A stretch of 64,000 nt of DNA from Cladophialophora immunda (taxonomy: Eukaryota; Ascomycota; Eurotiomycetes; Chaetothyriales; Herpotrichiellaceae): positions 1,173,720 to 1,237,719 of the forward strand of contig NW_015622543.1 in assembly GCF_000835495.1 (NCBI RefSeq). Direction: 5' to 3'. Both the position numbers and the translations under genes were made by a program. A model generated the notes under the pieces. That model was not told the origin of the DNA. It did no database searches and saw only the letters and a program-made list of their open reading frames with translations. Of this stretch, positions 1-64,000 are shown in pieces (position 1 is the first letter of the stretch; every line of letters starts with the position of its first letter).

Positions 1-1205
1 GTCTTGAAATACAGAACACCTCCCTCGCGGCGAGTGTGCAATGGGCCTTGCACATACACACCCGAATTCAAGCTCTGCTGGACGCCGTTCATCAATGTGT
101 AGTCCTCCAATTCAATGCCCTCGAAGAAATCCGCCGCTCGCTGGAAGACATCCATGGGCGACTTTGGATTCCGGAAGGTCTGATACTCAGTTGTAACAGT
201 TGTGGGGCCGGTAGGAACGACACGCATAATGAAAAAGTAAGGGGTGGACAAATTGACCGAAGAGTTTGGATAGTTGTAGGTGAACGCTCCGTTGCCGAAG
301 TACTCAAAGTCTTCTGCCTTTATGTCGTCTCTGTTCGGAGGGAAGTGTTCGAAACGGCCAGCGTGTGGTTCTACTGAATATCGATCCAAGTTGGTGATCT
401 TTGTGATACCCGGGTGGCTTGCCTTGCAATGGTAGCACTTGAGAATGATCAGCACGCTTGACTCGGCAAATATCCATAATACATCTATTCACCTCATTGT
501 AGTTGTCCCCAACAAGCTTCCAATTGTACTTGCCGTTCGTGGTCCATGTCCGGTGATAAACGTAATCGTCGAGTGGGAAATCTGCCAGGCGGGCCTGTTC
601 ATCAGTGCCCCCATTCAGCTCCTCCCACGGGGTCGGGGTTGGCGAAGAGTCAAAGTTGATCCATACGAATCCAACCTTGTCAACGTGAGTATGAATGGAA
701 AAGAGACTGTAGTCCTCTCGGTTGAATCCTTCGGTCTCTTCGAACTTGGGTGCCTTTGCCAACGTTCCATCCAGACCAAATGACCAGCCTAGGGACACAA
801 GAGTCAATGGTTCGTATTCATTTACGAGGACGGAGCAGGATACTAACCATGGTAGCCGCAGCTGAGGATGGACTTCTTCCCCTCGTCAGGCTGGTCTTTG
901 TCAATGAGAGGGTACGCTCGGTGGCGGCAGATATTGTGGAAAGCCTTGATCTCGCCTGACTTGGTCTTGATCAAGAAGAAGTTGAAGCCGGCCATGTCGA
1001 ACCTCAGATAGTTTCCCATTTCTTTGAGACGAAGTTGATGCGTGGTGAGCAACCATCGCTTCGAGAAAATCGCCCGGCGCTCGAAGTCGTAGAAGTCGGG
1101 TTGGGTGTACCACGACGCAGGAAAAACACCTTCGAGAACACCGCTTTTTGCATCTCCAGTGGTCGCACCATTGGTAGTGCCATTGCGAGGTGTCTCTGTC
1201 AACAT
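1..1205 (-). CDS. Rieske non-haem iron oxygenase, choline/carnitine monooxygenase-like (3' end off the window)
   Basis: Exons on the minus strand are 848-1205, 493-788 and 1-437 (continuing past the left edge). Introns of 59 and 55 nt have GT-AG ends. The Rieske [2Fe-2S] site is visible as C93-x-H95 and C116-x2-H119. The spacing between the pairs (20 residues) is a little longer than usual. The second exon join creates the mononuclear iron motif N215-x2-E-x-YH221-x4-H226, typical of choline, carnitine and betaine-type oxygenases. Such enzymes use O2 and reductase-delivered electrons to hydroxylate or N-demethylate quaternary amines. The neighbours (amine permease, DUF3445 N-demethylase-like protein, DAO-type oxidase) fit that use. 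The exact substrate cannot be read from sequence; an aromatic substrate is the alternative. The missing C-terminus lies outside the window. Confidence 0.85.
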
Positions 1206-2265
1206 GACGAGATATTGGCTACCAGAGCTGCTGAAGTATGTTTTGAATGGTGGTTTTGAGCAGCACAGGTAGGGGAATCTAAAGGAGCAATAAATCTGAC
1301 ATTAATATATAAGCAATGGCAGCAGAGGTAAACAATATCAAGAAGTATATGTCCCCTTCATGCCAGCACTGTCATGTATCAGGAAGTAAGTACCAGGTAT
1401 GTTGTTGTGCATGTGGCAGAGGGCCCGTGAAGCCACAAGTTGTTTCCCCAGCTTTCGGATTGTACGCAGCCAATCGCCAGCCGACAGAATCAAAGCATAG
1501 CGAGCGCACAAATCGGCGTGATGACTGAGACCGGTAATTCATCGCGAGGAGGGACTTCATGACTGAGATTGGCAGTGCTTCGCGCAACATCGGCTTCCAG
1601 GCGTGTGAAGAACCCTTATCTTCAACCGTTGTTCCAGTCAGGGCAAAGACGATCGACATCACAGTGACCGATCAGCTACAAAGCTCCTGGCATCCGATTC
1701 GAGGTTCCTGGTCTCCCCCAATGGATTATTAACAAAAACGGATCTGAGAGTCGGATCCGTTCATATCCGTGCTGGCACCGCCGAGGCAGGGTCTAGCTGT
1801 TGGCATTGGGAACACCTCGAGTCTTGACCCAAATACTTACTATCTATCTATACTCGTCGAATAATTTAGAAGAATTTACATACACAAAAGTCACTATCGC
1901 GATCATAGGCCTCTTATACTGCAGCTTCACGTGTGCGAGACCGAAAAGTAACACAGTACAGATATAGTTCCGTCAAGAAAGGAAAGACGAAACAAAGCCT
2001 ACCTACAAGACAACAACTGGTTTGCGTGTATTAGGTGAAATACCGAGGGTTAGTTATGAAATCTGTACAGCGTGCCTACTATCACTCTGTCATACTCTGT
2101 GTTGGATAAAACCCGCATAACTCAAGTTGAATGCTGATCTGATTGCACTGAGACTACGACACAAGTGGGCAGCCTGCAGCTCGTTTGCTACCCAATATCA
2201 CCGAACCATGTGGACTCTGCCGCGGAGGTAAAGGTCGAACTGTTCACGCGAGATTCGTGGCAGTA
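1206..2265. other. Intergenic, about 1.06 kb: promoter of the Rieske gene and 3' flank of the permease
   Basis: Reading frames here are short and match no family I recognise. The half next to 1205 should hold the Rieske promoter (see the TATA-like element). The half next to 2265 should hold the permease 3' UTR. AT-rich tracts lie around 1840-1900. Confidence 0.5.
1303..1312 (-). promoter_or_regulatory. Possible TATA element of the Rieske oxygenase gene
   Basis: On the minus strand this AT stretch reads TATATATT about 100 nt upstream of the ATG at 1205, a usual distance for a fungal TATA-type promoter. Only the sequence match supports it. Confidence 0.3.
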
Positions 2266-4045
2266 TTAAGTAGACTGTCGACAAAGGTCCGTGGGATGTA
2301 CTGGGGGACCTCGGTAATGCTTCTTACCCCATGCCCAATACCATGCTGTAGCCATAGCGACAAACCCACAAAAGACAACGCTTGCGTAGTTGACAGTCTC
2401 AGTTGTGACTGGCAGGTAAGACGGCATGCAAAAGAGAGGGATTGCCAGGCAGGACCAACCTTGAAGCCCAATACTGTCAGCGGTTTTTGATGGAGCATTT
2501 AAACAAAGGACATACCTATTGCAACAATATTGCAAAAGATCCCAAATGCGCCCAGATAGAACGGCCCTGTTTTCACATGGGTGCGTCTGCCGATCAACGA
2601 CATGGCGATCGGTACGGTATAGCTGACTGTCAAGAAAATGACCCCAGCACCGGAAAAGGCGTTGAAGGCTGCGGTCGAGCCAAAGTAAATCAGCCCAAGT
2701 AGGATCTGGACGGCGGCACTGAGAAGAAGGCCGTTGAGTGGAACTCCGAGCCGTTGGTTGACGTGCTTCCACAAACCAGCTGCAGGGATACCGCCATCGC
2801 GCGCAAATGCGTAAATGCAACGGGAAGTCGCCGTCGTACAGCCGACTCCACATATCAGAGCAAGAATGATAAGGGGAAGAAGCAGTCCGAAAGCGCCTCC
2901 TGAGCTGCCGACTGCCGACTTGAGTATTGATGGGAGAGGTTGACCTGAGGCGAGGTTGACAAGGAACTCGACATCCGGTAACACAAAAACTAGAGGAATG
3001 AGGAAGAGTAAACCCGCTAGCGTATTAAGTATCACAGTCGCTACCATGGCCTTGGGTACCTGGGTACTTGGGTAACGGGTCTCTTCACACATTCTGCTAC
3101 GAGTCAGGGAAGACAAGAAGGACAGCTGGAGCCACTACACTTACGAGATGATCATCCCGGTGGATGAGGTTGCATAACCAGCATGAAGAAGTCCCACACA
3201 AAAGGCCCAGCCTGAGGGCCAGCCAGAAAGTGGCTCGAAATCTTGAAACACATATGTGGCAGAATGTCTCCCATTCTTGGCGATGGCCAAAGTGCAGACT
3301 GAGATTGCAATAAGCCCGGCAAATGTCCAGAAAATTGCGAATGTCTGCATGCCGATTAGCCAGATCGTTTTCACAGTACTAAGGAGGAAACTCTCACGTC
3401 AAGCTTGGGGAGATGGCGATTTCCCAAGGCTGAAGTTCCAGTACACAAAGCCGTGATGGCCAGGAACAGGAGGTAGATCTGGTATGTTTGGGCCTCGAAT
3501 ATTCCGACCCCAGGTTCTTTTTCAAAGACGTTGATACACCCGACTAGAAAGAGAGTGGTTCCGAAGCTGACGGCCAACGTGATGACGATGTTCCCGGCCA
3601 CATAGGACCAGCCGCAGACCCATGCAGCAAGTCTCCGCCATCGGACGGGTGAGAGCATAAATGTTTGATAGTATACGCCACCAGCCGTAGGATAGACACT
3701 GGTGATCTCGCCGAGGGAGCAGGCAACGCAGATGATGATCAGCGAGACAGTCAGCCAGCCCCAGATGATGGTCGCAGGGCCGCCGTTGATCAGGGGATAG
3801 AACAGGCTTGTGGCCAGGCCGTATGGCACCGAGGCCAAAACAAAAGACATGAAGGCAACATGAAAGGTCGATCGACTTCGCACCAGCTCGGGTGTATACC
3901 CTAGATTTTCCAAGACTTGGTCTGTCCGCAAATCCACTAGGTGACCGGCAACCTCAACGCTCTCTTGCCTAGCAAGTTGTTCAGATTTCGTCGGTTCGGC
4001 AGCTCCGCTGACATCAGAAAGCTGCTTCCCTGAGGTAGACTCCAT
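2266..4045 (-). CDS. Amino acid/choline/GABA-type permease (APC superfamily)
   Basis: The exons are 3398-4045, 3145-3344, 2516-3096 and 2266-2459. Introns of 53, 48 and 56 nt give a 540-residue protein, the normal length for fungal GABA/choline/amino acid permeases of the APC superfamily. A hydrophilic N-terminal tail of about 65 residues is followed by about 12 hydrophobic helices. Family features include the early 'VPYGLATSLFYPLINGG' segment and 'SLGEITSVYPTAGGVYYQT', which matches the yeast Uga4/Hnm1-type pattern. It probably brings a quaternary amine, GABA or a related amino compound across the plasma membrane. Its place between the Rieske oxygenase and the N-demethylase-like gene suggests that it feeds that pathway; this is inference. 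Intron 1 was chosen at 53 nt because an apparent 19-nt alternative breaks the frame. Confidence 0.85.
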
Positions 4046-4679
4046 GATAGAGGGGTGGTGAAAGGAAGAGTCTCAATGTTCAGGGGCCTAAAAAGAAGTC
4101 GCTAACAGTGATAGGTGGCCGGCAACAGATTCTGCGTACGCTCCCTCTCGACATATATGCAATGACTCTCAGCTACCATGCTTCGACCTTGCCATGCCGC
4201 CGAGATTGAGCCCACGGTATTACATTCCAGATTGAGTCTTTCATGCCGAGACTTCTGACACATAGGATGGTCTGCGAGATCCACCAGCTCGTGGGTCTGC
4301 TGCATCTTGATTCCTTTTTCCATATCCACATTCGAGAGTCGCGCTCATCATAGTGTCAACTCCAATCCCGTCGCAAGTCGAGCAAGGATAGAACGATGGG
4401 GCTGCTGGCCGAGCGTTGCTTTTGACCATCTTTCCAATTAGAGCAACGTAGAACACAATCTTGGCAACTTGTGGAAGATTGTTGGCTTAGTATTCGTGGC
4501 GATTCAGTGTGGATTACCCCAGACTCTGCCAAGTGACTAGATCCAGAGGGCCAAGCGCACAGCCTCGATGTTGATGCTTTCAGCGCTTGGGTGGCGCTGC
4601 TACTAGAAATCTTTCAGGTGCTAAGAGTCCTTCTCGTCCTTGTATGACGTCTGCCAAAGCATTCAGCGTTGCAACGACT
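4046..4679. other. Intergenic, 634 nt: permease promoter and 3' flank of the DUF3445 gene
   Basis: No reading frame here has family features. It lies between two genes on the same (minus) strand, so it should carry the permease promoter near 4046-4350 and the terminator region of the gene starting at 6299. Confidence 0.45.
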
Positions 4680-6299
4680 TCAGATGTCGAATCCAATCTT
4701 TTTCCGCCAACGTTCCTCCCATCCCGGGTAGAATGGCGATTCCGCCAGAGTCTCTTCCACCCAGTCGGAAGGGATCATCCCTTTTTCTACTTGTTTCTTT
4801 TTCCATGCCTGCAATGCGTCCAACACAACAGGTCGGATATGAGCATGTACTTTGGGCTCAGTAAGCAAGGGATTCCCCGCTGTAATCTGTTTGTACAGCA
4901 GCGACGGAATATATGGCTCATCCCGCAGCTCCGTTATTGGCGTGAACACCGCCTTGAAGTTGAACACAATGGCCCCCGATAGAGGCAACCGACGGAGTGT
5001 TTGCCAGTCGCAACGAAGGTAACACTGCTCAATGCCCACAGATTCCCCTTGGTGGCGGGTACCGGCGTTTTGTTCATATTCTTCAGGCGTGACGAACAAA
5101 GGTTCCCAGTCTTCAACGAACCACGAGCCCCGTTGAATGGGCCGTTCGACAGGCATTTTTGAGAAGAATCTACCAAAAGTCGAGGGTTAGCCACCGCACA
5201 TTTGCTAGCCAGATAGAGCCACAATGCCGCCGCACTCACCGGTCCATCGAATTGGACATCTTTTCTGCATAGTCATTGACCTCTTTGTGGATGGCCCGTA
5301 ACTCTCTGTTGTGATGGGTTCCAAAGGTCCAGCCAATTGACGAACAAATAAAACCAGATCTGAGGTAGTACATGCCATCTTCTTCATTGCGCAACATCAT
5401 GGCAAAATCTTCTGGGATGTTGTCGAATAGTATATGCAGTGGATGTTGAGAGTTGAGCTCCGTTCTCGTTTTCAATAGGCGATTAACAAAGATGGTGTTC
5501 GACTCTTCCAACGCAAAGTAATGAGGATAACGAATGCATACAAATTGCAGCACCATCTCCATCAGTTCTCTGCAAGCCAGTTCCGAGCCTGGACTGTAAT
5601 CCAAAACACTAGTTCCGTACTGTTTTAAGAGTTGCTTCCGTTGTTCCAACCTATTGAAATAGTTCTTTTCCAATTCAATCCAGAAATCAGGCTCGAACTT
5701 CATAAGTGCTGTATGTGGACAGCGTCCCGTCAGCTGAGTTTTTAACCTTGAAAAGTGCGATCCTACCTACACATGGTCTGATGGTACGCAAATCTGAATG
5801 GCCGAAATGGCCGGAAGGTCGCCGTATTGATGTCAAAGTCAGGACTGGGTTTCGGGTGAGGCACACCACTCAAAACAGAATAATCAGGGAAGGTCCCGAG
5901 TGCTTTGAGATCTTCCGTAGAGAAGCCAGAAGGGGTATATTGACCTGGCTTGTCAAAATCCGGGGTCTCTGTTGAAGGCAGTTGATGATGTTGGGCCTGG
6001 GTCGAACTTGGGCCTTTCAACAACCTTTGTACATCACATGCTTTCTCGTCCTGAGACAAAATAATGGCTTGTCGGCGGGATGCGGGAAATTGGACTTTGA
6101 ATCCTCTTGCCTCGCCTTTGTCACCTCTCTTGCGCGCCCAGGTTGAAGTGGCTTCTCCCTCCCGAGTAGAAAACCACGAGTGTATGCCTTTGGGGGATTT
6201 GCAGATACTTAACCCTAAGAGGAGGAAAAGGACCAGTCCTACTCCTAGTAAGGCGACAGAGGTGTTCTCCCAGTAGATGACGGTGCTACTGTGGTTCAT
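4680..6299 (-). CDS. DUF3445 / haem-dependent oxidative N-demethylase-like protein with N-terminal membrane anchor
   Basis: The exons are 5771-6299, 5240-5708 and 4680-5169 (introns 62 and 70 nt), giving 495 residues. The body matches the DUF3445 (HODM alpha-subunit-like) family. Recognisable parts are the 'YHQTM-SLMKFEPDFW' region across the first splice, a central conserved domain, and the C-terminal segment with 'RQ/CDWQTLRRLPLSGAIVF', 'FTPITELRDEP' and 'VLDALQAWKKKQ'. Bacterial relatives demethylate dimethylamine using haem and a flavin partner. Fungal members are poorly studied. The first about 35 residues contain one hydrophobic helix (residues 14-33), suggesting ER or other membrane anchoring with a cytosolic catalytic domain. 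The start at 6299 was chosen because it sits just before the helix; in-frame ATGs upstream to 6389 are possible. It shares a 454-nt divergent promoter with the SDR. Confidence 0.75.
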
Positions 6300-6753
6300 G
6301 TGTGGGAGGAAGGATTCAGACCTCATTGTAGACGGTGTAAACAATTTCTCAGTGAACTGACAGCACACTTGGTCTTCGAATCCTCGCATTTGTTTATAGC
6401 TCTCCAGAGAGAATACCTATTCCCCAACGGCCATGGGTTATATGTGGAGGTCGGCTGGCAGAGGCGAGCGAATCAAGGAGCTTGCGCGATGCAATTCCTC
6501 TTCAGGAATAGGGTGCCAATGCGCTCAGGATCTCAATCTCGGGCAACGATGTCAGTGGTGGCACTGGGCAGAAAGAAACAAATCGCACTACTCCGAGAAG
6601 TTTTGGGCCCAAAAGTCCGTGAGCAATGAGCATAGAAAGGTCCTTGACCATGTCCCAAGCCTCACTGACATCCCTCCGGATGCCTATGCATTTTTGCCCG
6701 CGAGACAGAAAGTCGAGATAACGCAACGTCCCCGATCTGTGCTCTGGCTTATA
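6300..6753. promoter_or_regulatory. Divergent promoter between the N-demethylase-like gene and the SDR
   Basis: This 454-nt stretch separates two genes transcribed away from each other, so it must hold both promoters. An open frame in line with the SDR extends back to 6433, but its translation has no family features and is treated as 5' leader. No operator was identified. Confidence 0.5.
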
Positions 6754-7635
6754 ATGTCGATGACATATGAGGAATGTCTTACCAACAGTCGGCCGGCCCG
6801 TCCACTGCCAAACGTGCCTTCCAATGTGATGGAGCAATTCAGCATGAGGGGGAAGACATGTATCGTCACAGGCGCAAGCCGTGGAATCGGACTCGCTGTC
6901 GCAGAGGGTCTGGCCGAGGCTGGTGCACACGTGGTCCTGGTGTATCGCTCTGGGGATCAGTCCATAAGAGCGAGAGCCGACGAGATCGCACAGCAGAATG
7001 GAGTCAAAGTTCTACCTCGTCAATGCGATGTCACCGATCCGGCCAAGGTACAGGCTCTTGTCTCTGACGTACGCAGAGAAATGGGCAGGATCGATGTTTT
7101 CGTTGCCAACGCTGGGATCTGTTACCCACAAGGGATTCTAGAGCAGTCTCTTGAGGACTATCATGAACAAATGAACGTCAATGTGCATAGTGTGGTGTAC
7201 TGTGCGAAGAGTGTCGGTGCTGTCTTCAAAGCGCAGGGCTTTGGCAACTTCATTATAACGGGCAGTATGAGCGGAGAGGTGGTCACTGTCCCAGTCGATC
7301 ATACAGCATACAATACTACAAAGGCCGCCGTTACACATCTCGGCAAGAGCCTCGCACGCGAATGGCGTGAATTTGCCCGCGTCAACATCGTGTCTCCTGG
7401 ATGGATTACTACAGACATGAGTACTTGCACGGCGTCCGTCAACGAAGCTAATCGTATGGCCGTTTTGGGTCGACAAGGTATAGTGCCCATGGCCAGTTGT
7501 ACACAGAACTCGAGCTGACAGACTTCAGGCAACGTCAAGGAGCTGAAGGCCGCATATCTCTATCTTGCGAGTAATGCCAGTTCTTTCGTTACGGGTACCG
7601 TACTGCACGTTGACGGGGGCTATCTTCTCCCGTGA
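6754..7635 (+). CDS. Short-chain dehydrogenase/reductase (sorbose reductase/polyol dehydrogenase-like)
   Basis: The exons are 6754-7477 and 7529-7635 (51-nt intron), giving 276 residues. It is a classical SDR: cofactor motif TGASRGIG at 39-46, NAG at 119-121, catalytic Y186-x3-K190 with a Ser at 171/173, 'SPGWI' after the active site, and the C-terminal 'LHVDGGY'. The extended N-terminus ending in 'NVMEQFSMRGK' resembles fungal Sou1-type NADP(H) reductases. The start at 6754 is the first ATG of a short ATG pair just before this region; the frame is open further upstream, so the start is moderately certain. It may oxidise or reduce an alcohol or carbonyl intermediate of the neighbouring pathway; the substrate is unknown. 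Confidence 0.85.
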
Positions 7636-8376
7636 GCTATCCCACCGTGCAAGGCTGTTGACGCGTGTCGGTGCGCGAGCACTACACCTGTTGACACATT
7701 CAGAAACTAAATTCACAGTCCAATCAATACAGATGGTAAGCAGTTAGTTGTCCGCCTCTTCAAAGAAAGTCTTGATGTGGTTGCAGTGCAATGCCTGCAG
7801 ATCCAGTTGGGACACTTATGGATAGACCGGATAGATAGGAAACCCTCGCGTGGAAAGAGTTCTGTGGGATAGAAATCTGGGAGTCCGAGGCCCTTGGACT
7901 ATCAGAGACGGGAAAAGAAGACAGTTCCAGATAATACCAGCAGCCAGCCTTCACCCAGAGCAGAGCAGACCAGCCCAGGATATTTAGACAAGCTGGAGGC
8001 AGACGGCACCAATCCCAGGCTTGGTTATAGACCTATCTTCATTCGTGTGCCCACCTCTAATACATTTGGCTAAACACGAACGGTCTTAATTATCCAAAGG
8101 TGAATGGCCAAGATTCGGAGGACGGCCACCCGGACTCCAATTGACACGAGCTATCTAGAAGTATATAGACATGCAGTGCATTACCCCGCGCCCCGCCAGG
8201 GGGACCACAGCTGTCGAGGTACTATAACGTCAATCTCCCTCTGACCATCGTCCAGGGGCCCAGTCAGGGCTCTATCAGTGCCTCTGATAAGCGAGGAACA
8301 TGATAAGAGGAGCCCCTTCCCTCCCTTGCTCTGACTCCCTGTCCTCTGCCAACTAGCCCAGAGGCGTCTGCCGACC
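7636..8376. other. Intergenic, 741 nt, between the SDR and the regulator
   Basis: No supportable gene. It holds the SDR 3' flank and the promoter of the Zn2Cys6 regulator that starts at 8377. A short AT-rich track near 8150-8170 could include the core promoter, but no clear TATA box is placed at the usual distance. Confidence 0.45.
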
Positions 8377-10551
8377 ATGTTATTGATTCCCTCATTCAGA
8401 CCCAAGGCTCAGCGGCGGAGGCAACCAGTACGCAAATCCTTTTCGGGTTGCGTACAGTGCAAGACACGCAAGGTCTGATTGTTTAGCTCTGATCGCGATA
8501 CTCCTGCGTCAGGAACACTGAAACAATTCCAGATCAAATGCGACGAGACGAAACCCGCATGTGAGCGGTGCACCGACAAAGGGCTCAAATGTCCTGGCTT
8601 TCCGTCGCATCCCAAACTTCGCTGGTCCGTAAAGCATGAGGTATTTGGCCTCAGACGATCAACGGTTGAAGCAGCCCATTCACAGACCTCTGGAGAGTCA
8701 TGTAACTCCTCTTCGACCAACAATGAGGCAGCTCATCTCAGCCTCGATTTGCAGCCTGAGAGCGATGGCGCACGGCAACAACAGCGATCGGATATCGCGA
8801 CACCCCATTCGGCTCCAGTCAGCGGCGTACTCGGCGAGACAGGGCCTGGTGATGCCAGCAGGGTCGACACCCTCGAGCTTCAGTCGGAGATCAATGACGA
8901 GCACAAACTTGCAGAGCAGAATTCATACCCATCACCCCATAGCGAGAATACAAGCACAGCGACTATCTCCCCAACCCAAGACTGCATGATGTGGTGGCCG
9001 CCATGTGACGATGTGCAGGCAGACGAGACGCAGGACCTCACGACAAATGCGTCTTTCCAGCATCTGGCAGTCAACGATCCCCCGGGCTCAAATGTGCAAT
9101 CTGACCCTCTCGACGGAACAAACGACACCTTCACCACCACCACCACTCCCGAGATCTCGCAGGCCGACCAGACCCAGCTGCACTCCCAGTTGACTCATCT
9201 CGATACTGGACTAGTTGAGGCATATTTCCTGGTCGTGTGCCCCATCTTCTCGACCTTTGACTCGCAACGCAATCAGTTCCGGACGTTTGTGGGTCAGAAA
9301 TGGCACAGCTCGGTGCCCATGTACAACGCGATCCTGAGCATGGCCGCGGCCAAACTGTCCTGGCAGAATCCCACCATGAAAGTTCACGCGCTGGAGTACC
9401 AGTCCATGGCTCTCAAGTCTCTCCACTCGGCTCTCTCCAGCGGCACGGGGGAGACGCTGAGCACCGAGCTTCTCTTCGTCGTCCTGCTGTTGGGCCTGAG
9501 TGCGTGTTGGCACGAAATCTCAGACCTGGGCACAATGCATCTGCGGGCGCTGCAACACGCCATCACCGCCAATCGGCTCCCGTGGGCTGGTGATGAGTCT
9601 CAGCATCTAGACTTCTTCAAGGAAGCCCTGGTGTACTGGCAGATGGTGGCTTGTCTGGTGGATGACGACGTGCCTCTCCATGATTATTCCTCCACGTCGG
9701 GCCCCAGCCACCGAACACAACAGAAGCAAACCACACATGCCCAGTCTTTCGTCAACAGAGCGCGCATCACGCCGCATCCGTGGGCGGGTGTCGCCACAGC
9801 ACCGCAGGCGATCTTTTCGCGCATTGTACGACACATCCGGTCTCTACGATCGTTCCACCCAGCAGTCTCGGGATCGAGTGCCCTTCTCAGCCGGCCCAGT
9901 GACTTCCTGGAGACGCTGAACACCTTGGAGGAAGAGCTCTGGACGCTTGACCTGCCGCAATTGCATGAAATCGCCAACACCGGCGACGAGAACACGCCGG
10001 CAATCCACCATCTTCTGCTCGCCGAAGCGTACATGTTCGCCTGCCTCTATCAGCTCTACTACATCTTCCCCAACCTCCGACGAAAACGGATCCGGCGCAT
10101 TCTTGCCGCCGAGGAGGACCACGTCAGAGGCTGCTCCTGTCGATCATGGACGCAATCCCACCTCGGTCTGTGGTCGTGCCTTTTGAAGGAAGAGGCCGGT
10201 GGTGGCCCAGATGAATGGCTGAACTTCCTCGGCAGCAGTATCATCAACCGTCTGGAGCAGGTGCACATCACCTCCGGCACGGCTTGCGTTCATGCATTGT
10301 TGCTACTTGTCGGGGCCGGCTCTCTCTGTGTGCGCCCGGAGCTGCAAGGCAGTGACGCGGAGGGAGACATACTTCGGTCACGACAGTTTGTTCTTGATCG
10401 CATTTCGGCGCTGGCGAGCAGGATGCTCTCGGCGCCCCTCCTGTGCGTGGCACAGGCGGTCTCTGAGATCTTCAAAAGACTCGACCTGGGGGTCAATGTA
10501 TTCTGGATGGATGTCTTACAGTCTATGGGTATTGTTACAATCATTGGATGA
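8377..10551 (+). CDS. Zn2Cys6 fungal transcription factor
   Basis: The exons are 8377-8472 and 8533-10551; the 60-nt intron falls inside the zinc cluster, a frequent position in this family. The protein has 704 residues. The binuclear cluster is complete after splicing: C25-x2-C28-x6-C35-x6-C42-x2-C45-x6-C52, followed by a basic/aromatic linker. A Ser/Thr/Gln-rich low-complexity stretch (about residues 80-240) precedes a long helical region typical of fungal regulatory middle-homology domains of the DUF3468/Fungal_trans_2 type. It is nuclear and DNA-binding. Because it sits between the SDR and the DAO-type oxidase, it is the likely pathway regulator of the 1-12 kb cluster (inference). The start is the first ATG in frame with the cluster. 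Confidence 0.88.
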
Positions 10552-10825
10552 TCCTTGCGTCTCGAAGGGGGCCAAACTGCGGAAGTCGTCCCCGCGCTGC
10601 GAAATCTCAACGTCGTAACACGCTTCTCCATTGAGAGCGGGTATCTTGGGTGGTTTACACCACCATGCCAGAAACTCTTGTATACACCGATCCGTTCGGC
10701 ACATGTGTGATGGTCAACAGACCGATTACCCATGTGCATTTCTTGATTGCCATCGAGGGAACCAGGCCTGTGCAACGCCTAGTGAGTGGCACTCTTCCAC
10801 TCACAAATCATTCACCTTGCTCAAC

Positions 10826-12181
10826 TTATAATTTGCTACCCGTGGCTCGCTTCAACTTCTGGACACGCTCCTCGCTCAGCAACATAGACCGTGGATAGTC
10901 CTCTGGAATGCCTTCTCCCAGCATGAGCAGAGCAAGCATCTGCGCCGACCGAAATGCTCTGACCATTCCGATACCCTGATAACCTCCACACACCCATTGG
11001 TGGCACCGATTTTGGAAAGGAAGATGGCCCACGAATGGGTTTCCATCCTGTGTGAAGGCCACAGAGCCGCTCCACGCATGGGTCACGTTGATGGTTCGCG
11101 TTCCAAAGTTGAAGATCTGTGGCGTCACACCACGAAGATGGGCATGTGCGACCAAGTCCCTTTCACTGTCGTCGGACGTCGCCCTGCGCCCAGTACTCGC
11201 TCTGCCCAGAATAAAGGCGCCATCGGGTCGTTGGATGATGTAGTCATACTCGTGTTCACCATATCGCAGCCAGAAGGAATAGTTGTCGATCTTTAGCTTA
11301 TTGGGGCGCGGTATGTGCCGTTGAACGTTAGCACGGACGGGCGAAACGAACGGTCGAAGCTCGTGAAGCAAGTGTCCCATCCAACAATTGGTGGCGTGGA
11401 CGACGTGCATTGCGCGAATAGTTCCACGATCGGTCTTGACTGTCGCGTAATCGCTTGCGTCTTCCTCAATCACATCGGTGACGGTCGTGTTCGTCTGTAT
11501 CAAGAGACCCGACTCGTCCACCATCTTTTGAAACATGCCGGTCACGAATTTGTAGGGCCACACGGCACCCGCAGGCATGCCAATTGCTCCCACGCAGGCC
11601 TCGTCCAGATCCAGATTGCGGGCGCTGAGATCGTGCTTAGAAGTGTAAACGGTGTATCGACTCGCGAGACCAGGCTTGTACTTTCGCATATCTTCTAGGG
11701 CGTCGAGCGCTCTTTGAAAGATCTTGCGATCGTGGTAGACATCGAGACCTTCGACAATACGCATGTCGCAATCGATGCCGTTCTCTTTGACGCAGGCAGC
11801 CATTGCCTCTAAATGGCTATGCTCGTACTCCATTACACGCACTGCTTCGTCGACTCCATACTCTTGCTTCCGCTCGTGCCAGACTCCGGGGCTCATAGCC
11901 TTGCAGTGACCCCCATTCCGCCCCGTTGCACCCCAGCAGAGGTCTCGAGCTTCGACAACAACGATGCGAAGCTGAGGGCGCTTTGAATATAGGGTGCGAG
12001 CAAGGCTCATGCCTGTTATGCCTGACCCGATAATCACAATGTCGGCGGTATTGACCCATGACGACCGTAGCTTACTGATGGATGAAGGCTCGGAGTGCCA
12101 AAATGACTGGGTCGAGTTTTTGACCGGAAAGCCTGGGTCAATGATGCCCGGCTCATAAATTCCATCTGGCGAAGTCGACAT
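10826..12181 (-). CDS. FAD-dependent oxidoreductase, DAO family (amine/sarcosine oxidase-like)
   Basis: Single exon, 451 residues. The Rossmann motif GSGITG is at 52-57, preceded by 'ADIVI'. The 'CWGATGRNGGHCKA' segment matches the FAD-contact region of gamma-glutamylputrescine oxidase, glycine oxidase and related DAO-fold enzymes. The C-terminal FAD motif 'CGGYQGIGM' is also present. Such enzymes oxidise a C-N bond of an N-alkyl amino acid or amine with FAD, giving H2O2 or passing electrons on. In this context dimethylglycine, sarcosine or a diamine are possible substrates. The start at 12181 is 45 residues before the Rossmann fold; an in-frame upstream extension to 12295 looks non-coding. 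It lies tail-to-tail with the regulator gene, 274 nt apart. Confidence 0.85.
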   Translation of the reverse strand: MSTSPDGIYEPGIIDPGFPVKNSTQSFWHSEPSSISKLRSSWVNTADIVIIGSGITGMSLARTLYSKRPQLRIVVVEARDLCWGATGRNGGHCKAMSPGVWHERKQEYGVDEAVRVMEYEHSHLEAMAACVKENGIDCDMRIVEGLDVYHDRKIFQRALDALEDMRKYKPGLASRYTVYTSKHDLSARNLDLDEACVGAIGMPAGAVWPYKFVTGMFQKMVDESGLLIQTNTTVTDVIEEDASDYATVKTDRGTIRAMHVVHATNCWMGHLLHELRPFVSPVRANVQRHIPRPNKLKIDNYSFWLRYGEHEYDYIIQRPDGAFILGRASTGRRATSDDSERDLVAHAHLRGVTPQIFNFGTRTINVTHAWSGSVAFTQDGNPFVGHLPFQNRCHQWVCGGYQGIGMVRAFRSAQMLALLMLGEGIPEDYPRSMLLSEERVQKLKRATGSKL

Positions 12182-13053
12182 TTTCTCGATGGAAGGTATG
12201 CTGTATCTGCGTAGTTTTGCTTGGGGACGATGGCTAGCATTGACGGGCCAAAAATGTATATCAGCGATATGGAGCCTTGGGCTATGAGGTTGCATTCATA
12301 TCGCCGGAGGAAAAGCACATGCGTCGACGGAGAAATTTCGCCGTCACAATGTTCCATTTCGAGCACTTTGCAGTCTGCGTTTCCTGAATTGGAAATTCCA
12401 TCCACCCAATCGGGAGAACACACATGCATACACATAGGGTGTTAGTCGGCTCACATGAATGGATCGGCGTCCGCAGTATGGTTCACCGTCTCTATTGTGG
12501 AGCTTTGATGAACTCAGGATGGACTGAAGACTCAACTTTAGGCACGTGTAATGCTCTAAACTGCTATATCGACGACCAGATAATCTGAAATTCTGGTTAA
12601 GCCAAGGACAAAGAGCCAGGACTGTAAAAGAACGGGGTTTGTCACGGTGATGATGAGTGACGGTGAGCGCGGGGCGAGTGGAAGGTCGGTAGAGATGACG
12701 ATGGAGAGTGATGAGTTAAGCAGTTATATGAACGGCGCAGCCGGGGCGCGGTCGGAGCGTTGTCTTTTCAGCTGCTTATGAGTAGGACGTGGTCCATTGC
12801 CGCCGTCATGCGCAGACACGGGGCGGGGCACGCGGTATCACCGTCCAAATAACACGGGTCGCTGTCGATTTAGTCAGGTATCCACGATTTCATCTCTTCG
12901 CCAAAATAACACCGAGTGAACGTTTGTAAACTCGGCCCGTCACCAAAACCGGTGAATCGATGGCCCCAAGGGGACGTGGTGTCTGTGGTGGGTATTTGGG
13001 GTCCGTAGAGTTGGAATTGTGTCATCGAAAGAATATTCCCGCTCCCCAGCTCT
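12182..13053. other. Intergenic, 872 nt
   Basis: It holds the promoter of the FAD oxidase (near 12182) and the 3' flank of the MED11 gene. No coding frame is supported. A purine-rich GATGATGAGT-type stretch lies at about 12645-12720. Confidence 0.45.
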
Positions 13054-13587
13054 TCAACTATCGGCTTTCTCGTCGACAAGCTTGTCCTGACCAACGTTTG
13101 GCGTTTCATTTTCCGCTCGTTCCACAAATTGTTTTGCTTGAGTCAGAAGTTCTTGCTTCATTCCCGCCTCTACCCTGTCACTTGCTCGGGCGTTGAGCCA
13201 GCTGGGGTCGAGAGGGCCACCGCCCACTCTGGTCAAGTTATTGTCTCCACCCATAGCTCGGCCTCTTCTTGTATCTCTGTCATCCCCAGGCCTGATAAGA
13301 TCCGCCTCTTCTAACGCGTAAACTTGACGTCTGAGTCGGACTTCGATCGAGGAGAGGGTAGAAAAGTAGGACTCGGCGGCTGCTGAAAACGCGGCTCGTG
13401 CGCTGGACGATGAACGTAGAGCTGTCTGCTGCTTTTCGGAAGCGGTTGAGTTTGATAAGATACCAACGGCATCAGAGGCTGCAGAGAGGAGTGTAGAGAT
13501 GGACCGGTCGATCTCGCTCAATTCTGCAATTCGTGTTGCAGGCGTAAAGGAAGCGGTTTGGGCCTCGTCGGGCTGCTCAGCCTCCAT
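13054..13587 (-). CDS. MED11: Mediator complex subunit 11
   Basis: Single exon, 177 residues. The N-terminal part 'TRIAELSEIDRSISTLLSAA' and the following helices match the Med11 family, which forms a four-helix bundle with Med22 in the Mediator head module and helps recruit RNA polymerase II and TFIIH. The C-terminal half is polar and less conserved ('RGRAMGGDNNLTRVGGG' loop, then a charged helix), as in other filamentous fungal Med11 proteins, which are longer than the yeast one. The start at 13587 lies about 19 residues before the conserved helix. The gene faces TAF5 across 411 nt. Confidence 0.8.
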   Translation of the reverse strand: MEAEQPDEAQTASFTPATRIAELSEIDRSISTLLSAASDAVGILSNSTASEKQQTALRSSSSARAAFSAAAESYFSTLSSIEVRLRRQVYALEEADLIRPGDDRDTRRGRAMGGDNNLTRVGGGPLDPSWLNARASDRVEAGMKQELLTQAKQFVERAENETPNVGQDKLVDEKADS

Positions 13588-13998
13588 TTCTGCGATCGAG
13601 AGGTTGGTCGTTGGGGCGGCTTGTCGGTAGTCTGTGCATTGTCCAGGCCCGCAGAATCGCGAGAGATTGACTTCCCTGGTGACTGTGCCGTCGAATGTCG
13701 AAAGAGCCTCAAAGACTCTGCCAACATATCAAGGGCTTTGTGGCAGTGACAAGCATGTCGTATCTCAAGGAAGGTTAACCGAGGTTTCCTGATATAGATT
13801 AGCGTCACCAGCGTGAATATCAGATTCACGAAGTTCACCAGCATCAACTCCTCGTCACCGTCCAGACTCCCGTATCATCTCTTGCGCCGTAATCACCAAG
13901 TCACCATCGCCTCACCAGTCACTCACACTTGCACACACTTAGACTGACCCTCGGTCGGACCTTGACGCGTGTCGCCTGTGCATGAGTGAAAGCTAAAG
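13588..13998. promoter_or_regulatory. Head-to-head promoter of MED11 and TAF5
   Basis: A 411-nt gap separates two divergently transcribed general-transcription genes, so both promoters lie here. It is rich in TCACC/CACTC repeats (about 13800-13930). No TATA box is evident. Confidence 0.5.
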
Positions 13999-16955
13999 AT
14001 GTCGGCGCCCAGCCCAGCGCCACGGAGCGCAAGCACAGGGCCAAATGGCCCTTTGGTCACTCCAACCGCTGCTCCTCTGGTCAACGGCGTTGCCAATGCA
14101 TCTGTTGCTGCGCCTTCGGCTCCCGCAAGTGGCACAACAGGTGGTTCTGGCGGAGGAGGCATGTCGCAGCAGAATCTCAACCAAATTGTGAGCAACCCCT
14201 TCCGTTGATTCCTCCACATGCATTTGTCTTTTCCTGTTCGTGAAAGAGTTGGGGGGTATCGCAGTGTGTGGTCGAATCTTCTGGTGTATCAAATTGCTTG
14301 GCAGATATGGTAATCGACAACAATGGAGAGGTGAAGCAAAACAACCATCACATGCAGGCATTAATGATTGACGCGGTGCGACCCTCTAAACCGCGAGCCT
14401 CTCCAGAAAGACTTGCTCTTTGTGCAAACATCCATCCATCAAAGAAACACCAGTCGTCTTGCGTCGCAGCGTGATAGAGACACCGAGGGCCCTCTGTCTA
14501 CACCTTGTCGTCTTCTCTCAGCATGGATGAGAATCCTCGACCACGAGGAAGACCGCGCAAGAAACCCAACCTCTCCGAGGGTGATTCCGAAACACCAGCA
14601 CCTGAACCAATCGCTGTCAACCCATATCATCCCTACCGATACGTCGAGGATATCATGAAAGAAGAAGAGGCGGAACGTCTTGAGGATCTGGATTATTCCC
14701 GTTATTTCTTTCGTGCATGTCCACGTGTCTGTAAATAAGTCGAGTGATGATTTACTAACGACTTTGCGTAGGTGATCGACTACCTGGCTAAGAAAGGCTA
14801 CCACAGAACAGAAGCCACTCTCCGGGCGGAGTCGTCAAATCAAGAAATCCCCAAAGACGCAGAATTGAAGCCAGCGCCCTCCGGGCCTCCGCGCTACTAT
14901 GAGATGTTTGTCCGGTTGCAAGCTTGGACCGATGACGCTCTCGATATCTACAAACCAGAAGTCAAGCGCCTTCTCTGGCCTATTTTCGTGTACTCATACC
15001 TCGACCTTGTCAAGCAATTCTACCCCAAGGAAGCCACTCGGCTGTTTCAAAAGTTCTCGGAGGATTTCAAAAAGGAGCACGAATACGATCTCAGAGGGCT
15101 TGAGCACATCACCTTGTCAGAACATAGCGAAGACAAGATTGCTAAGATTTATCGCGACAACAAATACCGGCTGTCCCTCAGCAACCCTGCATACGTCTAT
15201 TTCATGCAATTTCTTGAGACCCTTCCCCAGACCGGCTACAAACTCTTGATGAATATCGTGGAAAATAATCTGGACCTACGACAGGTCGAGCGTGCAGCAG
15301 ATGACCGCTTCAGTTTCGCCTCTGTGATCCAACGAGGGATCGACGGCCAGGACATGCCCGCCGAGGATGAAGGTATCCCGGGTCACAAACCTGGAAACGC
15401 GATCTCCTCCACGGACCCGAACGTCGGAAACAATCTTGCGACCCTCAAGCTTGGCAAATTGCCCATGGAAAAAGACGCTGAAGGAGACGTCCGCGCCGAA
15501 CTCGAGGAACTCGATCAGAAGATGCCCCCTCAGCCCGGCCAGCCCAGTCTGGTTCAAACTCACGAACTAGTCAATATCAAGCAAGAAGACGAAGATGAGG
15601 GGCCGAATCGAGCTGAAATTCCATTCCCGGCGTCTACTGCGCGGGACGTGGCCATGGAGGTCCAAAAGATTCGCGAAAACCGCGACCGGCTCAAGATCGA
15701 GTCTCGTACTGGTGGGATTGGACCGGGACTCAGCGTGGTAATGTACACATTCCACAACACTCACGACTCCATCTGTTGCCTAGACTTCAGTGGTGACCAG
15801 AGACTGGTGGCTGCGGGCTTCTCGGAGTCATACATTCGCATATGGACGATGGATGGCTCCGCGCTTGGTCCTCCCGCACCCAATGGCCAACAACAAAACT
15901 CCCAGCGCCTCATCGGCCACTCAGGACCAGTTTACAGCGTCGCGTTTGCGCCCTCAACTTACAAACCTACCCCGGATTCCCCCGACACAGATTCAAAATG
16001 GCTCCTATCGTGCTCTGCAGACAGCACAATTCGCCTCTGGAATCTGGACGTCTTCCAGTGCATGGTCGTCTACAAAGGACATGTTGGCCCCGTCTGGTCA
16101 GTCGTGTGGGGACCGTTCGGGCATTATTTCGCATCCAGCGGCCATGACAAGACGGCAAGAATCTGGTTGACCGACCGAATTCGCCAAGTGCGGCTTTTGG
16201 CTGGCCACGACGATGATGTGGACGTGGTAGCCTGGCATCCCAATTCGAGTTATGTGTTTACTGCAAGTTCCGACAAGACGGTCAGAATGTGGAGCTTGAA
16301 TAATGGGAACGCCGTAAGGATGTTTACCGGTCATACGTCGTCCATCACAGCAATGTCATGTTCTCGAAATGGCAAGATCCTCGCGTCGGCGGATGACACC
16401 GGAGTCATACTTCTGTGGGATCTCGGGCCTGGGAGATTGCTCAAGAAAATGCGCGGCCACGGCAAAGGTGGCATCTGGAGTCTGAGTTGGTCTGCCGAGT
16501 CAACGGTGCTGGTGAGCGGTGGCGCAGACTGCACGGTCAGGGCATGGGATGTTACCGGGCCGGCAAAGGAAGCTGCGGCCACGACCACTACCGCGGGGGG
16601 TGCCACCTCAAACAAACCCGGCGACGGTGCAGCATCCACGCAGGCTGGAGGTGCAATCCAGGACGGAGCCCCCAAATCGGCTGGCGGCACCAACGCTCCG
16701 ACGTCGAATCTCAACCTTACTTCGGGCACATCAACCGGAGCAGCGGGCGTAGGCGCAAGCGTTGGCGGTACGGGTGTCAGTGGTGTTGGCGTCGCTGGGA
16801 TCCAAGGGGGTAAGAGACGCGGTAAGGACGCGGTTGTTACCAGCGACCAGATCAGCGCGTTCCTCACCAAGCAGAGTCCCGTCTACATCGTCAAGTTCAC
16901 CAACATGAATCTCGTGCTAGCCGGAGGTGCTTACCTGCCGGAGCATGCGAAGTGA
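13999..16955 (+). CDS. TAF5: TFIID subunit TAF5 (WD40 repeat)
   Basis: The exons are 13999-14187 and 14772-16955, separated by a long 584-nt intron; 790 residues. The short first exon is Pro/Ala/Gly-rich and ends in 'MSQQNLNQI', which joins 'VIDYLAKKGYHRTEATLR', the LisH-like start of TAF5. The NTD2 domain (about 95-230) carries 'LWPIFVYSYLDLV' and 'FSEDFKKEHEYDLRGLEHI'. Six or seven WD40 repeats follow (about 320-650), with GH...W/D pairs in 'GHSGPVYSVAF', 'GHVGPVWSVVW', 'GHDDDVDVVAW' and 'GHTSSITAM'. An Ala/Gly/Thr-rich insert precedes the conserved C-terminus 'NMNLVLAGGAYLP'. It is a nuclear scaffold of TFIID and possibly SAGA. Confidence 0.95.
14505..14738 (+). CDS. Nested ORF with an AT-hook inside the TAF5 intron (possible alternative first exon)
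   Basis: An ATG-initiated 77-codon frame lies inside the 584-nt TAF5 intron. Near its start it encodes a canonical AT-hook (PRPRGRPRKKP), then an acidic/tyrosine-rich stretch 'PYHPYRYVEDIMKEEEAERL'. A GT at 14727-14728 joined to the TAF5 acceptor at 14771 would remove 45 nt and keep the frame. This would give a TAF5 isoform in which 74 AT-hook residues replace the normal 63-residue first exon. A perfect TACTAAC branch site lies just upstream of the acceptor. It could instead be chance open frame in an intron, or an independent small gene. Confidence 0.3.
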   Translation: MSSSLSMDENPRPRGRPRKKPNLSEGDSETPAPEPIAVNPYHPYRYVEDIMKEEEAERLEDLDYSRYFFRACPRVCK

Positions 16956-17875
16956 GGCCCGTGACGAATACGGCAGTTCGATCTCAAGAGGTGGCGCAGG
17001 AGAATTTCCCCGGGCTGCGGTCGTCAAGGCAAGCATGGCCGAGTAATGCAAGGTGGTAAGCAGGTGCGTCGAGGAAAAGAAACATTGTGTTGAGTAGGAG
17101 AATATGGTGAAGAGACGGACCCTGGGTTTGGTGGGGGCAACACACCATCGGCATGGGACTTTAGCATCATCAAGCCACGCACTCGGGGCCAAAATATGGT
17201 GCTGGAATGTTTGGAGGACATGGCGAAATGGGCGCTTGGATCGTTCACGGCTGCGCGTGTCGGTGGTTCGATGGATGGATGAGTGGCTGGGCAGGGGAAA
17301 AAACGGCGGCATAGGATCCTGCATTGTGTGGCTTTCTCCATCATCATGGGTCGACTGAAGCGGTTGACCAGGACAGCCTCTATGACGAGTTCGAGTCGAG
17401 CGCTGCCAGCAAGACAGTCAGTCAGCTAGTCAGTTAGGCCCCTTCAACGTTAGATCGAATACTGATGGACGGTAACGTCTCTTAAATCGACCAGTACCTC
17501 TCCTCGTGCCTGCTCGCCTCTGTGGTCTTCCAGGATGCCATTCCAAAGGATACTGGAATATCTGATATCACGCGGAATCACACGAGGGTCCCCCAAGCTA
17601 CCGATATAACCCCGCTCAGAGGCAGAGGGGATGGAATGGAATGCTTAGGTACTATTTCTTTGAGGTGGTTGGCTCAAATTGGTCGTAGCCCTTGCAAAAC
17701 ACCGTGGATTTTTGGTCTACCGAGTCCAGTGTTTCCCCCTTCCCAAATGCCCTGCCCTTCCCTTGGTCCATCCAGATCCAAGTGTAACAGAGACCGTCAT
17801 GTCCCAGCTACCTGATAGAAATCTCTTCCATCACAAACCTCGGTGGTGACCAACCTGCCTACAGCAACCAAAAAC
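16956..17875. other. Intergenic, 920 nt, between convergent TAF5 and rhomboid genes
   Basis: The flanking genes converge, so only 3' UTRs and terminators are expected. No coding frame with family features. A block around 17400-17500 is AT-balanced and lacks recognisable repeats. Confidence 0.45.
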
Positions 17876-18791
17876 TCAGAGCCTGAAAAGCCAGGCAAAC
17901 GGGAGGGCTGCCGGGTTGCGCAGGGCGACCAGATAGTAAACGGCCCCGAAGGCGGCGCCGCCAAGGTGGGCGGCGTGCCCGACCGTCGAGGCCTGGTCGT
18001 CGAGCCGCGCCGAGTCGTAGGCCGTGTACAACAGCATCACCAGCCAGACCGGGACGGGGACGGCGCCGAAGAGGAGGACCCTGGACTTCGGGGTGGCCAG
18101 CGACACGGCGGCGCCCAGGCCCATGACGACGCCGGACAGGCCCAGCGCCCTCATGTGCAGGGCGCGGCTGTCGCCGGGCTGCTCACGCCGCCGTCTCTGG
18201 GACGCCTGGCGCAGAAAGGCCAAGTTGCCCGCCACGGCGGAGCCCAGGATCAACGCCCCGTACCGGGCAGGGGCTATCCCGTAGGCGAGCAACATCCGCG
18301 AGAAGGTGGAGAAGGCGAACAAGTTGCCCGCGATGTGGTAGGTCTGGATGTGGCTGAACGCCGGGGTGACGAGCGTCCACCATCTTTGCTGCCTCCCGTC
18401 GTCCAGCTTGACGGTAAAGTGCTTGAGCAAGTTGTCCAACGTTTTCCGCTGCATGGGACTGTGCGACTGCGTTCTGGGTTCGTCTGTCTGGAAGGGCAGA
18501 GTCCCCATGCTCCAGTGCCACGCCGTCCAAATGCCAAGACAGCTTGCAATGCCTTGGAAGGAAGGGATCGGGTTAGAATAGAGAACAGTCTCTTTTGAAT
18601 CGGTACAGAAGGATCTTTCTTGGGTTCGGATAAAGGGACTTACAAGAATACATAATCACCTTGCAGCCATGAAACCCCCGAAATGGAAACTCTGGTGGCA
18701 GTAGGGCCCCTTTATTCGTTCCTGTGACTCTGCGAGTCCTCTCCAGGTTCCTGAGCGGGGCCGACGTAAAGTCGAGGTCGTTCAACCTCAT
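17876..18791 (-). CDS. Rhomboid family intramembrane serine protease
   Basis: The exons are 18644-18791 and 17876-18552 (91-nt intron with strong GTAAGT donor), giving 274 residues with about six membrane segments. The probable catalytic dyad is Ser189 in 'GLSG' and His245 in 'HAAHLGG', placed in the fourth and sixth helices as in active rhomboids. 'WTLVTPAFSHIQTYHIAGN' matches the loop/TM2 region with the oxyanion His/Asn. The first helix (about 45-62) is created by the splice. The second exon is much more GC-rich (near 17930-18300) than its surroundings. Subcellular site is unclear: the N-terminus could be mitochondrial or simply cytosolic. The start at 18791 was chosen before a conserved-looking basic segment; the frame is open upstream. 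Confidence 0.75.
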
Positions 18792-19360
18792 TGTCGAGTG
18801 GCTTTTGAAGGCAGTGGCTGTTGGATACGCTGTAAACTCGACGCCTAGCAAGTTATCGGAGTCTCCGAGACTAGATGTTTTGCGGATAGGGCTATGAAAA
18901 AGCTCCAGCAGATCAACTGCGCCAAAAGAGCAAGGCACTGAGTTCACAGTGTGAAGGTCCAAGTAGAACACACCCCGAGAACCTTCAAGCAGAATCTCGG
19001 AACTCCTTCCTAATCGGGGCTACATCTCAGCCTTGCACAGCCTTGCCATGAAGCGATCCCCTGGTCGCGGTCCAATGACACCGAATCATCTTTCGAGAGC
19101 TTCCAACTGCGGTACGGGTCTTGGAGGTACGAGAATAGATGCGTCAGACATTAATTGCAGACAAAAATGGCTGTAAATTCCGCCCAAAAGCTTCCAAGAC
19201 CGTTACCGACATCCTACCCAATCAACCTCCTCCCGTCTCAGAAGCTCGCGCCGTCAGAACCATGTCTTATTCACACCTCAGCGCGATTCAATCACTGCTT
19301 CTTCAACCTGCTTCCTCGGCGTCCGCCTCCGCCGGCCCGACCTCTATTATCTCTGCGACT
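18792..19360. other. Intergenic, 569 nt: rhomboid promoter and 3' flank of the chromodomain gene
   Basis: Both neighbours are on the minus strand. Small frames here show no family features. Confidence 0.4.
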
Positions 19361-22300
19361 CTACCGCTCGTGTCTCAATAAGCTGCCTCTGCTCGCCACG
19401 CTGTTATGATGCGAATTCGCGAACAACCCAGGTGCCGGGCTTCCCTGCCGACTTCTCGTGCCTCTTCCACTGTGTCCGTCCAGCCCTGGGCTGCCTGGTG
19501 GTTGCACACTGGACCCGCGAGTCTGATATCCACGACTACGCTTCAGGTTCCGATTCTCCTCTTCCAGCTTTCGAATAAGCTTTTCCTGCGAGTTGTGTTC
19601 CAGTTCTTGCTCGGCAATCTTGGCGAGATGTGCCTTGATGCTGTTTTGGTGGTTGGTTTCCTTCAGGTGTCGCCTCTCGATGCTGGCTTGCTTCTTCAGA
19701 TGTGCGACTTGTTCTTCAAAGCCCCTTATCTGCCTTGCATACTCTGCCGCTTTCTCCGATGCGTCCTGATATTGAATCCGGGTAAACTCAAAATCCTTGC
19801 GGGTATTCCCGAGGGTTTTTTCCTGAGCAGCATACTTACTACGCAGAGTGCGTAACTCTTCTCTAGCAGCCTCTGCGGCCGCCGCATCGCCGCCGCCCGC
19901 CTTGATCTCCGCACGCGCGGCAGCAAGTTCTTTCTCCAGCTCAGCATTCTTCTGCCTCTGAGCGAGATTTTCCTCTCTGAGTTTTTTGTTTTCTGTTGTA
20001 AGGGTTTCAATGGTTTTCTGGAGTGTCTCCTTTTGCTGTTCTAGTTGCTGTTTTAGTTCACGAATCATCGTCCTTCGTTTCTCGTAACGGCGTTGTACGC
20101 CCGCATGGTCTTGTTTCCATTGTGCCAGCTGTCCGTGTGAATGATGTAGATCTTGTTCTGCCTTTTGTCGCGCCTCTCTTTCCATTTCCACCTCTGCCAC
20201 TAGCTTCTTAACATGGTCCTGATGTTGTGCAACCTGGTTGGTTGTATCAATTCGGCTATTGGCCTCGGCCGAATCACGAAGAGGTGTAAGCCGTTGTCGC
20301 TTTTGCAGTGCAGGAAGGAAACCGTCGACATCCAGTAAGCGCTTTCTGCCCGATGGAGTATCGGCACGTGAGACAGGAGTCCGAGATCGAGTAAGAACCT
20401 CTTTCGGCGTCTCAGCCCTGGTATTCACGCCACTGCGTTTCGTCGGCGTCTCTTCTAACTCTGTCAATTGCAACTCAGACATTAGACCCAGGTTCCAATT
20501 CGCATCGAAGTCCGGAGAGATCGCAGCCTGCACCACAATGCTGGCGAGCTTCCCAAGCTTCCGCTCCGCGCTCTTTCTAATTCCCCGCTGGAGGTCGAAG
20601 GAATCCATAGGTCTGCCCTCTGGCTCGTCTGTCGGACGTGGTAAATAGATCGGCTTCCCTCCCAGGTTCGGCCAAGCTTGATAAGTAGCTCGGATTAGGG
20701 CTTTTAGCCTCATTGGGGACGGCATCGATTTTGGCAGGCAGCGGTCAACGTGTTCAGACGAGTTTGCAACCAGCAAGTGAAGGACCGGCATGAGTGCAGG
20801 GTGCCTTCCAGAAAAATGCGAGCGGATTCGTGCAACCTGAGGATCTTGAGAGTCGAAAGAAGCATCGAAAGCGATCATCAGGATAGGCTTGTTGTAGATG
20901 GCTACTGGATGCGTCGACCAGGTGCTCACCAGTTCAACCTGAAAATCCGTACTGATTCGATCTGGGACTGCAGGCTTCGAGCGGTCCAGTCGATCTTGCC
21001 GCTTGACGGTGATCTGCTTCGTCTTGAGGTAGTTCTCAATGAGGTCCTGGATTGGTCCTTCTCGAGCCATGACAATGATCGAGCACCCAATACTTTTCAG
21101 TAAATCAACGAGGTGCCCCAGAAAGGAGAATTTCGATCCGGCATAGTTTGCATAAGCCGCGTATTCCTGAGACTCGCCCGGGTAATGAGTGGGCATCCCA
21201 GGCAGGCCGAGATCCATATGTGTGACAGTGTCGTGCAGATGCTGGACCAATTCATTCATGTCGTTTCTTTCTTGAGTTCGAGTGGGAGACCCGTCTGAAG
21301 AACCAACAGACTCGTGTCTGCTGAGAAACTTCTTGATAGCTTTTTCCTTGGCTTTGATAATGTCCGAGTATGTTGACTGTATCTTGCCCTCGCAAGGGAG
21401 CGATATCGCATATTCTGCGGGCCCGAGGATAGGTAAACTTGGCTGGACCAAGCCAGCCACTTGAGGCACATCTCGTTCGTTTTCAACAGACTGCTGACTC
21501 GAGCTCGCTTTGGATTCCGACGAGAACTGCTCACCGTTGGATGTGTGTTCTTCTTCCTCGATGGAGTCTTGAATTGGAAGTGCACTTCCCCCTAAGGCAT
21601 TATCATATAGCGACGTTTCGGCAGCACCGCCACAAACAATTCCAGACCCAGAGGGTTCCATCGCAAGTGGGTTGATAACCGACTCGGTTGGAAGATTCAT
21701 CTCCTCGGAAAGGGGATGCGAGTCAAATATTGGAATCCAAACAAGAAAACTTTTCCCCAAAAATGGTAGCCGATACGTAGGGTTGAAGTTACGCCGGGCT
21801 ATCTCTATGGCTGGAGTTCTGCCTTCTTCCGACAGGGAATCGTGCGAGGAAGCCCGCCTCTCCAAAGGCTGCACAATCGAAGATGGTCTTGGAGACTCGA
21901 CACCTGTTTCTTCAGCGAAGATACTCGCAGCAGTAGGAGGCTCTGTGGACACTCGCCGTTGACTCGACCGCGGCGAAGATGCAGCACTAGCTTCCGTGTG
22001 CGCCTCCTCAGTCTGCTCTGCAGAAAACCTTGGCTCGTTCTTGTGATCTGGCTCTCCCCCACGCCGACGCTCTCGTCCGGAGCCTTGTAGTGATGGACGA
22101 CTGAAGCTAAATGATGAGGCCCTTGAGTAGCCAGAAAACTCGTGCGATGTATATGCGTAAAGCTCAGTTACCTTATTGCTGTACGACCTGCCGCGTGTTC
22201 TTAGTGTTCTTGGTACTGTCTCTGGGATTGATTCTTGCCGAGCGGATAAGTCAGATCCCGGCAGAGTGGATACCTCAGATTCCGCCAAAGTCGATAACTC

Positions 22301-23478
22301 GAATTCTGATGCTGGGCTTGCCTCTAGCTCTCCTTCCGGCTCTGCTTCCAATTCTGCTGCCTGTTCTAATGCTGGACCAGAAGCTGGCTTTGCTTTAGGC
22401 TTTGCTTTAGGCTTTACTTTAGGCCTTACTTCTGGCTTCGAATCTGTACTTGCTTCTGACCCGTATTCTGACCCGGACTGGGGGTTGTACTCGGATCCTT
22501 CTGACTCGGGATATACCTCTGAATAATCTGGCTCGAGATAATCTGGCTCGGGATGATCAGGCTCGGAATGATCAGGCTCGGAATCAGGCTCGGGGCCAAG
22601 CTCTGGATCAAACTTTGGATCAAACTCTGGATCAGGCTCTAAGTCTGGAGGAGAGGAGAGCCCCGAAGAGTCAATAGCGCCGCTGCGAGCTAAGAACTTC
22701 CTTACACCTGGCGGGGTAGAATCCACAACGGCTTGGTTTTGGTCGGGAGCTGGAGAAGGCAAAGGAGAAGCCTCTGCACTCGAAAGAGGCCGGGCGACAG
22801 TTTCTGCTTGTCCCGGCTGAGACTCGGGTTTGCTCGACGAGCTCGAAAGCGTGTGAGGCGTGCTGGTTTGTCTTTGCGACCGATTCACAGACTGTTCACT
22901 ATCTTTACTGCTCCTCAGTCCCCGCCGTAAAATGGCTCGAGGGTTGCTCGCTGTGAGCCGTGTGTTCGTCTTGCTCTTTGCGGTGCTTTTGCCCTTCGCG
23001 GGGCCTTTGCTCTCTGCGACGTTTTGGCTCTCGGGGTCGTTGCTCTTTGCCTCCTTCTTCTTGTTCTCCTTCCAATAATCTTCGACAAGATCTTTCGTAA
23101 CTGCGTGTTCGGGCTGCTGTACTCCTGGTTAGCCGAACGCTGTGAAAGATGCTGCATTTCACATACCCACGATGGAGGCCAGTCCTCGCCTGTATCGGGA
23201 TCTCTGTCCCACTGCACCAGGAATTCCTGATCGTGTGTCTTGGGGTTGGAGCGGTGATCCAGCAATGTCACGACAGACCAGTATCTCGAGTCTTCTTCTT
23301 CCACAGGGGACCGAGGCCTCTTGCGCTTGCGGGATTGCGAATTTGCTTTGCGGCCTCGATTCTTCATTATACGCTGTGGGCGTGGGACCTCTGGCTGAAA
23401 GAGTTCACGGTCGACTCGAGGACCATAGTGAGCTTGAGAAGGCAGATAACTATGCGTATGGATGGTGCTGGCGTTCAC
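19361..23478 (-). CDS. Chromodomain protein with HDA-complex subunit 2/3 domain and coiled coil
   Basis: The exons are 23167-23478 and 19361-23116 (50-nt intron inside the chromodomain), giving 1355 residues. A chromodomain spans about 64-125 ('SRYWSVVTLLDHRSNP...QEFLVQW', then DPDTGEDWPPSW). A long acidic, repetitive linker follows (about 130-560). A domain like that of class II histone deacetylase subunits Hda2/Hda3 comes next (about 650-960; 'SKFSFLGHLVDLLKSIGCSIIVMAREG', 'PILMIAFDASF'), a helicase-like fold without catalytic motifs. The C-terminal about 230 residues form a long coiled coil. It is probably a nuclear scaffold that links methylated histone H3 to an HDA1-type deacetylase for silencing. 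A possible later start is the Met at residue 38. Confidence 0.8.
22387..22645 (-). repeat. Coding microrepeats in the acidic linker of the chromodomain protein
   Basis: Two short-period tracts lie in one exon. Positions 22387-22430 repeat a 12-nt GGCTTTGCTTTA-like unit encoding Lys-Pro-Lys-Ala. Positions 22524-22645 repeat a GGCTCGGAATGATCA-like unit of about 12-15 nt encoding Glu-Pro-Asp-x-Ser and Phe-Asp-Pro-Lys/Glu. All units are in multiples of three and keep the frame, so length variation among strains would change only the linker. Confidence 0.8.
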
Positions 23479-23751
23479 GACTCAGTGCGGAAGATTGTTT
23501 ATGGATGTTCGGGAAACGGGGACCAGGACTCGCAGGTGGAGGCCGCTAGAGGGGCTACGCCGGGGGCAACTTAGCCGAGCCAATGGGCGCATGCTGGTGA
23601 AGGGATTCTGTATCTCAATTCTATCCAAATCTACCGTGGGAGGAAGATGTACGAGAAGAGCGGAGGGTTGTTCTTGCAGTAGAAGGTGCCGCCTCTCAGC
23701 AAGCAATCGACCGAGTCTCTCATAGACACCGAGTCTCCGTCCCCCTCCTCG

Positions 23752-25290
23752 TCAACAACCAGCTCGTTCAAACATCTCCAAGTCTTTACCCTCAGCCTGC
23801 TCACGCCACTTGGCGAAATCAAACCCTAGCTCCTCGATTATCTTCACTCGGGTTCGAGCCTCGCCTCTCTCTGTGTATGCGGCCTTGATGTCAGGGAATC
23901 TAGACCTCATCCAGACTTGTCTCTGATCCCATCTCGTCCCCAGCTTCCCTGCGCCATCGTTGCCGAGGCCATCCTTCTTTTTCGCTTGCAGCGCCCATGC
24001 ATAGAGCTGGTTGATCTGCGCTGCATCTTCCGGAAACTTCTGGACATGGAAGTATTTGCCATCCCCTTTACGGTCCACCGTCCCTTGCTCCCAGTTTCGC
24101 ATCTCTGCTGTTGAAGGCAAGTCAAGTCGGCCGCTCCATACGCGAGCCACCACTGCGGCCTGATTCTGGGACAGCGGGAAAGGAATGACCTTCAGATTGA
24201 TGACCGGAAAGGCCAGGGTCAGATGGTTGATGCTGAATAGGTGCTGGTATGTGCCTCTTGCGCGGAAGCCGTCCGTGACCAAAGGCGGCAACACACTGGA
24301 GAGGAATGGGTATGAGTAGAAGTATCCGGTCGCAAATACAACGGCATCGATGTCCTTCTCGACCCGTCCGCTCTTAAATCTCACTGCTCTGAACATCTCA
24401 TGCTCGGGTGACAGAAACTCGACAATTTCATCAACATCTTCCCGATATCCTCCACCTGGCAATACCCCGAAAGCCGACACTGATCTCGACGAAAGCAGAA
24501 CCGGCTTTCGGCAATACTTTCCAATCTGTGCGGCAATGTCCAAGCCCGAAGCCGAGTTCCCAATCACAACGACCTTCTTGTCCCTGTAATTCTCTGGTCT
24601 TCGATAGGCCTTTGAGTGGATGATGGTTCCAGGGTACGCCGAATTCCAATCCGCAACGCCTCTGATATCCGGCACATAAGGCACGGTATAGTGGCCATTC
24701 GCCACCACCACTGCGTCGTAGACATTTCTAACCACTTCTCTGGTGGTAAGATCCTGCGCTGTCAAATCCCATTTTTCGCGGCCGTTCTCGCGACCTTCAA
24801 TGGGCCGCACATCTTGAACTGCCGTATTAAATCGAATCAACCCTCTAACCTCATCCGCATAGTCGTCCAGATACCTCAGCACAGCCTCGTGGCTGGGGAA
24901 CAAAGGCTCTTCTTCCGGAAAGGGCTTGTCAGAGAATGCCATGAGTTGCTTGGGGATGTTTGTTTCGAGATAGTCGTAGAGCGGCGATTCAAATTCCAGA
25001 GAGTCCGAGGGTTCTGGAGCGTCGCCTGTCCCCTTACCACCGCCTTGATTTCGATGTTCTGGCGGTGATTGTTGGCCATAGCGCGGATTGACTTGCGGGA
25101 TGGGAATTCGCTTCGACCGGTCTGGCAGGGAGAGATTCCAGATGCCCCCGACGCGACCGCGCTGTTCGTAGATGTCGATGGTCGCAAACGCCTTTTCAGC
25201 AAGCAGATATTTGGCGCACGAGACTCCCACTGGGCCTGCTCCTATGATGGCGATCCGCGACACTGGCCACGCTGGCCCTGCGTCGCCCAT
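23752..25290 (-). CDS. Flavin-containing monooxygenase (FMO, yeast Fmo1-like)
   Basis: Single exon, 512 residues. The FAD motif GAGPVG is at 17-22 with 'IDIYEQRGRVGGIW' next. The FMO-type segment 'HSKAYRRPENYRDKKVVVIG' leads into the NADPH-binding 'GNSASGLDIA'. 'VVFATGYFYSYPFL' matches the FMO ATGY motif. FMOs add oxygen from O2 to soft nucleophiles (N or S). Yeast Fmo1 acts on thiols and helps redox balance at the ER; this protein lacks an obvious membrane anchor. It lies next to the chromodomain gene on the same strand and faces the hydrolase gene across 624 nt. Substrate unknown. Confidence 0.88.
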   Translation of the reverse strand: MGDAGPAWPVSRIAIIGAGPVGVSCAKYLLAEKAFATIDIYEQRGRVGGIWNLSLPDRSKRIPIPQVNPRYGQQSPPEHRNQGGGKGTGDAPEPSDSLEFESPLYDYLETNIPKQLMAFSDKPFPEEEPLFPSHEAVLRYLDDYADEVRGLIRFNTAVQDVRPIEGRENGREKWDLTAQDLTTREVVRNVYDAVVVANGHYTVPYVPDIRGVADWNSAYPGTIIHSKAYRRPENYRDKKVVVIGNSASGLDIAAQIGKYCRKPVLLSSRSVSAFGVLPGGGYREDVDEIVEFLSPEHEMFRAVRFKSGRVEKDIDAVVFATGYFYSYPFLSSVLPPLVTDGFRARGTYQHLFSINHLTLAFPVINLKVIPFPLSQNQAAVVARVWSGRLDLPSTAEMRNWEQGTVDRKGDGKYFHVQKFPEDAAQINQLYAWALQAKKKDGLGNDGAGKLGTRWDQRQVWMRSRFPDIKAAYTERGEARTRVKIIEELGFDFAKWREQAEGKDLEMFERAGC

Positions 25291-25914
25291 TGCGAAAAAG
25301 GCACTCCCCTATGACTGACCGATACCCAAGACACCAAAATCGAAACAAACAACAATCAAGTTCTAAGATCCGTCGGATCTGCGCGGGCCGGTCTATCTCC
25401 GATGCCTTCAGGCCTTGTGGCTGTATCACGCCATCGACACTCGTATCGAGTCCATCCCAGCACTTGGCTGATAAAATGAACTGTATTTCACATGGTGCAG
25501 TCGACATGCGTGTGGCGAACGAGATCGGACTTCTCCACCGAATGGTGGAGTGGTCGGATTGGATCATTCACCGGGTATCACAGCCTCGTCTGCTTAAACG
25601 GTGCCTGGTTGATGAAATCATAATGGAAGGCAGTACTGATGAAAGGGCCGGGAGAGTGAGCGAGGGAGGGCGGGATGCAGGATCCGAATACGAAACAAGC
25701 TTGTTTTCACGTCCCCAGCCACCTCTGCCTTTTCAATGTTGTCTACGTCTGCTTGTACCAGTACCTACTCACAGAGTGGCGCGAACCTAAGTTGGGGAGA
25801 AAGTGCTCTCATTAATGTGGATCAAAGTTAAGGACTGCAAACGCCGTGTGTTTGTAGCTTTTGTAGCTGGTCTATCTACATCAACGACGTGCATCCACCA
25901 GCCTTGAGCGCGAA
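25291..25914. promoter_or_regulatory. Divergent promoter between the FMO and the TEX30-like hydrolase
   Basis: A 624-nt gap between genes transcribed away from each other. No other gene is supported. Confidence 0.45.
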
Positions 25915-27105
25915 ATGGCACCCCGATCCACGCGAAGAGCCACGGCGTCCGCTGCAAACGAAGGCGCAAATCTCAAATCCGAGGTGCCGGAAGCAAAGCC
26001 GCAAGTCGAAGGTGGTGAGGACGTCGATATGTCTTCTAAGGAGAATGCATCTACTACAGAGCGGCCTGAAAAATCTACCACGACCGCCACTCTTCCCCCC
26101 AGCCTCAACCTAGGCTCTTCCACCATCAAATTCGCGCCATTCACAATCTCCAGCGCCGCTCCCGGCAAGTCGGGGAAATCAAGCAAAGAAACATCATGTC
26201 TGCGAAGTCACCGAGCCCCTCACTCTACTTCACTGATATTTACTCACGGCGCGGGAGGGGACCTCTCAGCCGCCGCCATGGTGAATTTCTCACAAGGATT
26301 CGCATCGACGGGATCCGCCATCGTCATGTTCCCGGGAAACATGAACGTAAAGGCCAGGGCGGGACTGTTTGGGGTTGTCAGAGCATACGAGGTGGAGAAC
26401 GGATCACTCGCGGGGCCTGGAGGCGGCGGCGACGATCCTTCAAGTGACGGCCCCAAGGGCAAAGGATCCGGAGGTGCAATGGGACAAGGTGACGCTGCGG
26501 GGAAGAAGAGAAAGATCGAGGCGCAGAATGCCCCTCTGGCCTACGGTGGTCGAAGCATGGGCGCGCGCGCTGCCGTTATCGCATCCCACACGGACAGCGA
26601 GGTCAGAGCATTGGTGCTGGCCTCATATCCCCTCGTGGGACCGAGCGGCGACATACGGGACAAGATTCTCCTGGATGTCCAAGAAGATGTGGACGTGCTC
26701 TTCATTTCTGGGGACAACGACAACATGTGCCCACTCGAGAGACTCCAGGCTGTTAGGGAGAAGATGAAGGCGAGGACATGGAGAATGGTCGTAAAGGGCG
26801 CGGATCACGGCATGAATATCCGTGGAGGAAAGAAGCTGAAGGAAGGGACAGAGAGGCTGGGGAAAGAATGCGGTCGGGTGGCAGCGGAGTGGTTGCGGGA
26901 GAGGGATCCAGACTGCAGAGAGATGGAGGTGCGCTGGGACGGCGAGACGGGCAGGGTGCTTGGGAAAACCTGGGCCGATTCCGAGACAGGAACGACGCAG
27001 GGCGCACGAAAGACTGCAAAGAAGGAGGCTGCTCAGGGAGTGGAGGAAGAAGAGAGTGATGAGGCTCAGCGAGTCGGGACCAAGAGAAAGAGGACAAAGA
27101 AATGA
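25915..27105 (+). CDS. Alpha/beta hydrolase of the TEX30/KANL3 type with nuclear-like tails
   Basis: Single exon, 396 residues. A disordered N-terminus (1-100) precedes a hydrolase core: oxyanion region HGAGG at 111-115, 'VMFPGNMNVKARAG', nucleophile elbow GGRSMG with Ser214, 'ALVLASYPLVGPSG', an acidic residue in 'FISGDNDNMCP' and His in 'KGADHGMN'. This order matches the TEX30/KANL3 family of small hydrolase-fold proteins. A Gly/Lys-rich insert (about 163-203) splits the core. The C-terminus ends in a KRKRTKK basic patch that could be a nuclear localisation signal. Enzymatic role unknown; the intact triad suggests an active esterase/peptidase-like enzyme. Confidence 0.75.
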   Translation: MAPRSTRRATASAANEGANLKSEVPEAKPQVEGGEDVDMSSKENASTTERPEKSTTTATLPPSLNLGSSTIKFAPFTISSAAPGKSGKSSKETSCLRSHRAPHSTSLIFTHGAGGDLSAAAMVNFSQGFASTGSAIVMFPGNMNVKARAGLFGVVRAYEVENGSLAGPGGGGDDPSSDGPKGKGSGGAMGQGDAAGKKRKIEAQNAPLAYGGRSMGARAAVIASHTDSEVRALVLASYPLVGPSGDIRDKILLDVQEDVDVLFISGDNDNMCPLERLQAVREKMKARTWRMVVKGADHGMNIRGGKKLKEGTERLGKECGRVAAEWLRERDPDCREMEVRWDGETGRVLGKTWADSETGTTQGARKTAKKEAAQGVEEEESDEAQRVGTKRKRTKK

Positions 27106-27755
27106 GTCTCCATTTGGTAACCAACAAAGGACCTTGAAAGGGGCACAAACCACTGTCCAAATATGCTGAGCACTCAACAGCACCGAGGGATATCTACGCT
27201 TTGGTAGATACTTGTCGTTGAAGCCATTCTGCCGACGATCTGATATACGGGGGAAAGCATGCAGAGAGTGTAAAAGCGGCCACAGAGTGACCTACCTAGA
27301 AGCGGACTAGTCTGGGAAAAACCGGCCGGGGGCATCTAAGGCGGCAAGAACCGGGCCGACCGCGACTCACGACATCAATTTCCGCCTCAGCCCTGCCTGC
27401 TCCAAATTTCCCCCTTTTACTCCGTATAGTCTGCCCGGTTTATTAGTGGGCAATCGTACTCGTACCTGACAGTGAGCAAGGGAGCCCCTGGTTCACAAGA
27501 TAACCGTGCCAACCTGCTAGCTTTGCTGAACATATGTAGGTATAATAGGATCCTATCCCGTCATTCCGTAGGCTGTCGGACAACTTCTGACCTGCCCAGT
27601 TTGACTGCTCGTTAATTGCAGCAGCTGGAACTGCTCTTAACTTGTACCACAAGTTTTGGGAAAGCAACAACCGGTCCGGCGCCTGCATGTACGCCTCCCG
27701 CAACCTCAAAAACTGACACGAATAACAAATACGAAGCTACTCTCTTCGCACCAAC
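27106..27755. other. Intergenic, 650 nt
   Basis: No gene is supported. It contains the hydrolase 3' flank and the promoter of the unknown gene starting at 27756; no convincing TATA box was placed. Confidence 0.4.
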
Positions 27756-28877
27756 ATGGGTGAAAGTGGCCCATCAACCACACCGTCGACAGATTGGACA
27801 CAGCTACGCTTCGACACGACACCTCTCGATCTGCGGAAGTACCTCGAGACCCACCGCAACTCACGTCTGCAGTCGGACGCCGAGTCTTGCATACGTGAAT
27901 TGGCCGCCACAACATGGGAGTACTGGGAACCAGAGTGCTACGAAAGCCTGTTGAGAGCTGCTCCATGGCTGGTCGGCTTCACGGTAGAGAACGGGGATCT
28001 TGCTCCAGCCGGACGTGCTCTAGCCGTTTTGCCAAATCTGTGCACTCGACTCCTGCTTCGGCTGGATGTCATACTGGCGAATTGGCTGATCACGTCCGTC
28101 TTCAAGGCCTGGCTCGAAGGGTTTAGGAGGCGGGTAGAGAACAAGACACCAATTGTCAGGCCCGCCGACCCGTCGGATGCAGTCAAGTCTCTGCTCCATG
28201 ATGTTCCCATTTCAGCCCACGGACTCAGTTCGCTGTGGTGGCAGCTGGTGCAGAGCTACTCCGATTTCAACAAGAACCCTATTTACCAGACATTTTCTAC
28301 CAAGGTCGCAGAGTTTTGCCTCGAGGCTGGATGTCCTGCTGTCACGCGCAGCCCTTCGGAAGACATATACTCACTCAGAAACCACCTGTTCTCCACCGAC
28401 TCCGCAGCCCGAGAAGCCGAACTACGAAAGGAGATCGACGACCTCCGAAGCGCGAATCGCTCGCAGCAGCGAATAATTACGAACCTGGCCTTTCGCCATC
28501 TTCTGGAAATGCTACCTCCGCGCGACGCAAAGCCAGGGACGAGTGCAACGGCCGGGTGGAATGCTTTCTTCCAATCTGCCTTGAAGGAGGCGCAGAGGCA
28601 GCTTGAACGAGGAGAGATGGGCCATCCTCTGGCTCCCGTCCTGAAAAAGTACCCCAAATTGAAGCAGATCGAGAACGTGGGCACGAATCTCTACGGCACT
28701 CTGAGCACCAACATCCACCACTTTTCAGGCCAGTACAAGGTTCTCGATGACCAATGGAATGCGCTCGAGGTCGATATATTGAGGGCGATTACGCCTCTGG
28801 GAGAAAACGAGACTGAATCGGGGATTGACTGGCAGATGGAACGATTCCGCTATGGCAGTGGTACTTCCCTCAAATAG
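27756..28877 (+). CDS. Conserved-looking hypothetical protein with coiled coil
   Basis: Single exon, 373 residues, no family recognised. The composition is that of a soluble, helical, mostly cytosolic or nuclear protein without signal peptide or membrane segments. A charged heptad-like helix ('REAELRKEIDDLRSANRSQQ', about 219-238) suggests a coiled coil and so oligomerisation or a protein partner. A Trp-rich N-terminal part ('TWEYWEPECYESLLRAAPWL') is notable. Steady codon use and a long frame without competing ORFs of equal quality support it as a gene. Confidence 0.6.
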   Translation: MGESGPSTTPSTDWTQLRFDTTPLDLRKYLETHRNSRLQSDAESCIRELAATTWEYWEPECYESLLRAAPWLVGFTVENGDLAPAGRALAVLPNLCTRLLLRLDVILANWLITSVFKAWLEGFRRRVENKTPIVRPADPSDAVKSLLHDVPISAHGLSSLWWQLVQSYSDFNKNPIYQTFSTKVAEFCLEAGCPAVTRSPSEDIYSLRNHLFSTDSAAREAELRKEIDDLRSANRSQQRIITNLAFRHLLEMLPPRDAKPGTSATAGWNAFFQSALKEAQRQLERGEMGHPLAPVLKKYPKLKQIENVGTNLYGTLSTNIHHFSGQYKVLDDQWNALEVDILRAITPLGENETESGIDWQMERFRYGSGTSLK

Positions 28878-29003
28878 TCAGCAAAAGCTCCCAGGAACCA
28901 GGCCGGGAATGCTCTCTCTTGAAGGGCAAGTGCATGATATGACTGAGTCCCTTCCGGGACACGGCTGCACTAGGCAATCCTCACATCCTGGGCTTTCCGC
29001 ACC

Positions 29004-29939
29004 TCATTTGGACTGGTTCTCCCATGCACAGGTCCCGCCTACCCAACACCCGTCCTCCTCCAGCAGCACGTTGATCTGCGACGGATAGCCCATCGCTCGT
29101 CCCTGATACACCACCGCCTCTTGTCCCACGCTTAGCACGCCATTCGCCGCGAGAGCATAAGACAACGCCGCTGCCGCGATGCCCGTAGCCGCGTCTTCGG
29201 GGTACCCTGAGGCTTTGGGAAACTGCCGTGCCTCGACCTGGACAACATTTCGGCCGCTGGGGCCGTTGCCATTGCCTCCTTGTACCATCGCGTAGGGATA
29301 CAAGCCTGTAGACCCCAACCTCTCGCACAGATCCTTGACGCGCGAGAAATCAGGCTGTAGATTATTCAGCACATCTGCATCGCGCAGAGCGATCGCCGTC
29401 TTGACCCGGCTCGTGCAAGCGTTCTGGACCGATCGCGGTGTCTTCTGCTCGAGCTGCGCCTCAGTTATGCGCAGCACGGAGAGAATGTCCGCGAGCAATG
29501 TCGAATCCACGACGTCCTCAACCGTCCCCCTGGGCTGCGAGACAAACACCTTTACCTGCGCGGTGTGCCCGTCACCCTGCTCCACGCGGCGGATGGTGCG
29601 CACGAGGCCAGATTTGGTCATGAACCTAAGTTCCGGCTTCTGCGAGATTCCCAGCTCGTGCATGGCCCAGGCGGTGCCCACGGTCGCGTGGCCGCACATC
29701 TCCATCTCGTGCTCCGGCACAAAGAAGCGCAGCTGGAAATCTACGTCCGCACCCTCCTTTGTTCGTGGAGGCTGCAGCACGAAGGAGCTTTCCCTATCGT
29801 GCCTCCGCGCCACGCCGCGCATCTCCTCGTCGGTCAGGCCCTCGGCGCGGAGAACGATGGGCGCAAGGTTTCCGCCTCCACTGTCCGACGTGAAAACGTT
29901 GACGAGGTTGATTGCGTCGTTTCGGCCTGTGGCGGTCAT
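29004..29939 (-). CDS. PhzF-family isomerase/epimerase
   Basis: Single exon, 311 residues, the normal length for the PhzF family (two diaminopimelate-epimerase-like domains). The catalytic Glu is in 'RESSFVL' (E50). The family signature GHATVG is at 83-88 and the C-terminal glycine-rich motif reads 'YPEDAATGIAAAAL', matching the usual G-x-EDPATGSA. PhzF isomerises dihydrohydroxyanthranilate in phenazine synthesis, but most fungal homologues lie outside phenazine pathways and their substrates are unknown. It ends 126 nt from the end of the preceding gene in a convergent arrangement. Confidence 0.85.
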   Translation of the reverse strand: MTATGRNDAINLVNVFTSDSGGGNLAPIVLRAEGLTDEEMRGVARRHDRESSFVLQPPRTKEGADVDFQLRFFVPEHEMEMCGHATVGTAWAMHELGISQKPELRFMTKSGLVRTIRRVEQGDGHTAQVKVFVSQPRGTVEDVVDSTLLADILSVLRITEAQLEQKTPRSVQNACTSRVKTAIALRDADVLNNLQPDFSRVKDLCERLGSTGLYPYAMVQGGNGNGPSGRNVVQVEARQFPKASGYPEDAATGIAAAALSYALAANGVLSVGQEAVVYQGRAMGYPSQINVLLEEDGCWVGGTCAWENQSK

Positions 29940-31366
29940 TTTTCAAGCTCTTGAAGATGCCGAGTGCGTTCAGGAGACTGGGGGGGAGGGTGTGGAAGAG
30001 AGAAAGAATAGTAACTGCGCTTTACCAAGGGATGTAACTCCAAAACATCAAACGGTCAATGGACATTTCAACCCAAATCTTACCAGAACCATTGCCTCTC
30101 TATATATCTGCCTATATACCCGTACGACACATTCTTTTCTTTCTTCTCGCCCCAAATTCCCAATAAACCGCTCGTCCGCCTTATGATCACCGTGGAGTCC
30201 CCAAAGTGGCATGTTATTGGCTCGCGCCCGCTCGAGGCTCTCTCGATCTTGATTGGACGCGTCTCTAGAGAGGCGACATTATCTGCTACAACCTCCAAGA
30301 TTTCCTTCTGACGGCCTTCAGAGCCCTCTAACTCGTATCCCAATCCGAGGGTTACCTGCGACCTACTCTCTTAAAGGTATTCCCTCTTCTCTGTGCAGGG
30401 ACATGGATCTATCTCTTGGAGTTTCTTTTGTTCCTTCACCAGCACGCTTCCCAGTTCGAGAACAGAAATGAATCCTGCTTCCAACGACGTGGACCCAGAA
30501 CACCACCGATCTATGCGCAGAAAACGACGGCGTCTCTTGCATGAGTCCAATGCCTGGCTTCAACAGCTAAGCAAATATTGGCTTGTCGATCAATGATTGG
30601 GCAAGTCAGTGAAATTTCCAGAACTCAAATTCCACGCCCACGCAAGCAATTCGAATGCTCCTATATTGGCCAGTGACTTGCTACTCGGTGTCAAAGAGCG
30701 GCCATCGCCTCTATGGCCCTGTCGTCTACTTTCTTGCTATACGAGCTTCACCGCGCGGGCAATGCCCGCTCTTACCTCCACTAAGCACATCCCGCAACGA
30801 TCCCCCGCATTATGCAGTTCCCCCTCCTTTTGTGCCTTGATGAACGGCCACTCTCCTTCGCAGTGTCAGCAGAGTATAAAAGAGGATCTGCGCTTTAATT
30901 GTCGGAACGTTGCGAGACGCTGTCTTTCTTCTGGCCGGTCTGGGCTCTACTTCCAGTATTCGCAGATCTGAGGACGGCAGCAGTTCCGCCCTCGTGACAG
31001 GTCGGGCTGCGCAATTGCAGTCATGACCCTACCCACACTATTAGTCTGATCGGATGGCCTGGCAAGAGAGGTCTCAAATCTTTCTTCTTTATTGACGGTC
31101 TAGGTCCTTGTGGTCGTGGATACTTCGGAAGTCTCCGAGAGCGATAACAGCAGTAACGTGTTGCCTTGAGTGGTAGGTTCGTTGGAGAAGACTTGATATA
31201 CTAGGGCTGCTTAGGAAGGCTGCGCTCGTTTGAACATACTCGCAGCACTAGTACGCGTATCTCACCCATTTTTTGCAAGGACAAGACCCCCAAAAAAGAT
31301 CTTGTTGGCCAATATAAGCCAAAACATTCTCATATTCTTCTCCTTGAATTCTAAATCAAAATCAAA
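29940..31366. other. Intergenic, 1.43 kb: PhzF promoter and upstream region of the 2OG oxygenase
   Basis: No gene is supported despite its length. A TATAAAAG sequence at 30875-30882 (plus strand) has no recognised gene within the usual 100 nt, so it is an orphan element or marks a non-coding transcript. Frames of 60-125 codons here have no family features. Confidence 0.4.
31313..31318 (+). promoter_or_regulatory. Probable TATA element and CCAAT box of the 2OG oxygenase
   Basis: TATAAG lies 49 nt upstream of the ATG at 31367, directly after a GGCCAAT. A CT-rich and CAAAATCAAAATC leader follows, typical of fungal start contexts. Confidence 0.45.
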
Positions 31367-32500
31367 ATGAAAGCCGACGTAGCAACAAATGGAGCAGAGA
31401 GCCTCCCTCCTTTCCCAGAAGACGTTCTCACGATCCCCATCGCCAAGATCTCGTACCAGAAGATCCTCGCCCTAGACGAGGAGGAGATCGCGAAGACGCT
31501 GAAAGCATGCCAAATGGATGGGTTCTTCTATCTCGACCTGACGACCACGGAGTCAGGCAGGCATCTCCTGGAGTTGAGCTCAGAGTGCCTGGCCCTGGCG
31601 AAACGCGCCTTCGCCCTCGCGCAGGAAGAGAAGGCGGTTTTCGCGAATGAAAAGGGCACGTCGATCTTTGGGTACAAACCCATGGGGTCGGTCAAGAAGA
31701 CCGATACAAGTGCCGTCCGTGACTCGACCGAGTTCTTCAATGTAGGTGGTTTCCCTGCTCTTCAGAGAGGACAGGAAGGGGGTAGTGGCGTCCATTGAAA
31801 TAGGCCTCCTTTGAGTTACGCTCGCTAATCTAGGCGTCGTCCGTAGGTCGCAAAGGACCACATCCACGGCTTCACCGAGCCACGACCCTACCCGGCACCG
31901 ATCCTAGAGGGCAAGCCGATCCTGGCCGACTTCACGGCCGGCGCACATGGCTGTGGCATGGCCATCCTGCGGACGCTCGCCCGCGCCTTGGGGGCGGACC
32001 CGGCGCTGTTCGCCGAGACATGCGACTTCGAGCACCCGTCCGGCGACCACGTGCGGCTGACCAGGACGGTCCCGGTGGAGGTCGCCCAGAAGCGCATCGG
32101 GCTGTCGTCACACACGGACTTCGGGGCCGTGACGGTGCTGTTCAACTGGCTGGGCGGGCTGCAGATCCAGAGCCGGGCCAAGGAGACCGAGGGCGACTGG
32201 CTCTATGTCAAGCCGCTGCCCGGCCATGCCATCATCAACCTGGGCGACTGCATGGTCAAGTTCACCAACGGGGCGGTCAAGTCGGCCAAGCACCGCGTCG
32301 TGCCGTCGCCTGGCCGGCAAGCCACCGTGGACCGGTACAGCGTCGTGTACTTTGTCCGGCCGTGTGACGATGTGCTCATGACCCCGTTGAAGGGCTTCGA
32401 GGCGGACCAGGTCATCAAGGTGGCGGGCAAATTTGGCGACAACAAGCTCTACACGGCAGGGGAATGGAATCGCGCGAGGCTGACACAGATGGGAGCATAA
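31367..32500 (+). CDS. 2-oxoglutarate/Fe(II)-dependent oxygenase, isopenicillin N synthase-like
   Basis: The exons are 31367-31741 and 31847-32500 (105-nt intron), giving 342 residues. The N-terminal DIOX_N-type region has 'LKACQMDGFFYLDL'. The facial triad is H214-x-D216 and H274, with the 2-oxoglutarate-binding R288-x-S290 ('DRYSVVYF'). This is a plant/fungal non-haem oxygenase of the isopenicillin N synthase fold that hydroxylates or desaturates small molecules. The second exon is distinctly GC-rich compared with exon 1 and the flanks. The acceptor at 31846 was chosen over an earlier TAG because only it keeps the frame. Substrate unknown. Confidence 0.88.
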
Positions 32501-32893
32501 GTGTAGTACCATAATTAGTTTTACGTCTCCCCTGAACAAGACTCGAAGAGGTGGTGGGTACTGGAGAGATATTCCGAGTGTCCAATACATGAAAGACGTC
32601 GTTGGGACATTACATGATCGTGCCAATAATCCTGAGACGCCGTCGACAGTACGCATAGGATCAAATGTATCCCTTTTCACAGCCTGTCAATATTGCCTCC
32701 AGGCCTCAATAGGATCAGGCATGAAGTCAGCGCCAACCTCCCAATTTTAAGCGTTCTAGGATTATTGTGCTTTTGGTTGAAATCTCCCAGCTACACTGTT
32801 TGGGTAGGTCCTTGCAATGCTCGAGCCACCGTAGAAAGTGGTCATTATGAGTGTCGCTAGGACACCAAAGACACCTATTTCCATCGCTCTGCC
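32501..32893. other. Intergenic, 393 nt, between convergent genes
   Basis: Only 3' flanks are expected here, and no gene is supported. Confidence 0.4.
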
Positions 32894-34291
32894 CTAGTTG
32901 GACGAGTGACGATCTCCTCCGTAGGACGTTCTCTTCATAATCTTCGGACTGCACTCTGATACCGATCGTAGGCCTACCAGACCCATGGTGACATCGAAGT
33001 CCTGCAACGGGTTGTCAGCATGGACTTGCCCATGATCAGAAAGTCGAGAACAGCACTAAGAATACTTACTCCCAGAAGTCCCATCAGGACCTCGCGCGCG
33101 CCAGCCTTTCCGGCAATTCCAAGTCCGTAGACCCACGGTCGACCGATCAAGACGCCCTTGGCCCCGAGACAGAGAGCCTTGAGGATGTCGGCACCCGTCC
33201 GCACACCGCTGTCGAACAGCACGGTGAGTCGATCGCCCACGGCTTCCACGATCTCCGGGAGCACATCCAGCGTGGCGACCGCACCGTCGACTTGCCGTCC
33301 ACCGTGATTACTGACGACGATCCCGTCGATTCCCATCTCCGCGGCGATTCTGGCGTCCTCGACATGCTGGATGCCCTTGAGGACGACGGGGCCCTTCCAG
33401 TGCTCGCGTATCTCCTGGAGCTCGTCCCAGCTGTGCGCGCGGCCCGAGAAGATGTCGGAATTCCACTCCCGTGCGGCGGCCATGACGTCGGCCTCGACGT
33501 CGACGCCGGATTTCTGGCGAAATTGGGCTCTGAAGACCGGGTCGGAGAAGCCGGTCTGGTTGCCGCGGCCCTTGATGAAGGGGACAAAGCCCTCGTCCAG
33601 ATTAGCCGGGCGCCATCCCAGAGCCCACGTGTCTACCGTGACGACGAGAACAGTATATCCGTTCTTGGCTGCTCTGTTCAACAGGGAAATGGTAATGTCC
33701 TTGTTATGAGGCCAGTAGAGCTGGAACCACCGCGGCCCACTCTTATTGGCCTTTGCCGCGTCTTCGATGCTGCTCGTGGCCGCCGTGCTGTGGATATAGG
33801 GAATTTCAAGATCCGCAGCGACCTCCGCAACCCCGATTTCTCCATCCTCGTGGAAAACGCTGTGGGCACCCACCGGAGCGAGCAGCACGGGAGTCTTGTA
33901 CTTTTTGCCGAAGACGGTCGTGCTCAGATCCCTCCGTGTCGCAGGGACCAGCATCCGAGGGATCAACTAAGCGGCCAAAAAAGAAGCCCATCTGGCATCA
34001 GCACAAGGAACATCCAAAGTAAGGGAGCCAGGAGACGTCTGAACTATCTCTCACCTTCCACTGCCGAAATGCCAGCCTGTTCGCATCCATGGTCGCGTGT
34101 TCGCCAGCTCCTCCGTATAGGAAATTGAACGCCTTGCTCTGCATGGCCTTTCGGGCCTGTTCTTCGAGCTGGTTTGGATCGCATGTGACAAGCGGCAATC
34201 GACCACGAAGCATGCCATTGGTATAGATGTCGTATTGGTGCTGTCTGAATCTGTCCGAGGCGGCAAATGCATCGAACGCCTGGTCACCCAT
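32894..34291 (-). CDS. FMN-dependent 2-hydroxyacid oxidase/dehydrogenase (lactate 2-monooxygenase-like)
   Basis: The exons are 34055-34291, 33070-33966 and 32894-33001 (introns 88 and 68 nt), giving 413 residues. The TIM-barrel FMN enzyme motifs are clear: 'LLAPVGAHSVFHEDGE', 'FQLYWPHNKD', 'VTVDTWALGWRP' and the catalytic His300 in 'SNHGGRQVDGAV'. The C-terminus 'DFDVTMGLVGLRSV' only appears after the last splice. Length and the 'FNFLYGGAGEHATM' N-terminal part match fungal enzymes annotated as lactate 2-monooxygenase. It oxidises an alpha-hydroxy acid using FMN; the acid (lactate, mandelate or other) is not determined by sequence. Confidence 0.88.
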
Positions 34292-35304
34292 TGCTGCGAC
34301 TGGTGGGTCTTGTACTGGTGCTTGTTGATATTCCCTCGCAGGACAATATCTCAGGCACAAAAGTCCAAGAGAAAGTGACACAAGCCTTGGGTTATCAACG
34401 AGGAGTAGCTTGCAGAACCATCCTGTCACTCGCGGAATTCATATACAAGCTACCTGCTCGAGTCTCGGTTCGTTCCGGTCTGTCGAGAGGTATTTGCCAA
34501 ATTCGAAACAGGGCTATAGAGCTATATGGGGGGAGTAGGAGCCAGCAGGAGTCAGTGCATGGAACACGCGGAATTGAGATGTTTGGAAACCCTTGAGGTT
34601 TGGTGACCGCGGAAAATATAACGCGTACAGGTGCCCAGGGTATGTGACAACTAGGGCGTGTACATAGGATCGTCATGGAGACGCTGAGCTCGTGTAGCAG
34701 CTCGCTTACAATGGAGAGGCGATGGCGTATGCCCTGATCCTCCGTTCAGATGAGAAGCATCTTTAGATTCTAGTATTTAACAGTACGTTGGCAGTTAGAA
34801 GATTTGATTTCTGCCGTTCTGATAGATTTTAAGACACGGCGATATGGCGTACCAATGGGCCCATACCGATCTGGTTGTGGATTGCCTTTCATCTCTCTAG
34901 CTACCAACAAGTGTGGCTCTAGCTGTCAAGGCAGGACATGATTGATGAGCGTTAGTGAGACCACAAGATTGATTCTTACCGCTCGACTGCAGAATTAATA
35001 TTTTACGAACGATCATTATGGCACCCAGAAGACTGACAGGACCCCGATAGAGGCTTGGGGAAGTTGAGATCGACCCGGATGGGGCATGTTCTCCACACTC
35101 TAAGAACTGAGTCGTACTCGTCGGCGGGATGAACGGCATTCAACTAGGAATTCTGCCGTTCCCAGAAAGAAGGATTCCCCGCATAGTTTGCAGTACCGAG
35201 CACAGATACAAAGATGCCAGCGCGCTTCCCCTCAGAATTACTTTCTCCCACTGTTTCAACACCATCAATCCTTCCATGATATAGCTCAAACAGAGGCCTA
35301 CAGA
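34292..35304. other. Intergenic, 1.01 kb: divergent promoters of the FMN oxidase and CMD-like genes
   Basis: The flanking genes diverge, so both promoters are here. No coding frame is supported. An AT-rich section lies at 34750-34830. Confidence 0.45.
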
Positions 35305-36072
35305 ATGCGTCTCAACCCAGTTGCTGATGATTCCGTGGCGGACCCCAAGGAGAAAGAGATAGTAGAGCGGGTAAAGGCCAGGCGGCCTGGGAATCAGCTG
35401 TTGGATCTGGACCGGGCATTGCTGATTGCTCCACAAATGGCGGATGGATGGTCAGTTTGTCTTTTACCAGGAAGAAAAAACAAACGCCATGTTGGCGATC
35501 GTCTTTTTTTGGCCCACCTGTTTCCTATGGCCCATATCTCAGAAGATCGTCTTCAATGGATCCCTATTAACCCTCGTTCGTCTCCTAGGAACTCCTTCCT
35601 GGGCTCCGTTCGCAGCGACACAAAAAACTCCCTCCCGACCAGCATCCGGCAGGTCGCCATCGCACGCACAGTGGCCCTGAACCGCGGCTGGTATGCCTGG
35701 ACCGCGCACCACGACTTGCTCCTCGCCGCCACGGACACCAAGATCTCGACACCAGCAATCGATTATCTCCTGTCTGCCGAGCCCAAATCTGCACACGCCA
35801 CCCCGCCTAGCGGAAGCGGCTTCACCGAGAAACACATGGCGGTGATTGCCTATGTGGACTATATGACCAAGGATCTCATGGTGCCCGACGCCGTGTTTGA
35901 AAGGCTTCGGCAGCAAGGGTTCAGCGACAGAGAGATTGTGGAGATCACGCTATGTAGCTGTGCGTATAATTGTACGACTAGATTTCTGTGGGCGCTGAAT
36001 GTGGGGAATGGCATCGACTATGAACAAATGGCACCCCTACCGGCAGATCCAGGGCGGAGGGGAACCCTATGA
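35305..36072 (+). CDS. Carboxymuconolactone decarboxylase-like (AhpD-fold) protein
   Basis: The exons are 35305-35450 and 35589-36072 (138-nt intron), giving 209 residues. The helical AhpD-like/CMD pattern is visible: 'IRQVAIARTVALNRGWYAWTAHH', then 'AVIAYVDYMTKDLMV', 'LRQQGFSDREIVEITLCSCAYN' and 'TRFLWALNVG'. The redox CxxC of peroxidase-type AhpD is absent; C-S-C-A-Y-N occupies the region. Relatives in fungi are often annotated as 4-carboxymuconolactone decarboxylases, acting in aromatic degradation, but most are uncharacterised. It neighbours an alpha-hydroxyacid oxidase, consistent with an aromatic acid route (inference). Confidence 0.75.
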   Translation: MRLNPVADDSVADPKEKEIVERVKARRPGNQLLDLDRALLIAPQMADGWSVCLLPGRKNKRHVGDRLFLAHLFPMAHISEDRLQWIPINPRSSPRNSFLGSVRSDTKNSLPTSIRQVAIARTVALNRGWYAWTAHHDLLLAATDTKISTPAIDYLLSAEPKSAHATPPSGSGFTEKHMAVIAYVDYMTKDLMVPDAVFERLRQQGFSDREIVEITLCSCAYNCTTRFLWALNVGNGIDYEQMAPLPADPGRRGTL

Positions 36073-36602
36073 GTGAAGAAGATCCGCCGGCAGAGAAGTG
36101 CACTCAGCCCAGGAGTAATGAGCTATAGAACGCGGTGGGAAGAATTGGCAGTAAATACCACGATACTTACAGGATGATTTCCACCTCATCAAAGCCCATT
36201 TCCGGCTTCTGAACGGCTTCGTTAGCGAGTAAACGACGTAGGACTACCGTACATGCGATTGGTGTCGCGTAGTTCAGTATATAGGTAGTTCGCTATCAGG
36301 TAGCCTAACTTAGTGCCGGTGGGCAATGGTGCTACCTCAGCAGCTATTCCAATCGAAATATTGGGGCTCGGTGTAAGGCAAGAAGCATCAGCACTCCTTC
36401 AGACCAGTATCAACCAACTGTAACGGGATGCACAGGAACTCCGCACTTGCAAGGACACTCAAATTGTGCTCGAACACTACTTGAAGCGAGCGCCGTTTGA
36501 CACTCAGAAATACTTCTACACACTCCTCCCTCAACCTCTCGCGAGAACACTCTTAGTAGGTCCATGCGTTTCCGTATAATGGGGTGAGCTCGCCTACTGT
36601 TC
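36073..36602. other. Intergenic, 530 nt, between convergent genes
   Basis: It lies between the 3' ends of the CMD-like gene and the secreted peptide gene. No coding frame is supported. Confidence 0.4.
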
Positions 36603-37002
36603 TCAGGTAGACTCAGTGGCTGGGGTACGCTTCTTGAAGCATCTGTAAGACCCAGGATTAGCTAAAGCTAGACATAGCTGAAGAAAAGCGCGTACGTAGC
36701 ACGGCCACCGCCAACCTGGTGGGAATGAGTGCATCTATCTTCGAGAGCCGCGTGAGGTTCCGCAACAGGCTCTGGAGCTGGCTCAGGGATAGGTTCAGGG
36801 GCAGGGGAACGCTTCTTGAAGCATCTGTAAAGCATTAGCTAAAGCCCGAGATAGTTGAGTAAAGCATATACGTAGCACGGCCGCCTCCAACTTGATGGGA
36901 ATGAGTGCATCTGTCTTCAAGAGCTGCCTCAGGGTTTGGGATGGCGACTCCGACGGTCAAAGCCGTAAAGACGAAGATGGTGGACAGCACGGAAATCTTC
37001 AT
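36603..37002 (-). CDS. Secreted tandem-repeat peptide precursor with Kex2/dipeptidyl-peptidase processing sites
   Basis: The exons are 36872-37002, 36696-36824 and 36603-36642 (introns 47 and 53 nt, both phase 2), giving 99 residues. A clear signal peptide (1-20, ending VGVA) is followed by two copies of 'ALEDRCTHSHQVGGGRATCF', each ending KKR (a Kex2 site). The stretch before copy 1 (IP-NP-EA) and before copy 2 (ten dipeptides from SP to HA) are entirely X-Pro/X-Ala pairs, the substrate of Ste13-type dipeptidyl aminopeptidases. Trimming would leave the same A-L-E-D-R-C start in both copies. Two cysteines per copy (C-x12-C) could form a disulphide. The layout is that of an alpha-factor-like pheromone or Kex2-processed peptide, but the core does not match known W-C-type pheromones. 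Function unknown. Confidence 0.75.
36628..36935 (-). repeat. Tandem duplication of an exon-intron-exon unit in the peptide gene
   Basis: The block at about 36815-36935 recurs at about 36633-36750. Both copies contain the end of one exon (ACTCATTCCCA, GGCCGTGCTAC), a complete intron with GCTTTAGCTAAT branch region and TTACAG end, and the start of the next exon (ATGCTTCAAGAAGCG). Exon parts are nearly identical at the protein level, with synonymous changes. The introns differ more (47 versus 53 nt). So the duplication copied intron and exon together and is not very recent. Confidence 0.85.
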
Positions 37003-38923
37003 TGTCGGTTGCTAATAGTTGTTATTTGAACTGGGAAACAAGGTACTTCTTTTGGACTTGCTTGGATCGCGTTGGTGAGGTACAGCAAAAGAAGAGTGAG
37101 GGAGGGTGGCATATATATTTCTTCCCGGACGTCTTCTATCTCCAAGCCAGTTGTGTCGTGCATGGACGTAGAGCCCAGAATTTCCGTGGATCCTGCATCC
37201 GCAGAATCAGAGCTGAGACATTCCCCGTTTAGATTACCTGGGACCCATAACGATAGCACGAGTGAAGCTGCCTTTGACGATTGCTCCGGTAAGCACCAAC
37301 ATAGGGAGCGTGAGCGCTACTGAGGAGGCGCTTCTCGGTTTTCATACCTAATGACCAAATCGTCAGTAATACTTGATCCATCTCATGAGAAACTCATCAA
37401 AGCTAAGGATCTTTTGAAGATCTTCTCCGAGATCAAGGGGTATTCACTCCTAGGCAACGGACAGGCTGACGGATGGTCCCGAACCAGATAGATTATGCCG
37501 GTGATTTGCGAGTACGGGGCCATCAGGCATGGAAAGTCATGCAATTTACTGGTGCCAGACGGGCAGGCTATGGTATATTTCGCCGTCTCTCTTTAGAATA
37601 AACACATCCTAGCAAGCCATCAATCAACACCGGAATTACAAAGCTATGGCGCTGCGGAATATTGAGAAATGGTTGGGCAACACACATCGATCGGAGCATT
37701 GGAAGCGATGCACGGCGAATCGATTCCGCCTTGGAAACTATACACATAAGCTACTCTCTACGGGCACCGAGCACTGGTGGAGCTGTCGCAGGAACGATCC
37801 GATCAATAAGGCATCGACTGGTCGTTTTCATCCCCGGAGGCGGTCCTTTTCACTGTATTATTCGACCAATTTGGCTAATGGTCCGCCGATGGCTCTAAGA
37901 GGCAGCCACCATTTACTGCAGCGCATTGTGGAGATATGACAAAGCAAGAAAGTCAGCAGTAGACTGTAGAGGCTGGGCATCCATTCGACTCATGGCTGAG
38001 TTCAATTCGTCATGATTTCAAGCTTTCAGCCCCGATGCTGATGGCGCTCCCAATAGACTCAGCACAGAGAGGTACTATTCGGTCAAAGAATCTTCGGATA
38101 TGATAAAAAACAGCTGGACGGTGATGAATGATGACGGTGGATCGGCAATGGACTTCAGAAAACTATTCATGTCGCATTTCGGTAGGATAGTTCAATTCAC
38201 TCTCTACGTCAATACCGAGTCAATATAGAAAAGAGGTCTGAACACTAGCATTGCCAATCAGGGGCAACTTTTTGGGCGAGCCTCCGTCCCGATCGTTCGG
38301 GGCGCTGCCCTTGAGCCGAGACTTCGCGAGCGGATCCTTTAGCAGCCAGACCCTACGGTAGCCACCTACTTATTACTGAATGCGGTAATATTACTTCTTG
38401 CTTCCGCCCCCGGAGTTCCAGCCTTGTTTCATAAACTATGGCAAACATAGAAGCCAAGAGGCTCAAATGCTGGGCATAAATTGTGAGGGTTCTAGTCTTT
38501 AGGCGATCGCTAAGGGACTGTGGACCTCTTCCTAACACCTTGCCTCCGTCTTACTCGTGTAAATACGAGGGAATGCCTATTGAAAAATCCCCTTCCCACT
38601 TTTGGCATTACCGACCAGCAATAGAATTGAGCAGAGAAAAGCGATTTGGATTTGCCTTCGAAAGTGGGGTGGGAGATTTCAATGGGCGCTGCATCTTAGC
38701 GTTTAGAAGTATTCTTTCTCAATCAGATCTGATCCTTTGGTGCCTCTCCTGTCAAAAGTGGAGAGATCTTACATCTCATCAAATGAAACGAGTGCCGATA
38801 TCTGTACAGCGCAGAAGCCCGAGTGAGGTCCATCAACAGGGGAGCAGGGATTTCGAAGGTGAATGTAGAATCTTGAACTACTAGGAAACTAGTACTGTAT
38901 AAGTAGGGCTGTTAAGGAAAGAT
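37003..38923. other. Intergenic, 1.92 kb, no supportable gene
   Basis: It holds the peptide gene promoter at its left end and the kinase promoter at its right end. Frames of 60-133 codons (for example 37646-37939 and 38483-38884) show no family features and have odd composition. Stretches may be decayed sequence, but no transposon ends or family motifs are seen. Confidence 0.4.
37111..37119 (-). promoter_or_regulatory. TATA box of the secreted peptide gene
   Basis: The minus strand reads AAATATATATG about 110 nt upstream of the ATG at 37002. The leader between them is rich in CAA and AAC. This supports transcription of the peptide gene. Confidence 0.5.
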
Positions 38924-40257
38924 GTGCTTGTCAATAACCAGACATCCACTCCTGTGTTTGAGCACGAGAGCGATGTCCCCAGACAGTCGTCAGTAGCCTT
39001 TCAAGTCAATCATCTACGGACGCGATCAACACTATCCTTTTCACTTTTGATACTCACAGTGTCCTCTCTGATGCGAATTTCTCATCGCCTCTTGTGTTTC
39101 GCAACAATCGCAACATCAATTCTCATACACAAGCCTTCCAAGGTGGAGCCGTGGGCATGCAACACCCGGATCCCCAGGGTCTTCGAAGGCCCATCTCGCG
39201 AATGCCACTGCCCTTCACCGATATTCTCCACCAAACATCTAGGAGAAGGCACATCTGGCGTGGCGAGAAAGCTCTCCGATACCGCCTCAGGCCAGATTGT
39301 GGTAGTCAAGACACACGGCCTCCGTCACGAAGACGAGAGCGAAGAAGCCTACCTTGCCTTTATACAAAACGAGTACAGAACTGCATCTTCCCTCTGGCAC
39401 CCCAACATAGTAGAGACCTATGACATCTACCAAGACGAGCACGAGGCATGGCATCAGGTAATGGAGCCTCTTGCAGTGCGGTTGGACAGACTTTTGGAAG
39501 TCACGGAAAATGCTTCCTGGGATATCATCGACTCCATTTTCAGTCACATTGTGCAAGGAATCGCGCATATGCATTCCCTTGAGATTGCCCACATGGATAT
39601 CAAGGTCGAAAATATAGGGATTAGTGCTGCGGGCGCGGTAAAAATATTTGATTTTGGGAGCGCGCATCCAATACTCGGCGCCGGAGGTGTCCCGAACCTC
39701 GCCCAGGGTAGGTATGCGATATGCCGAAAGGCAGTGAGACCATTCAACCAGGATGCTAATACTCTAAAACAGGAATCCATGGCACCCTACCATATCTCGC
39801 TCCCGAGATTCTCAAAAACACACCATATAGCCCGGCTGCGGCAGACGTCTGGGCACTTGCCATCCTGTACATCCGCATATCCACTGGCCAATTCCCCTGG
39901 GAGAAGGCCAGATTGTGGGACACCTCTTTCCGCATGTTTTGTCGTGATGATGCGGAGTTTAAACCCACATCAGGCTTGAGGAGTATTGGCGACTTGCCGG
40001 ATCTGCCAATCGACAGCAAATCGATGCGAGGGCCGGCCAATGTACTAGAATTGCTTCCCAGGCACGTCCGCCCAATGCTTGGGCGGATGTTGGATTTAGA
40101 TCCGGCATCAAGACCAACTGTTGACGAACTCGTTTCACAAGGTTGGATCAAAAACTCAAGGAAACCGACCAAAGCTGAGTTGACCCGGTGGGCAGATGTG
40201 CCAGACATATCCGACAACATATCGGTCAGGCCAGAGCTAGTTTCATATGACTACTAG
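38924..40257 (+). CDS. Serine/threonine protein kinase (Hal/Npr-like)
   Basis: The exons are 38924-39707 and 39773-40257 (65-nt intron), giving 422 residues in this model. The kinase core has the glycine loop GEGTSGVA (107-114), Lys129 in 'VVVKTH', Glu150, the catalytic loop HMDIKVEN (223-230; HRD changed to HMD, Asp kept), DFG at 243-245 and the APE-like 'PYLAPEIL'. 'WHPNIVETYDIYQDEHEAWHQVME' recalls the fungal Hal4/Hal5/Npr1 group, which regulates plasma membrane transporters. The first 95 residues are hydrophobic and unlike the family, so the true start may be later or an upstream intron may be missed. Confidence 0.7.
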
Positions 40258-40731
40258 GTAGATAGGCTCGTGTACACTATTATCCCGGGGAGCCCAGCAT
40301 CGGCATGACTAGTCGAAATGCTGTTCTGCTTGAGGGACTGGTGGAGGCGAGATGTTCCCGCTCACGCTTCTATCTAGACGGCCATTCCCCGATCACTGCT
40401 GTCGAACTTCGCTTGTTCCTTTCATGTGTAGAAGCAAAGTCCTTTGATTGCGTGTGTAGAGTTTACACTAACCACGTCTCGGATCCATCTAGCCGTATCA
40501 ACTAATAGACTGCCCGCACGACTGACGCGGATGTATAAACCCACTCTTCCGGCTGTGTATCGGAATCTTGTCGCCGTCCGAGACATTCTGCGGGAACATG
40601 GAGAAATGGACATACAACCCGAAAGCCTTGACCCACGATCGCCAAATTCCAGAAAGATCTTTAATTTCGTGCAGACGGGAGATTTCATGCCAATAGACCC
40701 GTAGCAAAGGAAGCGGCCACTTCCAAACAGA
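40258..40731. other. Intergenic, 474 nt, between kinase and P450
   Basis: It holds the kinase 3' flank and the P450 promoter. Short frames are not supported as genes. Confidence 0.4.
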
Positions 40732-42601
40732 ATGAAAGGCCTTTCAGCTTCTTGCGCATTTGCCGCAGCTGCAGGCGTTCTAACTCACCTTCTGTATTTC
40801 ATCCGGGGCGAGCATCACAGAAATGCACATCTATGGATTACCCGAGCATTTACGGCGGTCTGTCTGCTCGCTCTCGCGGTTCTTCATTTAACACAATATC
40901 GACCATTCCTCGCGGTTGCTGCGACAGTTGCCCTCAGCTCGTCTTATTTGGCTGGCATTTATATTAGCATAGCGTTGTACCGGATCCTTTTCCATCCACT
41001 GCGAAGGTTTCCGGGTCCGTTTTGGGCACAACTGTCCAATCTCTATCACTCATATCTGATCCGAAAGTCTGACAATTACCTTGTAATTCAGAAGCTACAT
41101 GCGAAATATGGCCCCATTGTCCGGACAGGTGAGTGGAGAGCTGCAATACCGGAACATTATGCTCATGAGAAGACTGAAGGCCCAGGTAACTTATCCATCA
41201 ACGACCCAGCGGCAATACCCGTCATTCTTAGCAACGAGTCCAAGTGTGTCAAGAGTCCATGGTACGATCGATCCCTGCCGCTGGTGAACCTACATACCGT
41301 GCGAGACAAAGGGGTACACGATGCCCGGAGGAGAGTATTCTCGAAGGCCTTCTCCCCGTCAGCGCTGCGAGACTACGAAGAAAGAGTCGCTGTGCACTGC
41401 GAGGAGTTCATACGGCAGATGAAACGGATGACAGGCCGACCGTTCGATGCTTCTCAATGGTTTAAATACTTTGGCAAGTATTGCGTGTCGAAAAACCTAT
41501 CTTCTGCTAACGAATCAAAGCATTCGATGTCATGGGTGACTTAGGTCTTGGGAAAGAGTTTCATATGATGAGTTCTCAGACAAATCGCTGGATCCCGGAT
41601 CTTCTCGAGACCAGCATGGCAGATGTTGGTCCAACAACTCCTGTTCCATGGCTTGCGCCGATCCTGCATAGACTCCCTCGCGCCGGGCATGGTGCCAGAG
41701 CATGGTTGGATTTCGTTGGGTCGCAAGTTCAGGAGAGGACGCGAAAGACGGTGGACAGGCATGACGTGAGACTCCCCCGATCTTCGGTATTGTAAGTGCT
41801 GATCTTGTCGCTCAGATTCTGTCTCATCTTGTGGAAGCATATGAGAGTACCGACAAGCGAGATGTCGACTATCAGTGGCTACGCGGTGACACCCGGCTTA
41901 CAATAGTAGGCGGCTCTGACACGACTGCAGCAACACTGACTTTCCTCTTTCATTACCTGGCCAAAGATCCAGTTCAAGTGGAGAAGCTAAGCAGTGAGCT
42001 TGGGCCGTTACTGAAAGGCGGGCCTCGCTTGGACCCAAAGGACGTGTCCAAGGCTCAGCATCTCAACGGCGTGATCCAGGAAGCTCTTCGTCTGCATCCG
42101 GCTATCCCCTCTGGCTTTCCGCGAGTGACTCCACTAGAAGGTATCACCATCAACGACTTCTTCATTCCCGGGGGAACCACGGTCGTTATTCCACCATATG
42201 CTATGCAACACGATGACGCCAATTATGTCTTTGCAGAGGAGTTTATACCGGAACGGTGGTATTCAAAACCGGAGTTGATCAAAAACCCCGAAGCTTTCCT
42301 GACTTGGAACATCGGTAAGGACGCTCACTCCGCGACAACGTGCGATTATAGCTGAAGAACAACAGGAATGAACGGATGTATTGGGAGAGCTCTAGCTATC
42401 ATGGAGATGCGCGACTTGATCACTTACTTCATCCACGCTTTCGAGAGCGTGAAGTTCGCGCCGGGTGAGGATGGTAGGGCGCTGATGGAAGAAACTCGCG
42501 ATCATTTCACGGTGGGCGTGCAGCCATTACGTTTAATTTTCGAGGAGAAGGCCCGGGGATTGGCCAACGGTGAAATTGGCACGGAACCAGCTTCCCACTG
42601 A
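40732..42601 (+). CDS. Cytochrome P450 monooxygenase
   Basis: The exons are 40732-41128, 41180-41473, 41521-41765, 41816-42314 and 42366-42601, giving 556 residues. Introns are 51, 47, 50 and 51 nt. Intron 2 has a GC donor (G|GCAAGT), needed to restore 'FAFDVMGDLGLG'. There are two or three N-terminal hydrophobic segments for ER anchoring. 'HPLRRFPGPFWA' is the proline-rich hinge. The I-helix GGSDTT is at 344-349, E401-x2-R404, 'FIPERWY', and the haem Cys483 in 'WNIGMNGCIG' (the usual Phe is Trp). It resembles fungal P450s of secondary metabolism and aromatic hydroxylation. It starts the 40.7-55.6 kb cluster, with the regulator gene 204 nt downstream. Substrate unknown. Confidence 0.88.
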
Positions 42602-42805
42602 AACCGAGGTTTGTGTTTGGATCTGTGGCCAAGTCGTCGGATGCATGTTGCCGAAGCAGGGGCAAGAGGGGAAACACGCCGAGAGCAACTGATATTGCTT
42701 CCCATCAATTCTGTCATTCTCTTCCATGCTGCTAGACTTCACACACATAGCCCCTCGACATTTTCTGTCCTTGTTGAACGGGTTAAATCGCCAGCAACAT
42801 TCGAG

Positions 42806-45317
42806 ATGCCTCGAGGAGAAGCTGAAGTAGTAGAGCAGCTAGAGACGGGCGTCCCAAATGAACGGCCTAGGAAGCGTGCACGTCAGAGCTGCGATACCTG
42901 CAAAGCACGTAAGACCAGGGTGAGGCTCCTCCTTACCATGGAGATACATATGTTTCGAAGCTATACTGACATCGGATCGAGTGCGTGGGTCGTGGTATGC
43001 TCATCCGCGGCCCTTGAGTAACGTTGCCACCCAACTAAATGGTGTGACCTGCAGCTGGCGAGAGTTGCCAATACTGCAAGGCATTAGGTGTACCTTGTGA
43101 ATTCAACTTACACAGCAGGAAGAGACCATTCTATAGGGTTTCTGGCGATGTCTTCGACCAGTCGATCAAGCTACTTCGCCATTTCGTATCGGAAGAAGAG
43201 CTGCCTGATCTGACGGTAGAGAACATTCAGAAGGTGCTCACCAAGGTGAAAATGCACTCTAGTGACCGCTCTGTAATGGAAACACCCTCTAGAGAGATCG
43301 AACGCAGTGGTGTCGAATATACTTACCCTGCTCCCGATGAGATCCAAGAGGTCGTGGAAAGGGATGAACATCCACTCCTGCAAGAGGACTTGGGCTGTAT
43401 GGTATTGGATTCCCTGGGAAAATATCGTGTGTACCTCCCATCTGCCCTGGCAAGATATGTCGCTCACGAGGAGAAGGCTACGTCGGAGCAGAGTCTTCCA
43501 TTCGTTGGAACCATGCTGCTCGAATGGCATGCGCGAGCGCAATCCATCTGGATCCCAAAGTCATATCACCATTGAAAACCGGTCTGTTGCCGCCCCTCAC
43601 GCCAGAGAGTACAAGAACCACCCGGACTGGAGAGATTTACTTGCCATGCCGACAGATCTGTATGCAATATGTGACGCGGTTTTTGGAGCATATACATTGC
43701 ATTTACTGGTTTTACTCGACGGAACAATTGTACACACACCTTGAGAGCACCTTGCACGATCGAGGGTCGACGGCGACTGCTTCATGGCTCTGTTCGCTCT
43801 ATTCTATCCTTGCTTTGGGGAGTATGCGATCAGCAGATGATACTGCCGGATCCGGTACAGATGCACCCCAGGATTGCAAGCATACAGCCGACTATCTTGC
43901 TATGGCAAAGGATCAGTCATCGGCCGCCGCAGATGAAGCTGACATAGAGGCAATCAAGGCTTTCGGGCTCTTGGTGAGCAGCCCTCGTTGAGAGTGTTTT
44001 GTGCATGTTCTAACTCGTGCCAGGCCTTAGCAATGCATGGCTCCTGTTACAGTATGGCTGCCTACCTCAATGTGGGAACTGCGGTCAAAATTGCCTTTTC
44101 ACTCGGACTACATAGAGACATGTGCTCAAGGACCAAGGACCTGGTCGAAAGGGAGAGATGCAGACGCGTGTGGACGACAATCTATACGATGGACCATGAA
44201 ATCGCAATTCGTCTAGGCTATCCCTGCGCGATAGTTGACGAGGCCGTCTTCCTGAATATCCCACCAGCCCTTGAACAGGCACGTTTGAGACCCCTACGGT
44301 CACAATTGATTGCTCACGTTTAAAATAGGTGTTGGATCCCGGACCTTATATGCCGCTAGGTTACCAGGCTCTATCACTGAGTCTGGTCAAACTGAGAAAG
44401 AAGATCAGCTACGACTGTTTCCTTGAACCAGCACATTCCGGCGGTCGACTGCCGATAAGCCGAGTGTTCAACAATCTGACACGCCTGTGTAGGTGGCTGG
44501 AGAGTATCCCTTCGTATCTCCATTGGAAATCATTTCTTCCGCCTCAACATCGACGAGCAGTGGCAGTGCTACACTTGCGGTACTGGATCTCTGTCATCTT
44601 CATCACACGCCCTTTCCTTCTCGTCTCGATTCCGAAGCCGTCCCGCATCACGGTTCCAGCAAAACAGCAATGCTATGAGCAGTTAAGTGCCCGGTGCATC
44701 CAAGCGGCCGAGAGGGCGGTGGAAGTGGTGAAGCACATGAAACAGGCGGAGATCTTGTCGAGCATGACCCTCCTTGACTGCCACTCCATTGGAGAGGTGA
44801 TGTGGATCCTGATACTTGCGTTTCAGAAGCACGGCGACAGTGGACATCAGCAGCTCATCAAGTTCTGCCTGGACACCCTCAAGAGCATGGATCAAGTAGG
44901 TTGGTGTGAGAAGGTCTTGCCTGATCTCGAAGCAAGAGTGCAAGAAAGCGGTGCCTTGGACTCAGTAGGCCGTCTCAACGGCTCACGCCAAACACTTCCC
45001 GAACGAATACCTCCGCAAAGCAACCCAGGCTCTAGAGTCAACGACCGCCCAATGATGCAGGAGCTTCCATCCGAACCTCCCCAAGCCTTAGAAGACTCAT
45101 TTGATTTCCCTGACTTGTAAGTTGCGCCTAGGCTCTGAGGGTTTTCTCATTTCCTCTGGCGATTCTAATCCGACGATTCCCGCATAGTGATTTTAGCAGC
45201 TCTCAATTGGACGCCCTGGAAATGGTCGAGCTCGACTTTCACTCGGAGTTGCTGGGAGTATTCGATGGTGCGACTTTATCGACCCCATTATCAATGTTCG
45301 GTATGCCCCAGGTGTAG
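42806..45317 (+). CDS. Zn2Cys6 fungal transcription factor
   Basis: Seven exons: 42806-42919, 42982-42994, 43055-43426, 43477-43973, 44024-44278, 44329-45116 and 45188-45317, giving 722 residues. The zinc cluster C29-x2-C-x6-C39-x7-C47-x2-C-x6-C57 is complete only if a 13-nt microexon carrying C39 is included. A fungal-specific middle-homology domain follows ('RMACASAIHL', 'FSLGLHRDMCSRTKDLVERERCRRVWTT'). The acidic, aromatic C-terminus ('DALEMVELDFHSELL') could be an activation region. The intron at 44279-44328 appears to use a GC donor. Its position between P450 and dioxygenase genes suggests it is their regulator (inference). The start at 42806 is 27 residues before the cluster. Confidence 0.82.
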
Positions 45318-45603
45318 TTGATCCATGGTCAGGCGGTGGGGAGCATCCAATGAGAAACACTGGACACATGCAATAGATTTCGCCGCTAGGGTTGTCAAAT
45401 ACTTCATGCTTTTCGCGGACCTCGTATGCTGCAGGGAGGTCAAGCAACGAAGTACACTTGCTTGTGGAGGAATTCCGCAAAGGCTGCATGAAAACCAATC
45501 ACGAAACCCAACCAAACTCCCACCTAGAGGACATTCATGAGTATCACTCCATAACTGCAGTCTCGGAGTGCCTTGCTCTCATGATAATGTATAAAAGCTA
45601 CAG
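45318..45603. other. Intergenic, 286 nt, between convergent regulator and dioxygenase genes
   Basis: Only 3' flanks are expected. No gene is supported. Confidence 0.4.
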
Positions 45604-47402
45604 CTAGTCACTACTGTTCGATTCACCCACACCGTTTGTAACTATCATATATCCCCTTTGCCATGGCAATGGCGATCGAGCTGGCTTCACCACACCTATT
45701 TTCTGCTCTCTTGCCTCTCTCCATGCTCTGACCTCTTTTTCCTCGACAAAGTTTCCGTGCAATCCCAGACGGAGCTTGAATGGCAGATGTATCACCGCTA
45801 CTGGTCCCTGTTTGATATTCTGCGCGTCGAAGATACAAATGTCATTCCGGAGAACGTCGAGATGGTTCAACAGCGCGACAAGGTAGCCGTCCCCTTCTCG
45901 TGTCGAGTTAGGTCTTGGAATGAAAGCTGGTTCTTGGAACGTCGCACAGGCTCCGGCCCAGAATGTCTCGGTGATCGACTTATCCCAGGTGAAGTGTCCA
46001 AGGCAATTGAAGAGCCCACCCGCTGGGGAACCACACTTTTCAAAGTCGTACGGCTTGGTATTGTCAATCACGGCTTGCCAATAGTGGTTGTACTCCATGG
46101 TCACAAAGCGATCGTCAATACGAGAGAACTCTCCCGAGTATGTCTCGATCTCTTCCGTAGGCTCGACCAAGCGGTCGGGATCTGTCGACTCCGGGTCAAA
46201 GATCCAGCGCGTTGTCTTGTTTCGTACTTTATTCCGCCTAGCCACGGTTCCGGCGGGCGTATCGACAGGCGGGAAGAAAAAGAAGACATTGCCATCGGCG
46301 ATTGTGAGGTCGAACACGACTTTACCATCCGAGGTCTCGTAGCAGCCTATGGTATGGCCTTGAAAAGCTGCGGGGTTGCATCAGGGACAAGTCTCCTTAG
46401 AACGAGCCTTTTGGTATGGCTTACCATTTTTTGATCGGAACCATCTTATATCTGTTGGCTTAGCACCTCTCCGCGGGGCGAGGCCATACCACTGATCTTC
46501 GTTCGGGTCCCAGGCCCAATGATTGCCACCTTGCTTCAACCGCTCCGGATCACATTTAAGCGGTGTCATTGGCAGCACAACCCAGTTGTCACTGATCCCA
46601 CAGTCATGGATGATGCCGCAGAACGGAGCTTTATACCAACATTCCTCCGTCTTAACGCCCTCGGCATCAATAGTGTAGACGACAATGTCGCACGATCCAT
46701 CATTTCCGTCTCCACCAGCCTATGTGATAGACGGTTTAGAAGACGCTTGTACTAACAGCCTTTATGGTTTGCCCTTACCTCATAGCCGTAACAAATCATC
46801 TCGCCCGTCTTTGGATCGAACTTTGGATGAGCGGTGAAGGTTGGACTTAACACTTGGCCTTCGAAGTCGTATCTCCCAATGGTTTTCAGAGTCGATGGCT
46901 CCATTGCGTAAGGCGGGCCGTCCTCTTTTGTAGCTAGTAGCATTCCCCTCCAAAAAAAGACGTTGGTATTCGCTGCGGTCCGGATCACGCCTCTCACGGC
47001 CTCGTTATCTGTATACGGGTTGCGATATCTACCGAATACAGCCTTTCCATGTTGACTTTCGTGCTCAAAGCGGTCCGTATGTACGTAGCGCTGCTTGAAG
47101 TGTGCACGGCCCTCACAGATACGTACCGCTGTTACGTTGCCGTCGCCGTTGAAGTGGATATCTGACTCGTAGACAGGCGGGAATCGATGGTCGGGCTGGA
47201 TCCGGAAGAACGTGCCGTCGATGTCTGAGGGGATCTGCCCGGTGACTTCGAGATTCTCTAGGTCTCCTTCTATGCGGGAAGGACTGTTGAACCCCCCAAA
47301 TGCCTCGGTCGCTGGAAACTGGATTTGGCTCCCGGCTTTCAATCCATTGCTATAGTTGGGCGAGGACGAAAGGGCCTGGGCCAACTCAAAGATGTGCGCC
47401 AT
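45604..47402 (-). CDS. Carotenoid/stilbene-cleavage dioxygenase (CCD/RPE65 family)
   Basis: The exons are 46779-47402, 46425-46719 and 45604-46367 (introns 59 and 57 nt), giving 560 residues. The N-terminal CCD region '[20 protein letters not shown]' leads to '[12 protein letters not shown]'. The four iron histidines are placeable in '[12 protein letters not shown]', '[12 protein letters not shown]', '[11 protein letters not shown]' and the C-terminal 'LGLHGNF'. The third differs from the usual FHxxN pattern. Fungal members cleave resveratrol, piceatannol, isoeugenol-like or lignostilbene double bonds, or carotenoids. The vanillyl-alcohol-oxidase-like gene nearby favours a phenolic substrate (inference). 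An in-frame upstream Met at 47462 is the alternative start. Confidence 0.85.
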
Positions 47403-48264
47403 GGAATCTGGGGCTCTGGCCTCGAAGACTGTGTATTGCGAGATGGAATATAGCAGACTCACTCTGAAATCGCCCTACCCACTGTGAATATCTCCCGACG
47501 CTCACCACATATATGCCGCCGACAAACCGCGAATGGCGTCGGAACTGCTTGTACGACCGACACATCCATCACCTGACGTTGCTAGGTAAATGGTGGACGA
47601 AATCTACCATGCCGAAGAAGTTTCCCCTCTTGGCTTGCGGTTTGCATTCTGGGTATATCGGAAGGGTACCGGCAGTCATTATTGCAAGGGACGGCCGAGA
47701 TAGATTGTGAATCCAAAGGCGGATTGGAAATCATGATTATTGGTTTTCGGATCCAACAAGCCGACGCCTTCATGCAAAGCTGCCTTAACGAAGTGATTAT
47801 AATGTTGCACTTCAAAACCTAGGGACCCGCTCGACACGTGTCGTTATACCCAGTGAGCTGTTGTCGTTCGATCTCTCCTGTGCCTGGTAATTCTGCACCG
47901 TATGTGAGTGTCTTCGATCACGCGAATCTCACGTAAATAAACGACTACACAATGGGCAAGGGATGCTTCCAGTGTTTGAACTTGGGCCAACTGTTTATAT
48001 GGGTATCTAGAGCTCCTATAGAAGTCAAGTCCGACTGTCTCTCAATAGTAGGCCAGCTAGTTGATTCGCTACTAAAGTAAAGCATCATGATATCCACGAG
48101 TAATTGTAGCGAACGAATCTAAGTTTTGGCAAGAATGGTGAACAAGTTATTGTACTTCAATGACGTATAATGTATTCGCCTTCAGAGGATATTTGGAGCC
48201 TCTCTCAATATAGACTGATACGGCTAGGATCCAGACGGAGTCATACCCAATCTTGACATTGAAG
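47403..48264. other. Intergenic, 862 nt: dioxygenase promoter and 3' flank of the monooxygenase
   Basis: Both neighbours are on the minus strand. No coding frame is supported. Confidence 0.4.
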
Positions 48265-50274
48265 CTATGCTCTGATGTACCATCCGAGAGGCTCATTCCT
48301 GAGCTCCCGCAAGGAGAGTCCGTTTCCGAGGTACTCAAAACGGTTTGGAGTGTCGTAAATGAACTCGAAGTCCTGAAGGCGCGGCTCTCTAAGAGATTCC
48401 ATGAAGTGATTGACCGAGCCTGGCCATGGTCCAATGATCCTTCCATTGCTTGTTCCGCCTTTATACCTGCACGTAGAAAATGGTCAGAATAGCCGTCTTG
48501 TGTTGTGGATCACCACTGGCAACCAAGAGTTGGAGCCCTTACCAGCTATTGCAGTGGCCAGAGAACGTCAAAAGCTCCATCACGGCGTCCTTGTGCTCGT
48601 TGAATTCGGCAGTCGCTTGCTGGCTCACCACGACGGATTTCACCCCTTGGCATTGGATCTTCTGCACAAAACTCAACGCAAATTCGAGTTGCGCCTCGAT
48701 AGCTGGCATCAGGGAGCCGTTCGAGATGGGAGTGTTTGGCCCAACGACCACTGATGCCAGAGTTAGTATAGATGACAATGCGGAAACAAAGATATGAGCT
48801 CACTGAAGTAGTTCGGCATGTCCGGGACAGCGCAAGTAAAGTACGCCTCAGCCCCCGTCTTGGACCACCGCTCTCTGAGATCCACTCCATTTCTTCCAAT
48901 GAGAGGGAATGGGGGAACGTAGGATGTGTCATATCCTGTGGCGGCAATAATCACATCAACCACGTATGCCTTGCCATCGTGGGTGACTATGCCCTCTAGG
49001 TTGATCTCGCGAATCTTCGTTGTGACCACTTCGACGTTGTCTTTCTGCAAGGCCTCCAAGTAGCCTTCCCCGGGCGTTACACTGTGGAAATCGTCATAAG
49101 AATGCAGCCTGCGGGATAGAAAGTGGTTAATATACTCACCGTCTACAGCCCACGTCGAAATCTGGAATAAGCCTCTCACGAAGCTCTGGATCCATATTTG
49201 CAAGCCTTTCTCTCATTCCCCGCTCTACGATCTCGCGCGCAGCTTTCTGGGCAGGAGAACCTTTGTAGAAATTCGGAAATCTAGCATTGATAACATGGTC
49301 GATTTCTTGGCGATACTTCAGTAGGTGTTCTGGGTCGTTGAGGAACCTTTGCTTCTGTTCTTCGGTGTATGTTGTTGCACGTCCGTTCGGGGCTAGTTGT
49401 CCTGCGAACTGCGGGGCAATCCAGGTCGGAGATCTAGCAAAGCTGAAGAGAGATTTCACAACTAGTTTATTCTGTGTCAGTTTGACATTCATGTGTCAAG
49501 AGCCAGCGTTTCGTTTTCACCTGGTTGGATGGAAGGAACCACCTGGATGGCGGACGAGCCAGCGCCAATGACCGCAACCTTCTTATCCTTGAGATCGAGG
49601 TCCTGGGGATACCGCGCGGTGTGGACCAACGTCCCCTTGAATGAGTGAAGTCCGGGAATGTCGGGCCACTTCCACTTGCTGTTCGCAGCGTTAGCTGGAG
49701 CAGGAATACAGAGAAGGGTCCTGGCGCAAATTTTACTTCAACGCTCCAGCACAGTTGATGACAACATCTGCTGAGTCTTCGATCACCTTCCCGCTCTCGA
49801 GATCTTCCACCTTCACTATCCATTTCCCGTAGTCTTCGTTCCAGGCTGCCCCGACCACGAGGTGGTTGAACTTTGCATGGTCATAAACTCCATATTCTTC
49901 GGCTCTCTCACTGTAGAAGCCCCAGATTTCCTCTGCACCAGCATAACTATGAGGCATTGTCAGACAGTAGTATCATCAGTCTTCTTTCATGCCACTCACA
50001 ATTTGGACCAGGTCGGGTTCCCTACCCAAGGATAGCTGTATGAGTGGGCTGGAATGTCACAGGAGCAACCTGGATAACGCGACTCCAGCCACGTCCCACC
50101 CACATCTGCGTTCTTTTCATATATGATGTACTCAACCTTCTCCAGTGCCTTGGCCTTGTACGCAAACGCTATTCCTGATATTCCAGCCCCAATGACAATG
50201 ATCTTGACAGGTCTCGGTACGCCCAGATGTTGGTGTTTGACGGTGTATTGTTTCGGAATTTCGATTGACCCCAT
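48265..50274 (-). CDS. FAD/NADPH monooxygenase, Baeyer-Villiger type
   Basis: Seven exons: 50000-50274, 49737-49946, 49521-49678, 49140-49461, 48804-49081, 48543-48750 and 48265-48466, giving 550 residues. Two Rossmann motifs are visible: GAGISG at 29-34 and GAGSSA in exon 3. 'GGTWLESRYPGCSCDIPAHSY' is classic for BVMOs. The fingerprint reads F-K-G-T-L-V-H-T-A-R-Y-P, with Tyr in place of the usual Trp. 'GCRRVTPGEGYLEAL' required a 58-nt fourth intron rather than a 31-nt one. 'NYFMVVGPNTP' and the C-terminal 'FEYLGNG' complete the family pattern. It likely inserts oxygen next to a carbonyl, or oxygenates a heteroatom, of a cluster intermediate. Confidence 0.88.
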
Positions 50275-51284
50275 GATGGGCACTACGTGATTAGTGGGCT
50301 GTTTGTGTATGCCCACGAGCTTCGTGATCAGGGTCTATATGCTATTGGAATCTATAGTGGATGAAATTGTAAGAATGCGGAGGGACCCAACCTGCGGATG
50401 TATCCAGCCGACTGCTCACACTCCCTTTGAAGTTCCGCCCAGCGATCCTCTACATTATTGCAGTCTCCGAGGAAATATCAATTCACCAGCAGTTGCAACG
50501 TCTCATTCATCTTCAAGCTTCGGCATGAGTCTGCCGATACGTTGCTTTGGTGGAAGAAAAGCGATGCTCAACATTCTTGGGACAGCGAAAATACCTTCCG
50601 TGGCCCCAATCGAGAGAGATTGCTATGGCTTCATACTTTGCCGAAGGCCAAACTTTTTGAAATCAGGATCAGAATCGAGTCATACGTCTTAGCCGACGTT
50701 TGCCTTCATCTGCGGCATTAAGTCTGCCGATTGTTCGGATACACCACGGCGCAGATTTCGTTGAAACGCGAAAAGCTTCAGAGCATGACACATTATCAGC
50801 CGGTGGACTCCGGTCAAGGATCCAGGTCAATGGTCAGCCCAAGTTCCAACTGAGCCGTGTCAGCTATGTCTACCTCTTCATCGTAACCTCGACAAGTCTG
50901 AACAACTTGCAAGAGGCTTTAGCTTTATCGACGTCGCCCGGGAGCAATGTACAATCTACTATAGTGGCTATGACCGAGACACGTGCATAAATGTGGCAAA
51001 AAGAAGCAAAACAAGCAGGCATCATTATGAGGTCCACCATATGTGGCCAAATACAAGAGGTTTTCCATCGGAGATTGCTCAAGTCTGGGCTCAGACACTT
51101 GTAAAAGAGTCGAAACTCTCTGATGAAGTGTACAATGCAATATTCCTCACCTTTCGCTGCTCGCATTCACCGGTGGCACTCACGAAACTTATCATAAAAG
51201 AAGCTAGAAAGACCGGTTAACTTTTGCAAAAAGGTGTATCTTCAATCGACTGCAGCCTAACACGGCTTCTTCAGCTGCGTGTAC
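50275..51284. other. Intergenic, 1.01 kb: monooxygenase promoter and 3' flank of the flavoprotein oxidase
   Basis: Frames up to 132 codons have no family features. It lies between two minus-strand genes. Confidence 0.4.
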
Positions 51285-53311
51285 CTAGTTTGGCATGCGA
51301 GGGTTCAATCCGTCGGGCAGTCCTCCGATTGCCAGCTCCTTCACCGCAATGGTAACCTCCCCGCCATTCTTCAAGGCTATAGGCTTCGTATCCTCGGCAA
51401 TGTCGGGGGCCTTCTGCTCTCTGTACATTTCAGGCCAAATACCTTGCTTTCCGGGGCTTAGGATACCGTTTGGGTCCAATGCGTCCTTGATTCGCTCATT
51501 CAACTTCATCAGACTTCCACCATTGAAGTCATACTGTTCGGCAACCAGGTCCATGAAGTCAATATGAGCCCTATACTCACTGAACCCATGCTGTCGAGCC
51601 AGGCGAACCAGTTCAACGAACAGCGTCTGCGCATTCTGTCGCTCGGCACGTGACTGTCTGTCGAAATAGATCATGTCAATCATTGCCAGATGGCGAGCGT
51701 ACATGTGCAGACCCCCGAAGTAGTCAAAGCCGTACTTTGCACAGACACCCTTGGCGGCATAGTAAAAGGAAAGCGCTGTTCTGCCATCAGGCGGCAGGAC
51801 AGGGGAGAAAGAGACGTGTCCACTGGCGACGTTAGCAGGCTTTCAATTGCCTGGAAGATGCGAGGGCAAGGGCGGTTTTAGCAAGTGATTGGAGAATGCA
51901 TACCCGTCCTTTCCACGATATTCGACAGCTTTCAGGGCCATAAGACTCGGAGTTCCTGTCTCAACAGACCGCTCTTCCAGGGGAAGATCCTCAGGGTTTA
52001 AGAATGCTCTTCCTTCCGGAGGATAGAACGCCTTGCCACCGACTTTAGCGCCAGGAACCTGGCCGAGAATCTTTTGACATCTTTTGAAATTTAGTTCAAT
52101 CATCTCTTTCGGACCGTAGAGTGCAAATCTTGCAGACCAAAATCCGATCCCCAACTCATGCTGTATCTCTTTCAGCCTCCCATCGGGTATTGCATCGTGA
52201 CCTTGGTAAAATTTGTCGCGCCCTCCCCGTTTCACAATTTCTCTCGGAATATTTCCTATCAATGGGTGGTTCTGAATAGCGTCGCGAAGCAATAGCTCGC
52301 GGAAAGCGTCGATTAGCGGTGCAAGGCCTTCCTCGTCCGCAATGTCTACCCGGCATGACATAAAACCCTGTGGGCTCGGTGAAGCCCAGAGGCTGAGCTT
52401 GGTGACTATCCCAAAGTTGCTTTGACTGAACATTGACTCGTACGTAGGCCCGTAGCCGCCACGGAAAAGAGCCCAGCAAGGCGAATCATTCAACGCTCCC
52501 GCCCCTGTTCGGACGAGCGTTCCGTCTGCAAGAAGAACCTCGATTCCACAAATTTGGTTCGAGTGGTCGCCTGGTATTTGTAAGTAGCCCTTCAACTACG
52601 AGCCATTGAGGGTTTGCTTCACCTGCGGGAGTATATCCCCACCCTCTGTCCAAAGCGTTGCCAACAATCGAGCCCCAGCCCAAGGCGGGGACGGAACACC
52701 AAATGTTTTTCTTCTGCTCTTGGATGGCCCTATAGATATCGAAAAAGGTCACTCCCGGCTCAACAGTGTAGTACGAGTATTTGTCGTTGATCTCGATGAT
52801 TTTCCGCATCCGCTGGAGATCGAGTATTACCGAGCCCTGTATTGTTCTATTAGACCTGCTTCTTGGTTCTCTGCGGATAGAAATGGCTTACTTTGACTCT
52901 GGCGGCAGGACCGCCGTAACCCAGATTCTTTCCTCTGGAGACCGTCCATAGTGGAATTCGATGTTTGTTGCAGAGTCTCAGGATAGCCCGGATTTCTTCA
53001 ACCGTTACAGGAAGCAGAGATGCCGAACTCCCTCGCTTCTCCTGCTCATCATGCTCTTGTGCGTATGGATCAACGTAGCGGACGCGTTGCTCATGGCCCA
53101 CTAGTACCCCATCATCACCAAGGATTGTCCTGAACTCGGCGAGTACGGACAGCCATGTTGGCCGGTCTAAAGAAGGAGGAAGAATGTCGAGAGTTGGCGT
53201 TCGTTCCGCGGTCCTTTTCCAAGTATCCAAAACCTCGTTAGCCATGTCATTTTGTTTTTCGTCCAGGGCCAGCGTAAACGATTGCTGGGCTGTCATGATG
53301 AAGTGGTCCAA
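51285..53311 (-). CDS. Vanillyl-alcohol-oxidase-like FAD oxidoreductase (VAO/PCMH family)
   Basis: The exons are 52892-53311, 52623-52836, 51904-52570 and 51285-51822 (introns 55, 52 and 81 nt), giving 612 residues. The FAD-binding part matches VAO closely in order: 'IPLWTVSRGKNLGYGGPAARV', 'GSVILDLQRM', 'YTVEPGVTFFDIY', 'GWGSIVGNALDRGWGYTPAG' joined to 'DHSNQICGIEVLLADG', 'LFRGGYGPTYESMFSQSNFG'. The C-terminal half has 'GGHVSFSPVLP', 'YFGGLHMYARHLAMIDM' and the terminal 'LDPNGILSPGKQGIW', typical of the VAO cap and FAD-covalent domains. Such enzymes oxidise 4-alkylphenols, vanillyl alcohol or eugenol to quinone methides, releasing H2O2. The start at 53311 is uncertain; later Mets at 53296 or 53245 are possible. 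Confidence 0.85.
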
Positions 53312-53792
53312 CGAGACTTTCGGGAGGATGCAGAACGTGCTCCAATCGCTCGATAATCAACGCGCGACGCCGTGCATATGGAAGAACCTTACCATATCTT
53401 GATCCATCAAATGCGGCATCGGAATATTGCTGCCAGGACAACGACTCGACGCCGATGATTTTTGGCTCGATTTTTGGTCTAAAGGATTGCATCCGCCGAA
53501 CAAGTGAAACGAACGCCCTTTATCGCTTCGCTGTCTCCGAAATCCAATCAAATCCCTCGGCTATCTCGGGCCACGAGGTCTGTCTTCGGCGTGGTGAATC
53601 CGATCAGAGCAAGGAGAAAATTTCCACCCTCCCCGCTTGTTGCCCCGTGGAGGTTTTTTGACCCACTTCCCCAGATTCTGGGGTGGCGCTACATAAAGAA
53701 GTACATCGCCATGGTTCTCAGACAATGCAAAGCAGGCTGCCCCTCGAATCTTTTTGGGAAACTCAAGCATCATCAGACATTACGTTCCCGCC
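53312..53792. promoter_or_regulatory. Divergent promoter between the VAO-like oxidase and the MFS transporter
   Basis: A 481-nt gap between oppositely transcribed genes of the same apparent cluster, so co-regulation from here is likely. It includes CCCTCGGC/CGGGCC-type stretches near 53550-53580 that could hold Zn2Cys6 sites, but none is proven. Confidence 0.45.
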
Positions 53793-55571
53793 ATGCCTCC
53801 AGCGTCGGTGATCGATGTTCAGGACAGTGTTGAGCAACAGGCCACGAGAGAGGGTGTCCGCGACCACAGTATTCGAGCCAACTGGCGTATCATAGCCGTC
53901 ACATTGTACATGGGCATCTCACTCTTTGAGTATGGGTTTGACAAAGGCGCCATTGCAGGCTTCCAGGCAATGCCGGGATTCCTCCAGGTCTTTGGGTACC
54001 AGACACCAGCAGGAACGTGGGGTATCCATGTATGACTACTCCGTCTTCCTCCCTTTCCTCTCTTACAAATGTCCAGACCGGGCCTCAACAAATCATCTCT
54101 TCATTCATGATCCTGGGGGCGTTTATTGGGTCCCTACTTACTGGTCCCATCGGTGCCCATCTCTGCCGCCGCTACTCGCTGATGCTGGGTTGTCTGCTCA
54201 TGATTGTGTGCATTGTCATTATGATTGTTACGACCTCGCTCGGCGCACTCTACTTCGCTCGCTTTCTGATAGGTGTCGCCAATGGCTTTTTGCTCAATTT
54301 TTCCATGGTGTACCTTCAAGAATGCGCCCCGGCCCACCTCCGCGGCGTCTGTTTCGGCGTTGTGACGAGCTGGATCGCCATCGGAACTACTATCGGAATG
54401 GTTCGTATGATTCTCGCCCTGAAAGAATTGGAAGATAATTTGCTAAATGGTTGATTTCAGGTCATTAACAACTCCAACGCCGAAATGCTGAGCCGGAAGG
54501 CTTACCAAATTCCACTCTATGCGTGTTTTGTACCTCCAGTGATCCTCATCTGCACGCTCCCTCTTCTGCCAGAGTCCCCCCGTTGGCTCCTTCACCATCA
54601 CCGACCAGACGAGGCGCTGCGCAGCTTACGATTTTTCCGCGCAGGGGCTTTCGATGAGTTGGCCTTGAACCAGGAGTTCGAGGCGATGAAGGAGATTGCA
54701 GACCGAGAGGCCGAAACCCAGAAAGACTGGCGCCTCATTTTCGAGCTCTTCCGCCATCACAACCTGCGAAGAACGATCATCTGTGTCGGCGTTGGAACGG
54801 CCAACGCGGGTGTTGGAGCTATGTTTATTCTGGCTTTCGGCACTTACTTCTTCAAGATTGTGAGTCGCAAGCGTGAAGATTCCTCCGCGTCACTGACAGC
54901 GTGTTCAGGCAGAAGTAGGCGATCCATTCAAATGGATAATCATCACGAACTGCGTGGGTCTGGCCGGACTCTTCCTCACCTGGTTCGTTGTCACCCACAT
55001 CGGGCGACGTGCCATCGTCCTTACAGGCGCCATTCTTTGCACACTTTGCATGCTCATTATGGCCGCCGTCTACTCGGCCCCGGCAGTCTCTCAGTCCGGT
55101 GCAGGCAAAGCACTCGTGGTCATTGTCAGCGTCTACGTTTTCGCCTTCAATTTCGGTCTGGAGCCGTACGTCTACCTTATCGCTGGGGAGCTCCCCGCAC
55201 AGAACTTGCGCGCATACACCATGGGTCTTTCCGCCGCGGTTAGCTTTGCCTTTGCATGGCTGTGTGCCTTCACGACACCTTACTACATAAATCCGACCGC
55301 CTTGAACTGGGGTCCCAAGTATGGATACATTTGGTTTGGCAGCGGCGTCGTTGTGTGCACCTTTATCTATTTCATGCTGCCAGAGATCAGAGGCAGAACA
55401 TTGGAGGAGATTGATGAAATGTTTAGGAATAAAGTCCTCACCAAGGACTTCCAGACGTATGTCTGTGTGGAAACCGAAGAGGCCAAAAGAAGAGGCTTGA
55501 GGAATATTATAGGAGCAGAGAAGCCAGACGCGGTCCAGGTTGAAGTTTCGCCTGTGGAATCGCACTATTGA
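53793..55571 (+). CDS. MFS sugar/quinate-type transporter
   Basis: The exons are 53793-54029, 54077-54400, 54461-54859 and 54909-55571 (introns 47, 60 and 49 nt, all phase 0), giving 540 residues with 12 membrane segments. Sugar-porter motifs are present: 'FEYGFDKGAIAGFQAMPGF' in TM1, 'GPIGAHLCRRYSLMLG' (G-R-R-type loop 2-3), 'YLQECAPAHLRG', 'LPESPRWLLHHHRPDEA', 'GRRAIVLTGA' and 'LPEIRGRTLEEIDEMF' replacing PETKG. It imports a sugar, polyol, quinate or similar hydroxylated compound through the plasma membrane. Divergent pairing with the VAO-like gene suggests uptake of the cluster's substrate (inference). Confidence 0.88.
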
Positions 55572-55871
55572 CAAGAAGAAAGACAAGATGGATGACCGGC
55601 CCCCACAGGTTATCGCCCGAGCTTCGGCCTTTGCATATCTCGAAATGACAATTCTGTGGGCATCGGTACTGTTCACTAGACGGGATAAAGGACTCAATCT
55701 CACAAAAAGGGCGAGAGATTGCATCGTGCTTCGCAAGGAGGCCGGGTTTTCGAAGCTTCAGTTCGTAAAGCTGTACTGTACCCTTGTAAATAGTCGTGCA
55801 ATCTTTCTCCATCCTCGAATAGAACACCTGAGAAGTATGGTGTGAATATTCAATGGCGCGTCAGTTGGCGG
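55572..55871. other. Intergenic, 300 nt
   Basis: 3' flanks of the transporter and of the truncated ORF that follows; nothing else is supported. Confidence 0.35.
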
Positions 55872-56240
55872 TCAAATGTCGCTCCTCCAGTTTTTCCCCG
55901 TCCTGCAACTGCCTTCTGTTATTCCATATAGGACGCTGAGTCCCAGCTCGACTGAGATGCCGAGATTGGAAAGCTTCTCTTCAAGAGAGTCACTCTCGGT
56001 GCACTTGTATGACAGACCCTTCAGGTCTGTGGATTGGATGGGTTCGGGTGGAAGGGGGGTGGAATTGAAGACTGAGGGCAAGAGGACCGTTTCAGAGCGG
56101 GCGTCGTACAATTGCCCGAGCGCAACTTGTGGCTGCCGCCCCTGCTGGGACAGAGTCTGCCGTGACTCAGGACGGTTCGAGGCCATCTCTCTGCAAGGTG
56201 TTATGCGGTTTAAGACGATTTCAGAGGGTATTGAGTCCAT
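55872..56240 (-). pseudogene. Short ORF resembling the N-terminal module of SNTX/verrucotoxin-like fungal proteins, probably truncated
   Basis: A 122-residue frame contains 'QPQVALGQLYDARSETVLLP' and, about 40 residues on, a Ser/Glu-rich helix then 'LGISVELGLSVLYG'. This order resembles the start of stonustoxin-like proteins found in many fungi, where a LYDAR motif precedes a perforin-like domain. Family proteins are far longer. Here the frame stops before the next domain, and the transporter gene leaves no room downstream, so it looks like a remnant. The frame is open upstream to 56462. The match rests on a short motif only; chance is the alternative. No functional protein is expected. Confidence 0.3.
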
Positions 56241-56462
56241 GAGAAGCGTAAAGGTGTCCGATTTTATGCTCTCAAACACACACATACGCACTTTCCGAAG
56301 TCCGGGCTGGGCGCATGTGAACCTCTTATATTCATCCACGAAAGAGTTGCAGGCTCGGGGACGACTTAGCCACACCACGGGGTTCGGTGATGGGAACCCC
56401 TGCCTCCTTGGAATCGCTTCTGTTCTGCACGTCTGTTGAAGCGCGTGGCGTCTCGCCAGCAA

Positions 56463-57440
56463 ACGGTCAGCGCTTAGAGGTCTGAATTGACCTGTCTGAG
56501 CATCTTACAAGGCCAGCAGCTTTTTTTTTCCAAGCCAGATTTGTAGCGTACACCACCGAATAGGTGTGCTCTCAATACCTTTATGGTGGCTCTGTCACAT
56601 GGGAGGCCGCATGCGACCCTAAGTCGATTGTCGACCTGTTAGCCTCTCTCTCTATTTTTGCACCTTATGGTATCGAAGATGGTGCATCGTAGATTTGAAG
56701 TCGGTCCTTTTCGTGTGTCTTCACGGGTGCTTACTTCAGCCTTGTTCTTTGCCTAGATCTCTGTCAGAAGGAACTTTAGTTTGGTTATGATTAGAGTTGG
56801 TGCATAATCATGGACTTCTCCCAACCAACTCTTTGACAACATCTGTCTACATTAGTTCGGCGGCTGGATGGCCAATCCAAATGTTAGGCGGCGCCACGAT
56901 GGGCAATGAGACACCGCACTATGGTTTGTGGCCGCCAGCTGTCTGAGACGTCTCAATGCCCGGGCCACCATTTTGCTCGATCCGATTCCTTGCTCTTGGT
57001 CGATTCAAACAGGCACCCTGTCGCACCGCCGGGCCCAAGGGGAAAAGGAAATTCACGCGGCAGCGCAAGGGCAGGCAACCTGCCAGGCTCCCTGACGCCC
57101 CGTCTGAAATAGATGCCTGGCAGAGAGACAAGTACAAGCAGAGCTGGTCGCAAGGAGCCAGATTAGGCCCAGGAGCGCTTAGTGATACTCGGCCAAATGC
57201 TCAGTTGAAGGAAGCTTAGGTTAAAGCGGCCTTCGCTCACCCACTAGGATCAAACCGTAAAATGGCAGGTTATATAGTACCTGAGTTATGAGAGCGGTAG
57301 GTCACAGTCCCAAACAGGTGCCAAGACTATACGCTTTCTCGCCGGTGGATACTCTCCAAAGTCCATCTGAGCTCCGAAACCTGAGTAACCCACCTTGCCG
57401 CCATTTGATCTGCAGCGTGAATCGTGTCGAGATCGAGGCT
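56463..57440. other. Intergenic, 0.98 kb
   Basis: No gene is supported. A run of ten T's lies near 56520. ORFs of 65-90 codons at 56900-57220 overlap on both strands and show no family features. Confidence 0.4.
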
Positions 57441-58736
57441 TTAGACTGAGAAGATTGTGAGTCGCTTGCACACAAAATATGCCCAGTAAATCGCAGCCTC
57501 TAGACACCTGGCGTCAGTGATGAGATCCCACAGAGGTTGGAAGTGCGTATCCTTACGATCGCGGCTTGGAACCCCGCTCATATTACCAGCGAGGCGCCCG
57601 ATGATGACGTTGCTGAAGATCGCCGCCGAAACTCCATACCATGCAGCAAACATCATGAGCACCGGTACCCACGGCCACCAGTCCCGGTTCGAGGCCCATT
57701 TGTCCTTTTTGAAGAGGATGATCGCCATCGCGATACCGACGTAGCGATCCACAACGACCAATTTCTCGCTGGAGCGGTAGCTGCCACCCCCGAACGCGGC
57801 TGAAATGACACGCATCATCCGTGATGAAAGTCCCATGATGGTGAAAGTCCCTAGAATGGTGGCAGGGGGAGAAATAAGTAATCCCACCCCAAGGCCGGTA
57901 AGACCAACAGGTTCCGAGAAGGCGAGGGAACATAAACCTATCACTCCAAGGGCTAGTCCAATGCTATAAAGAAGCAGCCACCTTCCCACGTAGGAGGTTG
58001 ATTTTGAGTCCGAAAGGCTGGCATTGGTGCTGGCATGATCTTCGCCCAGCTGCTGTCGCTCCAAGGCCCTCTTCACCCAGGCTGTGTGCGCGGTAAAGCC
58101 GCCGAGGCTGAGAGAAAGAATCATTCTCCAGAGTACGACGGCGATGATTTCCCATTGGCTTCGGCATCGGATGGTGGTGATGATCGCGGTCACGCAGGTT
58201 CCGAGCACGCTGGCTGCGGCTAGGCCGAGGTCGAGCAGTCCGCCCTTGAGCCTTCTCTTCGGGAACCATGGGCTATACCCTAGATTGAGGATGACAACGG
58301 TATAGATTGTCAGCACATCGGACAGGATACCCAATCCTCCCATTGGCAGCGCGTAACATTGAATGGCTGTCCCGGTGACATCCCATTCATCAGGTATACC
58401 GTCACTTCTAGTAGTTATGGTTATGTTTTGGGATGTCGTATCTTGACTGGACGTGGCCCTGATGTGTGGACCGGCGGGTGTCATTGTTAGTGCTTTCACA
58501 CGGTCGTGAGCGGGATGACTATTTAACGTGTCCTGTGGCCTCCAGACGTGTCAGCAAAGTCGTACGGCTTCGTGCGAGAGCACTTACTCCGGCGGCGAGC
58601 AATTGCTAGCCCACACGGAACATGCGTCGTTTTGGTCGCCATCTGGCAGGCCGTGAAGTGAGGTCGGGTTCTCGCTACCAAGAACTTGACAAATGAACAC
58701 TGTCTCGACCAAAAGGACGATGTTGAAGATGTGCAT
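57441..58736 (-). CDS. Fungal multi-span membrane protein with a signal peptide and small extracellular domain
   Basis: The exons are 58588-58736 and 57441-58458 (129-nt intron with a strong GTAAGT donor), giving 388 residues. The first exon begins with a signal peptide ('MHIFNIVLLVETVFICQVLG') and a short Cys-containing, Asn-rich ectodomain. The splice joins it in frame to a Thr/Ser-rich N-glycosylatable stretch ('SQNITITT'). Seven or eight hydrophobic segments follow (from 'YALPMGGLGILSDVLTIYTVV' on). The cytoplasmic loop 'RALERQQLGEDHASTNASLS' is polar. No transporter or receptor family was recognised. A shorter one-exon form from 58484 is the alternative if the first exon is not joined. 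Confidence 0.6.
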
Positions 58737-59624
58737 CTTCCTTCATATACTTCGGACACGTCTTCTGTTCGCAATGACAAGAGAAAAGCTTGTGCCTTAT
58801 ACAATTCCCCGAGTCGACCGTTGACTAGCAAAGCCGGAATCGATTGAGTTTTCCAGTTTATCTTGTCCAGTCCAGAAAAGGGCGGGCGCCCGTTCTTCAT
58901 GCAATCCCATCTCAGCCTCAATGCGACCTGGCCCGGGGGTTCTCGGCTGTCAAGTGTTGACCAGTAGCCGCCGGCCTTCCCGCGTAGGGCTGCGAGACGT
59001 GCATGAAACATGTGACGGAGCCCAAGTCAACAGGACCCGTTGAATACAGCAAGCTGCGCCCGTGAGCCCATGTATAACTGTCCAAAACTTTCCAGTAGGG
59101 GGATCCATTGAGGCAATCGTAGGTCGGGTTACGCTGCCCAAGGCGCACTCACAGTGACAAGAATCCGGGCGCGTAAACATGAGATGATCCAGCCACTGGT
59201 GATCTCCAGCGAAAAGTTTCGGAGCATTGCAGTAGGTAGACATTTGCTTACGGTATTGGCGAGATCAATCGGACTGCAACTGAGAGGCCAGAAACCATCT
59301 CTCTGGGTCGTGAAGCACCTTACGTCGGTGGCCCTCGTTATTGGCTCCATCGGGGGAGAGACCGGCGAGGCTGAGGCGAAGAACACCAAGGGGAGCGACG
59401 ACTCGTGTGGGCAGGTTTCCCGAGACCTCTCCTCTACATCCCACAATCACTGCACGGCGGAATTGATTCTTTGGCTCACGGAAGATCCTGTGGACTGGCT
59501 CGAGAATACAAGGCGATTTCTCATTATTTGCGACTGGAGGTAAAGCCTGCCATCTCATTTGAGACGCCACTAATAATCTCAAATTCACCATCTTGAATCC
59601 TGAAGGTGGAGCAACTGACACCGA
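58737..59624. other. Intergenic, 888 nt: promoter of the membrane protein and 3' flank of the nitrilase
   Basis: Both neighbours are on the minus strand. Frames at 59129-59621 have no family features. Confidence 0.4.
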
Positions 59625-61039
59625 TCACCCCTTCGACGCATGAACCAGGCCAGCATCCTCGCTCTTGGATTTCGACGAAGCTAGAGGTAAATGCAACCCC
59701 AGCCTCTCACGCGTGGAGTAGGCGAGGATACTTCCATCTGGTCCTGTCTCCGTGACAAGCTCTTTCCGTCGCGTGTCGACCAGCAGCCGTATAAGATCAG
59801 ATCGCATGTATGCACCCCCGAAATCGTTGATGGCTTTAGGCAAGTGCGTCTCGTTCAGGTCGATCTGAGAAGGGGAGATTGTCACCATCACATGAACGAG
59901 AGACGGGTAAGACACATATGAAGTACTTACATCTGCAATCAGTAGGCCCTTGAAGTCTTTGTCTGCTTTGGCCACGCAGGTCCCGTCAGGCGCATAAATG
60001 CGGGAGAATCCGTTGTAATGATCAACATTCGCTTCGACCTCAACACCAGGAGGCGTATTCTTCTGCGCGCCTTCTTTGCTGATGATTTGGAACGGCGCCA
60101 AGGTCCAAGTGCAAGTCTCCATGGCGTATGCCGGAGTGATCTGGTCTGCCCACGCATCTGCCGTGTTTGTCTTCGGATCAGGGTCCTTCCTACTGCATTC
60201 TCCAGGGCCAAGTGGCCACGCGGCAACGTGGATTTGCTCGCCGCAGGCAGCATTCAAGGACTTGAAGAATGGATTGAAGTTTTCCCAGCAGTTTAGCTGT
60301 CCGAGACGGCCGATGTCCGTCTCTGAGACCGACATAAAGGTGTCTCCAGCTCCATCGCCAAAGACCAGCTTTTCGACGTGGGTGGGCTTGATTTTGCGGC
60401 GGTGGTTGAGAACATCTCCATTTGGAGCGATCAGAACTTGCGCAAGAAAACAAGTGGCCAGATCGATTTCAGAGAATCCAAGGGACACGTAGCTGACCTC
60501 TCCGTTAACTTCTGCGCCTCGGTTGCTGGGAGAGGGTACTTAACATGTGATTGTCTTTCGCCGCCTGCCTGATACTTCTTATCAAGTCGGAGTCCACTTT
60601 CAGACTGTTCTCGCGGTATGCCTTGATCAAAGGCAGTGATTCCAAGTAGTTCACCTGGCCATGGTGAGGTCCACGTATTCTGTGTGATTGGCATTGACAG
60701 ACTGACCTTCCAGAGCCAATATGGGTAACCCGGGATCCCTGAGTGCACATTAGTGTGTTTGTTACGTGACTTTTACTCGAAGCATACAGGTTTCAGGAAA
60801 AGCGACCAATTTGCACCCAGCCTTTCCGGCTTCTTCGATCCAGTGGATAGTCTTCTGGACACTCAGGTCCAGGTCGAACCACTTCACTTTGGTCAGCTTG
60901 CGAGATTACTCCTCTGATGTAGTGGAACAAACGCCCGGCTCATCGACCACCTAGGCAAGTTAGAAAACTCGTGCAAGTTTCTTACGCGGGGCTGGTAACG
61001 TACCACAGCCGCCTTATACTTGTCGAGGGCCAGAGGCAT
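59625..61039 (-). CDS. Nitrilase
   Basis: Seven exons: 61004-61039, 60933-60950 (18-nt microexon), 60788-60881, 60707-60738, 60545-60654, 59931-60492 and 59625-59864, giving 363 residues, full length for the family. The catalytic triad is Glu48 ('FPETWIPGYPYW'), Lys130 ('HRRKIKPTH') and Cys165 ('LNCWENFNP'). '[12 protein letters not shown]' and the C-terminal '[11 protein letters not shown]' also match after splicing. Nitrilases hydrolyse organic nitriles to acids and ammonia. The microexon encodes VVDEPG and rebuilds the usual 'AAVV..EPGWFDL' start; without it an in-frame stop breaks the gene. Substrate unknown; aromatic or cyano-amino acid nitriles are common. Confidence 0.88.
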
Positions 61040-62321
61040 CCCGGGGTGTTTCGAACCGATGAATGGTCTTCGACCTGGAGACTACAAGCCGTTCGTCTAA
61101 CAGTTCAAAGTGCTTAGAAAGGCGACTTCGAATTCGATAATGCCACCGGTGCAGATATTGAGAAATCTTGCACTCATTATATAGTGCACATTCTAGAAGA
61201 ATTGCCTTCGAATCCAATGCAGTCGAACAGTGCACACATACAAACCCAGACAAAGGGGAAGGGATGACCTCGCCATCAATTACTTATTCTGTGCCTTTTC
61301 GACCGAGCAACCTTATAGAGAGCTTCATGAAGTTCTAATTATCCAACGGGTTTCCCTCCATGGAGAAGCGAACGGCGGCGTCCACTCAAACCGCGGGGAA
61401 GGGGATTCGCCGTATGTATGATATCTAATACGCTACCCCATTCTGGATATATCATCACTTTCCCAAAAGTTGTCAACTCGGCCCTCCGGATCAACTAGTC
61501 AATTTTCGGACTTGGGGTGTGCTTACAACGGTAATAATTGTTACTCCGACGCAGCCATTCCCCCAGAGCTGAGTTGTATCTCCGTGGAGGACAGGCACGA
61601 GGCAGAAGGACTGACACGAGCTGCAACATTTTGATCCCGTAATCTGGCTCACATCAGCTAAGCCGTTTCAAGCATTCCAGACCGAGTTTTTCTCTATTTT
61701 CTTGGGCCGGGTACATCTCCGCCAACGGCATAGCGAGCGAAATGTGTATTTCTCCATGTTTGGAGCCGATCAATACCTTTTCGGCATGGTTATGGGAATG
61801 GACTAAGTTCGTTTTGGAGGGGAGGGTGCGACGAAACAGTCTTTACTGAACCCTCAATTGTACACATATCATGTTCGGAAGATCAGGAGAAGCCCTCGTT
61901 TTATGGGCTGGGGCCATGAAGATGTATGCCAGCAACTTTCCAGTGGTGGCATTGATTAATTCTGCCCCTTTACTAGCACTATAGAGCCCCATTGGAAGCT
62001 GGAGCCAGTGTTTCATGGGGAATGACTCCTCAGGTAGGGTATTCCCCAGCTGGTTTGTCGATTTTTCCAATCTTACGCAAGCTGAGTGTGTGTGGTGGAA
62101 TCAGGTGTATCCTGGCAAATTCTTCTCATATAAGAACAGAGGAAACTGACTCGACCTGACTCTGTCGCTGTCAGATCGTTTGGGATCCCTAGACACCTGC
62201 CGCATTATTGCAGTATAAGTAGCAAGGGCTGCGCAATGCCCATCTGCTTCCCATGGCTTCCCTCGCGCTCCGACAAGAGCTTTATCTGTTCTGAACAAGT
62301 TACCTAAATTGCGATCGGAAT
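61040..62321. promoter_or_regulatory. Divergent intergenic region, 1.28 kb, between nitrilase and GMC oxidoreductase
   Basis: The neighbours are transcribed away from each other, so both promoters lie here. No gene is supported. A GGTTCGAAA block at about 61050 resembles a tRNA B box but has no cloverleaf around it. Confidence 0.45.
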
Positions 62322-64000
62322 ATGGAGAACCCTATCCCGGCAACAGCGGACATTGTCGTCGCGGGAGGTACGTTTTCGTCGTCCCTCATCATTGAGTCCC
62401 AGCAGTGCTTCGCATACTATACCAACACTGACGATCGTAAGGGGGTACCAATGGCCTGGTAGTGGCCACTCGACTCGCGAAAGCTAACCCTGGCCTCTCC
62501 ATCGCTGTGCTGGAGTCGGGTATCAGCGTCCGTGATGACCCGGCCATTGTGAACCCAGCCATGTATCTTTCGAACATTTTGCCAGGCTCCAAAACTGCGG
62601 CGTTCTACACCTCCAAGCGCAGTGACTCGCTGGCCGGAAGGGAGTTGGTCATTCCCGCGGGCGGCTGCCTTGGAGGTGGGAGTGCGGTGAACTTCATGGT
62701 CTATTCGCGGCCCCAGGTGATTGACTTTGACGACTGGAGAACCGAGGGTTGGGCGGGAAAGGACATGGTTCCGTTCCTGAAGGTGGTATGTCTGCGTTGA
62801 CAAGGGCCGTACAACTACGATGAGAACGCTAACACCACTTCCCCTTCTACTTGGTCAGTATGAAAACTTCCAGGACAATGATCCTGGTGTCGACAAGTCT
62901 CTGCACGGGTATGGCGGCGAGTTCAGCATATCTCCCGGCACAAACGCTCAAGCCTCCTTCCAGGAAGACTATTTCCAGGCGTGCCGACAGATTGGGATTC
63001 CAACAGTGCCCGATGTCCAAGATTTGAAGACATCACACGCCGTCGGCGTGAGTGCACATCCTCCCCCATATTCTGGTGAACCACCGCGCTGATTGCAAGT
63101 CTAGCGGTGGAACATGTGGATAGATCAGAAGACCGGTCGGAGACAGGACGTGGCTCATCGACTTCTCTACCCGCTCCTGGACACGCACCAGACCAAGCTG
63201 TCCGTGTTCACTGAGATCAAGGTCGTACGGGTCCTGTTCAACGAGCAGAAAAGGGCCACCGGTATCGAATATCTCCCAGCCGGACCGGACCCTCACGCAA
63301 AGCCCTTCGTTATCAACGCCAGAAAGCTCGTCGTCCTTGCCGGTGGGACGTTCGGCACTCCGCAAATCCTTCAACGCTCCGGGGTCGGGGATGCTCATCG
63401 ACTCTCCAGGCTCGGCATTGACGTCGTCTCGGACCTGCCAGGCGTGGGCCAGAACTATCAAGACCACCATGTGATCTTCTACCCGTACAAATCCACCGCG
63501 GGCCCATCAGAAACAATGGACGGCATCCTCAGCGGCCGCCTCACGCTTGAAAAGGCGCTCGAGCAGAAGAAAGCGCAGTCCACCCGTTACGTGCTGGGAT
63601 GGAACGGCCTCGACTGCGTGGGCAAAATCCGACCTACGCCGAGCGACGAAGCGCTCCTGGGGCCCGAACTCAGGGAGCTGTGGGAGCGCGACTACCGACC
63701 ACGCCCGACGCGGCCCCTAATGCTCATGTCCTCCCTGGCCGCATTCGTCGGAGATCACACCGCCATCCCCCCCGGCCAACACTTCAGTCTAGGTCCTTAC
63801 ACGCCGTATCCCTACTCGCGCGGTTCGATACATATCACGGGCCCCGCGGTTTCCGATCCGCCTGACTTTGACTGCGGCTTCCTCGGCCACCCGGCCGACG
63901 TTCAGAAACTCATATGGGGGTACAAGAAGCAGAGGGAGATCGCGCGACGCATGAGGCATTATCGTGGTGCGCTAGAAGTCGGACACCCCGTCTTCCCTGA
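62322..64000 (+). CDS. GMC-family alcohol oxidase (3' end off the window)
   Basis: The exons are 62322-62367, 62442-62785, 62859-63047 and 63105-64000, open at the right edge; introns are 74, 73 and 57 nt. The first splice rebuilds the FAD motif 'VVAGGGTNGLVVATRLAK'. The GMC signature appears as 'GGCLGGGSAVNFMVYSR', and 'RWNMWIDQKTGRRQDVAHRLL' and 'VVLAGGTFGTPQILQRSGVG' (GMC signature 2) are clear. Overall it is closest in style to fungal methanol/alcohol oxidases that make an aldehyde and H2O2. The catalytic His/Asn pair near the C-terminus lies outside the window. Neighbouring nitrilase and VAO-like genes give an aromatic-alcohol role some support (inference). Confidence 0.88.

Follow-up and report, generated by a model that had tools for sequence, protein, structure and literature searches.

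A probable secreted signal-peptide precursor with two identical cores and an alpha-factor-type Ste13 signature in Cladophialophora immunda

The window analyzed here, a 64-kb stretch of DNA (C3:1173720-1237719) from the 42.2-Mb, 39-contig assembly of Cladophialophora immunda, carries a small gene on its minus strand at 36603..37002. As read from the sequence, the gene has three exons that run from ATG to TGA, and its 300-nt spliced coding sequence specifies a precursor of 99 residues. The predicted product has the order MKISVLSTIFVFTALTVGVA-IPNPEA-ALEDRCTHSHQVGGGRATCF-KKR-SPAPEPIPEPAPEPVAEPHA-ALEDRCTHSHQVGGGRATCF-KKR-TPATEST; that is, two identical 20-residue cores (ALEDRCTHSHQVGGGRATCF), with three X-Pro/X-Ala pairs ahead of one copy and ten ahead of the other, and KKR after each. 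An earlier note on this DNA had proposed such a gene, and we found its coordinates, strand, splice sites, and product all to be as claimed; the two identical two-cysteine cores, the Kex2-type KKR sites, and the Ste13-type dipeptide runs that it described are likewise present. The features, in window positions, are the following.

36603..37002, minus strand: whole gene, 99-residue precursor
36872..37002, minus strand: exon 1, 131 nt
36943..37002, minus strand: signal-peptide-like segment MKISVLSTIFVFTALTVGVA; hydrophobic stretch, GRAVY 2.1; putative cut site
36925..36942, minus strand: Ste13-type dipeptides IP, NP, and EA, ahead of copy 1
36872..36924, minus strand: core copy 1, exon-1 part, ALEDRCTHSHQVGGGRA plus two bases of T
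36825..36871, minus strand: intron 1, 47 nt, GT...AG
36696..36824, minus strand: exon 2, 129 nt, a multiple of 3
36818..36824, minus strand: core copy 1, exon-2 part, last base of T, then C and F
36809..36817, minus strand: KKR, Kex2-type site 1
36749..36808, minus strand: spacer SPAPEPIPEPAPEPVAEPHA, ten X-Pro/X-Ala dipeptides
36696..36748, minus strand: core copy 2, exon-2 part
36643..36695, minus strand: intron 2, 53 nt, GT...AG, homologous to intron 1
36603..36642, minus strand: exon 3, with the rest of core copy 2 (T/CF), KKR (36627-36635), the tail TPATEST, and the stop codon
37003..37130, minus strand: upstream region; by eye, a TATA-like ATATATAT about 110 nt before the ATG, a CT-rich stretch, and the start context CCGACA-ATG

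The hydrophobic N-terminal stretch is signal-like by composition and ends in GVA before IP. Both introns contain TAGCTAAT branch-like boxes, neither is a multiple of 3 in length, and the frame stops if intron 1 is retained. Each core copy is interrupted by an intron at the same point, after the second base of a Thr codon. Exon 2 is phase-symmetric, and a transcript without it would stay in frame and encode a 56-residue precursor with a single core; alternative splicing of exon 2 could set the number of cores. This is probably a small, real gene that annotation overlooked, "unannotated" meaning here only that it has no match in the protein database.

When the halves of the gene are aligned, introns included, 118 of 145 columns (81%) match and there are 6 gap columns; these halves are also the two matches (3 candidates scored) returned when the C. 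immunda genome was searched with the precursor. To judge from this alignment, the two-core gene arose when an exon-intron unit was duplicated in tandem and the intron was carried along. A search for tandem repeats within window positions 30000-44000 found none. At the protein level, the copies agree at all 23 residues of core and KKR; six codons differ, and all six differences are silent, for which the probability is ∼1.6e-4 if six changes fall at random (16.0 silent of 69 sites). Across the 56 ungapped exon nucleotides, which take in one extra codon upstream and end at the donor, all seven mismatches lie at third positions and are silent. The introns, by comparison, agree in 38 of their 47 aligned columns, and another 6 columns are gaps. 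Because the introns diverged, recent copying or gene conversion fails to explain the identical peptide; the DNA drifted while the peptide stayed, a pattern that disfavors recent gene conversion and speaks for selection having preserved the core peptide.

The precursor frame is the only one of six without an amino acid difference between the copies. Its nearest rival, on the plus strand, has one such difference and is stopped in both copies. An open plus-strand frame lies beside the peptide gene at window positions 35104-36069; its C-terminal match to carboxymuconolactone decarboxylase is weak and below the cutoff. That the peptide gene is a chance or decayed frame with no working product is, in our judgment, very improbable: the protein database gave no homologue, but the frame and splice sites are intact and the divergence between copies is silent only, beside introns that drifted.

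Homology searches placed the precursor in no known family. Against 5.8 billion proteins, the spliced 99-residue protein drew 99 candidates and a single nonsignificant match (E 2.1, 33% identity over 18%), and the unspliced exon-1 frame drew no candidate with three shared words; candidates were limited to 0.55 to 1.75 times the query length, a range that would miss longer fused gene models. As a control, a neighboring 1255-aa frame matched C. immunda CLAIMM_02982 (98% over 100%), but its 8000 scored candidates gave only three other matches, all distant (22-24%). The control thus shows that the database contains a C. immunda protein, but because it returned four proteins in all, the missing matches say little about other Chaetothyriales, relatives being hardly searchable there. 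Pfam-A matches to the precursor (DUF1930, E 0.028; Trypan_PARP, E 0.58) were below the cutoff, and none of three PDB matches (E 3.3-4.5) was significant. Among the open-license papers listed, we found no title or abstract start on an alpha-pheromone of Chaetothyriales.

Pro or Ala occupies every second residue ahead of both cores, and the count from KKR is even; in copy 1, the even phasing presumes that the signal is cut after GVA. We scanned 341,914 bases in six frames (91 partly overlapping sequences, some of them chosen by motif searches) for two basic residues followed by X-[PA] pairs. Runs of at least six pairs occurred at this locus only (3 matches, being one place present three times); with five pairs there were 4 matches, 1 of them elsewhere, and with four pairs 7, including 4 elsewhere. 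The earlier note had argued that trimming by dipeptides would halt at the same residue in both copies and that such agreement was unlikely by chance. The dipeptide phasing and the even count hold up, but the duplicated segment starts at the preceding P-x-A; the shared end point is therefore partly inherited, and the argument from it is weaker than was stated.

On balance, we think it probable that this is a genuine protein gene whose product belongs among the Kex2-processed-repeat (KEP) proteins, carries an alpha-factor-type Ste13 signature, and is the secreted precursor of a peptide hormone, a reading drawn from the DNA and its conceptual translation. The gene would be transcribed and spliced, and the signal peptide would direct the precursor into the secretory pathway, where Kex2 would cleave after each KKR and a Kex1-type carboxypeptidase would remove the basic tail. 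A Ste13-type dipeptidyl aminopeptidase would then strip the X-Pro/X-Ala pairs, halting at A-L. Two copies of ALEDRCTHSHQVGGGRATCF would be released, in which a presumed Cys-Cys bond would close a loop of 14 residues that turns at GGG, and the mature peptide would most likely act extracellularly as a signal to the same fungus. Its predicted monoisotopic mass when oxidized is 2141.95 Da (MH+ 2142.956; 2+ 1071.981; 3+ 714.990), and the core has a computed net charge of about 0, a pI of 6.9, and a GRAVY of −0.5. Maturation by Kex2 and a Ste13-like enzyme had also been proposed in the earlier note. Its cleavage sites are present and the genome has a Kex2 frame (P_proprotein match at C7:1379380; subtilase-like 556-aa frame) and a DPP-family peptidase frame (C5:81367-82491, 354 bits, a family-level match that does not imply Ste13 orthology), whereas cleavage itself stays a prediction.

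The precursor shares with KEPs that bear a Ste13 signature a repeated core, dibasic sites, and X-Pro/X-Ala runs after the Kex2 site, as these are described in three reports (PMC6339444, PMC7329392, PMC9769878); where they have a signal peptide, it has a signal-like N-terminus. It differs in having only two copies, a core without a match, and an intron within each core; thus, the Ste13-type KEP class is already known, while the core peptide looks new. Identical or near-identical repeats flanked by Kex2 sites mark a KEP, and the precursor has two identical ones, each followed by KKR. Two is fewer than the three or more repeats of the detection filter described in the KEP survey, which counts against our preferred reading, although some alpha-pheromone precursors are described in the same text as having fewer repeats than most KEPs (PMC6339444). 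That reading also has to contend with secreted effector or metal-binding roles, which fit the same anatomy. In its favor, the window has no UstYa frame, like pheromone-type KEPs, nearly all of which lack UstYa in the account given in part of PMC7329392. We chose a secreted signal peptide because, in the relevant part of the survey, the Ste13 signature is reported absent from Rep1, toxic cyclic peptide, and epichloecyclin precursors and the KEPs bearing it are put forward as good hormone candidates (PMC6339444).

The closest known signals of this anatomy are the alpha-pheromones. Precursors described in sections of reports on Onygenales (PMC3464258) and Leotiomycetes (PMC10569646) share with ours the overall architecture, two cysteines, an aromatic residue after the last Cys, and small size, and an 89-aa, two-repeat precursor is reported for Oidiodendron maius (PMC10569646). 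As in alpha-pheromone precursors, Ste13 dipeptides precede each repeat and Kex1/2-type sites follow it. However, the mature repeats are given there as 9-14 residues (PMC10569646), or in a passage of another report as 9-13 (PMC6265332), with a GQ or PG turn dipeptide in the vast majority (PMC10569646), whereas the core described here is predicted to have 20 residues, C-x12-C instead of a short loop, a central GGG, neither GQ nor PG, and no Trp. The earlier note was therefore right to set it apart from W-C...G-Q-C pheromones. By its predicted sequence, the peptide resembles an alpha-pheromone in processing, yet it is not a canonical one, since mature length and turn both fail.

A special case of our preferred reading is that the peptide is a strongly divergent alpha-pheromone of this fungus whose mature form binds the STE2 receptor encoded in the genome; we regard this as unlikely. 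The alpha-factor-like anatomy of the precursor is consistent with it, as are the pheromone receptor frames in the genome (STE2 at C8:207459 and STE3 at C4:1660125) and the C-F end of the core before the basic site, which resembles the C-terminal PCW of pheromones described in part of PMC6339444. It is also favored by our genome-wide motif searches. W-C-x3-G-[QE]-x-C occurs at 15 places, two with a stop inside the motif; inspection of the surroundings of all 15 revealed no signal-peptide/KR precursor and no recognizable pheromone precursor of any kind. C-x3-G-Q-P-C occurs at 26 places, and the 25 examined each contain a single motif. Neither the 20 C-x3-G-Q-G-C places (context seen for 2) nor the 41 TDB-C-x3-G-Q-x-C places (27 scanned for a preceding W, F, or Y; 5 read in context) include a pair close to each other. 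The broader C-x3-G-Q-x-C occurs at 303 places, the positions among the matches listed being on contigs C1 and C2. One place, C8:273147 (WCSRSGQPC), seemed canonical and was rejected because it sits inside a 1246-aa open frame, on the strand of that frame but in another reading frame. At C2:3760429-3760689, one strand carries three C-x3-G-Q-x-C motifs within 261 bases, and their inner residues differ; by eye, a cysteine-rich protein seems more likely here than a pheromone with repeats. A search of the genome for the MAT alpha-box family, run without a positive control, gave no match.

Besides the length of the core and its lack of GQ, PG, and W, several observations speak against the divergent pheromone. 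Of the five pattern searches, four gave motif counts clearly above those of a backward control (15 versus 7, 26 versus 12, 303 versus 148, and 41 versus 15, but 20 versus 18 for C-x3-G-Q-G-C), which leaves room for real motifs that we did not see, although codon bias may account for the forward excess. One of the 15 W-C-x3-G-[QE]-x-C places lies in a 60-aa frame that has no obvious signal peptide, with RR at most 6 residues from the motif. Moreover, a canonical single-copy or intron-split gene could have escaped us, as such genes exist in Onygenales, of the same class (Eurotiomycetes), for which the relevant part of PMC3464258 gives WCTRPGQGC in one copy from a gene with an intron. If the C-x12-C 20-mer is the STE2 ligand in Chaetothyriales black yeasts, the ascomycete alpha-pheromones would include a new structural class in which the short GQ/PG-turn loop was lost, and this would explain why no canonical form was recognized in the genome; this, too, we hold to be unlikely.

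Other functions were weighed against a signal to the same fungus. The earlier note had offered a new peptide signal, an antifungal peptide, and a RiPP; the signal fits best, and a UstYa-type RiPP and a typical cationic antifungal peptide are both disfavored. The Pfam neighbors in the window include FMO-like, PhzF-like, 2OG-Fe(II) oxygenase, FMN-dependent dehydrogenase, protein kinase, P450, and RPE65-type oxygenase genes, and no peptide-specific modification enzyme was recognized among them. All but the kinase belong to an oxidoreductase-type run around the peptide gene (window positions 23755-47474), which may be a catabolic or metabolite cluster, with no obvious backbone enzyme among the frames scanned. 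Its P450, FMO-like, and 2OG-oxygenase genes are of types also found in RiPP clusters. As a precursor of the ustiloxin/dikaritin kind, the product would have its core modified by UstYa-type or other oxidases. Dikaritin precursors (ustiloxin, phomopsin, and asperipin) are likewise secreted repeat precursors cut by a Kex2-type protease, and part of PMC7329392 describes signal peptide, repeated core, and Kex2 sites as common to them. The earlier note had suggested looking for UstYa/DUF3328 genes elsewhere. At least 22 UstYa-like frames occur in the genome (such counts are lower bounds), but none of the 22 found falls in the window; the only one on the same contig, C3:3807921, is ∼2.6 Mb off. In contrast to dikaritin precursors, moreover, ours has no Tyr in its core, which has two Cys instead, and its spacer is of the Ste13 type. 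Given the P450 and flavin-monooxygenase-like genes in the window, we consider the RiPP quite improbable rather than excluded. Elsewhere in the genome, six UstYa-like frames cluster near the end of contig C1 (C1:8165349-8172643), a possible RiPP cluster.

A peptide aimed at other organisms (antimicrobial, effector, or toxin-like) could be made by the same processing route, and the KEP products named in parts of PMC6339444 and PMC9769878 include mycotoxins, virulence factors, and modulators of mutualism. This role is rather unlikely, in our view: with a charge near 0, a pI of 6.9, and a GRAVY of −0.5 the core is not cationic, it can hold at most one disulfide, and the toxic cyclic-peptide precursors, as noted above, are reported in the survey text without a Ste13 signature (PMC6339444). 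We think it improbable that the peptide instead binds metal or serves a redox function (Cys and H-x-H in a small loop), or is wall associated, with no signaling role; C-T-H-S-H and a second Cys in the core are consistent with this, but no family or structure match above the cutoff points to it.

Gene callers easily pass over short secreted precursors whose repeats contain introns, and the KEP survey, with its filter of three repeats, as easily misses those with two copies. If the peptide is made, black yeasts would gain a defined signal whose mass is exactly predicted and which can be synthesized and tested, in laboratory yeast, on the encoded Ste2. Activation of Ste2 would widen the range of alpha-pheromone forms; if Ste2 is unresponsive, a second, nonsexual peptide signal produced by the same enzymes would become the leading reading.
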